Of a DNA stretch of 64,000 nucleotides, positions 1 through 64,000 are shown in pieces (position 1 is the first letter of the stretch; each line of letters starts with the position of its first letter). The stretch comes from Chromobacterium subtsugae (GTDB taxonomy: Bacteria; Pseudomonadota; Gammaproteobacteria; Burkholderiales; Chromobacteriaceae). A program made the translations under genes and the position numbers. The stretch lies in NCBI RefSeq assembly GCF_001676875.1, contig NZ_JYKA01000003.1, forward strand, positions 186,001-250,000, in the 5' to 3' direction. Under the pieces are notes generated by a model that saw only the letters and a list, made by a program, of their open reading frames with translations, made no database searches and had not been told where the DNA came from.

Positions 1-2
1 AG

Positions 3-1364
3 GCGCTGATCTTGCAGTGGTCGGCGGTGAATTGCCAGAAGGAGTACACCGGCCGCACCCGCGGGCTGATCACCGGCGTGCTGACGGTGGGCAGCTTCAC
101 CATCACCAATTTCCGCCAGGTGAGCGGGGTGGTGTCGCAGGAAGAACTGTGCCGGACGCAATATCGGCAGTACGGCGGCGACGACGCGCTGCTGCGCAAC
201 GCCATGATGCGCAGCCGCCAGTTCGAGTCGGCGCGCGACGCGGTGCTGGCGCGCGGCGCCGGCGCGATGCAGAGCGCGACGCCGGAGGAGTGGTTCGCCG
301 CGGCCAGCCAGCGGGTGGCGTCGCTGTACCAGGTGCAGCAGGACCTGCTGCAGCAGATCCGGCAGCGGGTGGAGGGCCAGGCGCATAGCGCGCGCCTGCA
401 TGGCTATCTGGTGCTGCTGGGTCTGCTGTTCCTGTTGCTGCCCATCGCGCTGGCAGTGCTGGTGGGGCGCAACATCATCCGCACGCTGGGCGCCGAGCCC
501 GACGAGGTGGCGCAGGGCATGCGCGAATTGTCGGCCGGGCGGCTGGATTTCTTTCTGCCGCTGGCGGCCGGCGACGACCACAGCCTGGCCGCGCACATCC
601 GCCAGATGGGCGACCGGCTGTCGGGGGTGATCCTGCAGGTGAAGCAGGACGCGGATGCGGTGGCCAACGCGTCCACCGAGCTGAATTCGGCTTCGCAGGG
701 CTTGTCGCAGGGCGCGGCGCGCGCGTCGGTCGACGTGGAGGGCGCCAGCAGCGCGGTGGACGAGATCGCGCGCAGCATGGCCGAGATGGCCGGCGACGCC
801 AACCGGGCCGGCGGCATGGCCGATACCGCGACCGGGCAGGCGGCGGACGGCAACCAGGTGGTGCAGCAGACCATCGCGGCGATGCGGGAGATCGCGCGCC
901 GCACCACCATCATCGACGACATTGCCTACCAGACCAATCTATTGGCGCTGAACGCGGCGATAGAGGCGGCGCGGGCCGGCGAGCACGGCAGGGGCTTCGC
1001 GGTGGTGGCCGACGAGGTGCGCAAGCTGGCGAAGCGCAGCCAGGCGGCGGCCAAGGAGATCGACCAGGTGGCGAACCGCAGCGTGCAGCTGGCGGAGAGC
1101 GCCGGCCGGCAGCTGAGCGACATCGTCGACTCCAGCCAGCGGACGCTGGAATTGGTGCGCGGCATCTCGCAGGAAGCCACGGTGCAGTCGCAGCGGGTGG
1201 GCGGCATCAACGAGGCGATGCAAAGGCTGAACCAGCTGTCGCAGGGCAACGCCGCGGCCAGCGAGGAATTGTCGGCGGCGGCGCAGGAAGTGGCGATGCG
1301 CGCGGACAGCCTGCGCCGGCAGATGCAGTATTTCCAGCAGGGCGACGACGACAAGCCGGCCTAG
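3..1364 (+). CDS. Methyl-accepting chemotaxis protein, 5' end outside the window
   Basis: The reading frame is open to the first base of the window, so the true start and first membrane segment are missing. What remains is about 130 residues of a helical sensor region, resembling nitrate/nitrite-sensing (NIT-type) domains with an [10 protein letters not shown] stretch. A membrane helix follows near bases 404-466, then a HAMP linker containing [18 protein letters not shown]. The C-terminal half is a cytoplasmic signalling hairpin with the family tip motif [19 protein letters not shown]. It would signal to CheA/CheW at the inner membrane. The NIT assignment is inference; the chemoreceptor call is firm. 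It ends before a bidirectional terminator. Confidence 0.93.
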
Positions 1365-1388
1365 CCTCGGCGCGCGCCCGCCTATGGA

Positions 1389-1412
1389 AAACCCGGCCGC
1401 CTGGCCGGGTTT
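1389..1412. terminator. Bidirectional intrinsic terminator
   Basis: A perfect 10-bp stem (AAACCCGGCC pairing with GGCCGGGTTT) surrounds a 4-nt loop. A T-rich tail follows on the + strand, and an A-run precedes it, giving T's on the - strand. It lies between the convergent chemoreceptor and ABC ATPase genes and can serve both. Confidence 0.85.
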
Positions 1413-1434
1413 CGTTTTGCGCGCGCCGCGGTTT

Positions 1435-2439
1435 TCAACGCACTTCGCGGATGTCTTCGCGCGAGATGCGCAGCCGCACCTCGGTGCCGCTGGCCAGCAG
1501 GTCGCCGGCGTTGCGGTTGAGACGGTCCACCTGCAGCGTGGCGCCGCGGGACTCCACCTGGTAGCGGATGATGTTGCCCAATAGCTGGTGTTGGCGGATC
1601 ACCGCCGGCAGCGTGTCGGCGCCGGCCTCGCCGGCATCGGCCAGCTGGATGGATTCCGGACGTATCGCCAGATGGCCCTGGATGTCCAGGCCCAGCAGCG
1701 CCTGGCTTTGCTGCGCGGACAGCAGGTTGTAGTTGCCCATGAAGCGGGCGACGAACTCGGTGGCCGGCTGGGTGTAGATGGTTTCCGCCGCGCCTTCTTG
1801 CTCCACCTTGCCCTGGTTCATCACGAAGATGCGGTCCGACATCGTCAGCGCTTCTTCCTGGTCATGGGTGACGAAGACGGTGGTCAGGCCCAGGCGGCGC
1901 TGGATGTCGCGGATCTGCTCGCGCAGGTTTTTGCGGATGCGGGCATCCAGCGCCGACAAGGGCTCGTCCAGCAGCAGCACGCGCGGCTCCACCACCAGCG
2001 CGCGAGCCAGGGCCACGCGCTGGCGCTGGCCGCCGGACAGTTGGTGCGGAAAGTGTTTCTCGCGGCCGTTCAGCTCCACCAGCGCGATCACCTCGCCGAC
2101 TTTGCGGCGGATCTCGTCGGCGCCGCGCTTCTGCATCTTCAGGCCGAAGGCGATGTTGTCGGCCACGTTCATATTGGGAAACAGCGCGTAGCTCTGGAAC
2201 ACCATGCCGATGCCGCGCTTCTGCGGCGACTGGTGGGTGATGTCGTCGCCGGCCAGGCGGATGGCGCCGCCGCTGGGTGTTTCGAAGCCGGCGATCATGC
2301 GCAGCACCGTGGTCTTGCCGCAGCCGGACGGCCCGAGGAAGGTGACGAACTCGCCGGCCTCCACCTTCATGTTGAAGTCGTGGACCACGGCCTGCTGGCC
2401 GAAGCGCTTGTTCAGATGGTCGATTTGCAGAAATGCCAT
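1435..2439 (-). CDS. ABC importer ATP-binding protein (iron/polyamine/phosphonate-type)
   Basis: A 334-residue ATPase of the CysA/PotA/FbpC class. It has Walker A GPSGCGKTT near residue 40, signature LSGGQRQRVALARAL, Walker B VLLLDEPLSALD and a switch-region HDQEEA. A C-terminal regulatory TOBE-like domain covers roughly the last 90 residues. The ATG at 2439 is chosen because a GGAA-rich ribosome site precedes it. An upstream in-frame ATG at 2469 would overlap the permease stop. It is the last gene of the leftward binding protein-permease-permease-ATPase set and energises that importer. The substrate cannot be read from the sequence. Confidence 0.9.
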   Translation of the reverse strand: MAFLQIDHLNKRFGQQAVVHDFNMKVEAGEFVTFLGPSGCGKTTVLRMIAGFETPSGGAIRLAGDDITHQSPQKRGIGMVFQSYALFPNMNVADNIAFGLKMQKRGADEIRRKVGEVIALVELNGREKHFPHQLSGGQRQRVALARALVVEPRVLLLDEPLSALDARIRKNLREQIRDIQRRLGLTTVFVTHDQEEALTMSDRIFVMNQGKVEQEGAAETIYTQPATEFVARFMGNYNLLSAQQSQALLGLDIQGHLAIRPESIQLADAGEAGADTLPAVIRQHQLLGNIIRYQVESRGATLQVDRLNRNAGDLLASGTEVRLRISREDIREVR

Positions 2440-2458
2440 GATGCTTTCCGTTTCCAAT

Positions 2459-3259
2459 TCAGTGTTCATCGGCGCCGAGGGCGGCGCGGTTGCGGCTGAC
2501 CACCTGCATCAGGCCCATCGCCGCCCAGGTGACCAGGAAGGCGATGATGGCCAGCGCGGCCGGCTCGTAGGCGCGGTTGGCGCCGATCAATTGCAGATAG
2601 GGGCCGAAGGCCGGGCGCGCCAGCAGGCTGGCCAGCGTGAACTCGCCGATGACGATGGCGAAGGTCAGGAAGGCGCCGGACAGGATGGCGGTTTTCAGGT
2701 TGGGGAAGATCACCAGCCTGAGGATGTCGAACCAGCCACTGCCGAGGCTCTGCGCCGCCTCGGTCAGCGAGCGCACGTCTATCGCCGACAAGCCGGTGTC
2801 GACCGAGCGGTACAGATAGGGCAGGGCCAGCGTCACGTAGCCGAACACCAACAGCAGGTCGGTGCCGCGCTCGTTGCCGGTCAGCGGCAGCCAGCCGCCG
2901 CTGCCGTACAGGCGCAGGTAGCCGAATACCAGCACGATGGCCGGGATCACCAGCGGCAGCAGGGTGAGAAACTCGATCAGCGGCCGCAGCCGCGGCAGCT
3001 TCAGCTGCACCCAGAAGGCGGTGGGCACCACCAGCAGGATGCCGGCCAGGATGGTCAGCAACGCCAGCAGCGCGGAATAGCCGAAGCTGGCCTGGAAGCC
3101 GGGGTCGCTCAGCACCACCTTGTAGGCTTCGAAGCTATAGCCTTCGCGTTTCATCTTCAGGCTGAATTCGAAGGTGGCGATCAAGGGCAGCAGGAAGTAG
3201 CCGCTGCCGAGCAAAATGGCGATCCAGGCGCCCAGGCGCGAAGTGGCGGCGGTTTTCAT
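2459..3259 (-). CDS. ABC importer permease, second subunit
   Basis: A 266-residue inner-membrane protein with about six hydrophobic helices. It has the EAA-loop region typical of binding-protein-dependent permeases (TEAAQSLGSGWFDILRLVIF). The start ATG at 3259 overlaps the stop codon of the preceding permease (ATGA), indicating translational coupling. Frames opening further upstream are antisense or alternative-frame noise inside the neighbouring permease. It forms the heterodimeric channel with the next gene. The family includes ferric iron, putrescine and 2-aminoethylphosphonate importers; which one applies here is unknown. Confidence 0.9.
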   Translation of the reverse strand: MKTAATSRLGAWIAILLGSGYFLLPLIATFEFSLKMKREGYSFEAYKVVLSDPGFQASFGYSALLALLTILAGILLVVPTAFWVQLKLPRLRPLIEFLTLLPLVIPAIVLVFGYLRLYGSGGWLPLTGNERGTDLLLVFGYVTLALPYLYRSVDTGLSAIDVRSLTEAAQSLGSGWFDILRLVIFPNLKTAILSGAFLTFAIVIGEFTLASLLARPAFGPYLQLIGANRAYEPAALAIIAFLVTWAAMGLMQVVSRNRAALGADEH

Positions 3260-4164
3260 GCGGCCTCCCGGTGGCTGCGCTTGCGCAGCCAGATGTAGCC
3301 GGCGTTGGCGCTGCCGGTGATCAGAACCATGCCCAACGCCAGCGCGTAGCCCAGGTTCTGGTCGTGCAGCACGTCGCCGTGGATTTGCGCGTACAGCAGA
3401 ATGGTCACGATATTCAATGAGCTGCCGGTCAGCGCGTAGGCGGTGGCCACCGCGCCGAAGGCGTTGGCGAACAGCAGCAGCGCGGCGCCGGCCAGGCTGG
3501 GCCACAGCACCGGCAGCGCGATGTGGCGCCAGTAGGCGAAGCCGGAGCCGCCCAGGCTTTCGCAGGCTTCGCGCCATTCATCCTTCAGGCCCTCCACCGC
3601 CGGAGCGATGATCAGCACCATCAAGGGCACCTGGAAATACAGGTAAGTGAGGGTGAGGCCGGCGAAGCTGAGAATGGAAAAGCCGCTGCCGTACAGGTCG
3701 AAGTCCAGGTATTTGCGCAACAGCATGGTCATCAGCCCCATCCGGCCCAGCGTGGACAGGAAGGCGAAGGCGAGCGGAATGCCGGCGAAGTTGGACGCCA
3801 CGCCTGAGAAGGTGGTCAGCGTCGGGCGGATCCAGGCGGGCAGGCCGCCGCGTATCGCCGCCAGCGCCAGCGCGAGGCCGAGCAGGGTGCCCAGTATGGC
3901 CGAGGCCGCGCTGATTTCCAGGCTGATCTGGTAGGCGCTGAGGATATTCGGTTCGAACAGGCGGATGATATTGCCCAGCGTGAAGTCGCCCTGCGCGTCC
4001 TGGAAAGCGCCCACCATCAGCAAGGCGGTGGGCAGGATCAGGAACAGCAGCGCGAACAGCAGGAAGGGGGCGACGCCCAGCCAGGACAGGATGGATCCGC
4101 GTTGCGGTTTGCCGCTGGAGAGTCTGCTGCCGGGAGGGGACATGGTGTCGGATGATGCGGACAT
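3256..4164 (-). CDS. ABC importer permease, first subunit
   Basis: A 302-residue multi-spanning permease. A hydrophilic N-terminal extension of about 28 residues precedes the first helix (WLGVAPFLLFALLFLILP). The EAA loop reads EWREACESLGGSGFAYWRHI. It is coupled by a 4-bp overlap to the second permease. An intrinsic terminator separates it from the upstream binding-protein gene, so its expression probably depends on read-through. Family: MetI-like permeases of binding-protein-dependent importers. Substrate unknown. Confidence 0.9.
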   Translation of the reverse strand: MSASSDTMSPPGSRLSSGKPQRGSILSWLGVAPFLLFALLFLILPTALLMVGAFQDAQGDFTLGNIIRLFEPNILSAYQISLEISAASAILGTLLGLALALAAIRGGLPAWIRPTLTTFSGVASNFAGIPLAFAFLSTLGRMGLMTMLLRKYLDFDLYGSGFSILSFAGLTLTYLYFQVPLMVLIIAPAVEGLKDEWREACESLGGSGFAYWRHIALPVLWPSLAGAALLLFANAFGAVATAYALTGSSLNIVTILLYAQIHGDVLHDQNLGYALALGMVLITGSANAGYIWLRKRSHREAA

Positions 4165-4187
4165 CGATATGGTTTCTCTTGCCAGGT

Positions 4188-4209
4188 AAAAAGGCCGCCT
4201 TCGGCGGCC
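4188..4209 (-). terminator. Intrinsic terminator between binding-protein and permease genes
   Basis: On the - strand, GGCCGCC pairs with GGCGGCC around a 3-nt loop and is followed immediately by TTTTT. It lies 25 bp after the binding-protein stop and 24 bp before the permease start. It would therefore reduce, not abolish, downstream transcription. That is a common way to keep the binding protein in excess over the membrane subunits. Confidence 0.85.
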
Positions 4210-4233
4210 CGGTGCGATATGGCTACGCCAGGT

Positions 4234-5331
4234 TTACTTGACGCTGCTGCCCACCACGCTGTCCCACTGCTTGGTGATGCCGGCCTTGTAGCTTTCCTGC
4301 TGCTCGATGGTCGGGAACACGGCCTTCTTGTAGGCGGCGGCGTCCGGCAGCTTGCCGATCAGATCGGCCGGAATCTTCTTCCGGGCGGTCAGGTCGTTGA
4401 AGCGGATCGGGTGGCAGTAGCCCTTCAGCCAGGCCACCTGGCCTTCGTCGGAGTAAAGGTATTCCATCCACAGCTTGGCGGCGTTCGGGTGCGGCGCGTA
4501 GGCGTTGATGCCCTGCGCGTACACGCCGGCCACCACGCCGCTCTTCGGCACCACCACTTCCACCTTGGGGTTGCCCTTCAGGGTGTCGCGGTCGGCCAGC
4601 GCGTTGTAGTCCCAGCGCACGATGATGGGAGTGGTGCCCTGGGCCAGCGAGGCGGCCTTGCCGATCACCGGCACGAAGTTGCCGTTCTTGTTCAGCTGCG
4701 AGAAGAATTTCAGGCCGGCGTCGGCGGATTTGTTCACGTCGCCGCGGGCTTGCGACAGGCCGGCGGCGAACACGCCCTGGATGGCCTGGTTGGCGGCGCG
4801 CGGGTCGCCGGCCAGCGCCACGGCGTTCTTGTATTCCGGCTTCAACAGGTCGGCCCAGTCGGCCGGCGCCTTGCTGATCAGGTCCTTGTTGACCTGGAAG
4901 GTCAGCACGCCGTAGTAGTCGCCGTACCAGTAGCCGTCCTTGTCCTTGGCGTTGTCCGGAATGGATTTCCAGGTGGACACCTTGTACGGCTGCAGCAGGC
5001 CCTGGGCCTTGGCTTGCGGGCCGAAGGAGAGGCCGACGTCGATCACGTCGGGCGTTTGCGGACCCTTGTTGTTCTTGTTGGCCTTGATGGCCTCCAGCTC
5101 GTCGGCGGAGCCGGCGTCCGGATTCAGTTCGTTCACCTTGATGCCGTACTTGGCCTTGAAGCCGGCGATGACGTTGCCGTAGCCGCACCAGTCATGCGGC
5201 AGGCCGATCACGGTCAGCTCGCCTTCCTTTTTAGCGGCTTGCGCCAGTGCGGCCAGATTGTCCGCCAGAGCGGAGTTGGCGATCATGCTCAGCGCGCCGA
5301 CTACGGCGGCGTAACCCAGTTTGTTCTTCAT
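4234..5331 (-). CDS. Periplasmic substrate-binding protein of the ABC importer
   Basis: A 365-residue family-1 extracellular solute-binding protein. The Sec signal peptide is visible: KNK, then a hydrophobic core, cleavage after NSALA. The second of two adjacent ATGs is preferred because it sits 5-7 nt from a GGGGAG ribosome site. The mature protein resembles the iron/polyamine/2-aminoethylphosphonate binding proteins. Two lobes can be inferred from segments such as DVIDVGLSFGPQAKAQG and VVAGVYAQGINAYAPHPNAAKLW. It delivers ligand to the two downstream permeases. Its position just beyond hcnABC does not prove a shared function, because a strong hairpin separates them. Confidence 0.88.
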   Translation of the reverse strand: MKNKLGYAAVVGALSMIANSALADNLAALAQAAKKEGELTVIGLPHDWCGYGNVIAGFKAKYGIKVNELNPDAGSADELEAIKANKNNKGPQTPDVIDVGLSFGPQAKAQGLLQPYKVSTWKSIPDNAKDKDGYWYGDYYGVLTFQVNKDLISKAPADWADLLKPEYKNAVALAGDPRAANQAIQGVFAAGLSQARGDVNKSADAGLKFFSQLNKNGNFVPVIGKAASLAQGTTPIIVRWDYNALADRDTLKGNPKVEVVVPKSGVVAGVYAQGINAYAPHPNAAKLWMEYLYSDEGQVAWLKGYCHPIRFNDLTARKKIPADLIGKLPDAAAYKKAVFPTIEQQESYKAGITKQWDSVVGSSVK

Positions 5332-5442
5332 CATTGCTCCCCTTCTTGGCCATTGGCTTATCAAAACTTATGCGATGGTATGAGGGATTGATGACAAATC
5401 CACGTCAGTAATATGACAAAATGATTTCAGTGCTGGATGAGT

Positions 5443-5479
5443 GCCCGCGCCGGACGGAAAAAACCGCCGCGGCGCGGGC
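5443..5479 (-). terminator. GC-rich hairpin after hcnC
   Basis: A perfect 10-bp inverted repeat (GCCCGCGCCG and CGGCGCGGGC) has a 17-nt loop that itself contains CGG-A6-CCG. It begins 8 bp beyond the hcnC stop codon. No T-tract follows on the - strand, so it may be a 3' stabilising stem or an assisted terminator. Confidence 0.5.
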
Positions 5480-5486
5480 GGCGGGG

Positions 5487-6746
5487 TCAGGCGTGCAGGG
5501 CTTCCAGACGCCAGTCTCGCGGCTGTTCGGCGAAGCGGCTGGCCAGGAAGGGCGTGATGTCCAGCGGCAGGGCCTCGCGGTGCGCCAGCTTGTCCAGCAG
5601 CACGCCGGTGATGGCCGAGGTGAGGATGCCGGTGCGGAAGTGGCCGCAGGCGTTCAGGTATCCGTCCACGCCGTCGACCGGCCCCAGGATGGGCAATTCG
5701 TCCGGGGTGCCCGGGCGCAAGCCGGCCCAGCAACGCTTGATGTTGATGCGCGCAAGCTCCGGCAGGCAGCGCACGGCGCCCTGCACCAGTCCTTGGATTT
5801 CGGGGTAGGTGGTGCTGACGTCGTAGCCCTTGTCCTCGGTGGTGCTGCCGATCAGGATTTCGCCGTTGTCCTTTTGCGCGATGTAGCAATCGCTGGTGGT
5901 GATGCAGCCGCGCAAGAGCTTGGGCATTTTCTCCGACAGCACGATCTGGCCTTTCACCGGCTTCACCGGGATGGAGAGGCCGGTCGCCCATTGGCATAGC
6001 TCATCGGCCCAGGAGCCGCCGGCGTTGATCAGCGTGCCGCAGGAAAAGTCGCCGGCTTCGGCGGTGCTAACGCCGGTGACGCGGCTGCCCTGGCGCGCCA
6101 CGCCGGTGACGTTGACGTTGAAGAACACGTCGACGCCGTTTTGCCGCGCCGCCTCGGTATAGGCGTCGGCCAGGCGGAAGGGGCTGACCTGGTGGTCGCA
6201 GAGGAATTCCAGCGCGCCCTGGGCGCTATGGCTGACATAGGGCTCGTCGGCGCGCAATTGCGCCTGGTCCAGCCAGCGCACCTGGCTGGCCAGGTGGGGA
6301 ATCTGCGCGGCGATGTGTTCGGCGTACAGCCGGTCTTCTTCGTCGTAGATGACGAATTTCAGCCCGGTTTCCTCAAACTTGAAATCCACGCCGTGCTTGT
6401 CCCGCAGCTCCTGGTGCAAGGCCGGGTACAGCGCGTTGGACGCCAGCGCGAAGTCGAAAAAGCTTTTGGGCAGGATGTGCGGCGCGCCGGCGCTGACGTT
6501 CACCGCGGCGCCGGCCGCTTCGCGCTTGCGCTTGGCCGAGGTCATGCGGAAGAAGATCACGCCGCAGCCCAGTCCCACCGATTCGCCTATCGCCCACAGG
6601 CCGCCGGCGGAGGCGCGCGAGGCGTTGCCCGGCCGCTTGGCGTCTATCAGGGCGATTTTCAGATTGCCGCGCTTGGACAGCTGGTAGGCGCAGGAGGCGC
6701 CGATGACGCCGCCGCCGGCGATCACGATGTCGTACTGCTTGCTCAT
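5487..6746 (-). CDS. hcnC: Hydrogen cyanide synthase subunit HcnC
   Basis: A 419-residue FAD-dependent amine/glycine oxidase of the D-amino-acid-oxidase fold. It opens with a dinucleotide-binding motif (DIVIAGGGVIGASCAYQL). It contains the stretch RASAGGLWAIGESVGLG and a C-terminal GLRPGTPDELPILGPVDG, both as I remember them from pseudomonad HcnC. With HcnA and HcnB it oxidises glycine to HCN and CO2 in a membrane-associated complex. The ATG lies 1 bp after the hcnB stop. Gene order and sequence together make this secure. Confidence 0.96.
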   Translation of the reverse strand: MSKQYDIVIAGGGVIGASCAYQLSKRGNLKIALIDAKRPGNASRASAGGLWAIGESVGLGCGVIFFRMTSAKRKREAAGAAVNVSAGAPHILPKSFFDFALASNALYPALHQELRDKHGVDFKFEETGLKFVIYDEEDRLYAEHIAAQIPHLASQVRWLDQAQLRADEPYVSHSAQGALEFLCDHQVSPFRLADAYTEAARQNGVDVFFNVNVTGVARQGSRVTGVSTAEAGDFSCGTLINAGGSWADELCQWATGLSIPVKPVKGQIVLSEKMPKLLRGCITTSDCYIAQKDNGEILIGSTTEDKGYDVSTTYPEIQGLVQGAVRCLPELARINIKRCWAGLRPGTPDELPILGPVDGVDGYLNACGHFRTGILTSAITGVLLDKLAHREALPLDITPFLASRFAEQPRDWRLEALHA

Positions 6747-6747
6747 G

Positions 6748-8154
6748 TCAAACCTCTTCCGTCGGTTGGGGGGCGGTGGTCGGAAATGCCGAGAACGGCA
6801 GCGGGTCCAGCGGGAAGCGCGGCCGGATCCAGCCGACGTCCTGCTTGCCGGTGTGTTCGCGCAGGCGGTCGCTGCAATAGCCGACGCACATCTTGCCCTG
6901 GCAGTCGCCCATGCTGATCCGGGTGCGCATCTTCAGGCTGATCAGGTCGTTGACGCCCTGTTCCAGCGCGGCGTCGATGTCCTGGCGGGTGGCGTGCTCG
7001 CAGCGGCAGATCACCGTGTCCGGCCGCGGCAGCGCCAGCTGGCCGGCGCCGCGGCGGGTGAAGCGGTCGATGCCGACGCGGAAGCGCAGGATGGCCGCCA
7101 GTTGGTCCAGGCAGGCCTGGCGCTGCCGCAGCGCTTGCTGCTCGCTGAGAATGTGGCGCTGCCAGAGCATGGAGATGGCGGCGATGCGGCCGGTCAGCAT
7201 CGCGGCCTCGCCGCCGCGCAGGCCGCCGATGTCGCCGGCCAGGTGGATATGCGGCAGGCTGCTGCGCTGCCAGTCGTCGCTGTCCGGTTTGAGGAAGCCA
7301 TCGTCGTGGTACTGGTGCGCCAGCCCCAGCTGCTGGGTCAGCTGGGTGCGCGGGATGAAGCCGTAGCCCACCGCCAGGGTCTGCGCCGGCAGGCGGCGCT
7401 GCCGGGACAGGTCGGCGGTCCAGTCGGCGTCGTAGGGCGCGACGGTGATGTCGCGCAGCTCGTCCTGGCCATGGCCTTCGACGATGCCCCAGCCGTAATG
7501 CAGGGGAATGCCGTGGCGTTTCAGATAGGCGACCATGCTCAGCCCGTCCAGGAACAGTTGCGGCTGGTTGAGCAGGGCGATGGCCTCCTTGGCCAGCCGG
7601 CCGAAGGCGCAGGCTTCGTAGATGCCCGCCACGTCGGCGCCAGCGCGGTGCAGCTGGCAAGCCACCAGAGGCAGCAGCGGACCGGTGCCGGCCAGCACGG
7701 TGCGGCCCAGCGGCTTGACCACGCCGCTCTTGAGCTGCAGTTGCAGGCCGCCCAGCATGATGACGCCGGGCAGGGTCCAGCCGGGAAAGGGCACGCTGCG
7801 TTCGTGGCAGCCGGCGGCAAGCAGCAGCTGCGAGTAGGCTATCGGCTGCACCTGCTCATCCGGGGACAGGGCGAACAGCTGGCCGCCGTCGCCGCCGACG
7901 ACGCGAGTCTCCAGGCGGATGTCGATTTGCGGGCGGAATGGTTCGAATTCGCGATGCAGCGCCTGCATGTTTTCGCGGTAGCGCTCCCCCAGGTAGTCCA
8001 GCACCACGCCCTGGCGCAGCGGGCCGCGGTAGACCACGCCGCCCAGCCGCGAGGCCTCGTCCAGCAGGATGCTGTGCACGCCATGGCGGGCCAGTTCCAT
8101 CGCGGCGGCAATGCCGGCGGGACCGCCGCCGACGATTAGCGGTTTGCCGTTCAT
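6748..8154 (-). CDS. hcnB: Hydrogen cyanide synthase subunit HcnB
   Basis: A 468-residue FAD/NAD(P)-binding pyridine nucleotide-disulphide-type oxidoreductase. It has an N-terminal GGGPAGIAAAMELARHG nucleotide fold and a second fold near the middle. The C-terminal cysteine cluster (CRCEH ... GDCQGKMCVGYC) is of the BFD-like iron-sulphur kind. It links the glycine-oxidising HcnC to the ferredoxin-like HcnA. The ATG overlaps the hcnA stop by 4 bp (8151-8154). Frames extending further upstream lie inside hcnA and are not used. Confidence 0.95.
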   Translation of the reverse strand: MNGKPLIVGGGPAGIAAAMELARHGVHSILLDEASRLGGVVYRGPLRQGVVLDYLGERYRENMQALHREFEPFRPQIDIRLETRVVGGDGGQLFALSPDEQVQPIAYSQLLLAAGCHERSVPFPGWTLPGVIMLGGLQLQLKSGVVKPLGRTVLAGTGPLLPLVACQLHRAGADVAGIYEACAFGRLAKEAIALLNQPQLFLDGLSMVAYLKRHGIPLHYGWGIVEGHGQDELRDITVAPYDADWTADLSRQRRLPAQTLAVGYGFIPRTQLTQQLGLAHQYHDDGFLKPDSDDWQRSSLPHIHLAGDIGGLRGGEAAMLTGRIAAISMLWQRHILSEQQALRQRQACLDQLAAILRFRVGIDRFTRRGAGQLALPRPDTVICRCEHATRQDIDAALEQGVNDLISLKMRTRISMGDCQGKMCVGYCSDRLREHTGKQDVGWIRPRFPLDPLPFSAFPTTAPQPTEEV

Positions 8155-8462
8155 TTCAAGCCCTCCGTATCCAGGCGGTTGCCGGCGGTCTCCACCCGCA
8201 TGCCGGCTTGCACCACCGTCTGGCAGGCGCGCCGTTTGTGGCGGCCGTCTATGCGCACCTGGCAGCAGTGGCAAACGCCCATGCCGCAATAGGAGCCGGC
8301 GATCTGTTGCTGGTCGTTGCGGCTGAGCCGGCGCAGGCCGACGGCGTTCAGCACGCTCAGCACGGTTTCGCCGGCCGCGGCGGCCACGGCCTGGTTGTCG
8401 ATATGGATGGTCAGAGTCTGGCCTTGCAGGGCCTGGATGTCATGGTCGCGGTGTAAGGACAT
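8151..8462 (-). CDS. hcnA: Hydrogen cyanide synthase subunit HcnA (2Fe-2S)
   Basis: A 103-residue ferredoxin-like protein with the cysteine pattern GSYCGMGVCHCCQVRIDG plus a later RACQT, typical of 2Fe-2S subunits of opine/glycine dehydrogenases. The ATG at 8462 is chosen over an open frame reaching 8591 because AAGGTG lies 5 nt upstream. The resulting length also matches HcnA. It is the first gene of the hcnABC operon, which has a 5' leader of about 150 nt if the ANR-type promoter upstream is used. Confidence 0.94.
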   Translation of the reverse strand: MSLHRDHDIQALQGQTLTIHIDNQAVAAAAGETVLSVLNAVGLRRLSRNDQQQIAGSYCGMGVCHCCQVRIDGRHKRRACQTVVQAGMRVETAGNRLDTEGLK

Positions 8463-8625
8463 GAAGCACCTTGCTGTGGTGAATGGTGTGGCAGGTTGAG
8501 TTTCGTGGACAGGAAGGCCCGCCAATCTCCTTCCGTGTCCCGTTGCCGCAGCAGTGAACGAATGGCGCCATTTCGGCTTCAATTGCCGCAAATGATATGG
8601 GCATTGATTTTTTGTGATTGCAATG

Positions 8626-8667
8626 TTTTTAGCATCGCCTTGCCTGGGTTTGTTTAATCAAAATCAA
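8626..8667 (-). promoter_or_regulatory. ANR/FNR-type promoter of hcnABC
   Basis: On the - strand TTGATTTTGATTAA (8667-8654) matches the FNR/ANR consensus TTGAT-N4-ATCAA at 9 of 10 positions. An extended -10 (TG-C-TAAAAA, hexamer 8631-8626) is centred 32 bp downstream. That is the class II spacing, with the box at about -41.5. It predicts low-oxygen induction of cyanide production, as known for hcnABC in pseudomonads. The start site would be near 8619. Confidence 0.75.
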
Positions 8668-8699
8668 CTTTTGGACTTAATCTCCAGGAAAGCGACAGG

Positions 8700-8714
8700 C
8701 AGACAAACTGTCTG
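8700..8714. promoter_or_regulatory. Perfect dyad upstream of the hcn ANR box
   Basis: CAGACA-AAC-TGTCTG is a perfect 6-3-6 dyad centred about 47 bp upstream of the ANR-type box, near -88 of the predicted start. It could be an operator for a second regulator, for example a quorum-sensing or other dimeric factor. It does not match the usual LuxR-type CT-N12-AG outline, so the regulator is unknown. The remaining 8715-8960 is A+T-rich with no gene visible. Confidence 0.4.
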
Positions 8715-8978
8715 TCACTTTTTTGCAGGACCATGGTTTTCGAACGGATTTTCACTGTTTGTTAATGAAAATTTGCAAAATCGTTTTAATTAAAATTTTT
8801 AATTAAAATAAATATGTTTTATGCGGCGAGCGGCTACAAACGCTTACATGCGGAAACCTAAATCCTGCTGAAGGCGAAGCGCGACGATGCAATGCTGTAG
8901 TCAGTCCCGGATGGATGCCGGGAGCAGATTGCGCCGCGCGGCCCGCCGCCGGATCAGGAATCGTTGAGGAGACAAGAA

Positions 8979-9497
8979 ATGAAATTGAAGAACATTGGCA
9001 TTCAGTGGCTGGCGCCGCTGATCGCCGCCGCCAGCCTGAGCGCTTGCGTGGTGACGCCGCCGCGCGCCCAGATGGTGTATCAGCCGGCGACGGTGCGGCT
9101 GGAAATGCCGCGCGACTGGCGCCCGGCCGAGCATCCGTACTATCTGCACGCGATGAGCGATCTGCGCGCGGCGCGCGCCTATCTGGCGCACGGCGACTAT
9201 CCGCAGATCATGGATGACGAGCGCCGCGCGGTGTCCGAGATCGACGCCGCGCTGGGCGAGATGCAGCGCGCCGCCATCGAAGACGGCAAACAACCCTGGC
9301 GCTACGAGCAGCCCGATGCGCGGCTGAGCCCGACCGACCGCTTCCACAAGGCGCTGGAGCTGCTCGAATCGGCCCGCCGCGATGCCAGCCACCAGGAAGA
9401 CGACCCGTGGGTGCGCGACCTGCAGCATCGCATCCTCCACCATGTAGACGCGGCGCACCATGCGGTGCAGCAAGCCATCAACGATGCCCTGCGCTAA
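8979..9497 (+). CDS. Putative lipoprotein, first of a duplicated pair
   Basis: A 172-residue envelope protein of unknown function. The ATG at 8979 follows a GAGGAG ribosome site. The signal peptide ends in a lipobox LSAC (Cys near residue 25), predicting an outer-membrane lipoprotein. The mature part is helical and charged, with the motif HPYYLHAMSDLRAARAYL, then MDDERRAVSEI, then a His-rich tail helix. It shares this architecture with the next gene along its whole length, pointing to tandem duplication. No enzymatic motif is visible. Confidence 0.8.
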   Translation: MKLKNIGIQWLAPLIAAASLSACVVTPPRAQMVYQPATVRLEMPRDWRPAEHPYYLHAMSDLRAARAYLAHGDYPQIMDDERRAVSEIDAALGEMQRAAIEDGKQPWRYEQPDARLSPTDRFHKALELLESARRDASHQEDDPWVRDLQHRILHHVDAAHHAVQQAINDALR

Positions 9498-9533
9498 GCG
9501 CGGGCCGATACCCGACTTCCCAAGGAGAGCGAG

Positions 9534-10037
9534 ATGAAATTTTCCGGAATACTGATGATGTTGACGATGGCGGCCGCCGGCAACGCGGTGCTGAGCAGCC
9601 AAGCCATGGCCGACGGCTGGCGCGACGGCGACGCCTGGACCTGGCAGCAGCACCAGTGGCATCCCGAGGAGCATCCCTATTATCTGCACGCGATGACCGA
9701 TCTGCGCGCCGCGCGCGATCTGCTGGCCCGGCCGGATTATCCGCGGGTGATGGATGACGAGCGCCGCGCGGTGGACGAGATCAACCGCGCGCTGCACAAG
9801 ATGCGCGACGCCGCCATCGACGACGGCAAGAACGTCGACGACCGCATGCCGCCGGATGCGCGCTGGCGGCCGGAAGACCGTTTCCATCAGGCCAAGCTGT
9901 TGCTGGACAAGGCCCGCCAGGACGCCACCCACCGCGAGGATGATCCTTACCTGCGCTCGCTGCAGCGCGACATCGTCCATCATATAGACGAGGCGCGCCG
10001 CGCCATCGACTACGCGGTGTCCGACGCCCTGCGCTGA
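9534..10037 (+). CDS. Periplasmic paralogue of the preceding lipoprotein
   Basis: A 167-residue protein preceded by AAGGAGAGCGAG. A Sec signal peptide (cleavage probably after SQAMA) lacks the lipobox cysteine of its neighbour, so this copy should be soluble in the periplasm. The body repeats HPYYLHAMTDLRAARDLL and MDDERRAVDEI, followed by the DRFHQAKLLLDKARQDA helix. The two genes are 36 bp apart and probably co-transcribed. The pairing of a membrane-anchored and a soluble copy suggests partners or divided roles. Function unknown. Confidence 0.8.
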   Translation: MKFSGILMMLTMAAAGNAVLSSQAMADGWRDGDAWTWQQHQWHPEEHPYYLHAMTDLRAARDLLARPDYPRVMDDERRAVDEINRALHKMRDAAIDDGKNVDDRMPPDARWRPEDRFHQAKLLLDKARQDATHREDDPYLRSLQRDIVHHIDEARRAIDYAVSDALR

Positions 10038-10046
10038 GTCCCGCGC

Positions 10047-10074
10047 GCCCGCCGCGTGTGACGACGCGGCGGGC
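10047..10074 (+). terminator. Hairpin after the envelope-protein pair
   Basis: A perfect 11-bp stem, GCCCGCCGCGT with ACGCGGCGGGC, and a 6-nt loop lie just after the stop codon. The tail is only TTG, so termination may be weak. Confidence 0.5.
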
Positions 10075-10119
10075 TTGCGCTACCATCTGGCTGATAATTA
10101 AAGCCTGATGGAGTATTCA

Positions 10120-11115
10120 ATGAGCCGAATCCTGGTGCTCTACACCGGTGGTACCATAGGCATGGACCACACCCCGGATGGCCTGGCGCCCGTGCCGGGC
10201 TTGCTGCCGCGCCTGCTGCAGCGTTTCGTCCGCCCAGGCCTGGAATTCGATGTCGTCGAATTCGAACAGCTGATCGACTCCTCCGTTCTCGTCCCTTCGC
10301 AGTGGAACCAGATCATAGACGCGCTGGCGCCGCGCTACGACGCCTATGATGGCTTCGTGGTGATCCACGGCACCGATACCATGGCCTATACCGCCAGCGT
10401 GCTGGCGTTCGCGCTGCAGGGCTGGAAAAAGCCGGTGGTGCTGACCGGCGCGCAATTGCCGCTGGTGCACCCGCGCTCCGATGGCTGGGCCAATTTGGCC
10501 GACGCGCTGGAAGCCGCCTGCCAGCCCGACCTGCACGAAGTGGCGGTGGCTTTCGACCGCTTGCTGCTGCGCGGCTGCCGGGCGCGCAAGCTGGATGTGG
10601 AGTGCTTTGCCGGCTTCAACAGCCCCAACGACCTGCCGCTGGCCGAATTCGCCATCCATGCGCATTGGCACAAGCCGCGCTGGCTGCCGGGCGAAGGCGA
10701 GCGGCGGGCGCAGCGGGTGGACGAAAATCTGAAACTGGCGGCGCTGATGCTGACCCCGGGCCATGGCAGCGCGCTGGCCGGCCAGGTGCTGCAGCGCGAA
10801 GGGCTGGATGGCGCCATTCTGCTCTGTTACGGCAGCGGCAATGCGCCGGCGGACCCGGCCTTGCTGGCCGGCGTGGCGGCGATGACGGCGCGCGGCTGTC
10901 CGGTGCTGACATTGACCCAGGTGGCGCGCGGCGGCGTGGAGGTGGGGGCTTATGCCGCCAGCCAGCCGCTGGCGCGGGCGGGCGCCTTGCCGGGGGCCGA
11001 TCTGACGCCCGAGGCGGCGCTGGCCAAGCTGCAGGTGTTGCTGTCGGCCGGGCTGGCGTGGCCGGAGCTGGCGGCCGGTCTGGTGAGGCCGCTGCGCGGA
11101 GAGCTGAGCGCCTGA
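10120..11115 (+). CDS. ansA: Type I (cytoplasmic) L-asparaginase
   Basis: A 331-residue asparaginase hydrolysing L-asparagine to aspartate and ammonia. Both catalytic threonine signatures are present: LYTGGTIGM at the N-terminus and VIHGTDTMAYTASVL near residue 88. There is also the GAQLPLVHPRSDGWANL segment of the family. No signal peptide is visible, so it is cytoplasmic. The ATG at 10120 is chosen because GGAG lies 7 nt upstream. A 12-bp-stem terminator follows. Confidence 0.94.
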   Translation: MSRILVLYTGGTIGMDHTPDGLAPVPGLLPRLLQRFVRPGLEFDVVEFEQLIDSSVLVPSQWNQIIDALAPRYDAYDGFVVIHGTDTMAYTASVLAFALQGWKKPVVLTGAQLPLVHPRSDGWANLADALEAACQPDLHEVAVAFDRLLLRGCRARKLDVECFAGFNSPNDLPLAEFAIHAHWHKPRWLPGEGERRAQRVDENLKLAALMLTPGHGSALAGQVLQREGLDGAILLCYGSGNAPADPALLAGVAAMTARGCPVLTLTQVARGGVEVGAYAASQPLARAGALPGADLTPEAALAKLQVLLSAGLAWPELAAGLVRPLRGELSA

Positions 11116-11132
11116 CGCGCGCGAAATGATCG

Positions 11133-11167
11133 AAAATGGCTGCCTAAATAATGGGCAGCCATTTTTT
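11133..11167 (+). terminator. Intrinsic terminator of ansA
   Basis: AAAATGGCTGCC pairs perfectly with GGCAGCCATTTT over 12 bp around a 9-nt A+T loop, and the T-run continues to 11167. The hairpin contains the first GCCTAAAtaat-type element of the repeat array described next. Confidence 0.9.
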
Positions 11168-11602
11168 GTTTACTCGATTCAATGGCTTGCCCAGCTTGTC
11201 CACAGCGAGTCCACACGGCTTTGCACCGCAGGTGTGGGAAAGGGCGATGTCTGATCCGCCGCCGCAGGGAGGGATGGCTCGATGGGGTTGCTTAAAAAAT
11301 AGGCTAGAGGCCGAGCCGGGTGTCAAATCAGGGGTTTGCGTCGGTTGTCCACATGTCGCGAACAGGATTGCCGGGCGCGGATGGGGATTATCGCGGCGCG
11401 CGGCGCGGGATGGGTTGCCTAAAAAACAGGCAGCTCCGCTTTTGGCTTGTTTCTCATGGGTTTGCCGCGTTTATCCACAATGCGCCCACATGGCTCTGCA
11501 CCGGGATTGGGGGAAAAGTTCCCGTTTGACCAAAAAATAGGCGGAAGAAGAAATGTCGCTTGGTTTCAATGGTTTGCCTGGCTTGCCCACAGCCAGCCCA
11601 CA
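11142..11602 (+). repeat. Repeat array, units 1-4: A6 hairpin plus DnaA-box-like pair
   Basis: Four diverged units fill the non-coding gap after ansA. Each unit has a hairpin of the form GCCTAAAAAAYAGGC, at 11142, 11290-11304, 11417-11431 and 11528-11542. After a constant 54-55 bp comes TTGTCCACA or a variant, at 11196, 11345, 11471 (a perfect TTATCCACA) and 11583. In units 1, 3 and 4 a second NNNYCCACA follows with an exact 11-bp period. Upstream of the box a shared TTGCC-containing stretch is also seen. TTATCCACA is the bacterial DnaA-box consensus. The array may bind DnaA, or be a repeat family that merely resembles it. Confidence 0.75.
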
Positions 11603-11652
11603 GCCCTGTCCCCGGCGGCTGTGAAAATCCGGGAAAGCCGGCGGCGGCGGGT

Positions 11653-11658
11653 TATAAT
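11653..11658 (+). promoter_or_regulatory. Candidate -10 element
   Basis: A perfect TATAAT lies 59 bp before the kinase-like gene, at the end of the repeat array. No convincing -35 hexamer is found 16-18 bp upstream, so an activator or weak promoter is possible. Confidence 0.4.
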
Positions 11659-11716
11659 GGCCGGCTTGGTCCCGGCGACTGCGGCGCCTGCCGCCGGCCG
11701 TGGACGGGAAGCGTGA

Positions 11717-12271
11717 ATGATGCGGCACAAGCAAGCCCAAGCGCCTGTCAGGGTGGCGATAGTCGGCCCGGAGTCCAGCGGCAAGAGCACGCTGGCGCGG
11801 GAATGGGCCGAACAGCTGCGCCGCGAGGGCCGGCGCGCGGCGTGGGTGGCGGAATACTCGCGTGCCTATTATGCCGATCGGCCTTATATTTCCAGCATGG
11901 CGGACATCGAGGCGATCGCCGCCGGCCAACTCGCGGCCGAGGAGCAAGCGGCCGCGGCCGCCGACATCTTGTTGTGCGACACCACGGTGCTCACCTGCAA
12001 GATCTGGGCGGAGGTGGCGTTCGGCCAGGCGTCGGCCGAGTTGCTGCGGCTGTATCGGCCGCAGGATTACGCGCTGACTTTGCTGACCCGCCCCGACATG
12101 CCCTGGCAGCCCGACCCCTTGCGCAGCCATCCGACGCAGCGCGATTGGCTGCTGGAGCTGCACCGCGCCGAACTGGCCCGCGCCGGCATCGCCGCCGTCG
12201 AGCTGGCGGGCGGCCGGGAAGCGCGGCTGGAGCAAGCGGCACGGGCACTTTGGCCGCTTTTGCCTGCCTAA
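11717..12271 (+). CDS. NadR-like P-loop kinase/ATPase
   Basis: A 184-residue P-loop protein with Walker A VGPESSGKSTLAREW and a downstream VAEYSRAY. This pairing is typical of the ribosylnicotinamide-kinase half of NadR and related AAA-type NMN kinases. No NadR DNA-binding or adenylyltransferase domain is present. A role in pyridine nucleotide salvage is plausible but inferred. Two ATGs (11717, 11720) are possible. The stop codon lies inside the hairpin of repeat unit 5, so the gene is inserted between units of the DnaA-box-like array. Confidence 0.75.
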   Translation: MMRHKQAQAPVRVAIVGPESSGKSTLAREWAEQLRREGRRAAWVAEYSRAYYADRPYISSMADIEAIAAGQLAAEEQAAAAADILLCDTTVLTCKIWAEVAFGQASAELLRLYRPQDYALTLLTRPDMPWQPDPLRSHPTQRDWLLELHRAELARAGIAAVELAGGREARLEQAARALWPLLPA

Positions 12272-12451
12272 AAAACAGGCAGGTGTAAAAGGCCTAGCGA
12301 AATCAGCGGATTGCCGCGCTTGTCCACAGCGGCTCCACAACATTGTTCGCCGGCGAAGTGGATAGCCTGGCGCGGCTGCCTAAAAAATAGGCGGCCTTGA
12401 AAAGATCAGACAGATTAAGGGCTTGGCGGCCTTGTCCACAGGCCGCTCACA
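12266..12451 (+). repeat. Repeat array, units 5-6
   Basis: Two further units of the same family flank the other side of the kinase-like gene. Unit 5 has GCCTAAAAAACAGGC within a 7-bp stem (12263-12283), TTGTCCACA at 12320-12328 and GGCTCCACA at 12331. Unit 6 has GCCTAAAAAATAGGC at 12378-12392, TTGTCCACA at 12432-12440 and CCGCTCACA at 12443. Hairpin-to-box distance is 54 bp in both and the box pair again has an 11-bp period. The units start 112 bp apart. Confidence 0.75.
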
Positions 12452-12478
12452 AGCCTGTCCAGAATGGATGTGCAGAAA

Positions 12479-12694
12479 ATGAAAGAAACGTTCCGTCTCA
12501 ATAGCGAATACATCGCCTTGTGCGACCTGCTCAAGGCCTGCAATGTCTGCCAGTCCGGCGGCGAAGCCAAGCATTTCATCGCCGAAGGCAATGTGCAGGT
12601 CGATGGCGCGCAGGAGCTGCGCAAGACCTGCAAGATCCGGGCGGGCCAGAAGGTCAGCGGCGACGGTTTCCTGATCACGGTCGAGGCCGCCTGA
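12479..12694 (+). CDS. S4-domain RNA-binding protein, YbcJ-like
   Basis: A 71-residue single S4 domain: MKETFRLNSEYIALCDLLK, a GGEAKHFIAEGNVQVDG turn, then RKTCKIRAGQKV. Length and layout match the small YbcJ family, which binds structured RNA and has been linked to ribosome work. The ATG at 12479 is preferred over 12464 from family length and a GGATG ribosome site. It opens a tight operon: the next start is 1 bp after its stop. Confidence 0.88.
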   Translation: MKETFRLNSEYIALCDLLKACNVCQSGGEAKHFIAEGNVQVDGAQELRKTCKIRAGQKVSGDGFLITVEAA

Positions 12695-12695
12695 C

Positions 12696-12890
12696 ATGGA
12701 CGACGCGACGGACGCCATGCCGCAGCCTCCGTTCGAGGTGGATGACGACATGTGCTGCGGCAGCGGCTGCGAGCCGTGCATCCTGGATATCCATCAGCAG
12801 GAGCTGCGCGCCTACCGCGCGAGGCTGGCGGCTTGGGAGGCGCGCCAGGCCGAAGGGCTGGCCGCGGGAGACGCCGATGGCCGGCATTGA
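12696..12890 (+). CDS. Small cysteine-motif protein (oxidoreductase-like N-terminal family)
   Basis: A 64-residue acidic protein with MCCGSGCEPCILDIHQQEL. This matches the CCxSGCxxCvwDxYxxEL signature of a small widespread family named oxidoreductase-like. Four cysteines suggest metal or cluster binding, but its activity is unknown. It starts 1 bp after the S4 gene stop and overlaps the PHP gene start by 14 bp, so it is translated in the same operon. Confidence 0.8.
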   Translation: MDDATDAMPQPPFEVDDDMCCGSGCEPCILDIHQQELRAYRARLAAWEARQAEGLAAGDADGRH

Positions 12891-13734
12891 TCTGCATTTC
12901 CACTCGCGCGTTTCCGACGGCGCGCTGACGCCGACCGAAGTGGTTGACCGCGCCGCGCTGCGCGCGCCGTCGCTGTTGGCGCTGACCGACCACGACTGCA
13001 CCGGCGGCCTGGCCGAGGCGGCCGCGGCCGCGGCGCGCAACGGCATCGATTTCCTCAACGGCGTCGAGGTTTCGGTCAGCTGGGGCCGGCATACCGTGCA
13101 CATCGTCGGCCTGGGCATAGACCCCGGCCACGCGCCGCTGGCCGCCGGCCTGCAGCGCATCCGCGATGGCCGGGTGGAGCGGGCGCGGCAGATGGGCGAA
13201 TCGCTGGCCGCGGCCGGCATCGCCGGCGCCTTCGACGGCGCGATGCGCTGGTGCGACAACCCGGAAATGATAGGCCGCACCCATTTCGCCCGCCACCTGG
13301 TGGCGTCCGGCGCGGTGAAGGACGTGCGCACGGTGTTCCGCAAATTCCTGACGCCGGGCAAGCCCGGTTATGTCGCCCATGACTGGGCCAGTCTGGAGGA
13401 CGCGGTCGGCTGGATCGCCGGCGCCGGCGGCATGGCGGTGATCGCCCACCCGGGGCGCTACGACATGGGCAAGACGCTGATCGAGCGGCTGATCCTGGAC
13501 TTCAAGGCGGCGGGCGGCGAGGGGATAGAAGTCGCCTGCGGCAGCCACAGCCTCGACGACATGCACAAATTCGCGCTGCACGCCGAACGGCACCAGCTGT
13601 ACGCCAGCAGCGGCAGCGATTTCCACGCCCCGGGAGAGGGCGGGCGCGACGTCGGCTACACCGAGCCGCTGCCGCCGCTGTGCCGCCCCGCCTGGCTGGC
13701 GCTGAGCGGGCGCGTGATCCGCGCCGCGGCCTGA
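12877..13734 (+). CDS. PHP-domain phosphoesterase (3',5'-nucleoside bisphosphatase / RNase AM type)
   Basis: A 285-residue PHP metalloenzyme. The N-terminal metal motif is IDLHFHSRVSDGALTP. ALTDHDCTGG, AVIAHPGRY and SGSDFHAPGE supply the other metal ligands. Proteins of this form hydrolyse 3',5'-nucleoside bisphosphates and trim RNA 5' ends. A Chromobacterium member has been characterised as a bisphosphate phosphatase, to my knowledge. GGGAG precedes the ATG at 12877, which lies inside the preceding gene's 3' end. Frames opening earlier are out-of-frame read-through. Confidence 0.9.
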   Translation: MAGIDLHFHSRVSDGALTPTEVVDRAALRAPSLLALTDHDCTGGLAEAAAAAARNGIDFLNGVEVSVSWGRHTVHIVGLGIDPGHAPLAAGLQRIRDGRVERARQMGESLAAAGIAGAFDGAMRWCDNPEMIGRTHFARHLVASGAVKDVRTVFRKFLTPGKPGYVAHDWASLEDAVGWIAGAGGMAVIAHPGRYDMGKTLIERLILDFKAAGGEGIEVACGSHSLDDMHKFALHAERHQLYASSGSDFHAPGEGGRDVGYTEPLPPLCRPAWLALSGRVIRAAA

Positions 13735-13747
13735 CAAGGACGAAAAC

Positions 13748-14371
13748 ATGGCCCAGTTTTTCATGATCCACCCCGACAACCCGCAGGCGCGGCTGATCCG
13801 CGAGGCGGTGAAGATCCTGCGCGACGGCGGGGTGATCGCCTATCCGACCGACTCCTGTTACGCACTGGGCTGCGCGCTGGGCGACAAGGCGGCGATGGAG
13901 CGCATCCTGGACATCCGCGGCCTGGACCTGAAGCAGCGGATGATGACCCTGGTCTGCCACGACTTGTCCGAGCTGGCCAACTACGCCCGGGTGGACAACA
14001 GCCAGTTCCGCCTGCTCAAGAGCGCCACGCCGGGCAGCTACACCTTCATCCTGCAGGCCAGCCGCGAGGTGCCGCGCCGCACCCTGCACCCGAAGCGCGC
14101 CACCATAGGCCTGAGGGTGCCGGACCACAAAGTGGCGCTGGCCTTGCTGGAAGAGCTGGGCGAACCCATATTGTCCTGTACCCTGATGCTGCCGGGCGAC
14201 GCCGAGCCGCTGTCCGACCCTTATGAAATCCGCGAACGCCTGGAGCACCTGGTGGACGCGGTGATAGACGGCGGCTGGTGCGGCACCGAGCCCACCACCG
14301 TCATCGACATGACCGACGGCGTCGAGCTGGTGCGCTCGGGCAAGGGCCCGCTCTCGCCCTTCGGTTTTTGA
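13748..14371 (+). CDS. yciO: YciO/Sua5-family threonylcarbamoyl-AMP synthase-like protein
   Basis: A 207-residue YrdC-fold protein. It has the KxR-type motif region AYPTDSCYALGCALGDKAA, the IRGLDLKQR segment and PGSYTFILQA. It lacks the extra Sua5 C-terminal domain, so it is the shorter YciO/TsaC class. TsaC/Sua5 proteins make threonylcarbamoyl-AMP for tRNA t6A; YciO has much weaker activity, so the true role here is uncertain. CAAGGA lies upstream and the gene follows the PHP gene by 13 bp. Confidence 0.88.
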   Translation: MAQFFMIHPDNPQARLIREAVKILRDGGVIAYPTDSCYALGCALGDKAAMERILDIRGLDLKQRMMTLVCHDLSELANYARVDNSQFRLLKSATPGSYTFILQASREVPRRTLHPKRATIGLRVPDHKVALALLEELGEPILSCTLMLPGDAEPLSDPYEIRERLEHLVDAVIDGGWCGTEPTTVIDMTDGVELVRSGKGPLSPFGF

Positions 14372-14394
14372 TTCATTTTTGCTCTAGAGAAAAC

Positions 14395-15039
14395 ATGCAG
14401 TCACTTTCCTTGATTCAGCAACTGGCGATCTCCATCCTGCCGATTCTTTTCGCCATCACCGTGCCGGCCGGCGCGCAGGCCTATATGGCCGACCATCTGG
14501 GCGACCGCACCGCCTACATGACCGGCCGCCGCACCTTCAGCCCGCTGGCCCACATCGACCCGGTGGGCTCCATCCTGCTGCCGCTGCTGGGCGTGGCGCT
14601 GGGCGGCTTCATCATCGGCTGGCCCAAGTCGCTGCAACTGAACGCCGGCGCCATGCGCAAGCCGCGCAGCGCGCTGGCCAAGGTGGCGGTGGTGACGCCG
14701 CTGGCCAATCTGGCGATGGCGCTGCTGTGGGCGGGCTTGATCCTGGCATCCGCCCATGTGCCGGCCTATTTCGCCGAGCCGCTGGCGCTGATGGCGCTGG
14801 TGGGCGTCAAGATCAATGTGGCGCTGATGATCTTCACTCTGATCCCGCTGCCGCCGCTGCCGGGCGGGGTGATTTTGCAGGCGCTGCTGCCGCAGCGCGC
14901 GGCCTGGCAGTTTTCCCGCATCGAGCCCTATAGCTTCTGGATTTTGCTGCTGCTGATGTTCAGCGGCCTGCTCGGCAAGCTGTTGCTGCCGCTGGTGCAA
15001 GTGATTTTCCAGCTGATCGTGGGCGTGGCGGCGGGCTGA
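14395..15039 (+). CDS. Inactive site-2-protease-like membrane protein
   Basis: A 214-residue polytopic protein clearly homologous to the next gene: the LFAIT start of the metalloprotease helix, then YMTGRRTFSPLAHIDPVG and a C-terminal helix pair. The zinc-binding HEAAH of the neighbour is replaced by PAGAQ (residues 24-28). The second motif PLDGG has become PLPGG. Zinc ligands and catalytic glutamate are therefore gone. It is probably a pseudoprotease that binds substrates or the active paralogue rather than cutting. The frame is intact and shows no sign of decay. Confidence 0.85.
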   Translation: MQSLSLIQQLAISILPILFAITVPAGAQAYMADHLGDRTAYMTGRRTFSPLAHIDPVGSILLPLLGVALGGFIIGWPKSLQLNAGAMRKPRSALAKVAVVTPLANLAMALLWAGLILASAHVPAYFAEPLALMALVGVKINVALMIFTLIPLPPLPGGVILQALLPQRAAWQFSRIEPYSFWILLLLMFSGLLGKLLLPLVQVIFQLIVGVAAG

Positions 15040-15106
15040 GCCCCGCGCTGTCGCGGCCGGCTATCTGCCGCCATGGCGACGCCTGGCGGAAACGGGAGAC
15101 GAAGCC

Positions 15107-15748
15107 ATGTTGGAAATAGACCAGCTGGTCCGGCAGATCACCATCTACGCGCTGCCGCTGTTGTTCGCGATTACCCTGCACGAAGCGGCGCATGCTTATG
15201 CCGCGCGCCGCTTCGGCGACAGCACCGCCTACATGCTGGGGCGGATGACGTTGAATCCGCTCAAGCACATCGACCCGATCGGCACGGTGCTGCTGCCCTT
15301 GCTGCTGTTGATGACCGGCGGCTTCATTTTTGGTTGGGCCAAACCGGTCCCGGTGAACTTCAGCGCTTTGCGCAAGCCGCGCCAGCACGGGCGCTGGGTG
15401 GCGGCGGCGGGCCCGCTGGCCAATTTCGCGATGGTCATCCTGTGGGCGAGCCTGCAAAAGCTGGCGTCTGTTGGCGTGGGCGAATTCAGCGAGCCGCTGT
15501 GGCTGATGGGCCGCGCCGGCGTCGCCATCAATATCTCGCTGATGCTGCTCAATCTGCTGCCCATCCTGCCGCTGGACGGCGGCCGCATCGTCGAAAGCCT
15601 GCTGCCGCCGCGCTGGGCCTGGCGCTTCGCCCAGACCGAGCGCTACGGCATGTGGCTGGTGTTGATCCTGCTGGCCACCGGCGGCCTGGGTTTGATCCTG
15701 CAGCCGTTTTACCGCTTGATGTATGATCTGATCCGACTGTTTTTCTAG
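15107..15748 (+). CDS. Site-2-protease family (M50) membrane metalloprotease
   Basis: A 213-residue integral membrane protease. HEAAH (residues 25-29) supplies two zinc ligands and the catalytic Glu. NLLPILPLDGGR supplies the third ligand. It belongs to the short M50 class lacking PDZ domains and would cut within or near the membrane. GGGAGACGAAGCC precedes the start. It sits 67 bp after an inactive paralogue, suggesting duplication. Confidence 0.92.
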   Translation: MLEIDQLVRQITIYALPLLFAITLHEAAHAYAARRFGDSTAYMLGRMTLNPLKHIDPIGTVLLPLLLLMTGGFIFGWAKPVPVNFSALRKPRQHGRWVAAAGPLANFAMVILWASLQKLASVGVGEFSEPLWLMGRAGVAINISLMLLNLLPILPLDGGRIVESLLPPRWAWRFAQTERYGMWLVLILLATGGLGLILQPFYRLMYDLIRLFF

Positions 15749-15771
15749 AACCTTAGGCGGGGCCCGCCCTG

Positions 15772-15791
15772 CCGCCGGCAGCAGCCGGCGG
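15772..15791 (+). terminator. Possible terminator hairpin before trpS
   Basis: CCGCCGGC pairs with GCCGGCGG around AGCA and is followed by TGTTT. It lies between the protease stop and trpS. The short T-tail makes termination efficiency uncertain. Confidence 0.45.
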
Positions 15792-15824
15792 TGTTTCGCC
15801 CCGCGCCAATGAAAGCAAAACAAT

Positions 15825-17021
15825 ATGTTCGCCAACCGCATTCTTTCCGGCATGCGCCCCACCGGCAGCCTGCACCTGGGCCACTATCATGGCGTGATCA
15901 AGAACTGGGTGGAACTGCAGCACAGTCACGAATGCTTTTTCATGGTGGCCGACTGGCACGCGCTGACCACCAACTTCGACGATGTCTCGATCATCGGCAG
16001 GTCCATCGATGAAATGGTGATCGACTGGCTGGCGTCCGGCGTCGACCCGGAAAAGTCGACGGTGTTCGTGCAGTCGCGGGTGCCGCAGCACGCCGAGCTG
16101 CACCTGGCGCTGTCGATGGTGACGCCGCTGGGCTGGCTGGAGCGGGTGCCGACCTACAAGGACCAGATGGAGAAGCTCAGCCACAAGGACCTGACCACCT
16201 ACGGCTTCCTCGGCTATCCGCTGCTGCAGGCGGCGGACATCCTGGTGTACAAGGCCGGCCTGGTGCCGGTGGGCGAAGACCAGGTGCCGCACATCGAGCT
16301 GACGCGCGAAGTGGCGCGCCGCTTCAACCACATGTTCGGCCGCGAGCCCAATTTCGAGGAGCTGGCGCGCGCCGCGGTGAAAAAGATAGGCAAGGCCGGC
16401 AAGCAATTCGATCAGCTGCGCACCGCTTACCTGCAGGACGGCAGCGCCGAGGCGCTGGAGCAGGCGCGCGAAATCCTGGCTGGCAGCCAGAACCTGGGCG
16501 CGGCCGACCGCGAGCGGCTGATGGGCTGGCTGGAGAACAAGGGCAAGACCATCCTGCCCGAGTGCGAGGCCAAGCTGACCGCCGCCTCCAAGATGCCGGG
16601 CCTGGACGGCCAGAAGATGTCCAAGTCCTACGGCAACACCATCACCATGCGCGAAGCGCCGGAAACGGTGAGCAAGAAGATCCGCGGCATGCCGACCGAC
16701 CCGGCCCGCGTGCGCCGCACCGACCCGGGCTCGCCGGCCAAGTGCCCGGTGTGGCAGCTGCACGAGGTGTACAGCGACGGCGCAACCAAGGAATGGGTGA
16801 AGGCGGGCTGTACCAGCGCCGGCATCGGCTGCCTGGACTGCAAGCAACCGGTGATCGACGCCGTGGTGCGCGAGCAGCAGCCGATGTTCGAGCGCGCCGA
16901 GAAATACCTGGCCAACCCTAAGCTGGTCGCCGAAATCCTGGCCGACGGCAACGCCCGCGCCGAGAAGGTGGCGCGCGAAACCATGTGCGACGTGCGCCAG
17001 GCGCTGGGCCTGGGACGCTGA
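15825..17021 (+). CDS. trpS: Tryptophanyl-tRNA synthetase
   Basis: A 398-residue class I aminoacyl-tRNA synthetase charging tRNA-Trp. The ATP-binding signature is HLGHYHG (HIGH-type) near residue 19. KMSKSYGNTI is the KMSKS loop near residue 265. The first residues, SGMRPTGSLHLGHYHG, are diagnostic. It is the longer, roughly 400-residue bacterial form. The ribosome site before ATG 15825 is weak. A strong bidirectional terminator follows. Confidence 0.97.
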   Translation: MFANRILSGMRPTGSLHLGHYHGVIKNWVELQHSHECFFMVADWHALTTNFDDVSIIGRSIDEMVIDWLASGVDPEKSTVFVQSRVPQHAELHLALSMVTPLGWLERVPTYKDQMEKLSHKDLTTYGFLGYPLLQAADILVYKAGLVPVGEDQVPHIELTREVARRFNHMFGREPNFEELARAAVKKIGKAGKQFDQLRTAYLQDGSAEALEQAREILAGSQNLGAADRERLMGWLENKGKTILPECEAKLTAASKMPGLDGQKMSKSYGNTITMREAPETVSKKIRGMPTDPARVRRTDPGSPAKCPVWQLHEVYSDGATKEWVKAGCTSAGIGCLDCKQPVIDAVVREQQPMFERAEKYLANPKLVAEILADGNARAEKVARETMCDVRQALGLGR

Positions 17022-17043
17022 TCCGGCGTTCTGTCCCGCAGAC

Positions 17044-17071
17044 ATCCCGGCCGCTTGGCCGGGATTTTTTT
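17044..17071 (+). terminator. Intrinsic terminator of trpS
   Basis: ATCCCGGCC pairs with GGCCGGGAT across GCTT and is followed by a seven-T run. It sits between trpS and the convergent chemoreceptor gene. Confidence 0.92.
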
Positions 17072-17074
17072 CGC

Positions 17075-18400
17075 CTATTTCTGCTGCAGCAGCTCCGATA
17101 CCTCGCGCACCACCTGCACCACGTCGCGGGCGCCGTCGCGGATTTCCGAAATCGCGCCGCGGGCCTGGTCGGCCAGTTGCAAGCTGCTGTCGGTCAGCGC
17201 CTGCATTTCGCCCATCGCGTCGATGGCCGAGCGCGAGTCGTCCTGGATGCTCTTGACGATGCCGGAGATTTCGCCGGTCGACTGGCTGGTGCGTTCGGCC
17301 AGCTTGCGCACCTCGTCGGCCACCACCGCGAAGCCGCGGCCGCTCTCGCCGGCGCGGGCGGCTTCGATCGCCGCGTTCAGCGCCAACAGATTGGTCTGGT
17401 CGGCGATGTCGCTGATGGTGTTGACGATGGAGCCGATCCGGCTGGAGCTGTCGCCCAGCTTGGACAGGATGGTGGACGAGCTCTCCACGCTGTCCGCCAC
17501 CCGGCTGATCTCGGTGGTGGCCTGCTCCAGCACCGCGCTGCCTTGCACCGACAGTTGGGCGGTGTTTTCCGACGCCTGCACCGCGGACTGGGCGTTTTCC
17601 GCCTGCTGTTGCAGCCGCTCCACCTGCTCGGTGATGTCGGTGGCGAATTTCACCACCCGCAGCGGCCGTCCGTCCGGGTCCAGCACCGGGTTGTAGGTGG
17701 CTTGCAGCCAGACCGGACGGCCTTGCTTGTCGACGCGGTGATACTGCCCCTGCATGAAGCGGCCCTGCCGCAGCTGCGCCCAGAAATCCTGGTAGGCCTG
17801 GCTGTGGGCGTAGCCGCTTTCGCACAGCATGCTGTGCGGCTTGCCTTTCACTTCGGCCAGCGCGTAGCCGAAGGTCTGCAGGAAATTGTCGTTGGCGTCG
17901 AGGATATGGCCTTGCAGGTCGAACTCGATCCGCGCCATCGAATGGTCTATCGCCTGGCGCAGGGCCTTGTTGTCCTGCTCCGCCGCCACCTGGGCGGTGA
18001 TGTCGGTAGCCACCTTGATCACGCCGCTCACCTTGCCGTCGGCGTCCAGGATCGGCGTGTAGTTGGCTTCCAGCCAGACTTCGCCGCCGTCCTTGCGCAG
18101 GCGCAGAAAATGTCCGGATTGGCATTCGCCGCGCGCCAGTTTTTGCCAGAAGGCGGCGTAGGCCGGGCTGTTGGCGTAGCCGGCCGGACAGAAGATGCGG
18201 TGGTGCTGGCCGATCAGTTCATCGCCGCGGTAGCCCATGGCGCGCAGGAAATTGTCGTTGGCGTGGACGATTTCGCCGGCGGGGCTGAATTCGATCACCG
18301 CCATCGAGCGTTCGATGGCGGCCAGCATGTCGCGGGCCTTGTCCCGCTGGGCGGTGGTCTGCTCCAGCCGGCTGATGAGTTTGCGGTTGAAAAAAGCCAT
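17075..18400 (-). CDS. Cytoplasmic chemoreceptor with two PAS domains, BdlA-like
   Basis: A 441-residue protein with no membrane helix. Two PAS/PAC units come first (about residues 25-140 and 150-265, each ending in an ATDIT motif). A chemoreceptor signalling hairpin follows, with tip [19 protein letters not shown]. Double-PAS soluble chemoreceptors include BdlA, which controls biofilm dispersal in Pseudomonas, and Aer-like redox sensors. The ligand or cofactor of the PAS domains is unknown. The gene reads towards the trpS terminator. About 180 bp of A+T-rich non-coding sequence lies upstream. Confidence 0.9.
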
Positions 18401-18527
18401 GGTGATTCCTTGTCGGGTGCGCGCGGGTGTTGTTGTTATCCGCTGATAGGTACGCGGGAAATGCCGCAGTGTACTTAAGCATAAGTAAATTTACTGATGA
18501 TTCGAATGATATCGCGTCGAGACGACA

Positions 18528-18557
18528 AACGGCGACCATGAAGACATGGCCGCCGTT
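18528..18557 (-). terminator. Hairpin after the TonB-dependent receptor gene
   Basis: A 13-bp stem with one mismatch (AACGGCG-CCATG pairing with CATGG-CGCCGTT) and an AAGA loop lies 20 bp beyond the receptor stop. Only a weak T-tail (TTTGT) follows on the - strand. Confidence 0.55.
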
Positions 18558-18577
18558 CGCGCGCGAGGGGAGGAGGA

Positions 18578-21166
18578 TCAGTCCAGCTTGTATTGCACGC
18601 CTAGGGTCAGGGTGCGGCCGGTGGGGTCGTACTGGCTGGAATCGTAGTAGATGCCGGCGTGCGAATCCCAGGGCGGCCGGCGATTGCTCAGGTTTTGCAG
18701 CGCGGCGGTCAGCGTGGCGCGCTTGATGCCTTTGTAGCTGGCGCTGAGGTTGAAGGTATTGGCGCTGCCCACCCGGGTCTGGTCGCCAGCGCCGCTGCTG
18801 AAGGCCTGGGTGTAGCCGTCGGTGTGGAACCAGGTCAGCGTGCTCGACCAGTCGTGGCTGTCCCAGCTGGCCGAGGTTTGGCCCTTCCAGCGCGGCAGCG
18901 CGCCCAGCAGATTGCTGCCGGCGCCTTCCCGCAGCGCGCCGCCTTGCTGCAACGGCTGGCGGAACGACAGCAGGCGGCTCCATTGCGCGGCCAGCGTCAC
19001 CCGGCCGCCGCCCAGTTTCCAGCTTTGCCGCAGGTCCAGGTCGAAGCCGGTGGTTTCGCGGTTGCCCAGATTGGTGAACTGCTGGGTGATGGTTTGCAAC
19101 CGGCCCTGGCTGTCGCGGACGATCTGGCCGGGGTAGGCGCCGGGGTTGCGCACCAGATTGTCGATGTCCTCCAGGCCGATCACGTCCTTCTGGCGGATGC
19201 GGTAGTAATCGATGGCGATGCTGCTGTCCGCAGTGGGCGACAGCACCAGGCCCAGGTTGGCGTTGGTGGAGTGCTCGGGCTTGATGGCCGGGTTGGCCAC
19301 CACCAGGTGGGTGAAGCCTATGCTCTGGTTGGGCGTGATGGGGTCGTACGGGTCTTGCACGCTGCCGTAGCTGACCGCGGTGCTATGGGTGATTTCCGGC
19401 AGCGATGGCGCGCGAAAGCCCTTGGACAAGGTGCCGCGCAGGGTCAGGCTTTGCAGCGGCTGGTAGCGCAGGCCCAGCTTGGGCGAGAAGGCGCTGCCGA
19501 AGTCGCTGTAGTGGTCGGCGCGGGCGGCGGCGCTCAGCGACAGGTTCTTCACGATGGGCGCGTTCAATTCGCCATAGGCGGCCTGCACGGTGCGGGCGCC
19601 GTTGATCAGGTCCAGCGCCGGCCGCAATTCGGCGCCGCTGGCCACCTCGGGCGAGGTGCCGGCATTCATCATTTCGCGCCGCAGCTGATAGCCGGCGGCG
19701 AAGCCCAGCGGGCCAGCCGGCAATTGGCCGAGCTCGGTGCTGGCGGTGGCGTCGAAGCTGGCGGTGCGGTACCAGGCCGGGCGCAGGGTGCTGATGCGCA
19801 GGCTGTTTCTCGCTTGATCGTTGTTCTGCGACGGGTCGGCGAAGTTGTAGCCGCCGTTGGCCAGCAAGGCTTCGTAGGCATAGCGGTTGACGAAGTTGTA
19901 CGCGTACTCGCGCAGCCGGCTGTCGGAATACAGGCCGGACACGTCCCAGTCCCAGGCGTCGCCGCTGCCCTTCACGCCCGCCAGCAGGCGGCGGAACGAC
20001 ACGCTGTCGGTTTTGTTGCGCTGGCCCAGGTCGAACAAGGTGGCGTTGATCGGCGTCGGCGTCGCGTTGGGATTGCCGGGGTTGCCGACGGGCAGCACAT
20101 TGCTGATCGGCACCAGCGACTGGGTGGCGCTGTTCCAGGCGCGCAGCGAGCTGCTGATGGTGAGCGGCGGGCCGAAAATCTGGTTGCTGTGGCTGGCGCC
20201 GTACAGGAATTCGGCATAGGCCTCGGCGCCGGCGTTCAGGCGGTAGCTGCCGCGCAGCGCCGCGTGGTAGCGCTCGATGCCGGGCATCAGCGTGGTGTAG
20301 AGCGCCGGATTGTAGGCCCAGACCCGGCCGCTCTTGCCTGGGTTGACCGCGCCGTAGTCGATGTCCTGCAGCGGCCCCGCGGCGTTGGGGAAGCGCTGGG
20401 CGGGGGCGCCGTTGTAGTAGTTGGTGACGTTGCGCACCAGCGAGCCGCCTTGCTGGTTGCGAAAATCGTTATCTTTCAGCCAGGAAACGTCGGTCTGGTC
20501 CAGCCGGTCGCGCTTTTGCGCGTCGAAGGAGAACCAGACGTTGTAGCCGTCGCGCTCGAGGTCGCCCTTGCCGGCCAGCAGGTTGAACTGGCGCTCGTTC
20601 TGGCCGGTGCTGGCGTCGCGGCTGGCGCTGGCGCCCAGCTCCGCGCCCTGGTAGTCGGGGTAGAGGATGATGTTGACCACGCCGGCGATGGCGTCGGAAC
20701 CGTAAATGGCCGACGCGCCGTCCTTGAGGATTTCAATCCGCTTCACCGCCTTCAGCGGCAGCGAGTTCAGGTCGACGAAAGTTTCCTGCAGCTCCTGAGC
20801 GGTGGCGTAGTTGGCGACGCGCTTGCCGTTGACCAGAATCAGCGTGTTGCGCTGGCCCAGGCCGCGCAGCGAAATGCCGGCGGTGCCGGCGGAGAAGCTG
20901 CCGGTGTATTGCTCGTTGAAGCTGTTGCCGCTGTTCACCGCCAGCGAGCGCAGCACGTCGGGCAGGCTGGTCTTGCCGCTGGAAGCGATGTCGGCGGCGC
21001 TGATCACCTGCACCGGGTTGGCCTTTGCCTTGGAGCTGGCGCGCAGGTTGGAGCCGGTGACGGTGACGCGTTCCAGCGCGTTGTCCTGGGGGGCGGAATC
21101 GGCGGCGAGGGCGGCGATGGGCAAAGCGGCGCCCAGCCCGGCCAGCAGCAGGGTGTGTTTCATCAT
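18578..21166 (-). CDS. TonB-dependent outer-membrane receptor
   Basis: An 862-residue receptor. A Sec signal peptide (cleavage near ALAA) is followed by a TonB-box-like ERVTVTGSN. The plug domain contains PVQVISAADI and SLRGLGQRNTLILVNGKR, then DGASAIYGSDAIAGVVNI, with a long beta-barrel after it. The plug and barrel are intact. The C-terminus ends in QYKLD rather than the usual terminal aromatic residue. The ligand cannot be named: iron chelates, cobalamin or sugars are all possible. It has no linked sensor or transporter, and upstream sequence to 21424 holds no further gene. Confidence 0.92.
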   Translation of the reverse strand: MMKHTLLLAGLGAALPIAALAADSAPQDNALERVTVTGSNLRASSKAKANPVQVISAADIASSGKTSLPDVLRSLAVNSGNSFNEQYTGSFSAGTAGISLRGLGQRNTLILVNGKRVANYATAQELQETFVDLNSLPLKAVKRIEILKDGASAIYGSDAIAGVVNIILYPDYQGAELGASASRDASTGQNERQFNLLAGKGDLERDGYNVWFSFDAQKRDRLDQTDVSWLKDNDFRNQQGGSLVRNVTNYYNGAPAQRFPNAAGPLQDIDYGAVNPGKSGRVWAYNPALYTTLMPGIERYHAALRGSYRLNAGAEAYAEFLYGASHSNQIFGPPLTISSSLRAWNSATQSLVPISNVLPVGNPGNPNATPTPINATLFDLGQRNKTDSVSFRRLLAGVKGSGDAWDWDVSGLYSDSRLREYAYNFVNRYAYEALLANGGYNFADPSQNNDQARNSLRISTLRPAWYRTASFDATASTELGQLPAGPLGFAAGYQLRREMMNAGTSPEVASGAELRPALDLINGARTVQAAYGELNAPIVKNLSLSAAARADHYSDFGSAFSPKLGLRYQPLQSLTLRGTLSKGFRAPSLPEITHSTAVSYGSVQDPYDPITPNQSIGFTHLVVANPAIKPEHSTNANLGLVLSPTADSSIAIDYYRIRQKDVIGLEDIDNLVRNPGAYPGQIVRDSQGRLQTITQQFTNLGNRETTGFDLDLRQSWKLGGGRVTLAAQWSRLLSFRQPLQQGGALREGAGSNLLGALPRWKGQTSASWDSHDWSSTLTWFHTDGYTQAFSSGAGDQTRVGSANTFNLSASYKGIKRATLTAALQNLSNRRPPWDSHAGIYYDSSQYDPTGRTLTLGVQYKLD

Positions 21167-21424
21167 GGAAAGGCTTTCTTGTTTATGCGGGTAAGGCGGG
21201 GCTGCTCGGACGGCGCGCAGGCGTCAGCCGGGCAGGCGCGGACAGCGGATGGCTGGAAGGACGAGGCTGGGGAGCATGGCTTTCATTTCTGGATACAAAA
21301 TACATAATGGAATATGCAGAATGTATCGACGCTGACGATTTGTGTGAAATGAAAGATTCGGATTAGTTAATTCCTGGGGCGGGAAATTGCCCGCCGGCGC
21401 GGCGGCCGGCGGGGAGGGCGGGCG

Positions 21425-21673
21425 TCAACGCGGCGGACGCAGCGCTTCCATCTGTTGGCGCTGCGTCTCCACGCAGGCTTTCAGCGCCGGCGGCGTCTGC
21501 GCCGCCTGGATGCAGCTTTGGCTGGCTTGCAGGATCTGGATGCGCTGGGCGTGCTCTTGCAGCAGCTTGGCCTTCATTTCCCCAAAGCGGGCTTGGCCGC
21601 GCGGGGCGGAGGCGCCGGGCGCGGCGCAGGCCAGCGCGGGAATCAGCAGCAGGATGGCGGGCAGGATGTTCAT
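21425..21673 (-). CDS. Small secreted protein of unknown function
   Basis: An 82-residue protein with a signal peptide (NILPAILLLIPALACA) and a charged helical mature part. The mature part carries two cysteines (SCIQAAQ, KACVETQ) that could form a disulphide. GGAG lies 8 nt before the ATG at 21673; an earlier ATG at 21712 is not favoured. It is downstream of flgA in the same direction and may be co-transcribed, but no flagellar family is recognised. Confidence 0.65.
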   Translation of the reverse strand: MNILPAILLLIPALACAAPGASAPRGQARFGEMKAKLLQEHAQRIQILQASQSCIQAAQTPPALKACVETQRQQMEALRPPR

Positions 21674-21727
21674 ATCGGCTCCGAAGCGGTTTACCCCGCA
21701 GGTATACACCATGGCGCGGCGGGCCGC

Positions 21728-22429
21728 TCAGTCCTGCGCTTCCACCTCGCCGCCGGCGCTGACGCGGGCGCTGATCACCTTGCCGCTGCCGACATTGCGC
21801 ACCCGGATCACTTCGCCCATGCGGCCGTTGGCCAGCGCCTCGCCGGCGTTGCTGACCTCGATGCCGTCTTGGCGGGCGACGATGCGCACCTCGTCGCCGC
21901 GCTTCACCAATTGCGGCGCTTGCAGCTGCTTGCGCCGCAGCAGCTGGCCCTGGCTCAGCGCCGCGCGCGGCGCCAGGCCCAAGGGCGTGCTGGCCTGGCC
22001 GAACAGGTCGGCCGGCTCGCTGACCGGGCGCCGGCTCCAGCTGATGTCTTCTTTCTGCAGCGGCGCGCCGGCCGGCAGGTCGCGGGCGGCGCTGGCCACC
22101 CTGGCGCTGACGCTGGCGCGCGCGATGTAGTCGCCGCGCCAGTCGCCATCCGGGCAAGCGACGCTGAAGCGCATGCGGCTGAAGGCGCGGCTGTCGGTCG
22201 CCTCCACCTGCCAGGGGCGGGCGCAGGCGGGCAGGTCGCGCGGGGGAATCAGCTGCAGCGTGATGCCGGGCTGGTCCAGGCCGGCGTCGGCCAGCCGTTG
22301 CTGGATCAGCTGGGTGGCCTGCTGGCGGACCGCCTGTTCGGCGGAATGGCCGGCCTGGGCTGGCGGCGCCGCCAGCAGGGCGAACAGCGTGAGGATGGTT
22401 GCGTAGTGTGAGTTCGTGAATTTTGCCAT
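21728..22429 (-). CDS. flgA: Flagellar P-ring assembly chaperone FlgA
   Basis: A 233-residue periplasmic protein with a signal peptide ending at AQA. The SAF-like C-terminal half contains RDLPAGAPLQKEDI and LSQGQLLRRKQL, typical of FlgA. It assists FlgI in building the P ring. It is transcribed divergently from flgBCDEFGHIJKL, the usual arrangement. No clear ribosome site precedes the ATG, and a sigma-54-like promoter lies only about 11 nt upstream by prediction. Confidence 0.92.
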   Translation of the reverse strand: MAKFTNSHYATILTLFALLAAPPAQAGHSAEQAVRQQATQLIQQRLADAGLDQPGITLQLIPPRDLPACARPWQVEATDSRAFSRMRFSVACPDGDWRGDYIARASVSARVASAARDLPAGAPLQKEDISWSRRPVSEPADLFGQASTPLGLAPRAALSQGQLLRRKQLQAPQLVKRGDEVRIVARQDGIEVSNAGEALANGRMGEVIRVRNVGSGKVISARVSAGGEVEAQD

Positions 22430-22450
22430 TAGAAACTGCGTGGTAATTGT

Positions 22451-22466
22451 TGCGTATACGGTGCCG
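22451..22466 (-). promoter_or_regulatory. Sigma-54-like promoter of flgA
   Basis: On the - strand, CGGCACCGTATACGCA carries GG and GC dinucleotides with the exact -24/-12 spacing and five of six bases of TGGCAC. Sigma-54 control of flagellar genes is common in polar-flagellated bacteria. The -12 half (ACGC for TTGC) is imperfect. Confidence 0.5.
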
Positions 22467-22553
22467 GGTTCGCTTATTAGTATCGCTTTCCAATAGAAAG
22501 GCTATTTCTAGTCAATAGCTTGAACATGGTAGTGAACTGATAGGGTCAAGGCA

Positions 22554-22910
22554 ATGGGCATGCATCTGGACAAGGCCCTGAGCATCCACCCCGAAGCCTT
22601 GCGGCTGCGGGCGGAGCGGACCCGGGTGCTGGCGTCTAACCTCGCCAACGAGAACACCCCGGGTTATCAGGCGCGTGACATCGATTTCAAGGCGGCGCTG
22701 GCATCGGCCAGCGCCGATTCGCCGTTGGCGCTCGACGACGGCGGCGGCGATCTGCTGTATCGGCTGCCCAACCATCCCTCGCGCGACGGCAATACCGTCG
22801 AGCTGGGCGTCGAGCAGGCCGAGTTCTCGCAAAACGTTTCCGAATTCCAGACCAGCCTCACCTTCATCAATATGAAGCTGCATGGGCTGGCCAAAGTCAT
22901 CGCGGGGTAA
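22554..22910 (+). CDS. flgB: Flagellar basal-body rod protein FlgB
   Basis: A 118-residue proximal rod subunit. It has the N-terminal flagellar rod signature (RVLASNLANENTPGYQARDIDF) in its expected place and a short helical C-terminus. Either ATG at 22554 or 22560 is possible. It is first in the rod/hook operon, with the next gene 6 bp downstream. Exported by the flagellar type III apparatus, so no signal peptide. Confidence 0.95.
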   Translation: MGMHLDKALSIHPEALRLRAERTRVLASNLANENTPGYQARDIDFKAALASASADSPLALDDGGGDLLYRLPNHPSRDGNTVELGVEQAEFSQNVSEFQTSLTFINMKLHGLAKVIAG

Positions 22911-22916
22911 TCAAGC

Positions 22917-23321
22917 ATGTCATTCCGGGACATCTCGCGCATCGCCGGCTCGGCGATGACCGCGCAGACCGTGCGTCTCAATACCGTGGCCAGCAACCTG
23001 GCCAACGCCGACACCGCCGCCGGCACCGAGCAGGCGGCCTATCGCGGCCGCAAGCCGGTGTTCAGCAGCCAGATGCAGGGCGAAGGCATGGGCGTGCAGG
23101 TGCTGGACGTGGTGCAGAACCAGGAGCCGGTGCGCAAGGCGCACGAGCCGGGCAATCCGTTGGCCGACGCCGGCGGCAACGTCTTCTACAGCAATGTCAA
23201 CGCGGTGGAAGAGATGACCGACATGCTCTCGGCCAGCCGGGCGTTCCAGACCAATGTCGAGGTGCTGTCCAAGGCCAAGAGCATGCAGCAGGATCTGCTG
23301 AAACTGGGAGACAACGCATGA
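22917..23321 (+). CDS. flgC: Flagellar basal-body rod protein FlgC
   Basis: A 134-residue rod subunit. The N-terminal motif is RLNTVASNLANADT. The C-terminal region reads SNVNAVEEMTDMLSASRAFQTN, both typical of FlgC. It stacks on FlgB in the proximal rod. Its stop overlaps the flgD start by 4 bp, implying coupled translation. Confidence 0.96.
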   Translation: MSFRDISRIAGSAMTAQTVRLNTVASNLANADTAAGTEQAAYRGRKPVFSSQMQGEGMGVQVLDVVQNQEPVRKAHEPGNPLADAGGNVFYSNVNAVEEMTDMLSASRAFQTNVEVLSKAKSMQQDLLKLGDNA

Positions 23322-24010
23322 GCGTGGATCAAGCGCAGGCCAAACCGTTCGCCGCGGGCGGCAACGGCCAGCAAGCGGGCGGGCAGGGCGTCGCCCCGGC
23401 CGCCGGCCAGGGTTCCGGCGGCAACGATATGTTCATGACGCTGCTGCTGGCGCAGATCCGCAACCAGAGCCCGCTGGACCCTGCCGACCCGTCGCAGTTC
23501 GTCAGCCAGCTGGCGCAGATGAGCCAGATGCAGTCCACCCAGGGCATGCTGAGCCAGTTGCAAAGCCAGGGCGCGATGCTGCGCGAGCTGCAAGGCGTGG
23601 CGCTGGGCGCACAGGTGGGCAAGAACGTGCTGGTGCAGACCGACCGCATCCGCAGCGACGGCCAGGGCAATCTGTCCGGCCGAGTCACGCTGTCCGGCGC
23701 CGAGGAAAGCGCCACGCTGACCCTGGTGGACGCCGCCGGCAAACGCACCAATATCGCGCTGGGCAAGCGCCCGGCCGGCGCCAGCGATTTCAGCGTCAAG
23801 CTGTCCGATTACGGCCTGGCCGCAGGCGACTACCAGGTGGAGTTCGCCACCGAATCGAAAAAAGCCGGCCTGCTGGAGCTGCAGGCCGCTGTCAGCGGCG
23901 TGCGCCTGCCGGTGAACGGCGGCGAGCCGACCATCACGCTGGCCGGCCTGGGCGATTTCCCGTCCTCTTCCATATCCGCCTTGCTGGGCAAGCCCGGCAG
24001 TTCCGCTTAA
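23318..24010 (+). CDS. flgD: Flagellar hook-capping scaffold FlgD
   Basis: A 230-residue scaffold. A low-complexity N-terminus is followed by the conserved FMTLLLAQIRNQSPLDPADP. A FlgD-type fibronectin/Tudor-like region covers the C-terminal half (ESATLTLVDAAGKR). It caps the growing hook so that FlgE can polymerise, and is absent from the finished flagellum. Confidence 0.95.
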   Translation: MSVDQAQAKPFAAGGNGQQAGGQGVAPAAGQGSGGNDMFMTLLLAQIRNQSPLDPADPSQFVSQLAQMSQMQSTQGMLSQLQSQGAMLRELQGVALGAQVGKNVLVQTDRIRSDGQGNLSGRVTLSGAEESATLTLVDAAGKRTNIALGKRPAGASDFSVKLSDYGLAAGDYQVEFATESKKAGLLELQAAVSGVRLPVNGGEPTITLAGLGDFPSSSISALLGKPGSSA

Positions 24011-24031
24011 CGCCCGTTCCGGAGACTTCAC

Positions 24032-25213
24032 ATGAGTTTTGAAATTGCGCTGTCCGGCATCAACGCCGTCAACAACCAACTGGGCAGCATCAGCGACAAC
24101 ATCTCCAACTCCGGCACCTACGGCTTCAAGTCCGGCCGGGTGACTTTCGCTTCGGCCTACGCCGGCAGCCAGGCGATGGGCGTGAACGCCAACCCCAACA
24201 ACCAGAACATCGGCCGCAGCGGCGGCGTGGTGACCACCGGCCGCGCGCTGGACGCCGCCATCGACGGCCGCGGCTTCTTCGTCTCCAAGAGCGTGGCCGG
24301 CGCGATGGCCTATAGCCGGGTCGGCATCTTCAACACCGACAAGGACGGCTACCTGGTGGACAACTACGGCGGCCGCGTGCAGGGCTACGCCAAGTCCGAT
24401 ACCGGCGCGCTGGGCGCGATGGGCGACATTCAGATCCCGACCGGCAACATTCCGGCCAAGCCCAGCGATTCGCTGCAGTACACCGGCAATATGTCGGCCG
24501 GCTGGGCGGTGCAGACCGTGCCGTTCGACAAGACCGTCAGCCAAAGTTTCAACCATTCCAACGTATCCACCGTCTACGATTCGCTGGGCAACAAGCACAA
24601 TCTGACGCAGTACTTCTGCAAGAGCGCCGACAGCACCGTCACCGTGCATTACGCGCTGGACGGCAATCTGCTGGGCACCACCACCGACCTCAAGTTCGAC
24701 ACCAACGGCAAGCTGACCGCGCCGACCGCGGCGGTCAACCTGGGGCTGGGCAGTCCCGCTGGCGCTTCGGCGCTGAACGTGGCGGTGGACTACACCGGCA
24801 CCACCCAGTTCGCCGGCGAGCCCAGCACCAGCCGCAACGCCACCAACGGCTACGCGCCGGGCGCGCGCACCGGCGTCAGCCTGGGCGAGAACGGCGAAGT
24901 GATCGTCAGCTACAGCAACGACCAGAAAATGACGGTGGCGCAGCTGGCGATCGCCAACTTCGCCAACGAAAACGCGCTGACCGCCGGCTCGCAGACCAGC
25001 TGGCAGGAATCGGCCGGCTCCGGCGCGGCGCTGTATTCCGTCGCCGGCAGCAGCATGGCCGGCAAGCTGGCCACCGGTTCGCTGGAACAGTCCAACGTCG
25101 ACGTCACCGCCGAACTGGTCAGCCTGATGACCGCCCAGCGCAACTACCAGGCCAACACCAAGGTGATTTCGGCGGAAAACCAGGCGATGCAAGCGCTGAT
25201 GCAGGCGGTGTAA
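24032..25213 (+). CDS. flgE: Flagellar hook protein FlgE
   Basis: A 393-residue hook subunit. The N-terminal SGINAVNNQLGSISDNISN, the FlgE-specific middle domain and the C-terminal SNVDVTAELVSLMTAQRNYQ are present. The last two form the coiled polymerisation ends. GGAGACTTCAC precedes the ATG. The 22-bp gap from flgD is among the largest in this operon. Confidence 0.96.
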   Translation: MSFEIALSGINAVNNQLGSISDNISNSGTYGFKSGRVTFASAYAGSQAMGVNANPNNQNIGRSGGVVTTGRALDAAIDGRGFFVSKSVAGAMAYSRVGIFNTDKDGYLVDNYGGRVQGYAKSDTGALGAMGDIQIPTGNIPAKPSDSLQYTGNMSAGWAVQTVPFDKTVSQSFNHSNVSTVYDSLGNKHNLTQYFCKSADSTVTVHYALDGNLLGTTTDLKFDTNGKLTAPTAAVNLGLGSPAGASALNVAVDYTGTTQFAGEPSTSRNATNGYAPGARTGVSLGENGEVIVSYSNDQKMTVAQLAIANFANENALTAGSQTSWQESAGSGAALYSVAGSSMAGKLATGSLEQSNVDVTAELVSLMTAQRNYQANTKVISAENQAMQALMQAV

Positions 25214-25216
25214 GGC

Positions 25217-25948
25217 ATGGACGCGCTGATCTACACCGCGATGAGCGGCGCCGACCGCATGTTGAAGGCGCAGCAGATCCACGCCAACAACCTGGCCAAC
25301 GCCGAAACCGGCGGCTTCCGCGCCGACATTGACGCCGCCACCAGCCAGGCGGTGCCTGGCTACGGCTACGACGCGCGCCTGCTGAGCCAGAACGCGCCCA
25401 CCGTGCTGGACAGCCGCAACGGCGCGGTGGTGGAAACCGGCCGCGATCTGGACATCGCCTTGCAGGGCGATGGTTTCCTGGCCATCGCCGCCCCCGACGG
25501 CAGCGAAGCCTACACCCGCGCCGGCAGCATGACGGTGGGCGCCGACGGCGTCCTCAGCGTCAACAACCGGCCGGTGCTGGGCGACGGCGGCGCCATCACG
25601 CTGCCGGAGGGCTTCACCAAGGTCAGCGTCGCCGCCGACGGCACCGTGTCGGTGCTGAATCCCGGCGACACCGAAATGCAGCCGGTGGACAAGATCAAGC
25701 TGGTAAAGCCGGAGCCGAACGCGGTGACCAAGAGCGCCGACGGCCTGATCGTCAGCCGCCAGGGCCTGCCCTTGCCGGCCGACGCCAGCGTCAGCGTGCA
25801 AAGCGGCCATCTGGAGCGCAGCAATGTGTCCGCGGTGGAGGAAATGGTGGCCACCATGACGCTCAACCGCAACTTCGAGATGCAGATGAAGCTGTTCAAC
25901 GCCGCCAGCGACATGAACGAGGCGGGCAACCGCCTGGTGCGCGCGTAA
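25217..25948 (+). CDS. flgF: Flagellar basal-body rod protein FlgF
   Basis: A 243-residue proximal rod protein with IHANNLANAETGGFRAD at the N-terminus and SNVSAVEEMVATMTLNRNFE at the C-terminus. It begins 3 bp after flgE. It is distinguished from FlgG by its slightly shorter length, its order and the N-terminal MDALIYTAMSGA. Confidence 0.95.
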   Translation: MDALIYTAMSGADRMLKAQQIHANNLANAETGGFRADIDAATSQAVPGYGYDARLLSQNAPTVLDSRNGAVVETGRDLDIALQGDGFLAIAAPDGSEAYTRAGSMTVGADGVLSVNNRPVLGDGGAITLPEGFTKVSVAADGTVSVLNPGDTEMQPVDKIKLVKPEPNAVTKSADGLIVSRQGLPLPADASVSVQSGHLERSNVSAVEEMVATMTLNRNFEMQMKLFNAASDMNEAGNRLVRA

Positions 25949-25979
25949 GCGGCCAGCGCAACGATTTGGAGAATTCAGC

Positions 25980-26768
25980 ATGAATCCGGCATTGTGGATC
26001 AGCAAAACCGGCATCCAGGCGCAGGACGCGCGCCTGACCGCCATCGCCAACAACCTGGCCAACGTCAACACCACCGGCTTCAAGCGCGACCGCATGGTGT
26101 TCGAAGACTTGTTCTACCAGGTCGACAAGCAGCCGGGCAGCAAGGTGGACGACAACAACATCTCGCCGTCCGGCGTGCAGTTGGGCAACGGCACCCGGCT
26201 GGTGGGCAGCCAGAAGGTGTTCACCGAAGGCAACCTCACCACCACCGGCCAGTCGCTGGACGTGGCCATCGTCGGCCAGGGCTTTTTGCAGGTGAAGATG
26301 AGCAACGGCGAAACCGGCTACACCCGCGCCGGCCAGTTGCAGCTGAACGCCAACGGCCAGCTGGTGAACGCGCAGGGCCTGCCGCTGGAGCCGGAAATCA
26401 CCATTCCGCCCACCGCCACCAAAATTTCGATCAGCGAGACCGGCGCGGTGTCGGTGACCGAGGGCGGCAGCGGCACGCCGACCAATGTCGGCCAGATCAC
26501 CCTGGCCAACTTCATCAACCCCACCGGCCTGTTGGCGCTGGGCGACAACCTGTTCCAGGAAACCGCCGCCAGCGGCAACCCCACCACCGGCAATCCGGGC
26601 GCCGACGCGCTGGGCAAGCTCAAGCAGGGCAGCCTGGAGGGTTCCAACGTCCAGGTGGTGGAAGAAATGGTGGACATGATCGCCGCGCAGCGCACTTATG
26701 AAATGAACACCAAGGTGCTGTCCGCCGCCGACAACATGCTGCAGCAACTGGGCCAGGCGGTGCGATGA
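25980..26768 (+). CDS. flgG: Flagellar distal rod protein FlgG
   Basis: A 262-residue distal rod subunit that passes through the P and L rings. [16 protein letters not shown] and [16 protein letters not shown] are the family's strongly conserved start. [20 protein letters not shown] is the C-terminal polymerisation motif. GGAGAATTCAGC precedes the ATG. The stop overlaps flgH by 4 bp. Confidence 0.97.
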
Positions 26769-27418
26769 GGCTGATCCGCCTTGCGCCGCTGGCGGCCTTG
26801 CTGCTGGCGGCTTGCGCCCAGTTCCAGCCTGCGCCGCCGGAGGCGGATCCATTGCCCGATCTGTTGCAGCAGCAGGCGCAGACCAGCCGCGGCGGCGGCG
26901 TGTTCACCCCGGCGGGCGCGCTGTCGCTGACGTCGGACAATCACGCCTTCCGCGCCGGCGACGTGCTGACCGTGGTGCTGGAGGAAACCACCCAGGCCAG
27001 CAAGCAGGCCGGCACCAGCTTCGGCAAGAAGTCCGGCGCCAAGGTGGGCCCGACGCTGCTGGGCAATACCACCTTCAACGCCCAGGTGGGCATAGACGCC
27101 AGCCGCGATTTCAACGGCTCGTCCACCTCCACCCAGCAGAACGCGCTGGCCGGCTCGCTGACCGTGGTGGTGCACAAGGTGCTGGCCAACGGCCTATTGC
27201 AGGTGAAGGGCGAGAAGCAGCTGGCGCTGAACCAGGGCGAGGAAACGCTGCGCCTGTCCGGCTATGTGCGAGTGGAGGACATCGACACCGACAACCGCGT
27301 CTCCTCGCTGCGCATCGCCAACGCCCGCATCGGTTATTCCGGCACCGGCGCGCTGGCCGACGCCAACAATGCCGGCTGGCTGATGAAGTTCTTCGCCAGC
27401 CCGCTGATGCCGTTTTAA
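26765..27418 (+). CDS. flgH: Flagellar L-ring lipoprotein FlgH
   Basis: A 217-residue outer-membrane lipoprotein with lipobox LLAAC (Cys near residue 17). The L-ring domain includes [19 protein letters not shown] and a C-terminal [17 protein letters not shown]. It forms the outer-membrane bushing of the rod with FlgI below it. Confidence 0.96.
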
Positions 27419-27426
27419 GGTTTGCC

Positions 27427-28533
27427 ATGAAACTAGGGTTTTTCCGCCGCCTGCTGGCGGTTGTGGTGCTGGCGGCGTGCGCGCCGCTGGTTTGCGGCCA
27501 GCCGCTGCGGCAGATGGTCAACGTCGAGGGCATCCGCGACAACCAGCTGATAGGCTACGGCATCGTCGTCGGCCTGGACGGCACCGGCGACAACTCGCAG
27601 GTGAAGTTCTCCGGCCAGTCGGTCGCCAACATGCTCAAGCAGTTCGGCCTGAAAATGCCGGAGAAGACCGACACCCGCGTCAAGAACGTGGCGGCGGTGA
27701 TGGTCAGCGCCAGCCTGCCGCCCGGCTACAGCCGCGGCCAGACCATAGACGTGACCGTATCGTCGCTGGGCGACGCCAAGAGCCTGCGCGGCGGCACGCT
27801 GCTGCTCACCCAGCTGAAGGCGGCCAACGGCGAGGTGTACGCGCTGGCCCAGGGCAGCGTGGTGATAGGCGGCTTGTCGGCTCAGGGCAAGAGCGGCTCC
27901 AGCGTCACCGTCAACACCCCCACTGCCGGCCGCATTCCCAACGGCGCGTCGATAGAGCGCGAGATTCCCAGCGACTTCGAGCAAGGCGACAGCATACGGC
28001 TGAGCCTGCGCCGCCCCAGCTTTGAAACCGCCAGCAATGTGGTCAAGGCCATCAACCAGAGCTACGGCAAGATCGCCAGCACCCGCAACGCCACCACCAT
28101 AGAAGTGAAGGCGCCCGCCGATCCCACAGAGCGCGTGGCCTTCGTCGCGCGGCTGGAAAGGCTCAATGTCAATGTCGGCGCCGAACTGCCGCGGGTGGTG
28201 TTCAATTCGCGCACCGGCACCGTGGTGATCAGCGAGGGCGTCACCGTGCGGCCGGCGGCGGTATCGCACGGCAGCCTGCGGGTGGTGATCTCCGAATCCT
28301 CCCAGGTCAGCCAGCCGGGGCCGTTCAGCAACGGCGACACCAAGGTGGTGCCCAATTCCAACGTCAACGTCGAGCAAGGCTCGGGGCGTATGTTCAAGTG
28401 GCCCGCCGGCGCCAGCCTGCGCGCCATCATCGATGCGGTCAACCGCACCGGCGCCACGCCGGACGACATCATGGCCATCCTGCAGGCGCTGGACCAGGCC
28501 GGCGCCATCGACGGCGAACTGATTGTGATTTGA
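27427..28533 (+). CDS. flgI: Flagellar P-ring protein FlgI
   Basis: A 368-residue periplasmic ring protein. A Sec signal peptide is followed by [20 protein letters not shown] and [19 protein letters not shown], hallmarks of FlgI. The C-terminus [20 protein letters not shown] is also conserved. The start at 27427 is chosen because the open frame upstream lies inside flgH. The FlgA chaperone is encoded divergently at the head of the locus. Confidence 0.97.
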
Positions 28534-28544
28534 GGAAAACGGCG

Positions 28545-28967
28545 ATGCTGAACAACGATCTGCAAAACCAGAACCTGCCGGCCGGCGGCGACGCGCCGGT
28601 GGCGCCGGCCAGCGCCGAATACCGCAAGAAAGCGGAAAAGGCCGCCGAACAGTTCGAGGCGCAGTTCGTGCGCGAAATGTTCAAGCAGATGCGCAAGACC
28701 ACCCGCGAGGTGGCGGGCGAGGACAGCGTGTTCGCCAACTCCATCAACGGCGACATGATGGACCTGGCCGACGGCGCGCTGGCCGACCAGCTGGCGCACC
28801 AGCGCATTTTCGGCGTGGCCAACGCCATTCTGGCGCAGCTGCTGCCGGCGGATGGGAATATTGCCATTAAGCCGCCGGCGGATGCCGTCGCCAGTCAACA
28901 GCAAGGCCATGACAATGGCCAGGGGCTGGCGGCTTTCGCCACGCCGATGTTTCCCCTGAACAAGTGA
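28545..28967 (+). CDS. flgJ: Short FlgJ: rod-cap domain only
   Basis: A 140-residue protein matching only the N-terminal rod-binding domain of FlgJ (KAAEQFEAQFVREMFKQMRK, then a GDMMDLADGALADQLAHQ segment). GAGGA lies 8 nt before the ATG. The C-terminal peptidoglycan hydrolase domain found in enteric and many betaproteobacterial FlgJ proteins (about 310 residues in total) is absent. The Gln/Ala-rich tail ends cleanly 13 bp before flgK, so this is not a truncation by frameshift. A separate wall hydrolase must open the murein for the rod. Confidence 0.9.
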   Translation: MLNNDLQNQNLPAGGDAPVAPASAEYRKKAEKAAEQFEAQFVREMFKQMRKTTREVAGEDSVFANSINGDMMDLADGALADQLAHQRIFGVANAILAQLLPADGNIAIKPPADAVASQQQGHDNGQGLAAFATPMFPLNK

Positions 28968-28980
28968 TGACAGCCAAACC

Positions 28981-30348
28981 ATGCGCATGATCAACAACGC
29001 GCTGTCCGGCGCGCAGGCCGCCCAGGTCGCGCTGAATACGGCCAGCCAGAACATCGCCAACCAGCAGACGCCCGGCTACTCGCGCCAGGGCGTGGTGCTG
29101 ACCACCCAGGCGCCGGGCATGGGCGACCCCACCAGCGCAGGCTACGGCGTGGCGGTCGGCAGCGTGCGCCGCTTCAGCGACGACTACCGCAATCTGCTGC
29201 AATGGCAGGCGGCCTCCAGCCTGGGCGAGCAGTCGTCCGCCCAGCCTTACTTCACTCAGCTGGAGAAGGTGATGGGCAGCGACGGCAGCAGCCTGTCCAG
29301 CGGTTTCGACAAATTCTTCGCCGCGCTCAACGCCGCCAGCCTGGATTCCAACACCATGCGCGACCAGGTGGTGCGCGAGGCCGGCTCGCTGGCGCAGCGC
29401 TTCAACAATCTGGACGGCGTGCTGACGTCGCAGCTGGCGGCCATCGCCGAGCAGCGCCGCGCCACGCTCACCCAGATCAACAGCGTCACCGCCAACCTGG
29501 CCACGCTCAACGACAAGCTGATGTCGGCGCGCGCGCAGGGGATCAACACTTCCGGGCTGGAGGACGAGCGCGACCGCCAGATCGACGCGCTGTCGTCGTT
29601 GGTGGAGGTGAGGGTGGTGGCGCAGCCTGACGGCAGCAAGAGCGTCAACCTGAAGAACGGCCTGCCGCTGGTGGCCGGCGACAGCGCCGCGGTGCTGGAC
29701 AGCGAAGGCCAGCCGGATGGAACCCAGCAGCTGAAGCTGGTTTTCGGCACCGAGAAGTATGCGATTCCGGGCGGCGATCTGGGCGGCCAACTGGGCGGGC
29801 TCAACCAGTTTGAAAGCGACAATCTGCGGCCGATCCAGACCCAGGTGCGCACTTTGGCCGGCGAGCTGGCCAACCGCGTCAACAGCCAGCTGGCCAAGGG
29901 CTTCGATCTGAACGGCCAGCCGGGCAAGCCGCTGTTCCAGTACGATGCCGGCGCCGCCCATGGCCTGCTGCAGACCACCGGCATCGCCGCCGCCGATTTG
30001 GGTTTCTCCGCCGACGCGGCCAAACCCGGCAATAACGACAATCTGCGCGCGGTGCTGACCATCAAGCAGCAAACCTTCCCCTTGGCCGGCATCGGCCAGG
30101 TGACGCTGGGCGACGCTTATTCGCAGATGATCGGCCACCTCGCCATCTCCAGCCAGCAGAACCAGTCGGCGCTCGACACTGCCAATGTGATCCGCGCCGA
30201 GGCCGAGAAGAACTGGCAGTCCACCAGCGGCGTCAACCGCGACGAAGAAGCGGTCAACCTGATCGAATACCAGAAGATGTACCAGGCCAATATGAAAGTG
30301 ATTTCGGTAGCCAACCAGCTGTTCGAAAGCACGCTGGCCATCCTGTAA
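28981..30348 (+). CDS. flgK: Flagellar hook-associated protein 1 (FlgK)
   Basis: A 455-residue junction protein between hook and filament. N-terminal TASQNIANQQTPGYSRQGVV and C-terminal EEAVNLIEYQKMYQANMKVI are diagnostic. It is compact compared with enteric FlgK because the middle domain is short. It is followed 8 bp later by flgL. Confidence 0.95.
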   Translation: MRMINNALSGAQAAQVALNTASQNIANQQTPGYSRQGVVLTTQAPGMGDPTSAGYGVAVGSVRRFSDDYRNLLQWQAASSLGEQSSAQPYFTQLEKVMGSDGSSLSSGFDKFFAALNAASLDSNTMRDQVVREAGSLAQRFNNLDGVLTSQLAAIAEQRRATLTQINSVTANLATLNDKLMSARAQGINTSGLEDERDRQIDALSSLVEVRVVAQPDGSKSVNLKNGLPLVAGDSAAVLDSEGQPDGTQQLKLVFGTEKYAIPGGDLGGQLGGLNQFESDNLRPIQTQVRTLAGELANRVNSQLAKGFDLNGQPGKPLFQYDAGAAHGLLQTTGIAAADLGFSADAAKPGNNDNLRAVLTIKQQTFPLAGIGQVTLGDAYSQMIGHLAISSQQNQSALDTANVIRAEAEKNWQSTSGVNRDEEAVNLIEYQKMYQANMKVISVANQLFESTLAIL

Positions 30349-30356
30349 GGACAAGC

Positions 30357-31265
30357 ATGCGTATCTCCAGCAACCAGTACCGCTCCACCCTGCAGCTGGC
30401 CATGCAGAACACCAGTTCCGGCATGGCCGACCTGCTGCAGAAAATGTCCAGCGGCAAGAGCATGCTGGCCGCCTCGGAAAACCCGATCGCCAGCGTGCGG
30501 CTGCTGCGTCTGCAGCGGGAGGAGGCTTCGCTCAAGCAGTATCGCGACAATATCGGCGCGCTCAAGTCGCAGTTGTCGAAGAACGAGGCCCTGCTCGACG
30601 GCATCAGCGCCAATCTGCGCGACGCGCGCGACATCCTGGTGGCGGCGGCCAACCAGCCGCCGGCAGAGGACCTGAAGGCGATGGCCGCGCCGCTGACCAG
30701 CCTGCGCGACAGCATTCTGTTCGCCGCCAACACCAAGGACAGCGAAGGCCGCTACATGTTTTCCGGCAGCGCCATCAACACCGCCACCATCGCGGTGGAT
30801 CCCAGCCAGCCGGCCGGCAGCCGCTACAGCTTCGCCGGCAACACCGACAGCCAGCTGGTGACGGTGGGCGAGGGCGTGACCCAGTCTTCCAACGTCACGC
30901 TGCAGCCGATGGCGGGTTTGCTCAACCAGCTGGACAAGGTGATCGCCACATTGCAAAGCCCGACGCTGGACAACAAGGACCCGGCGTTGGGCGCTTCCAT
31001 CCGCGGCGTGATGGACGGGGTGGACGGCGCGCTGAGCGAAGTCAGCGGCCGCATCTCCGAACTGGGCGGCTCCCAGAACGTGCTGCAGACGCTGGACGAC
31101 AATCACAATAGCCTCAGCCTGGCCAACCAGCAGAGCATTCTGGAGCTTGGCAGCCTGGATTACGGCACCGCCTATATGGACATGAACAATCTGTCGATGG
31201 CCTTGCAAACCAGCCAGAAGGCTTACGGCAAGGTCAGCCAGCTGACCCTGTTCGACGTGATCTGA
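30357..31265 (+). CDS. flgL: Flagellar hook-associated protein 3 (FlgL)
   Basis: A 302-residue flagellin-like junction protein. It has RISSNQYRSTLQLAMQNTSS at the start, the motif KMSSGKSMLAASENPIAS and the C-terminal helix NLSMALQTSQKAYGKVSQL. It connects FlgK to the filament. A further unrecognised gene starts 10 bp after it in the same operon. Confidence 0.94.
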   Translation: MRISSNQYRSTLQLAMQNTSSGMADLLQKMSSGKSMLAASENPIASVRLLRLQREEASLKQYRDNIGALKSQLSKNEALLDGISANLRDARDILVAAANQPPAEDLKAMAAPLTSLRDSILFAANTKDSEGRYMFSGSAINTATIAVDPSQPAGSRYSFAGNTDSQLVTVGEGVTQSSNVTLQPMAGLLNQLDKVIATLQSPTLDNKDPALGASIRGVMDGVDGALSEVSGRISELGGSQNVLQTLDDNHNSLSLANQQSILELGSLDYGTAYMDMNNLSMALQTSQKAYGKVSQLTLFDVI

Positions 31266-31275
31266 GTCCGCAGCC

Positions 31276-32313
31276 ATGTCCAGCACGCTCAGCTCGATCA
31301 AGCATGCCGGCGCGGACAAGCGCTGGGGCAAGGACGGCGCGGCCATCGCGCCGGCCGCCAGCCGCGCCGTCGCCGGCGGCGGCCGCCCCGCGCTGGCCAG
31401 CGCCCAGCCGTCGGCCTCCGCGGCGGCGGGCTGGCGCTACAGCACCCAGCTCAACGAACAGCTCACCGCCGCCCAGTGCGCGCAGGGCTTCGTCGACGAC
31501 ATGCTGCGCCAGCTGGAGGATTTCAAGGGCAATCTCAGCCTGCAGCTCACCCAGCGGCGGGTGGACGATGACGGCCTGGCCGCGCAGCGCGATCAACTGC
31601 AGCAAAGCTGGTTGCAGCGGCAGGACGATAGCGCCGGCAGCTTGGACGGCCAACTGCGGCTCAGCTTGGGCGCGCCGTCGCGCCAGCTGTTCTCCGCGCG
31701 CGGCCTGGACCTGGACAGCCTGAGCCAGGGCCAGCCGGAAACCCTGGTGTTTTCCGGCGGCGGCGGCGCGCCGGCCGGCGCGGTGAGGGTGGGCGACGGC
31801 GTCGGCCGCGAAGAAGTGCTGCGGCGGCTGAACCAGGCTTTGGGGCCGGCTAGCGTGCGCTGCGAGCTGGACAACCATGGCCGGCTGGGCTTCAGCTGCA
31901 GCGAGGCCGACTGGAGCCGGCTGCGCGACAGCCTGGCGGTGCGCGGCGGCGGCGTGCGTTTTCCCGGCGGGGTGCCGCAGCCGCTGGCGCTGGATGCCGA
32001 GCCGCCGGCTCTGGCCCCGGCGCAGTGGCAGGTGGGCGACCACGCCCAAGTGCGGCAAACGCTGCAGGGCGTGCTGCGCGCCATCGCCCAGCTGCAGCAG
32101 ACGCGGGCCACCATAGGCAACGCCATCGCCGAGGCGCGCCAGTCCATCAGCCAGCTGGCGCGGCAGGATGAGCCCAGCTGGGCGGACGGCTTCGTCAGCG
32201 ATTTCAACGCCCGCCTCAATCAGGGAGGGGACTTCGGCCAGCTGCAACAGCTGTTGCCGGCCTTGATGGGCATCAGCCGCTACCGCGTGTTGTCGCTGTT
32301 GTCGCTGCGCTGA
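31276..32313 (+). CDS. Unrecognised protein at the end of the flagellar hook operon
   Basis: A 345-residue protein with no assigned family. The first 60 residues are Ala/Ser-rich and disordered. Helical segments follow. A beta-rich stretch around residues 155-240 resembles flagellin-insertion (IN) modules, with a paired VRVGDG and HGRLGFSC arrangement. Long terminal helices complete it. No signal peptide or membrane helix is seen, consistent with a flagellar export substrate or axial-protein-related factor. It starts 10 bp after flgL and a strong terminator follows it, so it belongs to the operon. The FlgL/FliD-like character is inference. Confidence 0.7.
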   Translation: MSSTLSSIKHAGADKRWGKDGAAIAPAASRAVAGGGRPALASAQPSASAAAGWRYSTQLNEQLTAAQCAQGFVDDMLRQLEDFKGNLSLQLTQRRVDDDGLAAQRDQLQQSWLQRQDDSAGSLDGQLRLSLGAPSRQLFSARGLDLDSLSQGQPETLVFSGGGGAPAGAVRVGDGVGREEVLRRLNQALGPASVRCELDNHGRLGFSCSEADWSRLRDSLAVRGGGVRFPGGVPQPLALDAEPPALAPAQWQVGDHAQVRQTLQGVLRAIAQLQQTRATIGNAIAEARQSISQLARQDEPSWADGFVSDFNARLNQGGDFGQLQQLLPALMGISRYRVLSLLSLR

Positions 32314-32326
32314 GCGCCGACGCCGG

Positions 32327-32353
32327 GCCGCTCCGCTGGGGCGGCTTTTTTTT
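32327..32353 (+). terminator. Intrinsic terminator of the flagellar operon
   Basis: GCCGCTCC pairs with GGGGCGGC (one G-U) over a 3-nt loop, followed by eight T's. It marks the end of the flgB-to-31276 transcription unit. Confidence 0.92.
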
Positions 32354-32429
32354 GCCCGGCAGGCATGCCGTCTTCATACTTCCTTAATGTGATGATGTCA
32401 TAATCAGCGATTTTGCGAAGGAGGCCGCC

Positions 32430-33644
32430 ATGCGCAGCCGCTGTTGGCCGCTGGCCCTGATTTTGTCGTCCACGCTGGCCCGCGCCGATTTCACCATTCC
32501 CGGATTCGAGCTGGTGCATACCGCGCCGCAGCATGCGGGGCTGGACACACCGGATTTGCGCGACCCGGCCGTAGTATGGAGCGAGTTGTTCGACTCCGCC
32601 CGCACGCAGATCGTGCTGGAGCAGTTTTACGCGGCGGATCAGGCGGGCAGCAAGCTGACCCAGGTGATGGATCGGCTGGAAGCCGCGGGACGGCGTGGGG
32701 TGAAGATACGCTTTCTGATGGAAAAGAAGGGCATGTTCGCCAGCGAGGCCGCCACCATCGCCCGCCTGCAGCGCATTCCCAATCTGGAATACCGCCAGCT
32801 CGACTACAGCCAGCTCACCGGCAACGGCATCATCCACGCCAAGTTCATCGTGGCCGACGGCAAAACCGCTTACGTCGGCAGCCAGAATTTCGACTGGCGC
32901 TCGCTCCAGCACATCCATGAAACCGGCCTCAAGGTGGACGACGCGGCGATGGCCGGCCGCATGCAGGCCATCTTCGAACAGGATTGGGCCGCGCAAGAGA
33001 CGCTGGCCACCGGCGGCAAGGTCGCGCCGCTGCGCGCGGCCGAGCAGGCGGCGGACTTGTCGCAGCCGGCGACGCTGCTGGCCAGCCCCAACGCCTACAA
33101 CCCGGACGGCGTCGGCGATTCCGAGGAGGCGCTGCCCAGGCTGATGGCCGAGGCGAAACGCGAGGTGCGCATCCAGCTGTTGGACTACGCGCCGCTCAGC
33201 TTCGGCAAGCCGCGGCAATACTACCCGCTGTTCGACAACGCCATTCGCGGCGCGCTGGCGCGCGGCGTCAAAGTGAAGCTGATGGTGTCGGACTGGAACC
33301 TGGAAAAGCCGGGCGTCGACTACCTGAGGAGCCTGGCGGCCTTGCCAGGCATGGAAGTGCGCTATGTGACCATTCCGCGCGACGGCGCCTGCATTCCGTT
33401 CGCCCGCGTCATCCACAGCAAGACCATGGCGATAGACGGCCAGATCGCCTGGGTGGGCACCAGCAACTGGAGCGGCGGCTATATGGACAAGTCGCGCAAT
33501 CTGGAAGTAGTGTTGCGCAATCCGGCGATGGCGCAGCGCATCGCCACTTTGCACGAGCAGACCTGGTCGTCGCCGCTGGCGCGGAGCATCGAGCCCGGCA
33601 AGGCATACACCCCGCCGGACAAGGCCTGCCGCCAGGCGTCTTGA
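32430..33644 (+). CDS. Secreted phospholipase D-like protein
   Basis: A 404-residue protein with a Sec signal peptide (cleavage after TLARA). Two HKD motifs are present: IIHAKFIVADGKTAYVGSQN near residue 135 and VIHSKTMAIDGQIAWVGTSN near residue 330. Both contain His, Lys and Asp, so the catalytic pair is complete. The layout resembles PLD3/PLD4-type and cardiolipin-synthase-like phosphodiesterases. Substrates could be phospholipid or nucleic acid. GAAGGAGGCC precedes the start. It is a single-gene unit after the flagellar terminator. Confidence 0.88.
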   Translation: MRSRCWPLALILSSTLARADFTIPGFELVHTAPQHAGLDTPDLRDPAVVWSELFDSARTQIVLEQFYAADQAGSKLTQVMDRLEAAGRRGVKIRFLMEKKGMFASEAATIARLQRIPNLEYRQLDYSQLTGNGIIHAKFIVADGKTAYVGSQNFDWRSLQHIHETGLKVDDAAMAGRMQAIFEQDWAAQETLATGGKVAPLRAAEQAADLSQPATLLASPNAYNPDGVGDSEEALPRLMAEAKREVRIQLLDYAPLSFGKPRQYYPLFDNAIRGALARGVKVKLMVSDWNLEKPGVDYLRSLAALPGMEVRYVTIPRDGACIPFARVIHSKTMAIDGQIAWVGTSNWSGGYMDKSRNLEVVLRNPAMAQRIATLHEQTWSSPLARSIEPGKAYTPPDKACRQAS

Positions 33645-33846
33645 GCCAGATTCCGCGAGGCCGTCCGCCTGCGGCGCGGATGGCCAAAAATACGTCAAGC
33701 TCCCATTCTTATTACCAGTTTATCCGCTCTGTTCCGCGCGTCTGTCGCCGCGCGGGACGTCTCTGGCTTGCTCGGCCGCTAAAATACATTGTCATTTGTG
33801 GCTCGGCGGCCGCCGGCCATGCATCCCACCCACGGAGGAGAGAACA

Positions 33847-35697
33847 ATGTGCGGCATCGCAGGTTGGATCAGCTTTGAGCGGAATGTGAGGGATTACCGC
33901 GAAGTCATCGACAATATGACGCGCACCATGCGGCTGCGCGGGCCGGACGCCGGCGGCGTATGGCTGGATCGCCACGCGGCGCTGGGCCACCGCCGCCTGT
34001 CCATCATCGATCTGGAAGGCGGCAGCCAGCCGATGCTGGCGGAGGAGGACGGCAAGACGCTGGCCTGTCTGGTATATACCGGCGAGGTGTACAACTTCCA
34101 GGAGCTGCGCCGCGAATTGATCGCGCTGGGCCACGGTTTCCGCACCCGCAGCGACACCGAGGTGGTGCTGCGCGCCTATCTGCAATGGGGCGAGGCGCTG
34201 ACCGAGCGCCTGAACGGCATGTACGCTTTCGCCATCTGGGACGCGCGCGCCGAGCGGCTGCTGCTGGTGCGCGACCGCATGGGCGTCAAGCCGCTCTACT
34301 ATTATCCGCTGCCCGACGGCGTGCTGTTCGGCTCCGAACCCAAGGCCATCCTCGCCCATCCGGAGGCGAAGCGCGTGGTGAAGGCGGAAGGGCTGCGCGA
34401 GATGCTGGATCTGGTGAAGACGCCGGAGGCGGCGGTGTTCGATGGCATGCGCGAAGTGCGGCCGGGACAGACAGTCACCGTGGACCGCGCCGGCCTGCGC
34501 AAGCACCGCTACTGGAAACTGGAGGCGCGCGAGCACGGCGACGACCTGCCCGCCACCATCCGCACCGTGCGCGAGTTGCTGGACGACATCGTCGAACGCC
34601 AGATCGTCGCCGACGTGCCCCTGTGCACCTTGCTGTCCGGCGGACTGGACTCTTCCATCATCACCGCGCTGGCGGCGTGCAGCACCGCCCGGCAAGGCAA
34701 GGGCAAGGTGCGTTCGTTCTCGGTGGATTTCATCAAGCATGGGGTGGAGTTCGCCTCCGACTACCTGCGCAGCTCGCCGGATGCCCCCTTCGTGCGCGAC
34801 TTGGCCGCCCATGCCGGCACCGATCACCAGGAAATTCTGCTGGAAAGCCGTGATCTGGCCGATCCGGCGTTGCGCGCGGCGGTGCTGGGCGCGCAGGATT
34901 TGCCGCCGGCCTACTGGGGCGACATGCTGCCGTCGCTGTACAAGCTGTTCGAGGCGATCCGCGCCCAGTCCACGGTGGCGCTGTCCGGCGAGTCGGCCGA
35001 CGAGGTGTTCGGCGGCTACCGCTGGTTCCACGACGCCGCCGCGGTGGCGGCCGACACCTTTCCCTGGCTGTCCGGCGCCACCGCCTCCTTCTTCGACGGC
35101 CAGTCGCTGGTATCGCCGGATTTGCTGCGGCAGCTGGACATGGCGGGCTTCCGCCGCGACAGCTACGCGCAGGCGCTGGCCGAGGTGCCGACCCTGGCCT
35201 CGGACGACGCCAAGGAAAAGCGCATGCGCGAAATCAGCCACATGCATCTGACCCGCTTCGTGCAGGGGCTGTTGGACCGCAAGGACCGGATGAGCATGGC
35301 GGTAGGGCTGGAGGTGAGGGTGCCGTTTTGCGACCACCGGCTGGTGGAATATGTGTTCAACGCGCCGTGGCGGATGAAGAATTTCGACGGCCGCGAAAAG
35401 AGCCTGCTGCGCGCCGCCGGCAAGGATGTACTGCCGGACTCCATCGTTCAGCGCGTCAAGAGCCCGTATCCGGCCACCCAGGATCCGGCATATGAGCAGG
35501 CGCTGCGCCAGGGCCTGGCGCGGGTGCTGGACGACGCCGCCGCGCCGGCGCTGCCGCTGCTGGACCGGGCCGCGGCGTGGAAGCTGCTGGACCGGCCGTT
35601 CGGCAAGACCAGCTCCGCGCCGGAGCGCGCCGGACTGGAAATGGCGCTGGGGCTGAACGAGTGGCTGCGGCACCATCGGGTGGTGCTGGATTTATAA
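33847..35697 (+). CDS. asnB: Asparagine synthetase (glutamine-hydrolysing)
   Basis: A 616-residue enzyme converting aspartate, glutamine and ATP to asparagine. Cys2 after the initiator (MCGIAGW) is the glutaminase nucleophile. RLRGPDAGG, GHRRLSIID and NGMYAFAIWD complete the Ntn domain. The synthetase domain has the pyrophosphatase loop LLSGGLDSSIITAL and SGESADEVFGGYRWFH. GGAGGAG lies before the ATG. It belongs to the AsnB forms seen with amidotransfer in both housekeeping and secondary metabolism. Confidence 0.95.
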   Translation: MCGIAGWISFERNVRDYREVIDNMTRTMRLRGPDAGGVWLDRHAALGHRRLSIIDLEGGSQPMLAEEDGKTLACLVYTGEVYNFQELRRELIALGHGFRTRSDTEVVLRAYLQWGEALTERLNGMYAFAIWDARAERLLLVRDRMGVKPLYYYPLPDGVLFGSEPKAILAHPEAKRVVKAEGLREMLDLVKTPEAAVFDGMREVRPGQTVTVDRAGLRKHRYWKLEAREHGDDLPATIRTVRELLDDIVERQIVADVPLCTLLSGGLDSSIITALAACSTARQGKGKVRSFSVDFIKHGVEFASDYLRSSPDAPFVRDLAAHAGTDHQEILLESRDLADPALRAAVLGAQDLPPAYWGDMLPSLYKLFEAIRAQSTVALSGESADEVFGGYRWFHDAAAVAADTFPWLSGATASFFDGQSLVSPDLLRQLDMAGFRRDSYAQALAEVPTLASDDAKEKRMREISHMHLTRFVQGLLDRKDRMSMAVGLEVRVPFCDHRLVEYVFNAPWRMKNFDGREKSLLRAAGKDVLPDSIVQRVKSPYPATQDPAYEQALRQGLARVLDDAAAPALPLLDRAAAWKLLDRPFGKTSSAPERAGLEMALGLNEWLRHHRVVLDL

Positions 35698-35703
35698 GGC
35701 CGC

Positions 35704-35735
35704 GGCCACGCCGGGCGATGTCGCCCGGCGTGGCC
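35704..35735 (+). terminator. Long perfect hairpin after asnB
   Basis: GGCCACGCCGGGCGA pairs perfectly with TCGCCCGGCGTGGCC over 15 bp with a 2-nt nominal loop, starting 6 bp after the asnB stop. It lacks a T-tail, so it may act as a factor-dependent terminator or an RNA-end stabiliser. Confidence 0.55.
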
Positions 35736-35739
35736 ATTC

Positions 35740-36337
35740 CCAAGAGAAGGGGGCTGGCTGCCATCCCAAGCGCAGAGCCCCGCCTTGGCGCCATAGGCCT
35801 CCCGCGCCGCGGCGCAAATCTTCATTTTGTCGGTCTGTTCTCATGCCTCCCAGGCCTGACTGCCCGCCGCTTGGCGGACGATCGCGCATGCCGCCCCCAT
35901 TCCCGTTGCCCATGCGGCGCAAGGCAAGGCTCGGCTGGTCTGCGTCGAAAGGCTTTGCGCGTCGCCAACGGCAAGCCGTGGATCCTGAGTTCTGCAATAT
36001 CGCCCAGGCGCAAACTGCGTGGCGATGGGCATCCGCGCAGATTTCCGCTGCTTCAGGCATCGGTCTTCGGCGCATGCCAGCCGCCGGACTGGGATCGGCC
36101 TGGATGGAAAGCGGCATCAGAACGCCATGCCAGCGGCGGTTGGTTGCAACGGGCAAGCTTAGGCTTCATTCGGAATAGCAATGGCTTGGGTGTTGTGTCG
36201 AATTCCGATTGGCGAGTATCGGATCAATTGAGTCTTGTTGCTCGCGTGTGGCTGGGATGCTTGTCTGGGGAGGGGCGTGACGCGTTCACTTGGGGATAGG
36301 CAGTAGGATGCAACAGTCCAGGTTGTTGTCATACTGG
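35740..36337. other. Non-coding flank left of the island
   Basis: About 600 bp of mixed composition with several overlapping open frames on both strands. None has a ribosome site plus a recognisable protein. It probably represents decayed sequence between asnB and the inverted repeat. No repeat or RNA gene was recognised. Confidence 0.5.
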
Positions 36338-36385
36338 CTTATACTATTGTAGTATGCATATATATTTAATTATGATAATGTATTT
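36338..36385 (+). repeat. Left 48-bp terminal inverted repeat
   Basis: Outer end CTTATACTATTG; it contains the perfect dyad ATACTA-TTG-TAGTAT (36341-36355), then ATATGCATAT and ATTATGATAAT, so it is nested with smaller palindromes. It matches the reverse complement of 43809-43856 except at two positions. The next 335 bp (36386-36720) hold no gene that I can support. Confidence 0.9.
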
Positions 36386-36723
36386 GCCAATTGCGGTGAG
36401 TGGAATCCGAACGAATTTCGCCGGCAATGCCTTCCCGACGGAACCGGCCTCTGACAGCAAGCCCGACCGACGCGCGGGAGGTGGCGGCAGTAAACAGATG
36501 CCAGCTAAGTGGCCAGGAAAACGACTGGCTGACATTGCCCTCATGCATTGCGTCAGCAGTCTGCTCCATAGATTCAATCTATTCCTATATTTTGCTTACA
36601 TTCTTGAGCGCGCGGTGTGCCTGAGTGTGGATTGCGCTCGGGTATTGTCGGAGGCGAAGAGAGTGACAGGCATGGCTGCTGCGCGCTGTTCTCGATACTG
36701 ATCTGTTTTATGAAAAATATGAT

Positions 36724-37107
36724 ATGAAAAGCAAAAAAATACTCAGCGTATTGTTAGGATTGATGGCGATTATTTCATCGCAATGGTCCTTGGCGGATAA
36801 TGACAATGGCAGAAACCTATATTCGCAGCGATGCGCAATGTGCCATGGGTCTGATCTTAAGGGGACGGGGCCGTTGGCTAATAAAAGCAATCCACCGACA
36901 CCCGATATTACAACGCCAGCCTTCAAGAGAAGATTAGCAGCCTACCCGGGGGTTATCGTGTCATCTGTGATACTTCGGCCCAATGGTGATCTAATTCCAA
37001 AAACCTTGCAAGAGAATGGTGTGAGACTGTCGCCGTTTGCTTGGAGAATTAAAGATTTGCGTGATTTGAATCAGTATATGAGTGGCGTTATTTTAAAAAG
37101 TCGATGA
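36724..37107 (+). CDS. Small periplasmic c-type cytochrome
   Basis: A 127-residue protein with a Sec signal peptide (cleavage near SLADN) and one haem-attachment motif CAMCH (CxxCH). The motif is followed by a GSDLKGTGPLAN loop typical of small class I cytochromes. A Met near the C-terminus (QYMSGV) could be the sixth haem ligand. It would shuttle electrons in the periplasm. Codon use is A+T-rich, unlike flanking genes. It lies 150 bp before the flavoprotein gene, but a direct functional link is not shown. Confidence 0.85.
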   Translation: MKSKKILSVLLGLMAIISSQWSLADNDNGRNLYSQRCAMCHGSDLKGTGPLANKSNPPTPDITTPAFKRRLAAYPGVIVSSVILRPNGDLIPKTLQENGVRLSPFAWRIKDLRDLNQYMSGVILKSR

Positions 37108-37258
37108 TTTTAAATCAAGTGATTGAAGCGTAACGCGAAGAGCCGTCATGTGGATGGTTGCAAGTAAATTATTCAGCGAAGAGTTAATTGGATATTTGGC
37201 ATGGTCAGTAGTGTTTGCAGAAGGTTCTACAAATTTTCTAACTTAGGTTGATAAGCTC

Positions 37259-38437
37259 ATGCGGACAAAGGTTGCAATCATAGGTGCGGGGCCTGCGGGG
37301 TTAATGCTGGGGCAGCTTCTTTCTTTGGCAAATATAAGCAACGTAGTGATTGAGAATCGCTCTAGAGATTATGTGGAAGGCCGAAGCCGCGCAGGCCAGA
37401 TTACTCCTGCCACGGTCCAGATTCTTACCGAAAGCGGTGTTGGCGCGAGAATTCATTCTGAAGGAATGGTACATTCTACGCTGCAGTTTCATTATGAAGG
37501 CTCGACGCGTGAGTTGAATTTTCAAGCGCTAACTGGGCGCACGGTGACTATTTATGGGCAGCAAGAAATTATCAAGGACCTGATTGCCGCGCGCTTGAAG
37601 ACGGAATTTCCACTGCTGTTTGACGCTGCAGATGTTCAGATTCATGATACTGACGGATTTTCGCCATATGTTTCATTTTCGCATGGCGGTGAGCAGCAGA
37701 CGCTAGAGTGTGATTTTATCGTCGGTTGCGATGGCTTCCACGGTATTTGTCGACCGCATATCTCAGACTCTCTCACCCAGTTTTCGTACAACTACCCGTT
37801 TACTTGGCTTGCTGTTCTGGCTGAAATGTCGCCGATTTCGCCGGACGTCATTTTTTCCAGTCACGAGACAGGGCTTGCATTATTTACGATGCGATCGCCG
37901 AATGTGTCAAGAATCTACTTGCAGTGCTCGCCAGACGAAGACCCCAATGAGTGGTCTGGTTCGAGAATCTGGGATCTTTTGCAATTACGGTTGGAAGGCA
38001 GGCCTGAGAAGGTGAATGGCGGGGCAATCATTGAGAAAAGCATTGTGCAACTTAGAAGCTTTGTTGCTGAGAAAATGCAAAAAGGCAGGCTGTTTCTGGC
38101 TGGAGATGCCGCGCATATCGTTCCTCCTTCTGCTGCGAAAGGGCTGAATCTCGCGGTTTCCGATGCGAATATTTTGGCCCGCGCTTTTGAGCAGCACTAT
38201 GGCAAAGGCAAGGAAGATCTTTTGTTGTCTTACTCTGATATCGCATTGAAGCAGATATGGCGGGATGTACAGTTTTCCCATTGGATGGCCATGTTGTTGC
38301 ATCGTTTCGATGACAACTCTCATTTTCATAGACGTCTGCAGATAGCAGAGCTGGATAGGGTGCTTGGCTCTGGGCCAGCCGCGCAGAGTTTCGCTGAACT
38401 ATGGGTTGGCAATCCGCCATTCGCCGCGTCGATTTAA
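37259..38437 (+). CDS. Flavoprotein monooxygenase of the p-hydroxybenzoate hydroxylase family, altered active site
   Basis: A 392-residue group A flavin monooxygenase, collinear with PobA. GAGPAGLMLG binds FAD. GRSRAG retains Arg42 and Arg44. CDFIVGCDGFHG and FLAGDAAHIVPPSAAKGLNL are family signatures. By alignment from memory, the carboxylate-binding Arg214 is kept (Arg212 here). Tyr201 becomes Phe199, Ser212 becomes Thr210 and Tyr385 becomes Trp382. Both tyrosines that relay the proton from the 4-hydroxyl are thus lost. It probably hydroxylates a different aromatic or cyclic carboxylic acid, perhaps one derived from the PhzE product. It precedes the amidotransferase by 15 bp, so they are co-transcribed. 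Confidence 0.88.
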   Translation: MRTKVAIIGAGPAGLMLGQLLSLANISNVVIENRSRDYVEGRSRAGQITPATVQILTESGVGARIHSEGMVHSTLQFHYEGSTRELNFQALTGRTVTIYGQQEIIKDLIAARLKTEFPLLFDAADVQIHDTDGFSPYVSFSHGGEQQTLECDFIVGCDGFHGICRPHISDSLTQFSYNYPFTWLAVLAEMSPISPDVIFSSHETGLALFTMRSPNVSRIYLQCSPDEDPNEWSGSRIWDLLQLRLEGRPEKVNGGAIIEKSIVQLRSFVAEKMQKGRLFLAGDAAHIVPPSAAKGLNLAVSDANILARAFEQHYGKGKEDLLLSYSDIALKQIWRDVQFSHWMAMLLHRFDDNSHFHRRLQIAELDRVLGSGPAAQSFAELWVGNPPFAASI

Positions 38438-38452
38438 ATATAGAATTGCGCC

Positions 38453-39166
38453 ATGGATCAAACACGAAAAATTCTGATTGTCTTGCATCAAGAGCACTCC
38501 ACGCCTGGCCGAGTTGGTTTGCTGTTGCGTCAACTGGGATTCGAGCTTGATATCCGCAGGCCACGATTTGGAGATCTTCTCCCGCAGAATATGCGGGAGC
38601 ACGATGGTGCGGTAATTTTCGGTGGTCCGATGAGCGCAAATGATAGCGATGCGTATATTCGTGAAGAAATCAATTGGCTGGATAAGCCGTTGAGTGAAGG
38701 GAAGCCGTTGCTTGGCATTTGTCTGGGTGCGCAAATGCTGACGCGGCATCTGGGGGAGCGAGTATATCAGCTTGATAATGGAGGAATTGAGGCTGGTTAT
38801 TATCCGATAGCGCCGTTGCCGGCGGCGCACAGGATAACCGAAGACGCATGTGCCCCCTTTCCGGACTATGTCTATCAATGGCATAGCGAAGGGTTTGACT
38901 TGCCGACAGGCGCTACGCTTCTGGCCGAAGGCTCAACCTTTCCAATTCAGGCATATCGATATGGGCATAATGCCTACGCCTTGCAATTTCACCCAGAAGT
39001 GACTTATGAGACGATTGATCGCTGGTCGTCGCGTGGAACCGAGCGGCTCAAAGCGCCTGGTGCGAAGCCCGCATGCGAGCACTTGACTGATTGGCATCAA
39101 TACGATTCAGCCGTTGCGGCCTGGATCAGCGCGTTTCTGCCAAAGTGGATAGCATCGCCAGCTTGA
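38453..39166 (+). CDS. Stand-alone class I glutamine amidotransferase
   Basis: A 237-residue GATase of the GMP-synthase/GuaA-N type. The nucleophile elbow is LLGICLGAQML. The His-Glu pair is in ALQFHPEVTYE, so the triad is complete. Such free-standing domains release ammonia for a partner or hydrolyse gamma-glutamyl compounds. PhzE, encoded next, already carries its own GATase. This protein may therefore serve another amidation, or remove a glutamyl group. The partner is unknown. Confidence 0.88.
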   Translation: MDQTRKILIVLHQEHSTPGRVGLLLRQLGFELDIRRPRFGDLLPQNMREHDGAVIFGGPMSANDSDAYIREEINWLDKPLSEGKPLLGICLGAQMLTRHLGERVYQLDNGGIEAGYYPIAPLPAAHRITEDACAPFPDYVYQWHSEGFDLPTGATLLAEGSTFPIQAYRYGHNAYALQFHPEVTYETIDRWSSRGTERLKAPGAKPACEHLTDWHQYDSAVAAWISAFLPKWIASPA

Positions 39167-39281
39167 AGCCGCGCGACTGTATAGGGACTGATGCGCAATA
39201 TCATCGCTAAATTGCTGGTATAAAAATTATAAAAACCAATCAGACTCATATTTTCATCAAATATGTCGGCTAGGAATGATT

Positions 39282-41198
39282 ATGACCACCACCTTTCCGT
39301 TTCAAGAAGATGAATGCTTTTTTTTGATGCGTCGCAAAAATGAACCAACAGTACTTGCATGCACAGGAAAGGTAGAGAGGTTTCGCCATTTGGCGGATAT
39401 TCCCATGAAGTCTGGGCTAGCCGATAGCCATACTTTCGATTCAGTCAACCTGATTCCATTTGCTCAAGCCCGAGAACGTGGCTTTCCTGTGCATGATGAT
39501 GGGGAGCCTATCGTTTCTCTGCAAATCGAGAATTCGCAATATTTCCCGCTCAGCCAGTTTGTCGAGATGCTACCCAATGAACAGGTGGACATTTCAAATA
39601 TATCGTTCACTACCGATCAGGCTGAATACGAAGCCATCATCAGAAATATCATCAACTGTGAAATCGGGACGGGGCAAGGCGCAAATTTCGTCATCGCACG
39701 GGAATGCGTCGCTCACATCGGCAATGCTGAGCTGAGTGGCATTCTCAGTATTTTCCGTTCACTGCTTCTGAATGAGTTCGGCGCTTACTGGACTTTCGCT
39801 TTCTATGATGGAGAGCATTATTATCTTGGCGCATCTCCCGAACGACATATTTCGGCTTCGTGCGGCGAGGTCATGATGAATCCCATCAGTGGCACCTATC
39901 GTAAAAATAGCGCATATGAGGTGGCGGAAAGCGAGAAGGATTTTCTGGAATTCCTTCAGGACGAGAAAGAAATTTTCGAGCTCTTCATGGTTTGCGACGA
40001 AGAACTCAAGATAATGAGCGAGATTTGCGATCAAGGCGGCTCGGTGATCGGCCCCATGCTCAAGGAAATGTCCCGCCTGATTCATACCGAATATCTGTTG
40101 GTAGGCAAGACGGACAAGTCGATCATCGATCTGCTGCGTCGCTCCATGTTTGCGCCGACGGTCACCGGCAGTCCGGTGCTGAGCGCATTTCGCGTCATCC
40201 ACCGATACGAGAAGCAATCCAGAGGTTATTACGGCGCCACGATCGCCCTGGTCGGCCGCAATAAGGATGGCAGCGCGACGCTGGATGCGCCGATTCTCAT
40301 CCGCACGCTTCAAATAGACCGGGCAGGCAAGGCGGTAGCCCGGGTGGGCGCCACCTTGGTTCGCGGCTCCAATCCGATGCATGAGGTGTGGGAAACGGAA
40401 ACCAAGATTGCAGGTTTGTTCAACGCGGTCCGCAATGCAGGCAAGAGTCCGGCACCTCCCGAGCGCTTGTTGGACAAGATGGATCATGAGCAGATTCAAA
40501 GACTGCTGCAGTCCAGGAACGCGTATCTATCCCGCTTCTGGTTCGAATCGCAAGACGCGGACTTCGGAACGGAGCCATCGTTGCGCGGAAAATCCGTCAC
40601 CATCGTGGATGCGGAGGATGATTTTTCGGTGATGCTCAAGCGTCTGCTGGAGCAGCTTGAGATGCAGGTGAGCTTGGTTTCCTTCGCCGACTACAACCCT
40701 CAGCTTCATCAGAGCGATCTGTTGGTGGCGGGACCCGGCCCAGGCAACCCTCTGGATAGCCAGGATGGCAAGATGATGCGCTTGCGCAATATAATCGCCG
40801 CCCGCTTGGAGAGTGGGCAAGCGATGCTTTGTGTTTGCCTGTCTCATCAGATTCTGTGCGACATCCTTGGCTTTCCCGTGATCACCAAGGCGGTTCCCTT
40901 GCAAGGCACGCAGCAAGTGATTGATTTGTTCGGGACTCAGCAGCGAGTGGGTTTCTACAATACTTACGTCGGATTGGCTACGCAAACGCTCGAGCAAGTC
41001 AGGGTGGCGAGCGATGAGGAATCGCGCGAGATACATGCGTTGCAAGGCGAGCGGTTCTTCAGCGTGCAATTCCATCCCGAATCGATTCTTACACCTCACG
41101 GTTTCGAGCTGACGCGGAAGATATTGAGCCGGCTCTTGCTGACGCGTCAGTTTGAAGACAGGGAAAGGCCGGTTTTGATCGGCGATGCCGTTCTGTGA
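39282..41198 (+). CDS. phzE: PhzE-type 2-amino-2-deoxyisochorismate (ADIC) synthase
   Basis: A 638-residue fusion of a chorismate-utilising domain (to about residue 420) and a class I GATase. ARERGFPVHDDGEP, SNFVI-like GANFVIARE, GASPERHIS and MMNPISGTYRK follow PhzE rather than TrpE. The GATase carries LCVCLSHQILC (Cys519) and VQFHPES, with the PhzE-like GFYNTY segment between. It converts chorismate and glutamine to ADIC, keeping the pyruvyl group. The second ATG (39282) fits AGGA best. No phzA/B/C/D/F/G is nearby, so the ADIC must enter a different route. A 115-bp A+T-rich leader with TATAAA-like boxes suggests its own promoter. Confidence 0.9.
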   Translation: MTTTFPFQEDECFFLMRRKNEPTVLACTGKVERFRHLADIPMKSGLADSHTFDSVNLIPFAQARERGFPVHDDGEPIVSLQIENSQYFPLSQFVEMLPNEQVDISNISFTTDQAEYEAIIRNIINCEIGTGQGANFVIARECVAHIGNAELSGILSIFRSLLLNEFGAYWTFAFYDGEHYYLGASPERHISASCGEVMMNPISGTYRKNSAYEVAESEKDFLEFLQDEKEIFELFMVCDEELKIMSEICDQGGSVIGPMLKEMSRLIHTEYLLVGKTDKSIIDLLRRSMFAPTVTGSPVLSAFRVIHRYEKQSRGYYGATIALVGRNKDGSATLDAPILIRTLQIDRAGKAVARVGATLVRGSNPMHEVWETETKIAGLFNAVRNAGKSPAPPERLLDKMDHEQIQRLLQSRNAYLSRFWFESQDADFGTEPSLRGKSVTIVDAEDDFSVMLKRLLEQLEMQVSLVSFADYNPQLHQSDLLVAGPGPGNPLDSQDGKMMRLRNIIAARLESGQAMLCVCLSHQILCDILGFPVITKAVPLQGTQQVIDLFGTQQRVGFYNTYVGLATQTLEQVRVASDEESREIHALQGERFFSVQFHPESILTPHGFELTRKILSRLLLTRQFEDRERPVLIGDAVL

Positions 41199-41273
41199 TC
41201 TGAGCCTGGGACGTGAGCGCTCAGCGCTTAGCCCCAGGCTTGCAAGTCGAAATCTCCGCCCGCTTATGCAATG

Positions 41274-41301
41274 AAAACCTGCCCCCAAGGCTGGGGGCAG
41301 G
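41274..41301 (-). terminator. Intrinsic terminator at the island's convergence point
   Basis: CCTGCCCCCA pairs with TGGGGGCAGG across AGGC. On the - strand the stem is followed by TTTT. It terminates the leftward transferase gene and lies 75 bp past the phzE stop. Confidence 0.88.
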
Positions 41302-41308
41302 GCGGCTT

Positions 41309-41920
41309 TCACTTTAGCGGGGTATCGACAAACTCAGGCAACAGTTCGACTTGGTCGGCATAGGCTGCAAGCGCGGTATAGGTTTGGACATCCACCAAGT
41401 GGGATACCCTGAATTGGGTGAAACGCCAAGCCGCGGCCACGGTGACATCGGCCTGAGACAGCTGCGCGGTGGCAAGCCAAGGGTTTGCTTGGGCCGCGGC
41501 TTCTTCCAGAAGCGCCAGCGCGGCATGCAATTGTTCGGTTATGCGGCTTAGCCAAGGAGCATATTGATATTCGCCGGGCTTGTTGTGCTCATATTCGAGT
41601 TGAACGGCTTTTTCGCAAACCGTGAGGCCAAGTCCGATCAGCGACAGCACCTTTCTGTGTTGTTTCGAGTCTTTTGGCATCAAACTGCGGGAGGGGTCGA
41701 CCCGTGATTCCAGATAGTCAATGATCATCGACGAATCCATGATCATTTCGCCGTCATCGCAGATCAGCGTCGGCGCCTTGACCGCCGGATTGATGGCGCG
41801 GAACTCATCCACATTGCGAAATACCGAGATTTGCCGGTGCTCATGCTCTAAACCCATCAAGCGCAACGAAATTGCCACGCGCCGAACATAGGGTGATCCC
41901 ATCATGCCAACAAGTTTCAT
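41309..41920 (-). CDS. Glutathione S-transferase family protein
   Basis: A 203-residue two-domain GST. The thioredoxin-like half starts KLVGMMGSPYVRRVAISL. AINPAVKAPTLICDDGEMI carries the cis-Pro and MDSSMIIDYLE the Ser-Ser glutathione-binding turn. An all-helical half follows. ATG 41920 follows GGGGGAATTG; a TTG one codon earlier is less likely. It may conjugate or isomerise reactive quinones/epoxides made by the island's monooxygenase; that link is inference. Confidence 0.88.
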   Translation of the reverse strand: MKLVGMMGSPYVRRVAISLRLMGLEHEHRQISVFRNVDEFRAINPAVKAPTLICDDGEMIMDSSMIIDYLESRVDPSRSLMPKDSKQHRKVLSLIGLGLTVCEKAVQLEYEHNKPGEYQYAPWLSRITEQLHAALALLEEAAAQANPWLATAQLSQADVTVAAAWRFTQFRVSHLVDVQTYTALAAYADQVELLPEFVDTPLK

Positions 41921-42021
41921 CAATTCCCCCTGAGGTTTTAATCGTTCGCTTTTCCAGTCGACCCATTTGGAGTCGAAGGTAAAGAAGAACGAGTGTTACA
42001 TGAATACGATTACGTAATTAA

Positions 42022-42867
42022 CTACATGTCGATTTTAGAAAATTCAACCTTTGAGTTGTAGAATAAAGAGGCGCGTTCCGAAACGGTTTCAGCATCACCT
42101 GTCGTAAGGAATTGGTTGTCTCCGATTCTGGTGCTGGAAAAATGCGGGTTTCTTTTTAAGTACTCAAGCAGGCTCTGGGCGCAAGCGTCCGGCTGAGAGA
42201 TGATGCGCATGGAATCCGGCAGTTCTGTTCGCCATATATGCTCTACTATCGGGTAATGTGTGCAAGCCAGTACGCAAACGTCTGGAACTTCCTGGTTGGC
42301 ATTAAATAGCGCGTTGATGTTTTTCCGAATTTCTGCCCGCAGCACGGCTTCAGGCGCGGCTTGTTCGATGAGCAGGGCAAGACCATTGCATGCTTGTTGG
42401 CGCACGTTTATGCCGGGGTTTCTGCTGTTGATTTCCGCCGTGAAGATATTGGATTGCACGGTGTGCTGCGTCGCGAATATCGCAACGCTCTTGACCGGGC
42501 GATGGGGATGAGCGCGCGTGCTGTCGAATTTCCAATCCCAAGGAGTGGCGATGATCTCCTCGACAGTGGGTACGACAACTCCGACCGCGCGCCGACCTGG
42601 GTACGCTTGGGGCAGCCATGTCTGCTGAATCTTTCGGAGGCTGGTGGCCACTGCAGTATTGCAAGCGATCACCACCAGTGAGCAACCATGCTCAAAAAGG
42701 CGGGCAAGAGCCGCTTGTGTCAAGTCATAGATAGCATCTGCTGAGCTATTGCCATAGGGTGGGTTTCCGTGGTCGCCTAAATAGACGAACTTCTCATTGG
42801 GCAAAACGGATTCAAACGCGCGCATCACCGTCAAGCCGCCGCTGCCGAAATCAAATACGCCAATCAA
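42022..42867 (-). CDS. Glutamate-racemase-like enzyme (Asp/Glu racemase family)
   Basis: A 281-residue MurI-like protein. Both catalytic cysteines are present: VVIACNTAVATS and VLACTHYPIVEH. VYLGDHGNPPYGNSS matches the family's PYG loop. The usual DSG at the N-terminus, where Ser contacts substrate, reads DFGSGG, and there is an unusual insertion around residues 108-125. It may be an accessory racemase with shifted specificity rather than the cell-wall MurI. It follows the LysE exporter gene by 46 bp on the same strand, suggesting a make-and-export pair. Confidence 0.82.
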   Translation of the reverse strand: MIGVFDFGSGGLTVMRAFESVLPNEKFVYLGDHGNPPYGNSSADAIYDLTQAALARLFEHGCSLVVIACNTAVATSLRKIQQTWLPQAYPGRRAVGVVVPTVEEIIATPWDWKFDSTRAHPHRPVKSVAIFATQHTVQSNIFTAEINSRNPGINVRQQACNGLALLIEQAAPEAVLRAEIRKNINALFNANQEVPDVCVLACTHYPIVEHIWRTELPDSMRIISQPDACAQSLLEYLKRNPHFSSTRIGDNQFLTTGDAETVSERASLFYNSKVEFSKIDM

Positions 42868-42913
42868 AGCCAGCCTCGCTTATCTGCTCGTGTTGTTAAA
42901 CTGTTGCGATGAG

Positions 42914-43516
42914 CTATATCGTGGTTGCTATCGCAATGGCGACGCCAATATATAAAATGCCCGTGACTAGGCTCATTTGACGTTTTGTCTTGAATATTTT
43001 CGCCGCATGGCGAGCCATTAACATGTATAGCGCGTATACCGATGTGGAAATGAAGATCGCTGTTGCCACTAATGCAATGCACTGCGGCGCGTATGATATA
43101 TTGTTATTTATGAATGTCGGGAACAGTATTATATTGGTCAATATCCCTTTGGGGTTCGTGAATGAGACAATGACGGCGCCGGTAAACATCTGAAAAGGTG
43201 TGCGCTTGCTTGAGCTTGCAACCGCAATTTGGGAGCGCGAGCGTAGCGATTTCAATGCAAGGTAGAGTAGGTAAGCAACCCCTATCCATTTGAGCCAGAA
43301 GAAGATGCCAGGATTATTCTTGACAAGTATGCCTAGGCCTGAGAGGACAATGACGGCGTGGCCCCCGCTTGCCAGACCAAAACCAATGGCGCCGGGAAAG
43401 GATTGTTTAAAACCATTATCAAGAGCTTGCGCCATAGAGAAGGCGACATTCGGACCGGGTAGGATGGCTGCCGAGAGAAATACGACGCAAAACAACATCC
43501 AAAGTTGAAAATCCAT
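42914..43516 (-). CDS. LysE/RhtB-family exporter
   Basis: A 200-residue inner-membrane protein with about six helices and the signature ILPGPNVAFSMAQAL. It also has VSFTNPKGILTNIILFPTF, as in RhtB/LeuE-type amino-acid exporters. AAGGA precedes the ATG. It heads the leftward half of the island. Upstream are two adjacent palindromes (43646-43678) and no regulator gene. The exported compound could be an amino acid, a racemase product or an amino-aromatic. Confidence 0.87.
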   Translation of the reverse strand: MDFQLWMLFCVVFLSAAILPGPNVAFSMAQALDNGFKQSFPGAIGFGLASGGHAVIVLSGLGILVKNNPGIFFWLKWIGVAYLLYLALKSLRSRSQIAVASSSKRTPFQMFTGAVIVSFTNPKGILTNIILFPTFINNNISYAPQCIALVATAIFISTSVYALYMLMARHAAKIFKTKRQMSLVTGILYIGVAIAIATTI

Positions 43517-43645
43517 ACTGCGCTATCCTTGTATAGCTGTCGAATCCCAGATGATTCCGAACTGGTTGAAATCATTCATCAGGGGAGAGGCCTAGTTACT
43601 CTGCACGCATTCACAAAGTCGGTACAGCAGCCGGTGGAGGCATGG

Positions 43646-43678
43646 ACTCAGTGAGTTGCCGCATTCAGTCACTGAATG
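43646..43678. promoter_or_regulatory. Two adjacent palindromes upstream of the exporter operon
   Basis: ACTCA-G-TGAGT (43646-43656) is followed by CATTCAGT-C-ACTGAATG (43662-43678). Both are perfect, and their centres are 19 bp apart. They share a CAGT/ACTG core and look like paired operator sites for a dimeric regulator. The regulator is not encoded in the island. The rest of 43517-43808 holds no gene that I can support. Confidence 0.45.
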
Positions 43679-43808
43679 AGCGCCAAGCCAGCCCTGGCGT
43701 TTTGGCAGCCTTGCCCCTCATTTGGTCTCTTGGTCCTGGGGGCGGCAACGCGCCAGCTGCTTGGGGTGGCCGTTGACAGCGGCGTTGCGCGGGCACTGCA
43801 TCCACCTA

Positions 43809-43856
43809 AAAGACATTATCATAATTAAATATATATGCATACAACAATAGTATAAG
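43809..43856 (-). repeat. Right 48-bp terminal inverted repeat
   Basis: Its reverse complement equals 36338-36385 except at two positions (T for A at position 14, C for A at position 45). The outer end is again CTTATACTATTG. Similarity stops abruptly on both sides, marking the island boundary. From 43857 to 44236 the sequence is G+C-rich with no gene that I can support. Confidence 0.9.
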
Positions 43857-44236
43857 AGTCCGTGGGGGATCCATTGCCTGTAGCGCCGGCGCGCCACCTC
43901 ACGGCCTCGGCTCCTTTTTCAGGAGGAGTCGCAGATTGGCGGATCAGCGGGCGAGCGTTGAGGCGCGGGGGCGCATTCAGGATGGCTGTTGTGCTGCGCG
44001 CCTTGCCGCGGCGGGTTGAGCGCGACTTCTGACGGCGGGAGGCCCGAGACCATCTTGCGCGATATGGAATGGCGCCGCGATCCCGAGCGCTTTCCCATCC
44101 TTGGGCAGAAGGCGGCAAGGACGGGAATAAGGGCGCGGCTGCGCGACCGGCGGATAACGCGGCGGGTAAAGCGGGGGACGCTACCGGGGCTTGTCTGTCA
44201 GGCTTATCGCTTGCCAAACCGCAGTCGCAGCCACCG

Positions 44237-44680
44237 CTAGCGCGGCGGCCGCACCGGACGGCCCTGCAGCGGCGTGGACAGGATGATGGAGGTGCGGGTT
44301 TCGCCCAGGTCGTTGAGCTGGGACACCAGTTGCTCCAGGTGGCCGACGTCGCGCGCCAGCAGGCGGAACACGTAGGAGTCGACGCCGGTGACGTGGTGGC
44401 ATTCCATCACTTCCGGCATCGCTTCCAGCCGAGCCAGCAGCGTCTTCTTGTCTGGTTGCGGCACGGTGATGCCCACCCATGCCGATAGCGCGTAGCCGGC
44501 GCGTAACGGCGCCACACGGGCGTGGTAGCCGCCTATCACCCCGGCTTCTTCCAGCCGCTTCACTCTTTCCGATACCGCGGGCACCGACAGGCCCACCGCC
44601 TGCGCCAGTTCGGTCAGCGACTGGCGGGCGTTGTCCTGCAGCGCGGCCAGGATAGCCCAGGATTTTGCGTCTACTTCCAT
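44237..44680 (-). CDS. Lrp/AsnC-family transcription regulator
   Basis: A 147-residue regulator. The N-terminal winged helix-turn-helix contains LTELAQAVGLSVPAVSERVKRLEEAGVI. The C-terminal RAM ligand domain includes VMECHHVTGVDSYVFRLLA. AAGGAG precedes the ATG. It is divergent from a LysE-type exporter with a 126-bp shared promoter region, the classic arrangement for an amino-acid sensor controlling an exporter. Confidence 0.93.
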   Translation of the reverse strand: MEVDAKSWAILAALQDNARQSLTELAQAVGLSVPAVSERVKRLEEAGVIGGYHARVAPLRAGYALSAWVGITVPQPDKKTLLARLEAMPEVMECHHVTGVDSYVFRLLARDVGHLEQLVSQLNDLGETRTSIILSTPLQGRPVRPPR

Positions 44681-44806
44681 TCGTAAACTCCTTCTGCCGT
44701 TTTGCCTCAGATTTAAAAGCCAGCATAGCGTCTAGGCGAAAAAACCGCATGGGCAGTCGCGCGGCGGGGCGGCACACTATGAGCATGGATTAAGGGGAGG
44801 ACGAAC

Positions 44807-45415
44807 ATGTTCTGGCAGGCGGCTTTGATAGGCTTGGCGATTGCGGCGCCGATGGGGCCGATAGGTTTGTTGTGCGTCAGCCGCACTCTGCGCGGCGGGC
44901 CGCGGCTGGGCCTGGCCACCGGCCTGGGGGCGGCCAGCGCCGATGGCCTGTTCGCAATGGCCGGCGTCGCCGGCAGCGGCGCGGCGCTGCATCTGGCCGG
45001 AGCGCTGGCGCGGCCGCTGGCTTGGGGCGGCTGCCTGCTGTTGGCGTGGCTGGGCGTGGCCACGCTCAGGCGGCCGGAAAGCCAGCCGGCGGTGCGGGAA
45101 GAAGGCCGCGTCGGGCTGCGGCGCGCTTACGCCGGCGCGCTATTGCTGACGCTGAGCAATCCGATGACCATCCTGTCCTTCGCCGCGGTGGCGGCCGGCT
45201 TGTCAGGCGGCCTGGCCGCCAGCGGCGCGCAGCAGCTGGCCATTGTCGCCGGGGTGTTTTGCGGCTCCGCCGCGTGGTGGCTGATATTGGCCTATGGCGG
45301 CGGCGCCTTGCTGGCGCGGCTGGGCGCGCGCGGCCGCCGCTTGCTGGACGCAGGCTGCGGTCTGCTCTTGCTCGGTTTCGCCGTCTTGCTGGCCTGGCGC
45401 GCGGCGGGCGGCTGA
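44807..45415 (+). CDS. LysE-family amino-acid exporter
   Basis: A 202-residue, six-helix exporter with AIAAPMGPIGLLCVSRTLRG at the N-terminus and TLSNPMTILSFAAVAAGL in the middle, both family signatures. GGGGAGG lies 6 nt before the ATG. It is probably controlled by the divergent Lrp-type regulator. It is G+C-rich and only distantly like the island LysE, so it is not a recent copy of that gene. Confidence 0.9.
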   Translation: MFWQAALIGLAIAAPMGPIGLLCVSRTLRGGPRLGLATGLGAASADGLFAMAGVAGSGAALHLAGALARPLAWGGCLLLAWLGVATLRRPESQPAVREEGRVGLRRAYAGALLLTLSNPMTILSFAAVAAGLSGGLAASGAQQLAIVAGVFCGSAAWWLILAYGGGALLARLGARGRRLLDAGCGLLLLGFAVLLAWRAAGG

Positions 45416-45427
45416 GCGGGCGGGCGA

Positions 45428-45453
45428 GAAAAAGGCCCGGACAAGCCGGGCCT
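45428..45453 (-). terminator. Intrinsic terminator of the chemoreceptor gene
   Basis: AGGCCCGG pairs with CCGGGCCT across ACAAG. On the - strand TTTTT follows the stem. It lies 20 bp after the chemoreceptor stop. Confidence 0.88.
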
Positions 45454-45473
45454 GGGGCAGGGAGAAGGCGCGC

Positions 45474-47555
45474 TTATAGCTTGAAGTGGCTGACCAGTTG
45501 CTCCAGTCCGCCGGACAGCTCGCGCAGCTGCTTCACCGCCTGGCTGACCTCGCTCACCACCTGGTTGTTGTTCTGCGCCATGCTGCTGATGCGCTCGACG
45601 TTCTGCGCGATTTCCAGGCTGGCGCTGGATTGCTCGCGGGTGGCGGCGGCGATGTCGACGATGCTGGTCACCAGCTGCTGGTTGTAGCCCTGCACTTCGC
45701 GCATCGCCTGGTTGGCTTCTTCTGCGATGCCGACGCTCAGATCCACCTGCTGGCTGCTGCGCTGCACGTCGCCGACCGCCTGGCGGGTTTCGCTGCTGAT
45801 GGCCTCGACGATGCGGGTGATCTGGACGGTGGCCTCGGCGGTGCGGCCAGCCAGGTTGCGCACCTCGTCGGCCACCACCGCGAAGCCGCGGCCCAGTTCG
45901 CCGGCGCGCGCCGCTTCTATCGCGGCGTTCAGCGCCAGCAGATTGGTCTGGTCGGCGATGTCCTTGATCACGCCGACAATGGTGGTGACTTCGTTGGAGC
46001 GCTCTCCCAGGCCGCTCATCCGTTCCGCCAGCTCGTGCATGCTGTCGGTCATGCGCTGAATCTCGCTGGTGACGCGGTTGACCTTGGCCACGCTCTGCTC
46101 GGTCATCGCGCCGGTTTCGCGCGCGATGTCGCCGGCTTGCTGCGCGGTGCTGGCGATGTGCTGCGCGCCCACCGTCACCTGTTCGACGCTGGCGGCGCTG
46201 GCGGTGGCGGCGTCGGACTGCTGGGCGGAGGCGTCGTGCACCTGGCCGGCCGAGTGGCTGAGCCGCGCGGCGGCGTCGGAAACCTGGCGGCTTTGCTCGC
46301 GCACATTGACGAACATGTCGCGCAGGCTGTCCAGCAGGCGGTTGAAGGCGCTGGCGGTGCGGCCGATTTCGTCGCGGTTGGCGATGGCGATGCGGCTGGT
46401 GAGGTCGCCGCCGCCGCTGGCCAGCTGCTCCATGGTTTCGGCCAGGTGCTGCAGCGGGCGGGTCTGGGTGCGGATGACGATGGCCAGCAGCAGCAGGATC
46501 AGCGCCAGCGCCACCGCGCCGATGGCGATGGCGGTGAGCATTTCGCGGCGGGCGCCGTCGGTGAGGGCGGCGGTGGGGACGCTGATGCCCAGCGTCCAGA
46601 ACTGGCCGGTGTCGCCGATCGCGATGGGGTGGAAGAAGTGAGTGAAGCCGCCGTCTTCGTAGACGAAATCCTCGCCTTTCTTGATGTCGGCCAGATGGCC
46701 GGCCAGCGCGTCGTCCTTGCCTACGTTTTTGCCCAGCTGATCCGCCTGCGGGTGGACCACGTAGACGCCGCCTTCGGACAGGATGCGGATGTAGCCGGTC
46801 TGGTACAGGCGGATCTGGCCGAAGGACTTCTGCAGCTGGTCCAGCGCCACGTCGGTGGCGGAAACGCCCAGCATCTTGCCGGCATCGTCCTTCATCACCA
46901 CCGCCAGCGAGCTTTCCAGCACCTTCTTGCCCTGCACTTCATAGGGGTAGGGCTCGGTGATGGTGTCGCGGCCGCGCTGTTTGGGCACGTAGTAGAAATC
47001 GCCCCAGCCCGGCTTTTCATAGTCGGGCTGATAGGTTTGCGGATGGTCCTTGAACTTGGGGAAGTCCTTGATGCGGTCAGCAGACATCATCACGTCCATC
47101 TGCGCCTTGCCTTGCGCGTTGCGGGTGATGTAGGGCTGGTAGCGGCCGGTGGGGTCGTGGCGCGGCCAATCCAGCCGGTAGGGGTTGTCGTCGCCGTCGA
47201 AGGCGTTGGGTTCCCACAGCATCCACAGTCCTATCGACTGCGGCGCGTGGTCCAGCATCTGCAGGATGATGTTGTCGGTCTGCTTGCGGTCGGCCTTGCC
47301 GCCGCGCTTGATGCCGACGACGGCGTCGGCCAGGTGGCGCGGCAGCAGAAAGCCTTGGCTGAGGGTGTTTTCCGCGTCCTTGGCGTAGCTGCCGGCCTGC
47401 TCCGAGGCCAGCTGGTAGCCGGTGTCGATGGCGGACTTGTAGTTGAGATGGGCGATCAGGGCGATCATGGCGGCGAAGGCGACCGTTATGGCGCCGGCCG
47501 CCACCAGGATGATGCGGGTACTGAGGCGTCCCCATTGTTGCTGCGCGTGACTCAT
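45474..47555 (-). CDS. Methyl-accepting chemotaxis protein with a large periplasmic sensor
   Basis: A 693-residue transmembrane chemoreceptor. A first helix ([21 protein letters not shown]) precedes about 310 periplasmic residues of double-Cache type, with [31 protein letters not shown] and [12 protein letters not shown] second helix, HAMP and signalling hairpin ([19 protein letters not shown]) follow. Such Cache domains bind amino acids or other small ligands. The ATG at 47555 follows AGGTAATCGCC; an earlier ATG at 47597 is not needed. Confidence 0.93.
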
Positions 47556-47720
47556 GGCGATTACCTGCGAGGCTGCTGGTTGATTCGAGTGCTGCACGAA
47601 ACCGGACTAATACGTATAAATTCGTATTTAAAACGAATATACCGGCATCCCGCCCGCGCAGGCAATGACCTGCGGCAGTGGCGGAGCGGGTAGGACGAGG
47701 CGGCGAGAAGGGGCTGGGCG

Positions 47721-47759
47721 AAAAACGGGCGGCCATGCCCGGACGATCGGACATGGCCG
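47721..47759 (-). terminator. Terminator after ppk2
   Basis: CGGCCATG pairs with CATGGCCG, and inner bases extend the stem to 12 bp with one G-U. On the - strand TTTTT follows 4 nt beyond the stem. It begins 12 bp past the ppk2 stop. Confidence 0.65.
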
Positions 47760-47770
47760 GGAGCGGCGCG

Positions 47771-48787
47771 TCAGAAGGTCAAGACGTCCTGTTCCTCCTG
47801 ATAGGACATGTCGCCAGGCTCGCCGACGATCAGCGGATCGGGCGCGCGCGCCACGCGCGGGTCTTTGCCGGGATAGTCCAGCCGCGACAGAAAGTGGCGG
47901 ATGCAGCCCAGCCGGGCGCGCTTCTTGTCGTCGGACTTCACCACCGTCCACGGCGCGTCGCCGGTGTGGGTGTGGAAGAACATCGCCTGCTTGGCGGCGG
48001 TGTAGTCGTCCCACTTGTCCAGCGACTGGATGTCGATCGGCGACAGCTTCCAGTGCTTGAGCGGGTCGTCGCGGCGCGAGATGAAGCGGCGCAGCTGCTC
48101 CTCGCGGCTGACCGAAAACCAGAACTTGAACAGTTTGATGCCGCTGTTGACCAGCATCCGCTCCAGTTGCGGCGTCTGGCGCATGAATTCCAGGTACTGG
48201 TGGGCGTTGCAGAAGCCCATCACCCGCTCCACCCCGGCACGGTTGTACCAGGAGCGGTCGAAGAACACGATCTCGCCGGCGCTGGGCAGGTGGGCGATGT
48301 AGCGCTGGAAGTACCATTGGCCGCGTTCCTGGTCGCTGGGCTTTTCCAGCGCCACCACCCGCGCGCCGCGCGGATTCAGGTGCTCCATATAGCGCTTGAT
48401 GGTGCCGCCCTTGCCGGCGGCGTCGCGGCCTTCGAACAGGATCACGATCTTTTGTCCGCTTTCCTTGACCCAGCTTTGCACTTTCAACAGCTCGATCTGC
48501 AGCTCCTGTTTCAGCCTTTCGTATTCGGCGCGGCGCATGCGGCTGCTGTAAGGGTAGCTGGCCGGCAGCTCGGCGCTGCCGCTGTCCTCGTCGCTGCCGT
48601 GCGGCGCCAGCGCCACCTGCAGCGCCACCGGCTGCTGGCTGGTTTCCTGGATGATGTGCACCGATTCGTCGTGCGCGCGCGCCACGTTGCGGCTGCGCGC
48701 CGACTGGCGGCGCGGCTTGGCCGCAGCGGCGGGCGCGTCGCCGGCGGCGGGTTCCTGGGAGTCGGGGGGATCTTGTCGCTGCGTCAT
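47771..48787 (-). CDS. ppk2: Polyphosphate kinase 2
   Basis: A 338-residue P-loop kinase of the PPK2 family with Walker A FEGRDAAGKGGTIKR, FFDRSWYNRAGVERVMGF and a lid region KHWKLSPIDIQSLDKWDDY. PPK2 enzymes transfer phosphate between polyphosphate and nucleotides, mainly making GTP/ATP from polyphosphate. The first 75 residues are disordered and Ala/Gln-rich. The single-domain length fits class I. AAGGTG precedes the ATG. Monocistronic, with its own terminator. Confidence 0.95.
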   Translation of the reverse strand: MTQRQDPPDSQEPAAGDAPAAAAKPRRQSARSRNVARAHDESVHIIQETSQQPVALQVALAPHGSDEDSGSAELPASYPYSSRMRRAEYERLKQELQIELLKVQSWVKESGQKIVILFEGRDAAGKGGTIKRYMEHLNPRGARVVALEKPSDQERGQWYFQRYIAHLPSAGEIVFFDRSWYNRAGVERVMGFCNAHQYLEFMRQTPQLERMLVNSGIKLFKFWFSVSREEQLRRFISRRDDPLKHWKLSPIDIQSLDKWDDYTAAKQAMFFHTHTGDAPWTVVKSDDKKRARLGCIRHFLSRLDYPGKDPRVARAPDPLIVGEPGDMSYQEEQDVLTF

Positions 48788-48972
48788 CGCTTCACCTTAA
48801 TCCATGGTCTTGGCATGGTATTTATCCTACGCCGGCATGGGCGGGGTGTCGATGCGGCCGGCGACGGCCAGGCGCGCTTCGCGCCGCCTGGCGCCGTTTC
48901 GTCGCAAAACAGCACGTGGGCATGCCGGCTGGTTTACAGTGGCGGCGTGGTTTTCATTCAGGGAGAGAGTCG

Positions 48973-49674
48973 ATGTGGTCAGTGCAGATGCGCCAGGTGC
49001 GCAAGCATTACCGGCTGGACCAGGTGACGGTGCCGGCGCTGCAGGATGTCGAGCTGGCGGTGAGACCGGCCTGCTTCACCGTGCTGTCCGGGCCGTCGGG
49101 CAGCGGCAAGACCACGTTGCTGAATCTGATCGGCGGGGTGGACCAGCCCGACAGCGGCGAAATCCTGGTGGCGGGGCAGGACATCGCCCGGCTGGGCGAC
49201 GATGCGCTCAGCGATTTCCGCGCCCGCCATATCGGCTTCATTTTCCAGAATTTCAATCTGCTGCCGGTGCTGTCGGCGTATGAAAACGTCGAGTATCCGC
49301 TGCTGCTGGCCAAGGTGCCGGCCGCCGAGCGCAAGGCGCGCGCGCTGGCCATGCTGGACGCGGTGGGCCTGGCCGACAAAGCCGGCAACCGCCCCGGCCA
49401 GTTGTCCGGCGGCCAGCGCCAGCGGGTGGCGATAGCGCGCGCGCTGGCGCACCGGCCGTCGCTGGTGCTGGCGGACGAGCCGACCGCCAACCTCGACAGC
49501 CAGACCGGCGCCAGCATCCTGGCGCTGCTGCGCGGACTGCAGCAGCAATATCAGTTGACGGTGGTGTTTTCCTCGCATGATCCTCAGGTGATCGCCGCCG
49601 CCGACGACCATTACCAGGTGCGCGACGGCCGCGTCAGCCACGCGCCCGCCATCTCCCGCAAGGAGCCGGCATGA
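48973..49674 (+). CDS. LolD/MacB-type ABC ATPase
   Basis: A 233-residue ATPase with Walker A SGPSGSGKTTLLNLIGG, signature QLSGGQRQRVAIARAL and Walker B LVLADEPTANLD. It has FIFQNFNLLPVLSAYENVEYP, characteristic of LolD/MacB/FtsE. GGGAGAGAG precedes the ATG. Its stop overlaps the permease start (ATGA). It powers the adjacent FtsX-type permease. It heads a six-gene unit that also encodes a LolA-like carrier, a barrel protein and a two-component system. Confidence 0.93.
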   Translation: MWSVQMRQVRKHYRLDQVTVPALQDVELAVRPACFTVLSGPSGSGKTTLLNLIGGVDQPDSGEILVAGQDIARLGDDALSDFRARHIGFIFQNFNLLPVLSAYENVEYPLLLAKVPAAERKARALAMLDAVGLADKAGNRPGQLSGGQRQRVAIARALAHRPSLVLADEPTANLDSQTGASILALLRGLQQQYQLTVVFSSHDPQVIAAADDHYQVRDGRVSHAPAISRKEPA

Positions 49675-51047
49675 ATACCCTGAAACTGGCCTGGCGCAAT
49701 CTGCTGCGCAACCGCCGCCGCACGCTGGCCACGCTGGGCACCATGGTGGTGGGCGTGGTGGCGCTGCTGCTGTTCGGCGGCTACAACCGCACCGTGCAAT
49801 ACGGCCTGCAAACCAGCTTCGTCCGCGGCGGCGGCCATTTGCAGATCCAGCACCGCGACTACTTCCTCTACGGCAACGGCAATCCGGCGGCCTACGGCAT
49901 CCGCGACTACCGCCGCGTGATGCGGGTGGTGGAGAACGACCCGGTGCTGAAGCCTATGCTGATCGCGGCGACGCCGACGTTATCGTTGGGCGGCATCGCC
50001 GGCCATTACGCCGCCGGGGCCTCGCGCACCGTCATCGCCCAGGGCAGCGAAGTGACGGGGCAGAACCTGATGCGGCGCTGGGACGACTACCATTTCGGCG
50101 ACAAGCCCAAAACCGTCGCCCTCACCGGCAGCGCGCCGGACGCCGCGGTGATAGGCGTGGGCGTGGCGCGGGTGTTGCAATTGTGCGACGCGCTGAAAGT
50201 GAAGGGCTGCGCCGCGCCGGCCAAGGCTGAAAGCGGCGGCACGGCGATGCCGGCGGACCTGCAGGCGCTGTCCGACGCCGCGCCGCAGGCGGCGGCCGAC
50301 AATCGCATCGAACTGTTGGCGGCTACCGCCGCCGGCGCGCCCAATGTGGCGCGGCTGACCGTGGTGAAGGCGCAGAGCATGGGCGTGAAGGAGCTGGATG
50401 ACATGTTCGTCAGCATGCATCTGTCCGCCGCGCAGCGGCTGGTTTACGGCGGCGGCGAGCCGCGCGTCACCGCCATCGCGCTGCAGCTGCAACACACCCG
50501 CCAGATTCCGGCGGCGCAGGCGCGGCTGCGGCAGCTGTTCGCCACCAGCTTGAAGGACCAGCCGCTGGCCGCTTACGACTTCGCCACGCTGCAGCCGCAA
50601 TACGGCCAGATCACCGGCATGTTCGGCACCATCTTCGGTTTTCTGTCCATTTTGATCGGCTGCGTGGCGCTGTTCACCATCGCCAACACCATGAATATGG
50701 TGGTGCTGGAGCGCACGGTGGAAATCGGCACGCTGCGGGCGATGGGCCTGCGCCGCGGCGGGATCCAGCGGCTGTTCCTGTGCGAAGGGGTGATGCTGGG
50801 CATGTTGGGCAGCGCGGCCGGCATCGCGCTGGCATTGCTGCTGGCCCAGCTGATCAACCACGCCGGCTTGACTTGGCTGCCGCCGGGGCAGGTGGACCCG
50901 TCTCCCATTCTAGTGAGGCTGTGGGGCGAAACCGGCATGATGCTGGCCACCGCGCTGGGCCTGATGCTGATGGCGACGATATCGGCCTGGTGGCCGGCGC
51001 GTCGCGCCGCGCGCGCGGTGATCGTGGACGCCCTGCGCCACGCCTGA
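49671..51047 (+). CDS. FtsX/LolE/MacB-type ABC permease
   Basis: A 458-residue permease with one N-terminal helix (TLATLGTMVVGVVALLLFGG), a large periplasmic domain and three C-terminal helices. The last three carry the FtsX-family ERTVEIGTLRAMGLRRGGIQ. This topology is that of LolCE and MacB mechanotransmitters, which lift lipoproteins or periplasmic substrates rather than import. An insertion at residues 178-205 is Ala-rich. Partner of the preceding ATPase. Confidence 0.92.
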   Translation: MNTLKLAWRNLLRNRRRTLATLGTMVVGVVALLLFGGYNRTVQYGLQTSFVRGGGHLQIQHRDYFLYGNGNPAAYGIRDYRRVMRVVENDPVLKPMLIAATPTLSLGGIAGHYAAGASRTVIAQGSEVTGQNLMRRWDDYHFGDKPKTVALTGSAPDAAVIGVGVARVLQLCDALKVKGCAAPAKAESGGTAMPADLQALSDAAPQAAADNRIELLAATAAGAPNVARLTVVKAQSMGVKELDDMFVSMHLSAAQRLVYGGGEPRVTAIALQLQHTRQIPAAQARLRQLFATSLKDQPLAAYDFATLQPQYGQITGMFGTIFGFLSILIGCVALFTIANTMNMVVLERTVEIGTLRAMGLRRGGIQRLFLCEGVMLGMLGSAAGIALALLLAQLINHAGLTWLPPGQVDPSPILVRLWGETGMMLATALGLMLMATISAWWPARRAARAVIVDALRHA

Positions 51048-51057
51048 GGAGAACAAG

Positions 51058-51822
51058 ATGAAAAACATGTGGATGGCGGCGCTGGCCCTGCTGGCCGGGC
51101 TGGCCCAGGCCGCGCCGGACGCGCAGACCATACTGGCCAACAGCGACGCGGTGCGCAATCCAGACAAATCCTTCGGCCTGATCGTGTCCCTGGTCAGCTA
51201 CAAGGACGGCAAGGAGAACGAACGCAGCGCGCTGGCGGTGTATTCGCGCGCCGACCCGCGCAGCGGCCAGTTCCGCAGCCTGCTGCGCTTCGTCAACCCG
51301 GCGCGCGACGCCGGCAAGTTGATGCTGAAAAACGGCAACGACCTGTGGTTCTACGACCCGGCCAGCAAGGCCAGCGTGCCGATCTCGCCGCAGCAGCGCC
51401 TGTTGGGCCAGGCGTCCAACGGCGATGTGGTGACGGTGAACCTGGCGCTGGACTACCAGGCCGCGCTGGCCGGGGAGGAGGACATCCAGGACGGCGACCG
51501 CCAGACGCGCCATTGCTACAAGCTGCGGCTGAGCGCGCGCAACCCCGGCGTCACCTACCACGCGATAGAGCTGTGGGTGGACACCGCCGGCTACCGCAGC
51601 CGCAAGGCCCGTTTTTTCGCCGAAAGCGGCGGCCTGCTGAAAACCGCCTATTACCGCGCCTATCAGCCGGTGCTGGGGCAGCAGCGCCCCACTGAGACGG
51701 TGATCATAGACGGCCTCAATCCCAAGTGGGTGACGGTGCTGCGCAACAGCGACTTCGCCTGGCGCGAGGTGCCCGAAGCCTGGCTGCAGCGCGACTACCT
51801 GCCGCGCTTCCGGGCGGAGTGA
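51058..51822 (+). CDS. LolA-like periplasmic lipoprotein carrier
   Basis: A 254-residue protein with a signal peptide (cleavage after LAQA) and a LolA/LolB-like fold. Paired strands include SFGLIVSLVSYKDGKENERS and DLWFYDPASKASVPISPQQRLLGQ. These are seen in outer-membrane lipoprotein-sorting proteins of the YfhL/LolA-like class. AGGAGAACAAG precedes the ATG. It would carry a lipidated substrate from the ABC pair towards the outer membrane. Confidence 0.87.
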   Translation: MKNMWMAALALLAGLAQAAPDAQTILANSDAVRNPDKSFGLIVSLVSYKDGKENERSALAVYSRADPRSGQFRSLLRFVNPARDAGKLMLKNGNDLWFYDPASKASVPISPQQRLLGQASNGDVVTVNLALDYQAALAGEEDIQDGDRQTRHCYKLRLSARNPGVTYHAIELWVDTAGYRSRKARFFAESGGLLKTAYYRAYQPVLGQQRPTETVIIDGLNPKWVTVLRNSDFAWREVPEAWLQRDYLPRFRAE

Positions 51823-51825
51823 GCG

Positions 51826-53040
51826 ATGCGGCTGAGCATGTTGGCGCTGGCGGGCTTGCTGTGCGGCCCGGCCTGGGCGGACGACGACGCGGCGGCGCTG
51901 CAACTGGCCGATCAGGCCAGCCTGCCGGCGGAAAAGCCGCGCGACCTGAAGCTGCTGCTGGAGGCGGCCGCCATCGCCAGCCCCGGCGGGCAGCGGTTGT
52001 CGGTCGACCTGCGCTGGGACGGGCGGCTGGGTCCGCAGTGGCGGGCGGTGTTCGCCGACCGGCTGGACCAGGATTTCGCCGACTCGCCGCAGCGCGGCCA
52101 CGGCGTCAATACCTTGAAGGAGGCGTATCTCAGCCATGAGTTCGACGCCGCCACTATGCTGGACGCCGGCCGGATCAACACCCGCTACGGCGTCGGCGTC
52201 GGCTACAACCCAACCGACTTTCTGGGCGTGGGCACGGTGCGTTCGGTGGTGTCGGCCGATCAGGCCAGCCTGCGGGAAAACCGGCTGGGCAACGCCATGC
52301 TGCGCTGGCAGCGGCTGTGGGACAACGCCTCGCTGACCGCGATCTGGTCGCCCAAACTGGCCGACGGCCCCAGCGGCCACGGCATGAGCCTGGATTTCGG
52401 CGCCAGCAATCCGCGCGAGCGGGCCTTGCTGGCGTACAGCTACCGCTTCAGCGAGGCGCTGAATCCGCAGTGGCTGCTGCTGCAGGAGCAGGGCCGCTCG
52501 CCGCAACTGGGCTTCAATCTGTCCAGGGTGTTGGGCGATGCCACCGTCGCTTATGTCGAATGGGCCGGCGGCCGGCAGGCGCCGGACTGGCGGCGATGGC
52601 AGGGGGAGGCGGACGACAGCTGGAACAACCGGCTGGCCAGTGGCCTGACCTGGACCGGCAGCAACAAGCTGAGCCTGACGCTGGAGGGCGAGTACGACGG
52701 CGGCGCGCCTGGGTTGGACGATTGGCGGCGGCTGGCGCGCAGCCCGTTTTACCGACTGTACCGGATGCAGATGGCGACAGGCGGCGTGTTGCCGGCCCGG
52801 TGCGCCGCGCTGGCGCGCGCCAGCTGGCAGGACGCGTTGCTCGATAATCTCGACCTGACGGCGATGCGCGCCGCCAGTCTGGACGACCATAGCGGCATGA
52901 ACTGGGCCGAGGCGCGCTATCATCTGGGCCCGGTCGATCTGGCGCTGCAGTGGCAGCGCTTCGACGGCGGCGCCTTGAGCCAATACGGCGCCGGGCTGGC
53001 CAAGCCGTCCTGGCAGCTGGTGTTCGATTATTTCCATTGA
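51826..53040 (+). CDS. Predicted outer-membrane beta-barrel protein
   Basis: A 404-residue protein with a signal peptide (cleavage after PAWA). The body is a long series of amphipathic strands such as MLDAGRINTRYGVGVGYNP and LSLTLEGEYDGGAPG, and it ends in VFDYFH. No enzymatic motif is visible. It starts 3 bp after the LolA-like gene. It resembles barrel proteins encoded with LolA-like carriers, and may be the acceptor or exit channel at the outer membrane. Barrel call is by pattern only. Confidence 0.75.
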   Translation: MRLSMLALAGLLCGPAWADDDAAALQLADQASLPAEKPRDLKLLLEAAAIASPGGQRLSVDLRWDGRLGPQWRAVFADRLDQDFADSPQRGHGVNTLKEAYLSHEFDAATMLDAGRINTRYGVGVGYNPTDFLGVGTVRSVVSADQASLRENRLGNAMLRWQRLWDNASLTAIWSPKLADGPSGHGMSLDFGASNPRERALLAYSYRFSEALNPQWLLLQEQGRSPQLGFNLSRVLGDATVAYVEWAGGRQAPDWRRWQGEADDSWNNRLASGLTWTGSNKLSLTLEGEYDGGAPGLDDWRRLARSPFYRLYRMQMATGGVLPARCAALARASWQDALLDNLDLTAMRAASLDDHSGMNWAEARYHLGPVDLALQWQRFDGGALSQYGAGLAKPSWQLVFDYFH

Positions 53041-53049
53041 GGTGACATC

Positions 53050-54072
53050 ATGAATGCAAGCCGGCGCTGGTCCGACGAAGCGCGCGAACTGGCTGTCTGC
53101 AGCGCGATCAACCTGGCCATCGGCCTGTTTTTCGCCGCGCTGGGCGGCTGGAAGATGGTGTATGACAACCTGCTGATCTCGTTCTGCATCGGTTACTGCT
53201 GTTGGCTGACCGGCACCTTGCTGGGCGGCTGGCTTCAGCTGAACCGCATCGCGGTCTGCCTGGCGGTGTTGCTGTTCAGTGTGCCGTTCGGCTTCAAGCT
53301 GGCGACGTGGCTGGGCGCTTTCGATGTGCTGGCGCGCGCTTTCCGGGTGCCGGAGCGCGCCTACCTGTTCTTGCTGCCCACCTTCCTGGTGGCGACCGGC
53401 GCGATGACGGTCAGCATGCTGTACTACCGTTCGCGGGCGCTGGCCGGCGAACTGGAGGCCACGCGGCGGCGCGAGGCGGAAAGCCGCGCCGCGCAGACCG
53501 CGGCCCAACTGGCGATGCTGCAGGCGCAGATCGAGCCGCATTTCCTGTTCAACACGCTGGCCAATGTGCAAAGCCTGATCGAGCTGGACCCGCCGCGCGC
53601 GTCCGAGATGCTGCGGCACCTGAACACCTATCTGCGCGCCAGCCTGGAGCGCAGCCGCAATGCCGACGGCACCCTGGGGCAGGAACTGGAGCTGGTGTCG
53701 GCTTTGCTGGACATCGCCGCTATCCGCATGGGCGCGCGGCTGCGGGTGCGGATGGAGGTGGACGACGCGCTGAAAGCCTTGCCGTTGCCGCCGCTCTTGT
53801 TGCAGCCGCTGGTGGAAAACGCGCTGCGCCACGGCCTGGAGCCCAGCGTGGCCGGCGGCGAGCTGGCGGTGTTCGCCCGGCGCGAAAGCGGCGTGCTGCG
53901 CCTGGGCGTCAGCGACAGCGGGGTGGGCATTGCCGAATTCGCGCCCGCCGGCGTCGGCTTGGCCAATATCCGCGAGCGGCTGGCGGCGCTGTACGGCCCG
54001 GCGGCGCAATTGCGGCTGACGCCGCGCCAGCCTAGCGGCGTGCTGGCCGAACTGCTGTTGCCGATCGCATAA
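53050..54072 (+). CDS. LytS/YehU-type sensor histidine kinase
   Basis: A 340-residue kinase. Four predicted helices form the N-terminal sensor. The His_kinase motif follows with LQAQIEPHFLFNTLANVQSL, where the His is phosphorylated, and then a GHKL ATPase domain (LVENALRHGLEP, DSGVGI). This class pairs with LytTR regulators, as here. It starts 9 bp after the barrel gene, so the sensor is produced with the transport system it probably regulates. Confidence 0.92.
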   Translation: MNASRRWSDEARELAVCSAINLAIGLFFAALGGWKMVYDNLLISFCIGYCCWLTGTLLGGWLQLNRIAVCLAVLLFSVPFGFKLATWLGAFDVLARAFRVPERAYLFLLPTFLVATGAMTVSMLYYRSRALAGELEATRRREAESRAAQTAAQLAMLQAQIEPHFLFNTLANVQSLIELDPPRASEMLRHLNTYLRASLERSRNADGTLGQELELVSALLDIAAIRMGARLRVRMEVDDALKALPLPPLLLQPLVENALRHGLEPSVAGGELAVFARRESGVLRLGVSDSGVGIAEFAPAGVGLANIRERLAALYGPAAQLRLTPRQPSGVLAELLLPIA

Positions 54073-54100
54073 TCATGTTTTTCCCGACAGAAAGCTTACG

Positions 54101-54823
54101 ATGCCCACCGCGCTGATCGCCGACGACGAACCGCTGCTGGCCGCCGCGCTGCAAAGCGCGCTGAACCGCTTGTGGCCGCAGTTGGACATTGTCGCCATCG
54201 CGCAGGACGGCGCGGCGGCGCTGGCCGCCATCAGCCGGCTGCGGCCCGACTTCGCCTTCCTCGACATCCGCATGCCCGGGGTGGACGGCATGGCGGTGGC
54301 CAGGAGCGTGTCCGGCTGCAAGGTGGTGTTTGTCACCGCCTACGAGCAGTTCGCGCTGCAGGCCTTCGAGGCCGAGGCGGCCGGCTACCTGCTCAAACCG
54401 CTGGACGACGCCAGGCTGCTGCGCTGCATCGCCCGCCTGCAGGCCGGCCATCAGGCGCCGGCCCCTGCTTTGCCGGCTGCCAGGGCCGAGGCCGAGGGCT
54501 GGCTCAACTGGATCACCGCCGGCCTGGGCAACAGCAAGCGGCTGGTCTCGGTGGACGAGGTGCTGTATTTCAAGGCCAGCGACAAATACACCGAACTGGC
54601 GCTGGCCGGCGAAAGCCTGCTGATCCGCACGCCGCTGAAGGAACTGGCCGCGCGGCTGGACCCGGAGCGCTTCGCCCAGATCCACCGCGGTCTGATCGTG
54701 CGGCTGGCTGCGGTGCGGGGCATAGAGCAGGACCTGCTGGGGCGCAGCACGGTCTTGTTGAAGCACGGCGGCGGCAGCCTGCCGCTCAGCCGCAGCTTCG
54801 CCGCCAGGTTCAAGGCGATGTAG
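54101..54823 (+). CDS. LytTR-family response regulator
   Basis: A 240-residue regulator. Its receiver domain has ADDEP acidic residues near the start, FLDIRMPGVDG with the phosphorylated Asp, and KPLDD near residue 102. The LytTR DNA-binding domain includes VLYFKASDKYTELAL and FAQIHRGLIVRL. It partners the kinase 28 bp upstream. LytTR proteins bind pairs of short direct repeats; none was confidently identified upstream of 48973. Confidence 0.93.
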   Translation: MPTALIADDEPLLAAALQSALNRLWPQLDIVAIAQDGAAALAAISRLRPDFAFLDIRMPGVDGMAVARSVSGCKVVFVTAYEQFALQAFEAEAAGYLLKPLDDARLLRCIARLQAGHQAPAPALPAARAEAEGWLNWITAGLGNSKRLVSVDEVLYFKASDKYTELALAGESLLIRTPLKELAARLDPERFAQIHRGLIVRLAAVRGIEQDLLGRSTVLLKHGGGSLPLSRSFAARFKAM

Positions 54824-54826
54824 CGG

Positions 54827-55332
54827 CTATTTCAGCAGTTCGAAGATTTTCGGCCGCTCCGGCTCGCCGTCCATATGCGGCGCCTCATGCAGATAGCCGA
54901 CCCGATGCAGGCTGCGCACCAGCGTCTTGCCGCTGTCCGGGTAGAAGCAGACCTCGTGCGGATGGTTGGCGCCGACGCCGAGGTAGACCAGATCTTCGTC
55001 GAAGGGATTGGCCAATTGGTGGGCTACGCCGGTGCCGGCCGGACAGCACAGGCAGTCGCCGGGGCCGACTTCGCAAACCTGGTCGCCATAGCGGAACACG
55101 CCGCGGCAGGACAAGCTGTAAAACAGCTCGTCGGCCAGCGCGTGGCTGTGGAAAGGGCAGCCGGCGTGGCCGGGCGGCAGGCGTTGGCGCCCAACTGGCC
55201 CTTGGCGTCATCCATCGCCGGCGTCAGCGGCTTGTAGCCGCCGCCCCAGTGCCGGCCTTCCTGATAGTTTTTTTCTTCGACATCGTTGAGGTTCACGACA
55301 TTGGCGGGTCGTTCGCCTAGGCGGCTCTCCAT
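54827..55332 (-). pseudogene. Frameshifted cupin-domain protein
   Basis: A cupin gene is split by a one-base loss near 55182. The first frame gives NVVNLNDVEEKNYQEG and KGQLGANA. The second gives LPPGHAGCPFHSHALADE with the cupin metal histidines, then CRGVFRYGDQVCEVGPGD to the end at KIFELLK. Together they would encode a protein of about 168 residues. As written no single frame covers it, so it is either inactivated or reflects a sequencing error in the G+C-rich stretch. It converges on the regulator gene with a 3-bp gap. Confidence 0.82.
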
Positions 55333-55409
55333 TGGGTTCGGCCGCGTGCGGCGCATCGCCGCTTCGGCTACGCTGACAGCATACCCGTGCCGCCGATGGA
55401 AGACATGCC

Positions 55410-57077
55410 ATGGCCAGTCCCGCGTTCCGTCCCCGCCTGCTCGACAGTCTGAAGCACTACAACAGCCAGTTGCTGCGCGCCGACCTGATGGCCGGCGTCA
55501 CGGTGGGCATCGTGGCGCTGCCCTTGGCGATGGCCTTCGCCATCGCCAGCGGAGTGACGCCGCAGGCCGGCATCTGCACCGCCGTCATCGCCGGCTTGCT
55601 GGCGGCCGCGCTGGGAGGCACCCGGCTGTGCGTGACCGGGCCCACCGGCGCCTTCATCGTCATCCTGTACGGCATCGTCAGCAAATACGGCGTGGCCAAT
55701 CTGCTGGTGTGCACTTTCATGGCCGGGGCGATGCTGGTGCTGATGGGCGTATTCCGCCTGGGGCAGGTGATACGGTTTTTCCCGATGCCGCTGATCACCG
55801 GCTTCACCAACGGCATCGCGGTGCTGATCTTCCTCACCCAGATGAAGGATTTCTTCGGCTTGCCCATCGCCAGGATGCCGTCGGGTTTCTTCAACGTGGT
55901 GCTGGCGCTGCGCGGGCATTTCTCCGCGCTGCACTGGCCCACCACCTTGCTGTCCGCCGCGCTGCTGGCCTTGATCCTGGCGTGGCCGAAGCGGTTGAAC
56001 CGCATATTGCCGTCGCCCTTCGCCGCGCTGGTGCTGGCGACCGCGGCGACTGCGGCTTTCGGACTGCCGGTGGCCACGCTGGGCAGCCGCTTCGGCGGCA
56101 TTCCGCAAGGACTGCCGGCCTTTGCCGGACTCGATCTCAGCCCCGCCCACCTGTCCGACTTGATGGCGCCGGCCTTCACCATCGCCTTGCTGGGGGCGAT
56201 AGAGTCGCTATTGTGCGCGGTGGTGGTGGACAGCCTCACCGCCGACCGCCACGACGCAAACCAGGAGCTGATAGGGCAGGGCATCGCCAATATGGTGGTG
56301 CCGTTTTTCGGCGGCATCCCGGCCACCGGGGCGGTGGTGCGCTCGGTGACCAATATCGGCAACGGCGCGCGCACGCCGCTGGCCGCCATCTTTCACGCCT
56401 TGCTGTTGCTGGCGGTGCTGCTGCTGGCCGCGCCGCTGGCCGCCCACGTGCCGCTGGCGGCGCTGGCGGCGATTCTGGTGGCGGTGGCGCTGAAAATGGG
56501 CGACTGGGACATCCGCAAGGCCTGGCGGTTTCCGCGCCACGATACCGCGGTGCTGATCCTCACCTTCGTCCTGACCGTGATTTTCGATCTGACGGTGGCG
56601 GTGGAAATCGGTCTGCTGCTGGCGGCGGTGTTTTTCATTCGCAGCATGGCCAGCCATACCTCGATCAAGCAGTTGAAGCCGGAGTACGCGCAGCTGTTCG
56701 AGCGCCATACCATCGCCGGCAAGGTCGTGCCGGACGGCTGCGCCGCTTTCCGTGTGGAGGGCGCGTTGTTCTTCGGCGCGGCCGACGCGGTGGATGTGGT
56801 GCTGAAGCAGGCGCCGCACGAGCGGGTGGTCATCCTGCAGCTGCATCGGCTGGTGTTGCTGGACGCCAGCGGCCTGCTGGCGCTGGACGCGCTGCGGGAG
56901 CGGCTGGCGGAGCAAGGCAAAACCTTGATCCTGTGCGGCGCGGCGGACGAAGTGATGGACATGCTGGTGGGGTCGAGGCTGGCGGAGCGGCTGGGCGCGG
57001 ACAATCTGCAGCCCGACCTGGTGTGCGCGCTGGCGCGGGCGGAGCGGCAATTGACGGATGGCGTGGTGTGGGGCTGA
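55410..57077 (+). CDS. SulP-family anion transporter with STAS domain
   Basis: A 555-residue inner-membrane transporter with 10-14 predicted helices. It has SulP signatures such as VTVGIVALPLAMAFAIASG, TGPTGAFIVILYGIV and GGIPATGAVVRSVTNI. A cytoplasmic STAS domain occupies the last 130 residues (RVEGALFFGAADAVD, LLDASGLLALDAL). SulP proteins carry sulfate, bicarbonate, dicarboxylates or other anions. Substrate unknown. A 10-bp hairpin follows. Confidence 0.93.
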   Translation: MASPAFRPRLLDSLKHYNSQLLRADLMAGVTVGIVALPLAMAFAIASGVTPQAGICTAVIAGLLAAALGGTRLCVTGPTGAFIVILYGIVSKYGVANLLVCTFMAGAMLVLMGVFRLGQVIRFFPMPLITGFTNGIAVLIFLTQMKDFFGLPIARMPSGFFNVVLALRGHFSALHWPTTLLSAALLALILAWPKRLNRILPSPFAALVLATAATAAFGLPVATLGSRFGGIPQGLPAFAGLDLSPAHLSDLMAPAFTIALLGAIESLLCAVVVDSLTADRHDANQELIGQGIANMVVPFFGGIPATGAVVRSVTNIGNGARTPLAAIFHALLLLAVLLLAAPLAAHVPLAALAAILVAVALKMGDWDIRKAWRFPRHDTAVLILTFVLTVIFDLTVAVEIGLLLAAVFFIRSMASHTSIKQLKPEYAQLFERHTIAGKVVPDGCAAFRVEGALFFGAADAVDVVLKQAPHERVVILQLHRLVLLDASGLLALDALRERLAEQGKTLILCGAADEVMDMLVGSRLAERLGADNLQPDLVCALARAERQLTDGVVWG

Positions 57078-57078
57078 G

Positions 57079-57103
57079 GCCGGGCGGCCCGCCGCCGCCC
57101 GGC
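57079..57103. terminator. GC-rich hairpin between convergent genes
   Basis: GCCGGGCGGC pairs perfectly with GCCGCCCGGC around a 5-nt loop, between the SulP stop and the stop of the convergent gene at 57111. No T-tail. Confidence 0.45.
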
Positions 57104-57110
57104 GCCGGCG

Positions 57111-57866
57111 TCACTTCCCGGCGCTTTTTTCCCGGCGCAGGCGCAGCCAGCGGTACAGCGCATGCGCCACCGAAACCGGCGACAGCGGCACCAGCGCCAT
57201 CAGGCCATCGCCCTGGCTGTAGCCGGGGTTCATGCTGAGGAAGAAGCGGGTGGACGGCTTGCTGGAGCTTTGCCAGAACTGGTGGTCGTCCTTGCTGTCG
57301 CGGGTGAGGATGCCCAGGTTGGCGATGAAGGGGCGGTCCGGCGACACCGGCGTCAGTTGGAAGCTGGAGAACAGCTCGTAGGCCTTGGCCGCCAGCGGGT
57401 GGCGCTCGTCCTGGCCGGGCGCCGGCCACAGCTTGTGGGCGAATTTGTGCAGCACGGCATAGCTGGACGGGTGCAGCATCACGCCGAAGAAATACATCGG
57501 CCGCAGCGGGTGGCTCAGCCAATGGAGCAGCACCTGGCGCACCATGAAGGCGAAATTGCTGTTCTTGCCGCGGTATTCCTTGAACAGGCCGGATTGGACG
57601 CGCAGCACGCTGCAGGCGCGGCGGCCTATCTGGCGGCGGAAGCGGTGCATCGCGCAGTAGCCAACCAGGCGCTGGTTCTCGTCGCGGTGCAGCAGCAGGC
57701 AGCTGTGCTCGGCCGGCGGCGAAAACACCAGTCCCTTGAAGGTGGGGTAGTCGGTGCCGGAGAAGATGGCGTCGTGCACCTGGAACAGTTCCGCGGCCAG
57801 CTGCTCTTTCTGCGCGGCGTCCAGTTTGGCGGGCATGACTCGGGTGGAGCGGATGATGGCGGCCAT
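57111..57866 (-). CDS. Unrecognised protein, possibly GNAT-fold
   Basis: A 251-residue cytoplasmic protein. LLLHRDENQRLVGYCAMHRF and the following strand/helix pattern resemble the central part of an acyltransferase (GNAT) fold, but no clear acetyl-CoA loop is seen. Later it has RPMYFFGVMLHPSSYAVLHKF and a Trp/Pro-rich segment. There is no signal peptide. It is transcribed alone. An A+T-rich stretch (57930-58000) upstream probably contains its promoter. Function unknown. Confidence 0.65.
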   Translation of the reverse strand: MAAIIRSTRVMPAKLDAAQKEQLAAELFQVHDAIFSGTDYPTFKGLVFSPPAEHSCLLLHRDENQRLVGYCAMHRFRRQIGRRACSVLRVQSGLFKEYRGKNSNFAFMVRQVLLHWLSHPLRPMYFFGVMLHPSSYAVLHKFAHKLWPAPGQDERHPLAAKAYELFSSFQLTPVSPDRPFIANLGILTRDSKDDHQFWQSSSKPSTRFFLSMNPGYSQGDGLMALVPLSPVSVAHALYRWLRLRREKSAGK

Positions 57867-58071
57867 TTCATTCCTCGCTGTTGCATTGCAGCATTGAAAT
57901 GGAGGCGATCATAGAAACCGGGCGGCGCAGTGGCTACTGGCCTTTTTGACTATCAAATGTCATTTAAATTTTACACAATAAATGACAATGAAATTTATGG
58001 ATTTATCGATGGGAGCGGCGCAAGCAGGTCAGGATAGCTGCCCATTTTGCCAGTGGGTGCCGCCCGCGGGA

Positions 58072-58998
58072 TCAATAACCTTGCTGGCGCTGCACGAGGC
58101 CGTCGGCTTCGACGCCGCGCGCCAGTTGCTGCAGCTTGCCGACTATCTGCTCCACCGCTTCCTGGCGCAGCGTGATGGCGGCGATGTGCGGCGTGATCGC
58201 GACGGCCGGATGGCGCCAGAGCGGATGGCCGGCCGGCAACGGCTCCTCGGCGAACACATCCAGCTGCGCGCAGCGCAGATGGCCGTTGTCGAGCAGCGCC
58301 AGCAACGCGTCCTGGTCCAATAGGTCGCCGCGGCCGGCGTTGATCAGCATCGAGCCGGCCGGCATCAACGACAGCCGCTCGCCGTTCAGCAGGCCCTGGG
58401 TCTGCGGCGTGGATGGCAGCACGCAGGCGACCACCTGGCTGGTTTCCAGCAGTTTCTCCAGCCCGCTTTCGCCATGCAGGCTGTGCACGCCATGGATGTG
58501 CTTGGGATTGCGGCTCCAGCCGCTCACCATATAGCCGTCGTGCGCCAGCGCCTTGGCGACGGCGGCGCCGATCTCGCCCAGGCCCAAAATCCCGACATGC
58601 ACGTCTTCCGGCGGCTTGGGCGCCAGCATCCGCCATTGTCCGGCGGCCTGCTGGCGGCGGTAGATGTCCATATTGCGCTGATAGCCCAGCACGCCGTAGC
58701 GGATGTATTCGATCATCTGGGCCGCCATGCCGCCGTCCAGCAGCCGGTACACCGGCAGGCTTTCCGGCAGGTCGGGCCGGCTCAGCAGCTTGTCGACCCC
58801 GGCGCCCAGCGCGAAGAGGGCCTCCAGCTTGGGCAGGCTGGCGATCAGGCCGTCCGGGATGCCCCAGGCGATCAGGTAGCGGACGGTGTCGGGCTGGATG
58901 TCGGCCAGGCTGCCGAAGCGCTGTTCCGGCATGGCGGCGCGGAACAGCTCCAGATAGGCGGCGACTTCCTTCGGGTTGGGCGTGTGGACCAGGATCAT
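58072..58998 (-). CDS. ghrA: Glyoxylate/hydroxypyruvate reductase-like D-2-hydroxyacid dehydrogenase
   Basis: A 308-residue NAD(P)-dependent dehydrogenase. The Rossmann motif is VGILGLGEIGAAVAKAL. Catalytic Arg lies in INAGRGDLLDQDALL, the Glu in LDVFAEEPLP and His in ITPHIAAITLRQEA. It matches the GhrA branch, reducing glyoxylate or hydroxypyruvate, but other 2-keto acids are possible. ATG 58998 is chosen on length; an open frame extends to 59058 with no family support. Confidence 0.9.
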   Translation of the reverse strand: MILVHTPNPKEVAAYLELFRAAMPEQRFGSLADIQPDTVRYLIAWGIPDGLIASLPKLEALFALGAGVDKLLSRPDLPESLPVYRLLDGGMAAQMIEYIRYGVLGYQRNMDIYRRQQAAGQWRMLAPKPPEDVHVGILGLGEIGAAVAKALAHDGYMVSGWSRNPKHIHGVHSLHGESGLEKLLETSQVVACVLPSTPQTQGLLNGERLSLMPAGSMLINAGRGDLLDQDALLALLDNGHLRCAQLDVFAEEPLPAGHPLWRHPAVAITPHIAAITLRQEAVEQIVGKLQQLARGVEADGLVQRQQGY

Positions 58999-59064
58999 GG
59001 CGGCGCTTCTAGTTGGGGCATGCTTGCAGTATACGCCGTCCACCGGCCGGCCTGCCAAGCCAGC

Positions 59065-59835
59065 CTAGCGCGCCGCGTAGCGTTCGCCCAGCCGGCGCAT
59101 GGTGCCGATCAGCAGGGTTTCGACATCGTCGCCGCGCGCCAGCCGCTCGCTGGCATGCGGCAGCAGCTGCGGGTGGGCGCCGATCAACACCGAATGCCGG
59201 GCGGCGCGGAACATCGGCAGGTCGTTGCTATCGTTGCCGAAGCAGACCAGCTGTTCGGCGGCGATGCCATGCCGGCTCAGCGCGCTCATCTTGTCGACGC
59301 CGGCGGCGGTGATGTCGACGATCTGCTGGTCGGAATGGTGATGGATGTGGATATCGTCGCGGCCGCGCAGCGCCTGCTGCAAGGCGTCGCTGTCGGCGCA
59401 TTCGGTCACCAGCAGCTTCACTGGCTGGTGGATTTCGTCGCGCGCCACCTGGCGGGCGCGCCGCTGCGGGTCCACCAGCGTCATGAAGGGATGGCCGGGC
59501 TCGCCCTGGTAATGGTAATGCCAGGCCAGGTCAACCAGGTAGGAGGCCGAGTGGCGCTCCGCCAGGTCTAACAGTTGTTGCAGGGTGTCTGCGGCCAGCG
59601 GGGCGATGTCGGCCAGCGCGCCGCCATGCCAGGTCATCGCGCCGTTGGAGCCGACGAACAAGCCGTGGTGGAAGCGCTCGTCCAGCAAATGGAGCATGTC
59701 GCGGTAAGGGCGGGCGGAGGCGAAGCCTATCGAATGGCCTTGCCCTTCCAGTTCGGACAAGGCGTCCTGGATGGCGGGGCTGATGTTGGCGCCGTCGAAG
59801 CAGAGGGTGCCGTCTATGTCGAAGATGAAATGCAT
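59065..59835 (-). CDS. HAD-superfamily Cof-type phosphatase
   Basis: A 256-residue phosphatase with the nucleophile motif FIFDIDGTLCFDG, cap domain C2 type, and CFGNDSNDLPMF as the motif IV Asp pair. Cof-like HADs dephosphorylate sugar phosphates, pyridoxal phosphate or similar. Substrate unknown. It reads leftward 66 bp upstream of the hydroxyacid dehydrogenase start, so they may share transcription. Confidence 0.9.
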   Translation of the reverse strand: MHFIFDIDGTLCFDGANISPAIQDALSELEGQGHSIGFASARPYRDMLHLLDERFHHGLFVGSNGAMTWHGGALADIAPLAADTLQQLLDLAERHSASYLVDLAWHYHYQGEPGHPFMTLVDPQRRARQVARDEIHQPVKLLVTECADSDALQQALRGRDDIHIHHHSDQQIVDITAAGVDKMSALSRHGIAAEQLVCFGNDSNDLPMFRAARHSVLIGAHPQLLPHASERLARGDDVETLLIGTMRRLGERYAAR

Positions 59836-59986
59836 GAGTGTGGCGAAGGGATAGGGAGAATGGGCGCAAAATTGCTTGAATGATTTGGCAATTTTACGAG
59901 TGAGCCATTTTTTTGGATATTTTAGCTAAATGTTTCATGACGTTCGCCGATATGGGTGGGGAGAATAGTATACAGGGAGCATGAGA

Positions 59987-61567
59987 ATGGCGGTAAACGG
60001 CGGGTTTCCCATCGCTTTGCGGCCGCAGTCGGCTTTCGCCGCGGTAAGGGTGGCGGCGCCTGCGGGTGCGCCATCCAATCCCAGCGGCGCGGCGCCGCTG
60101 CTGGACATCAAGGGGCTGGAGGTGGGGACGCCAGAATCGCGTTATGGCTTCAGCATGCAAACCCTGCAGCTGCTGAAGCAGTACGACGTGCGCGATATGT
60201 CGGGCAAGGATCTGGACGCGCTGAGCGAACTGATGCTGGCGCGTGGCGAGATGGATGGCGATGTCAGCGGCACCATCCGCAGCGACATCCAGGGCCATGG
60301 CTGGAAAACCGCCGGCAGCAGCAATGCGCTGGAAATCTTCTCGGCGCGCCGCGACGAGACCATGGCCAGCGTCAAGGCGGGAGAAGTCTCGCTGAAGCTT
60401 GCCGATTTCGACCTGAAAGGCAATGCGCGGGTGACGGAGGCGCTGAACAAGCTGGCGGGCATCCACGATGCCTTGCAACACGACGACAGCGTGACGGCGG
60501 CCGCCGAGGGAGGCATGAGCCAGGCGGCGGACATCCAGCGCTTCGACAGCTGGCTGCGGCAAACCACGCGCTGGCGGGAGTTGGGCGAGGCCGAGCCGCA
60601 GCCCGATGCGGAGACCATCGACGCGGTGGGGCGCGTTTTGCAGCGGCTGGGCATCAGCTTGGCGGGCGAGGGCAATAGTGCCGAGCGGATGGCCCAAGCC
60701 TGGCAAGCCTATCAGGGCTGGCAGGCGCAGCACCCGGGCGAGCAGCCGCGGATGGATTTGCAGCCGCCGGCGGAAACGCCCGCCGAGCCGCCTCGTGCCG
60801 CACCGGCGGCTGCCGCGGTGGCTTCGACGCCGGCGGCGGCTGCGAAGCCCGCCAGGGAAGCGGCGCCGCGCTTCCTGCTGGAGGCGCAGTACGGGATGAG
60901 TTTGCCGATGCTGCAGGTGCTGAAGAGTTTCGATGTCGCCAATGCCTCGGTGGAGCAGGTCAAGCAACTGGGCCGGTTGTTGCAGGACAATGGCGAACTG
61001 TCGCAGGACGACGCCGATTCGCTGCTGCCGCTTACCCAGCGCGGGACGGCGGATTCGATGAATTATTACCGGCGCGACCTGCGCTGGCTGGCCGATTCGC
61101 AACAGCATGGCGAGACGCCTCAGTACCGCACTCCACAAGGCTTGGTCGACTTGGCGAGCCCGGCCGGCCGCGCCCGCAACGATCAGCAGGCGCAGGCGGT
61201 GCTGGACCGCTTGGCCGCTTTGCACCAGGCCTTGCAGGGAGACGACAGGGTGCAGGAGGCTGTGGACGGCGGCTTGCAGCAGGGCAGCGACCTGGCGGCG
61301 TTCAACGCCTGGGCGCAGGCGGAGGGCAAGGGCGCGCGCAGCGGCGACGACGCGCAGCCGGCGTTCCGCAACCGGCAGGACGTGGACGGCATCTTCCGCA
61401 CGCTGCAGCGCTTGGGCGTGGAGCTGACGCCGCAAGATGGCGCCGTTTCGCCCGGCCAGCGGCTGGAACAGGCGTGGAAGGACTACCAGGGCTGGCGCGC
61501 CAGCCACCCGGACGCGCAGCCGGGGCTGAGGCTGGCGCCGGCCAGACGCATCAACGATTACGCCTGA
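59987..61567 (+). CDS. Internally duplicated protein of unknown function
   Basis: A 526-residue protein made of two related halves of about 200 residues joined by an Ala/Pro linker (residues 257-287). Half 1 starts ESRYGFSMQTLQLLKQYDV and ends AWQAYQGWQAQHPGEQP. Half 2 starts EAQYGMSLPMLQVLKSFDV and ends AWKDYQGWRASHPDAQP. Each half contains a helical core with a NKLAGIHDALQ or DRLAALHQALQ segment. No signal peptide or membrane segment is seen. GGGAG lies 7 nt before ATG 59987. It could be a secreted effector or scaffold, but that is not shown. Confidence 0.75.
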   Translation: MAVNGGFPIALRPQSAFAAVRVAAPAGAPSNPSGAAPLLDIKGLEVGTPESRYGFSMQTLQLLKQYDVRDMSGKDLDALSELMLARGEMDGDVSGTIRSDIQGHGWKTAGSSNALEIFSARRDETMASVKAGEVSLKLADFDLKGNARVTEALNKLAGIHDALQHDDSVTAAAEGGMSQAADIQRFDSWLRQTTRWRELGEAEPQPDAETIDAVGRVLQRLGISLAGEGNSAERMAQAWQAYQGWQAQHPGEQPRMDLQPPAETPAEPPRAAPAAAAVASTPAAAAKPAREAAPRFLLEAQYGMSLPMLQVLKSFDVANASVEQVKQLGRLLQDNGELSQDDADSLLPLTQRGTADSMNYYRRDLRWLADSQQHGETPQYRTPQGLVDLASPAGRARNDQQAQAVLDRLAALHQALQGDDRVQEAVDGGLQQGSDLAAFNAWAQAEGKGARSGDDAQPAFRNRQDVDGIFRTLQRLGVELTPQDGAVSPGQRLEQAWKDYQGWRASHPDAQPGLRLAPARRINDYA

Positions 61568-61758
61568 TCGCCGCTCTGCCGGCGCCTGCGGCCCTTTTTC
61601 TCCGCTGTCCTAGGTGCAAACCGCAGCTAGCGGCCGCGCTGTTGCCGCCGCCATGCCGTGAAGCTATATCTTGGTGAGTTCCATTGCATTCGTTTTGTCT
61701 GCATGAAAAACGCATGTCAGCCGCAGCATAGGCAAGCCGCGGCGCGGGAGGAGTCGAG

Positions 61759-62958
61759 ATGATAGGCGCGGACATGCGGTATCTATTGGGCGAGCGCAGT
61801 TTGCGCTCGCTGAGCGCGCTGCCGGGCCGCCGCGCCGCCGCCGGCATCCTGGCCAGCGATGTCGAAGGCCCGCTGTTCTTGGGCGATTTCATCGCCGAAG
61901 CGCTGTCGGCCCGGGTTCGGCCGCGCCACTATGCGGTGGATGCCACGCCATCCTACGGCCATCTCCTGTACCAGGAAGGCTACGCGGCCTTCAGCGAAGC
62001 CACCGCGGGACTGCGTCGGCCCCATTGCCGCAACGGCTGCGCCCAGGAGGGGACCGACACCATTTTCGCCCTGCCTATGCTGCTGGCCTGCGGCGCGGAC
62101 GCCGGCTATCTCGACTTGCTGGCCCGCCGCAGCGCGCCGACGCCGGGGGCCGCCCGGATGCTGGCTGAGCTGGACAGGATGGGCATGATGGCGGTGGGCA
62201 TCACCACCGCGCCGCAACAACCCTACCGCAATCTGGTCGCCGCGAGCGGCCTGCTGCCGCGGGAGCGCATCCTGGGCTCGCCGTTTCCGCTGAACGAGGC
62301 CGCGGAGCTGCTGCGCGGCCACCGGCGCTGGGATGAGGAAATCGGCGCGGTGAACCGCTATCTGGACGACGCTTTCGCCATCATCGACGGCTATTCGGAG
62401 ATTTACCGCGGCGTGGATGGCCAGATACGCCGTCTGTCGGACTGCGGCCGGCAGCTGCTGCAAGCGCGCTTCATCCGGCATTGTCGCGATGAGCTGGGCA
62501 TCAGCCATGACCCGGCGACGCGGCGCCGCCGGACGGCGCCCACCCTGCTGGGCGAGATCATCGAGGCCTGCGCGATGATGGGCGACCGCTCGAAAGCGGC
62601 GACGGCCCTTAACCTGGGGCGCTCGCTGCGCGGCGGCCAGCCGCTGGTGGCGATGGGAGATGGCGGCAACGATGCCGAGATGCTGCGGCGGGTTCCGTTG
62701 TCGATAGGCGTGAACGGCCCGGAAGCCGCCAGCGCGGCCAAGATAGGCGTGGTGACCGCCGACATGGCCTGCGTGCTGCCCATCCTGCGGCAGATGTTGC
62801 TGGGCGAGCGGGATATCGACGCCATCATCGTCCGGGCGCAGGCCGAGGTCGGCGACGCCGCTTTGATCCACCGCGGCGGCGGCCGCCTGGCGCCGGCGCT
62901 GTTGGCGCGGCACCGGGAGATGAAACGGCAGCTGCGCGGAGCCTTCGTCACTTTCTGA
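61759..62958 (+). CDS. HAD-like phosphatase with atypical DxEGP motif
   Basis: A 399-residue protein with a HAD outline. The usual DxDGT nucleophile loop reads SDVEGPLFLGDF, and motif IV is AMGDGGNDAEML. A large helical cap lies between. The first Asp is kept while the acid/base Asp is Glu, so catalysis may be changed or lost. GGAGG precedes the ATG. It overlaps nothing and is 9 bp from the exporter gene, with which it probably forms an operon. Substrate unknown. Confidence 0.72.
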   Translation: MIGADMRYLLGERSLRSLSALPGRRAAAGILASDVEGPLFLGDFIAEALSARVRPRHYAVDATPSYGHLLYQEGYAAFSEATAGLRRPHCRNGCAQEGTDTIFALPMLLACGADAGYLDLLARRSAPTPGAARMLAELDRMGMMAVGITTAPQQPYRNLVAASGLLPRERILGSPFPLNEAAELLRGHRRWDEEIGAVNRYLDDAFAIIDGYSEIYRGVDGQIRRLSDCGRQLLQARFIRHCRDELGISHDPATRRRRTAPTLLGEIIEACAMMGDRSKAATALNLGRSLRGGQPLVAMGDGGNDAEMLRRVPLSIGVNGPEAASAAKIGVVTADMACVLPILRQMLLGERDIDAIIVRAQAEVGDAALIHRGGGRLAPALLARHREMKRQLRGAFVTF

Positions 62959-62967
62959 CTGGCCGCC

Positions 62968-63882
62968 ATGTCCGAGCCCCCGGTCCATTCCTTGCCCCAA
63001 CCCGCCTGCCGGGCTTTGTCCCGGAAGCCGGCCGGCGTTGTCGTCCGCCGCGATGGGCGATTGCTGCTGGGCGTGTTGTCGGGCTTGTTGTCCATGGTCT
63101 GCGTGCAGTTGGGATCGGCCTGGTCGGTGCCGGCGATGCGGGAGCAAGGCCCGTACGCGCTGACCTGGCTGCGGCTGTGCTGCGCGGCCTTGGCGCTGCT
63201 GGCTTGGGCGCGCCCGCCGCTATGGCGTTTGCTGCGCGCTCATGGCGGCCAACTGGCGGCCTTGGGCGCGGCGATGGCCGGCATGATGCTGTGTTTTTTC
63301 GCCGCCATCCGCAGCATGCCGCTGGGCCTGACGGTGGCGATCAACTTTCTCGGCCCCTTGCTGGTGGCTTTGGCCGGCGCGGGCCGCCGGTTGGCGCTGG
63401 CATGGCCGCCGCTGGCTTTCTTGGGCGTGGGATTGCTGGCCTGGCATGGCGGGCAGTGGCAGGGCGATGCCGCCGGGTTGGCGTTCGCCTGCGGCGCGGC
63501 GGTCTGCTGGGGGGCTTACATCTTGCTGATGAAGCGGGTGGGGCGGCTGGGCGGCGGGCTGGATGGGCTGGCGGCCTCCATGCTGATGGCCGCCTTATGG
63601 TGCGCGCCTTTCGGCTTGGCCGGCCTGCATGGCCGCCCACTGCCGGATTTGCCGCAAACGGCGGTTTTGGCATTGTTGACGCCCCTGCTGCCTTATGTGT
63701 TGGAAATGCTGGCGTTGCGACGGATGCCGGCGGCGTCGTTCGGCATCTTGGCCAGCCTGGAGCCGGCCATCGCCGTGCTGGCGGGCTGGTTGCTGTTGGC
63801 GCAGCCGGTCGCGCCGGCGCAGCTGCTGGGCGTGGCTATGGTGGTCGGCGCCAGCCTGGGCTCGCTGCTGACGGCGCGATGA
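62968..63882 (+). CDS. EamA/RhtA-type drug-metabolite exporter
   Basis: A 304-residue inner-membrane protein with ten predicted helices in two EamA repeats. SMVCVQLGSAWSVPAM, RSMPLGLTVAINFLGPLLVAL and ASFGILASLEPAIAVLAGWLLL match RhtA/YdcZ-type amino-acid and metabolite exporters. It follows the HAD-like gene by 9 bp. The charged N-terminus of about 30 residues is probably cytoplasmic. Confidence 0.9.
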   Translation: MSEPPVHSLPQPACRALSRKPAGVVVRRDGRLLLGVLSGLLSMVCVQLGSAWSVPAMREQGPYALTWLRLCCAALALLAWARPPLWRLLRAHGGQLAALGAAMAGMMLCFFAAIRSMPLGLTVAINFLGPLLVALAGAGRRLALAWPPLAFLGVGLLAWHGGQWQGDAAGLAFACGAAVCWGAYILLMKRVGRLGGGLDGLAASMLMAALWCAPFGLAGLHGRPLPDLPQTAVLALLTPLLPYVLEMLALRRMPAASFGILASLEPAIAVLAGWLLLAQPVAPAQLLGVAMVVGASLGSLLTAR

Positions 63883-63893
63883 TCCGGCGGCGC

Positions 63894-64000
63894 TTACGCC
63901 GCGACGCCTTCGAGGCGCAGCACCTGCTCCAGCGCCGAAAAACAGGCGGGATCGATGGCGCTGCCCAGGCTGCGGCGCATGATGTCCAGGGTTTCCGCTA
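63894..64000 (-). CDS. 3' end of a leftward gene, possibly an HD-GYP phosphodiesterase
   Basis: Only the last 34 residues are visible, ending ETLDIMRRSLGSAIDP-ACFSALEQVLRLEG before TAA at 63896-63894. The pattern resembles the C-terminal helix of HD-GYP cyclic-di-GMP phosphodiesterases (typically IRxGAGxxFDP). Too short for a firm call; the remainder lies outside the window. Confidence 0.45.
   Translation of the reverse strand, partial: AETLDIMRRSLGSAIDPACFSALEQVLRLEGVAA

What the first reader, a model, noticed from the sequence alone, without database searches (positions are those of the whole stretch)
36338..43856. 48-bp inverted repeats exactly bound an A+T-rich seven-gene island
36338-36385 equals the reverse complement of 43809-43856 at 46 of 48 positions, and similarity stops abruptly outside both. 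The A+T-rich, differently composed genes lie between. No transposase, integrase or target duplication is visible. This fits a non-autonomous mobile unit, a unit moved by a partner in trans, or an invertible segment.
Basis: partly seen in the sequence, partly recalled or inferred. Interest (0 to 1): 0.88.

Follow-up and report, generated by a model that had tools for sequence, protein, structure and literature searches.

The report
Transferred gene cassette between inverted repeats
A seven-gene, A+T-rich cassette that this bacterium seems to have acquired from elsewhere lies between two matching 48-base inverted repeats; a related gene set sits on a plasmid of a distant bacterium that bleaches rice leaves, and whether the repeats are transposon ends or paired control regions is still open.

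Summary
In detail: 36338-36385 and 43809-43856 are inverted copies (46 of 48) with abrupt edges. They are the only copies found in this genome, and none was found in the 18 other genus genomes.

The new DNA is larger than the repeat-bounded part. In 6 of the 8 other genus genomes with this asnB region, asnB and lrp lie 6 bp apart; here 8,539 bp separate them. The repeats sit 640 and 380 bp inside. A seventh genome carries another ~2 kb insert there.

All seven genes lie between the repeats. Methylobacterium indicum plasmid pVL1_1 carries relatives of six of them (51-69% identity) beside a different chorismate-using enzyme. That strain bleaches rice leaves through unidentified genes (PMC8674445). 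There the cluster lies between ~166-nt direct repeats instead.

Best reading: a horizontally acquired biosynthesis-and-export cassette; the repeats are ends of a transposase-less unit moved in trans (0.4). Main rival: paired control DNA of two convergent operons (0.3). I found no target duplication, partner element or recombinase.

The parts
35698..44236 (.). whole stretch of DNA found only here between asnB and lrp (8,539 bp; 6 bp in six relatives)
36338..36385 (+). left 48-bp repeat, 17% GC
43809..43856 (-). right 48-bp repeat, 19% GC, inverted copy
36724..37107 (+). small cytochrome c-like protein (127 aa)
   Evidence: PF00034 25.6 bits (cut-off 21.3)
37259..38437 (+). PobA-type FAD monooxygenase (392 aa)
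38453..39166 (+). class-I glutamine amidotransferase (237 aa)
   Evidence: NF005072
39276..41198 (+). PhzE-like chorismate-using synthase with amidotransferase domain (640 aa)
41309..41923 (-). glutathione S-transferase-like protein (204 aa)
42022..42867 (-). divergent Asp/Glu racemase-family protein (281 aa)
42914..43516 (-). LysE-family exporter (200 aa)
35698..36337 (.). left spacer between asnB and the repeat, 63% GC, no family match in the frames scanned with Pfam
43857..44236 (.). right spacer between the repeat and lrp, 67% GC, no family match in the frames scanned
33841..35697 (+). asnB-type asparagine synthase, left anchor shared with relatives
44237..44680 (-). Lrp/AsnC-type regulator, right anchor shared with relatives

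Best explanation
36338-43856 is a horizontally acquired metabolic cassette. Shown: foreign composition, absence at this junction in the relatives that could be read, and recurrence of six of its seven genes together on a distant plasmid. Inferred: it makes and exports a small chorismate-derived, aminobenzoate-like compound; the PhzE-like enzyme supplies 2-amino-2-deoxyisochorismate or anthranilate, the PobA-like enzyme oxidises it, the amidotransferase, GST and racemase tailor it or protect the cell, and LysE exports it. Inferred and less certain: the 48-bp repeats are the two ends of the last unit that carried it, a transposase-less unit moved by an enzyme supplied in trans and not present now, which landed in a larger variable spacer between asnB and lrp.
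For: Near-identical, inverted, abrupt ends far beyond chance that enclose all seven genes; junction empty (6 bp) in 6 of 8 relatives with the asnB region and differently filled in a seventh; genes A+T-rich; the outer spacers are slightly more host-like than the inner end pieces (log-likelihood -0.012 and 0.003 against -0.046 and -0.039); relatives of six genes travel as one A+T-rich block on a plasmid typed as conjugative.
Against: No target duplication; no second pair or partner with related ends in this genome; the new DNA extends 640 and 380 bp beyond the repeats; no sharp composition break at the repeats: on the left GC falls to 56% from about 220 bp outside, and G+C-rich patches of 62-65% lie inside; the plasmid cluster has different flanks and no such repeat. 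No transposition was observed, and the chemistry is not tested.
Confidence: 0.4

Rival explanations
1. The repeats are paired control DNA. The island consists of two convergent operons (cytC-pobA-gat-phzE and lysE-racemase-gst), and each begins downstream of one repeat in the same relative orientation. A copied A+T-rich element, such as a distant operator or a silencer or activator site, switches both operons together.
For: Gene layout; similar distances, 338 and 292 bp, from repeat to first start codon; very low GC of 17-19%; dyads ATACTA-TTG-TAGTAT and ATTAT-G-ATAAT in the left copy.
Against: The dyads are common in shuffles (20% with 5-bp arms, 28% with 6-bp arms) and the 6-bp one is not kept in the right copy; no promoter-like match lies wholly in a repeat, and the regional number is at chance, 9 against 7.4; the distance is long for a promoter; operators rarely agree at 46 of 48 positions with abrupt edges; nothing similar in the M. 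indicum cluster.
Confidence: 0.3
3. The segment is invertible by a recombinase that acts on the repeats (a DNA invertase, or XerCD on dif-like sites).
For: The inverted orientation would allow it. The best dif-like match scores 14 of 22 arm positions.
Against: 13 of 500 shuffles score 14 or more; the genome's own dif-like site lies on another contig; no recombinase match in the island or in the spacer frames scanned. Inversion of two convergent operons gives no obvious switch.
Confidence: 0.05

Closest known systems
Gene block on Methylobacterium indicum VL1 plasmid pVL1_1 (NZ_AP024146.1, L075 11920-19128)
   Same: Relatives of six of the seven genes: amidotransferase 69%, LysE 66%, GST 64%, cytochrome 60% over 99 of 127 aa, PobA-like 57%, racemase 51%; A+T-rich (44% against 68% GC); no integrase or transposase annotated within the block.
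   Different: All genes on one strand in another order; TrpE-type synthase (27% to the PhzE-like protein) in place of PhzE; flanked by direct repeats of about 166 nt (162 of 166 columns), not by inverted 48-mers.
Mobile insertion cassettes and other transposase-less units between terminal inverted repeats (recalled; listings only)
   Same: Passenger genes between near-identical inverted ends and no transposase inside.
   Different: No target duplication and no partner element with related ends found here.
Phenazine clusters (PhzE)
   Same: PhzE-like synthase, 587 residues aligned with solved PhzE 3r74.
   Different: No isochorismatase (PhzD) or PhzF among the seven proteins.
4-hydroxybenzoate 3-monooxygenase (PobA)
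   Same: Full-length match to subfamily NF006091, 501 bits against a cut-off of 351; Arg214 and Tyr222 positions kept.
   Different: Below the equivalog cut-off TIGR02360 (445 against 539); Phe at the Tyr201 position and Thr at Ser212 in both cluster enzymes, Trp at Tyr385 in this one.

Membership tests
Horizontally acquired genomic island | composition unlike the host | tested here: met
Horizontally acquired genomic island | absent at the same site in close relatives | tested here: met
   6 of 8 other genomes with the asnB region have a 6-bp gap, one has a different insert, one lacks lrp at the junction; 10 of 19 genomes have no long asnB match and were not read there
Transposase-less unit with terminal inverted repeats (MIC-like) | near-identical terminal inverted repeats | tested here: met
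Transposase-less unit with terminal inverted repeats (MIC-like) | target-site duplication | tested here: not met
   no match of 2-11 bases across the edges
Transposase-less unit with terminal inverted repeats (MIC-like) | partner element with related ends | tested here: not met
   two copies only in this genome; not seen in 18 genus genomes
Transposase-less unit with terminal inverted repeats (MIC-like) | empty site joined at the repeat edges | not testable with these tools
   the 640- and 380-bp spacers have no extended relative in the genus
Invertible segment | recombinase nearby and two orientations | tested here: inconclusive
   no recombinase match in the proteins and frames scanned; orientation in cells not testable
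Xer/dif-bounded module | dif-like site in the repeats | tested here: not met
   14 of 22 arm positions; 13 of 500 shuffles reach 14; own dif-like site elsewhere
Phenazine biosynthesis cluster | PhzD and PhzF with PhzE | tested here: not met
   no such match among the seven proteins
PobA equivalog | score above the equivalog cut-off and Tyr201/Tyr385 | tested here: not met
   residue roles recalled

The most novel reading that the evidence does not exclude
The cassette is a mobile, undescribed biosynthesis-and-export cluster for a chorismate-derived antimetabolite, shared by this unnamed host and a rice-bleaching Methylobacterium. It travels as a self-contained unit under different end structures (inverted 48-bp ends here, about 166-nt direct repeats there) and is the missing candidate for the unexplained leaf-bleaching trait.
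Probability: 0.15. Interest if true: 0.8.

Novelty: new member of a known kind. Interest (0 to 1): 0.5.

Why it matters
It shows a compact gene set, not found described in two literature searches, in two distant bacteria without mobility genes of its own. It links an unannotated island to a plasmid cluster of a strain whose plant disease has no known genes, so that a specific candidate locus can be tested by gene removal. For mobile-element work it is a clear case in which near-identical inverted ends exist but the usual marks of transposition do not.

Tried and rejected
Common intergenic element: rejected; two copies in this genome, none in 18 other genus genomes. Class sample: 10 of 369 genomes counted, one being this genome; the other 9 gave only weak matches of 17-40 bp. 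Viral contigs with a 26-base pattern: 0. Xer site: weak. Hairpin in the repeat: no better than shuffles. RNA families in 35600-44400: one sub-threshold match, at the hairpin after asnB. Pseudogenes in the spacers: none by Pfam in 10 of 28 frames; one marginal match of unknown function (E 0.044) by PHROGs in 9 of 28. Repeat-like sequence in the M. indicum cluster: best local score 14, while 100 shuffled queries averaged 13.8.

More clusters: PhzE at 1e-3 matches all 19 genus genomes, but apart from this one only G015 is strong (41%, 4.7e-129); the rest are about 22-32%, and G015's copy has no other island gene beside it (L057). PhzE at 1e-100 in the class sample: 1 of 369, this genome. Racemase in the phylum sample: 43 of 398 at 1e-40 including this one; 10 neighbourhoods fetched, one of them cut by a contig end, no other island gene. 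Amidotransferase: 1 of 349 order genomes, this one; 34 of 398 in the phylum sample with a two-row profile including this one; 6 neighbourhoods fetched, one only 6.4 kb, no other island gene. One PhzE relative in genome contigs (L054, 49%) has no other island gene beside it. Cytochrome relatives in Cupriavidus, Burkholderia and Azospirillum records: no other island gene beside them beyond a weak PobA-like hit (27%, E 1e-4) in one. Phages: no DNA match; PobA-like proteins in 3 records, 44-47%. Viral contigs by protein: none for PhzE or the amidotransferase. PADLOC: no match for the seven proteins. Paper searches: 0 papers for the cluster terms; listings only, from which I took nothing.

Full report
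The observation. Similarity ends at once: 2 of 10 bases match outside and 1 of 10 inside. The longest exact inverted stretch in 35500-44700 is 30 nt; 100 dinucleotide-preserving shuffles reached at most 19. The arms are 17% and 19% GC in surroundings of 54-67%. No other copy was found in the genome, by blastn or by a 20-base end pattern with up to 3 mismatches, and none in the 18 other genomes of the genus. Of 369 genomes drawn from the class, 10 had a match at E 0.01, one being this genome; the other nine were weak matches of 17 to 40 bases.

The true insertion. With asnB as an anchor, 9 of 19 genus genomes have the long match: this one and eight others. In six of the eight (G002, G008, G009, G012, G017, G018) the stop codons of asnB and of the Lrp-type gene are 6 bp apart (read from the printed sequences). 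In G016 about 2 kb lies between them, with a transposase-like match below its cut-off (DUF4096, E 1.7e-4) next to asnB and a mannose-binding-lectin-like gene. In G015 no Lrp-type gene was found at the junction. Here the gap is 8,539 bp, 35698-44236. The 640 bp left and 380 bp right of the repeats have no extended relative in the genus and no match in plasmids. The spacer frames that I scanned match no Pfam family (10 of the 28); PHROGs gave one marginal match of unknown function in 9 of 28. So the repeats bound the gene set but not the new DNA, and no empty site at the repeat edges is available.

The genes. On the + strand from the left: a small cytochrome c, a PobA-type FAD monooxygenase, a class-I glutamine amidotransferase and a PhzE-like synthase. 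On the - strand from the right: a LysE exporter, a divergent Asp/Glu racemase and a GST-like protein. The two operons converge, and each begins downstream of one repeat. The PhzE-like protein aligns over 587 residues with solved PhzE 3r74, but no PhzD or PhzF match appears among the seven. The racemase keeps the two cysteine motifs CNT and CTH, which I recall as catalytic in glutamate racemases.

The monooxygenase. It keeps Arg and Tyr at the positions of Arg214 and Tyr222 of 4-hydroxybenzoate hydroxylase but has Phe at Tyr201 and Thr at Ser212, as does its M. indicum relative; here Tyr385 is Trp, in M. indicum Tyr. That Tyr201 and Tyr385 handle the 4-hydroxyl, and that Ser212, Arg214 and Tyr222 bind the carboxylate, is recalled. 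From that I infer a benzoate-like substrate without the 4-hydroxyl, for example an aminobenzoate. The product is not known.

A second home for the gene set. M. indicum VL1 plasmid pVL1_1, typed as conjugative, carries relatives of six of the seven genes in one block: amidotransferase 69%, exporter 66%, GST 64%, cytochrome 60% over 99 aa, monooxygenase 57%, racemase 51%; a TrpE-type synthase (27% to the PhzE-like protein) stands beside them. The block is 44% GC against 68% in the plasmid next to it. It lies between two direct copies of about 166 nt (162 of 166 columns identical) that repeat the 3' end of a plasmid gene and the palindrome after it. I found no 48-bp repeat there: the best local score of 14 is no better than shuffled queries (mean 13.8). 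Of the strain's paper (PMC8674445) I saw the abstract and the start of the introduction and 12 of 32 passages. It reports leaf bleaching of rice, says that no phytotoxin cluster was identified, and says that the plasmids have only limited homology with a non-pathogenic strain. I did not read the whole text and did not test whether non-bleaching strains lack this block.

How rare it is. No further copy of the cluster turned up in samples of 369 class genomes (PhzE) or 349 order genomes (amidotransferase). In 398 phylum genomes racemase and amidotransferase hits were numerous (43 and 34, this genome included); I read 10 and 6 of their neighbourhoods, two of them cut by contig ends, and none held another island gene. 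In plasmid records pVL1_1 was the best match by identity for the racemase, amidotransferase and exporter. These are samples, so other copies may exist.

What the repeats are. For ends of a mobile unit speak the near-identity, the inverted order, the abrupt edges, the enclosure of the whole gene set, and slightly more host-like outer spacers. Against speak the missing target duplication, the missing partner, the position inside the new DNA, the lack of a sharp composition break (on the left GC falls to 56% about 220 bp outside the repeat), and the different flanks of the plasmid block. For paired control DNA speaks the layout of one repeat upstream of each operon. Against it speak the distance of 338 and 292 bp, the lack of a promoter-like match wholly within a repeat (one straddles the outer edge of the left copy), dyads that 20-28% of shuffles reach and of which the 6-bp one is not kept in the right copy, and identity over nearly all 48 positions. 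I put mobile-unit ends at 0.4, control DNA at 0.3, no function at 0.22 and inversion at 0.05; these are judgements. That the island is horizontally acquired I hold as nearly certain.

Limits. Only one genome per species is held, so variation within the species could not be tested. I had no host intergenic control for the composition profile of the spacers.

Noticed in passing
L075 11539-11704 and 20133-20297 (M. indicum pVL1_1): The related cluster lies between two direct copies of about 166 nt, the 3' end of a gene in the T4SS region plus the palindrome after it, as an insertion at a gene end would leave; no integrase is annotated in the block.
   Followed up: partly
L055 4743-6719 (G016): The same asnB-lrp junction holds another insert of about 2 kb with a mannose-binding-lectin-like gene and a transposase-like fragment below its cut-off, so the junction looks like a variable site.
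   Followed up: partly
window 35698-35760: A very stable G+C-rich hairpin right after asnB (-26.7 kcal/mol, z -5.25), also seen as a sub-threshold CRISPR-repeat match; probably a terminator.
   Followed up: no
L118, L119, L120: Relatives of the island's small cytochrome (63-68% identity) occur in Cupriavidus, Burkholderia and Azospirillum records without the other island genes; in Azospirillum transposase genes stand on both sides.
   Followed up: partly
window 44807-45415: A second LysE-family exporter of host-like composition (third-position GC 87%) lies just beyond lrp; in G015 neither it nor lrp was found at the junction.
   Followed up: no
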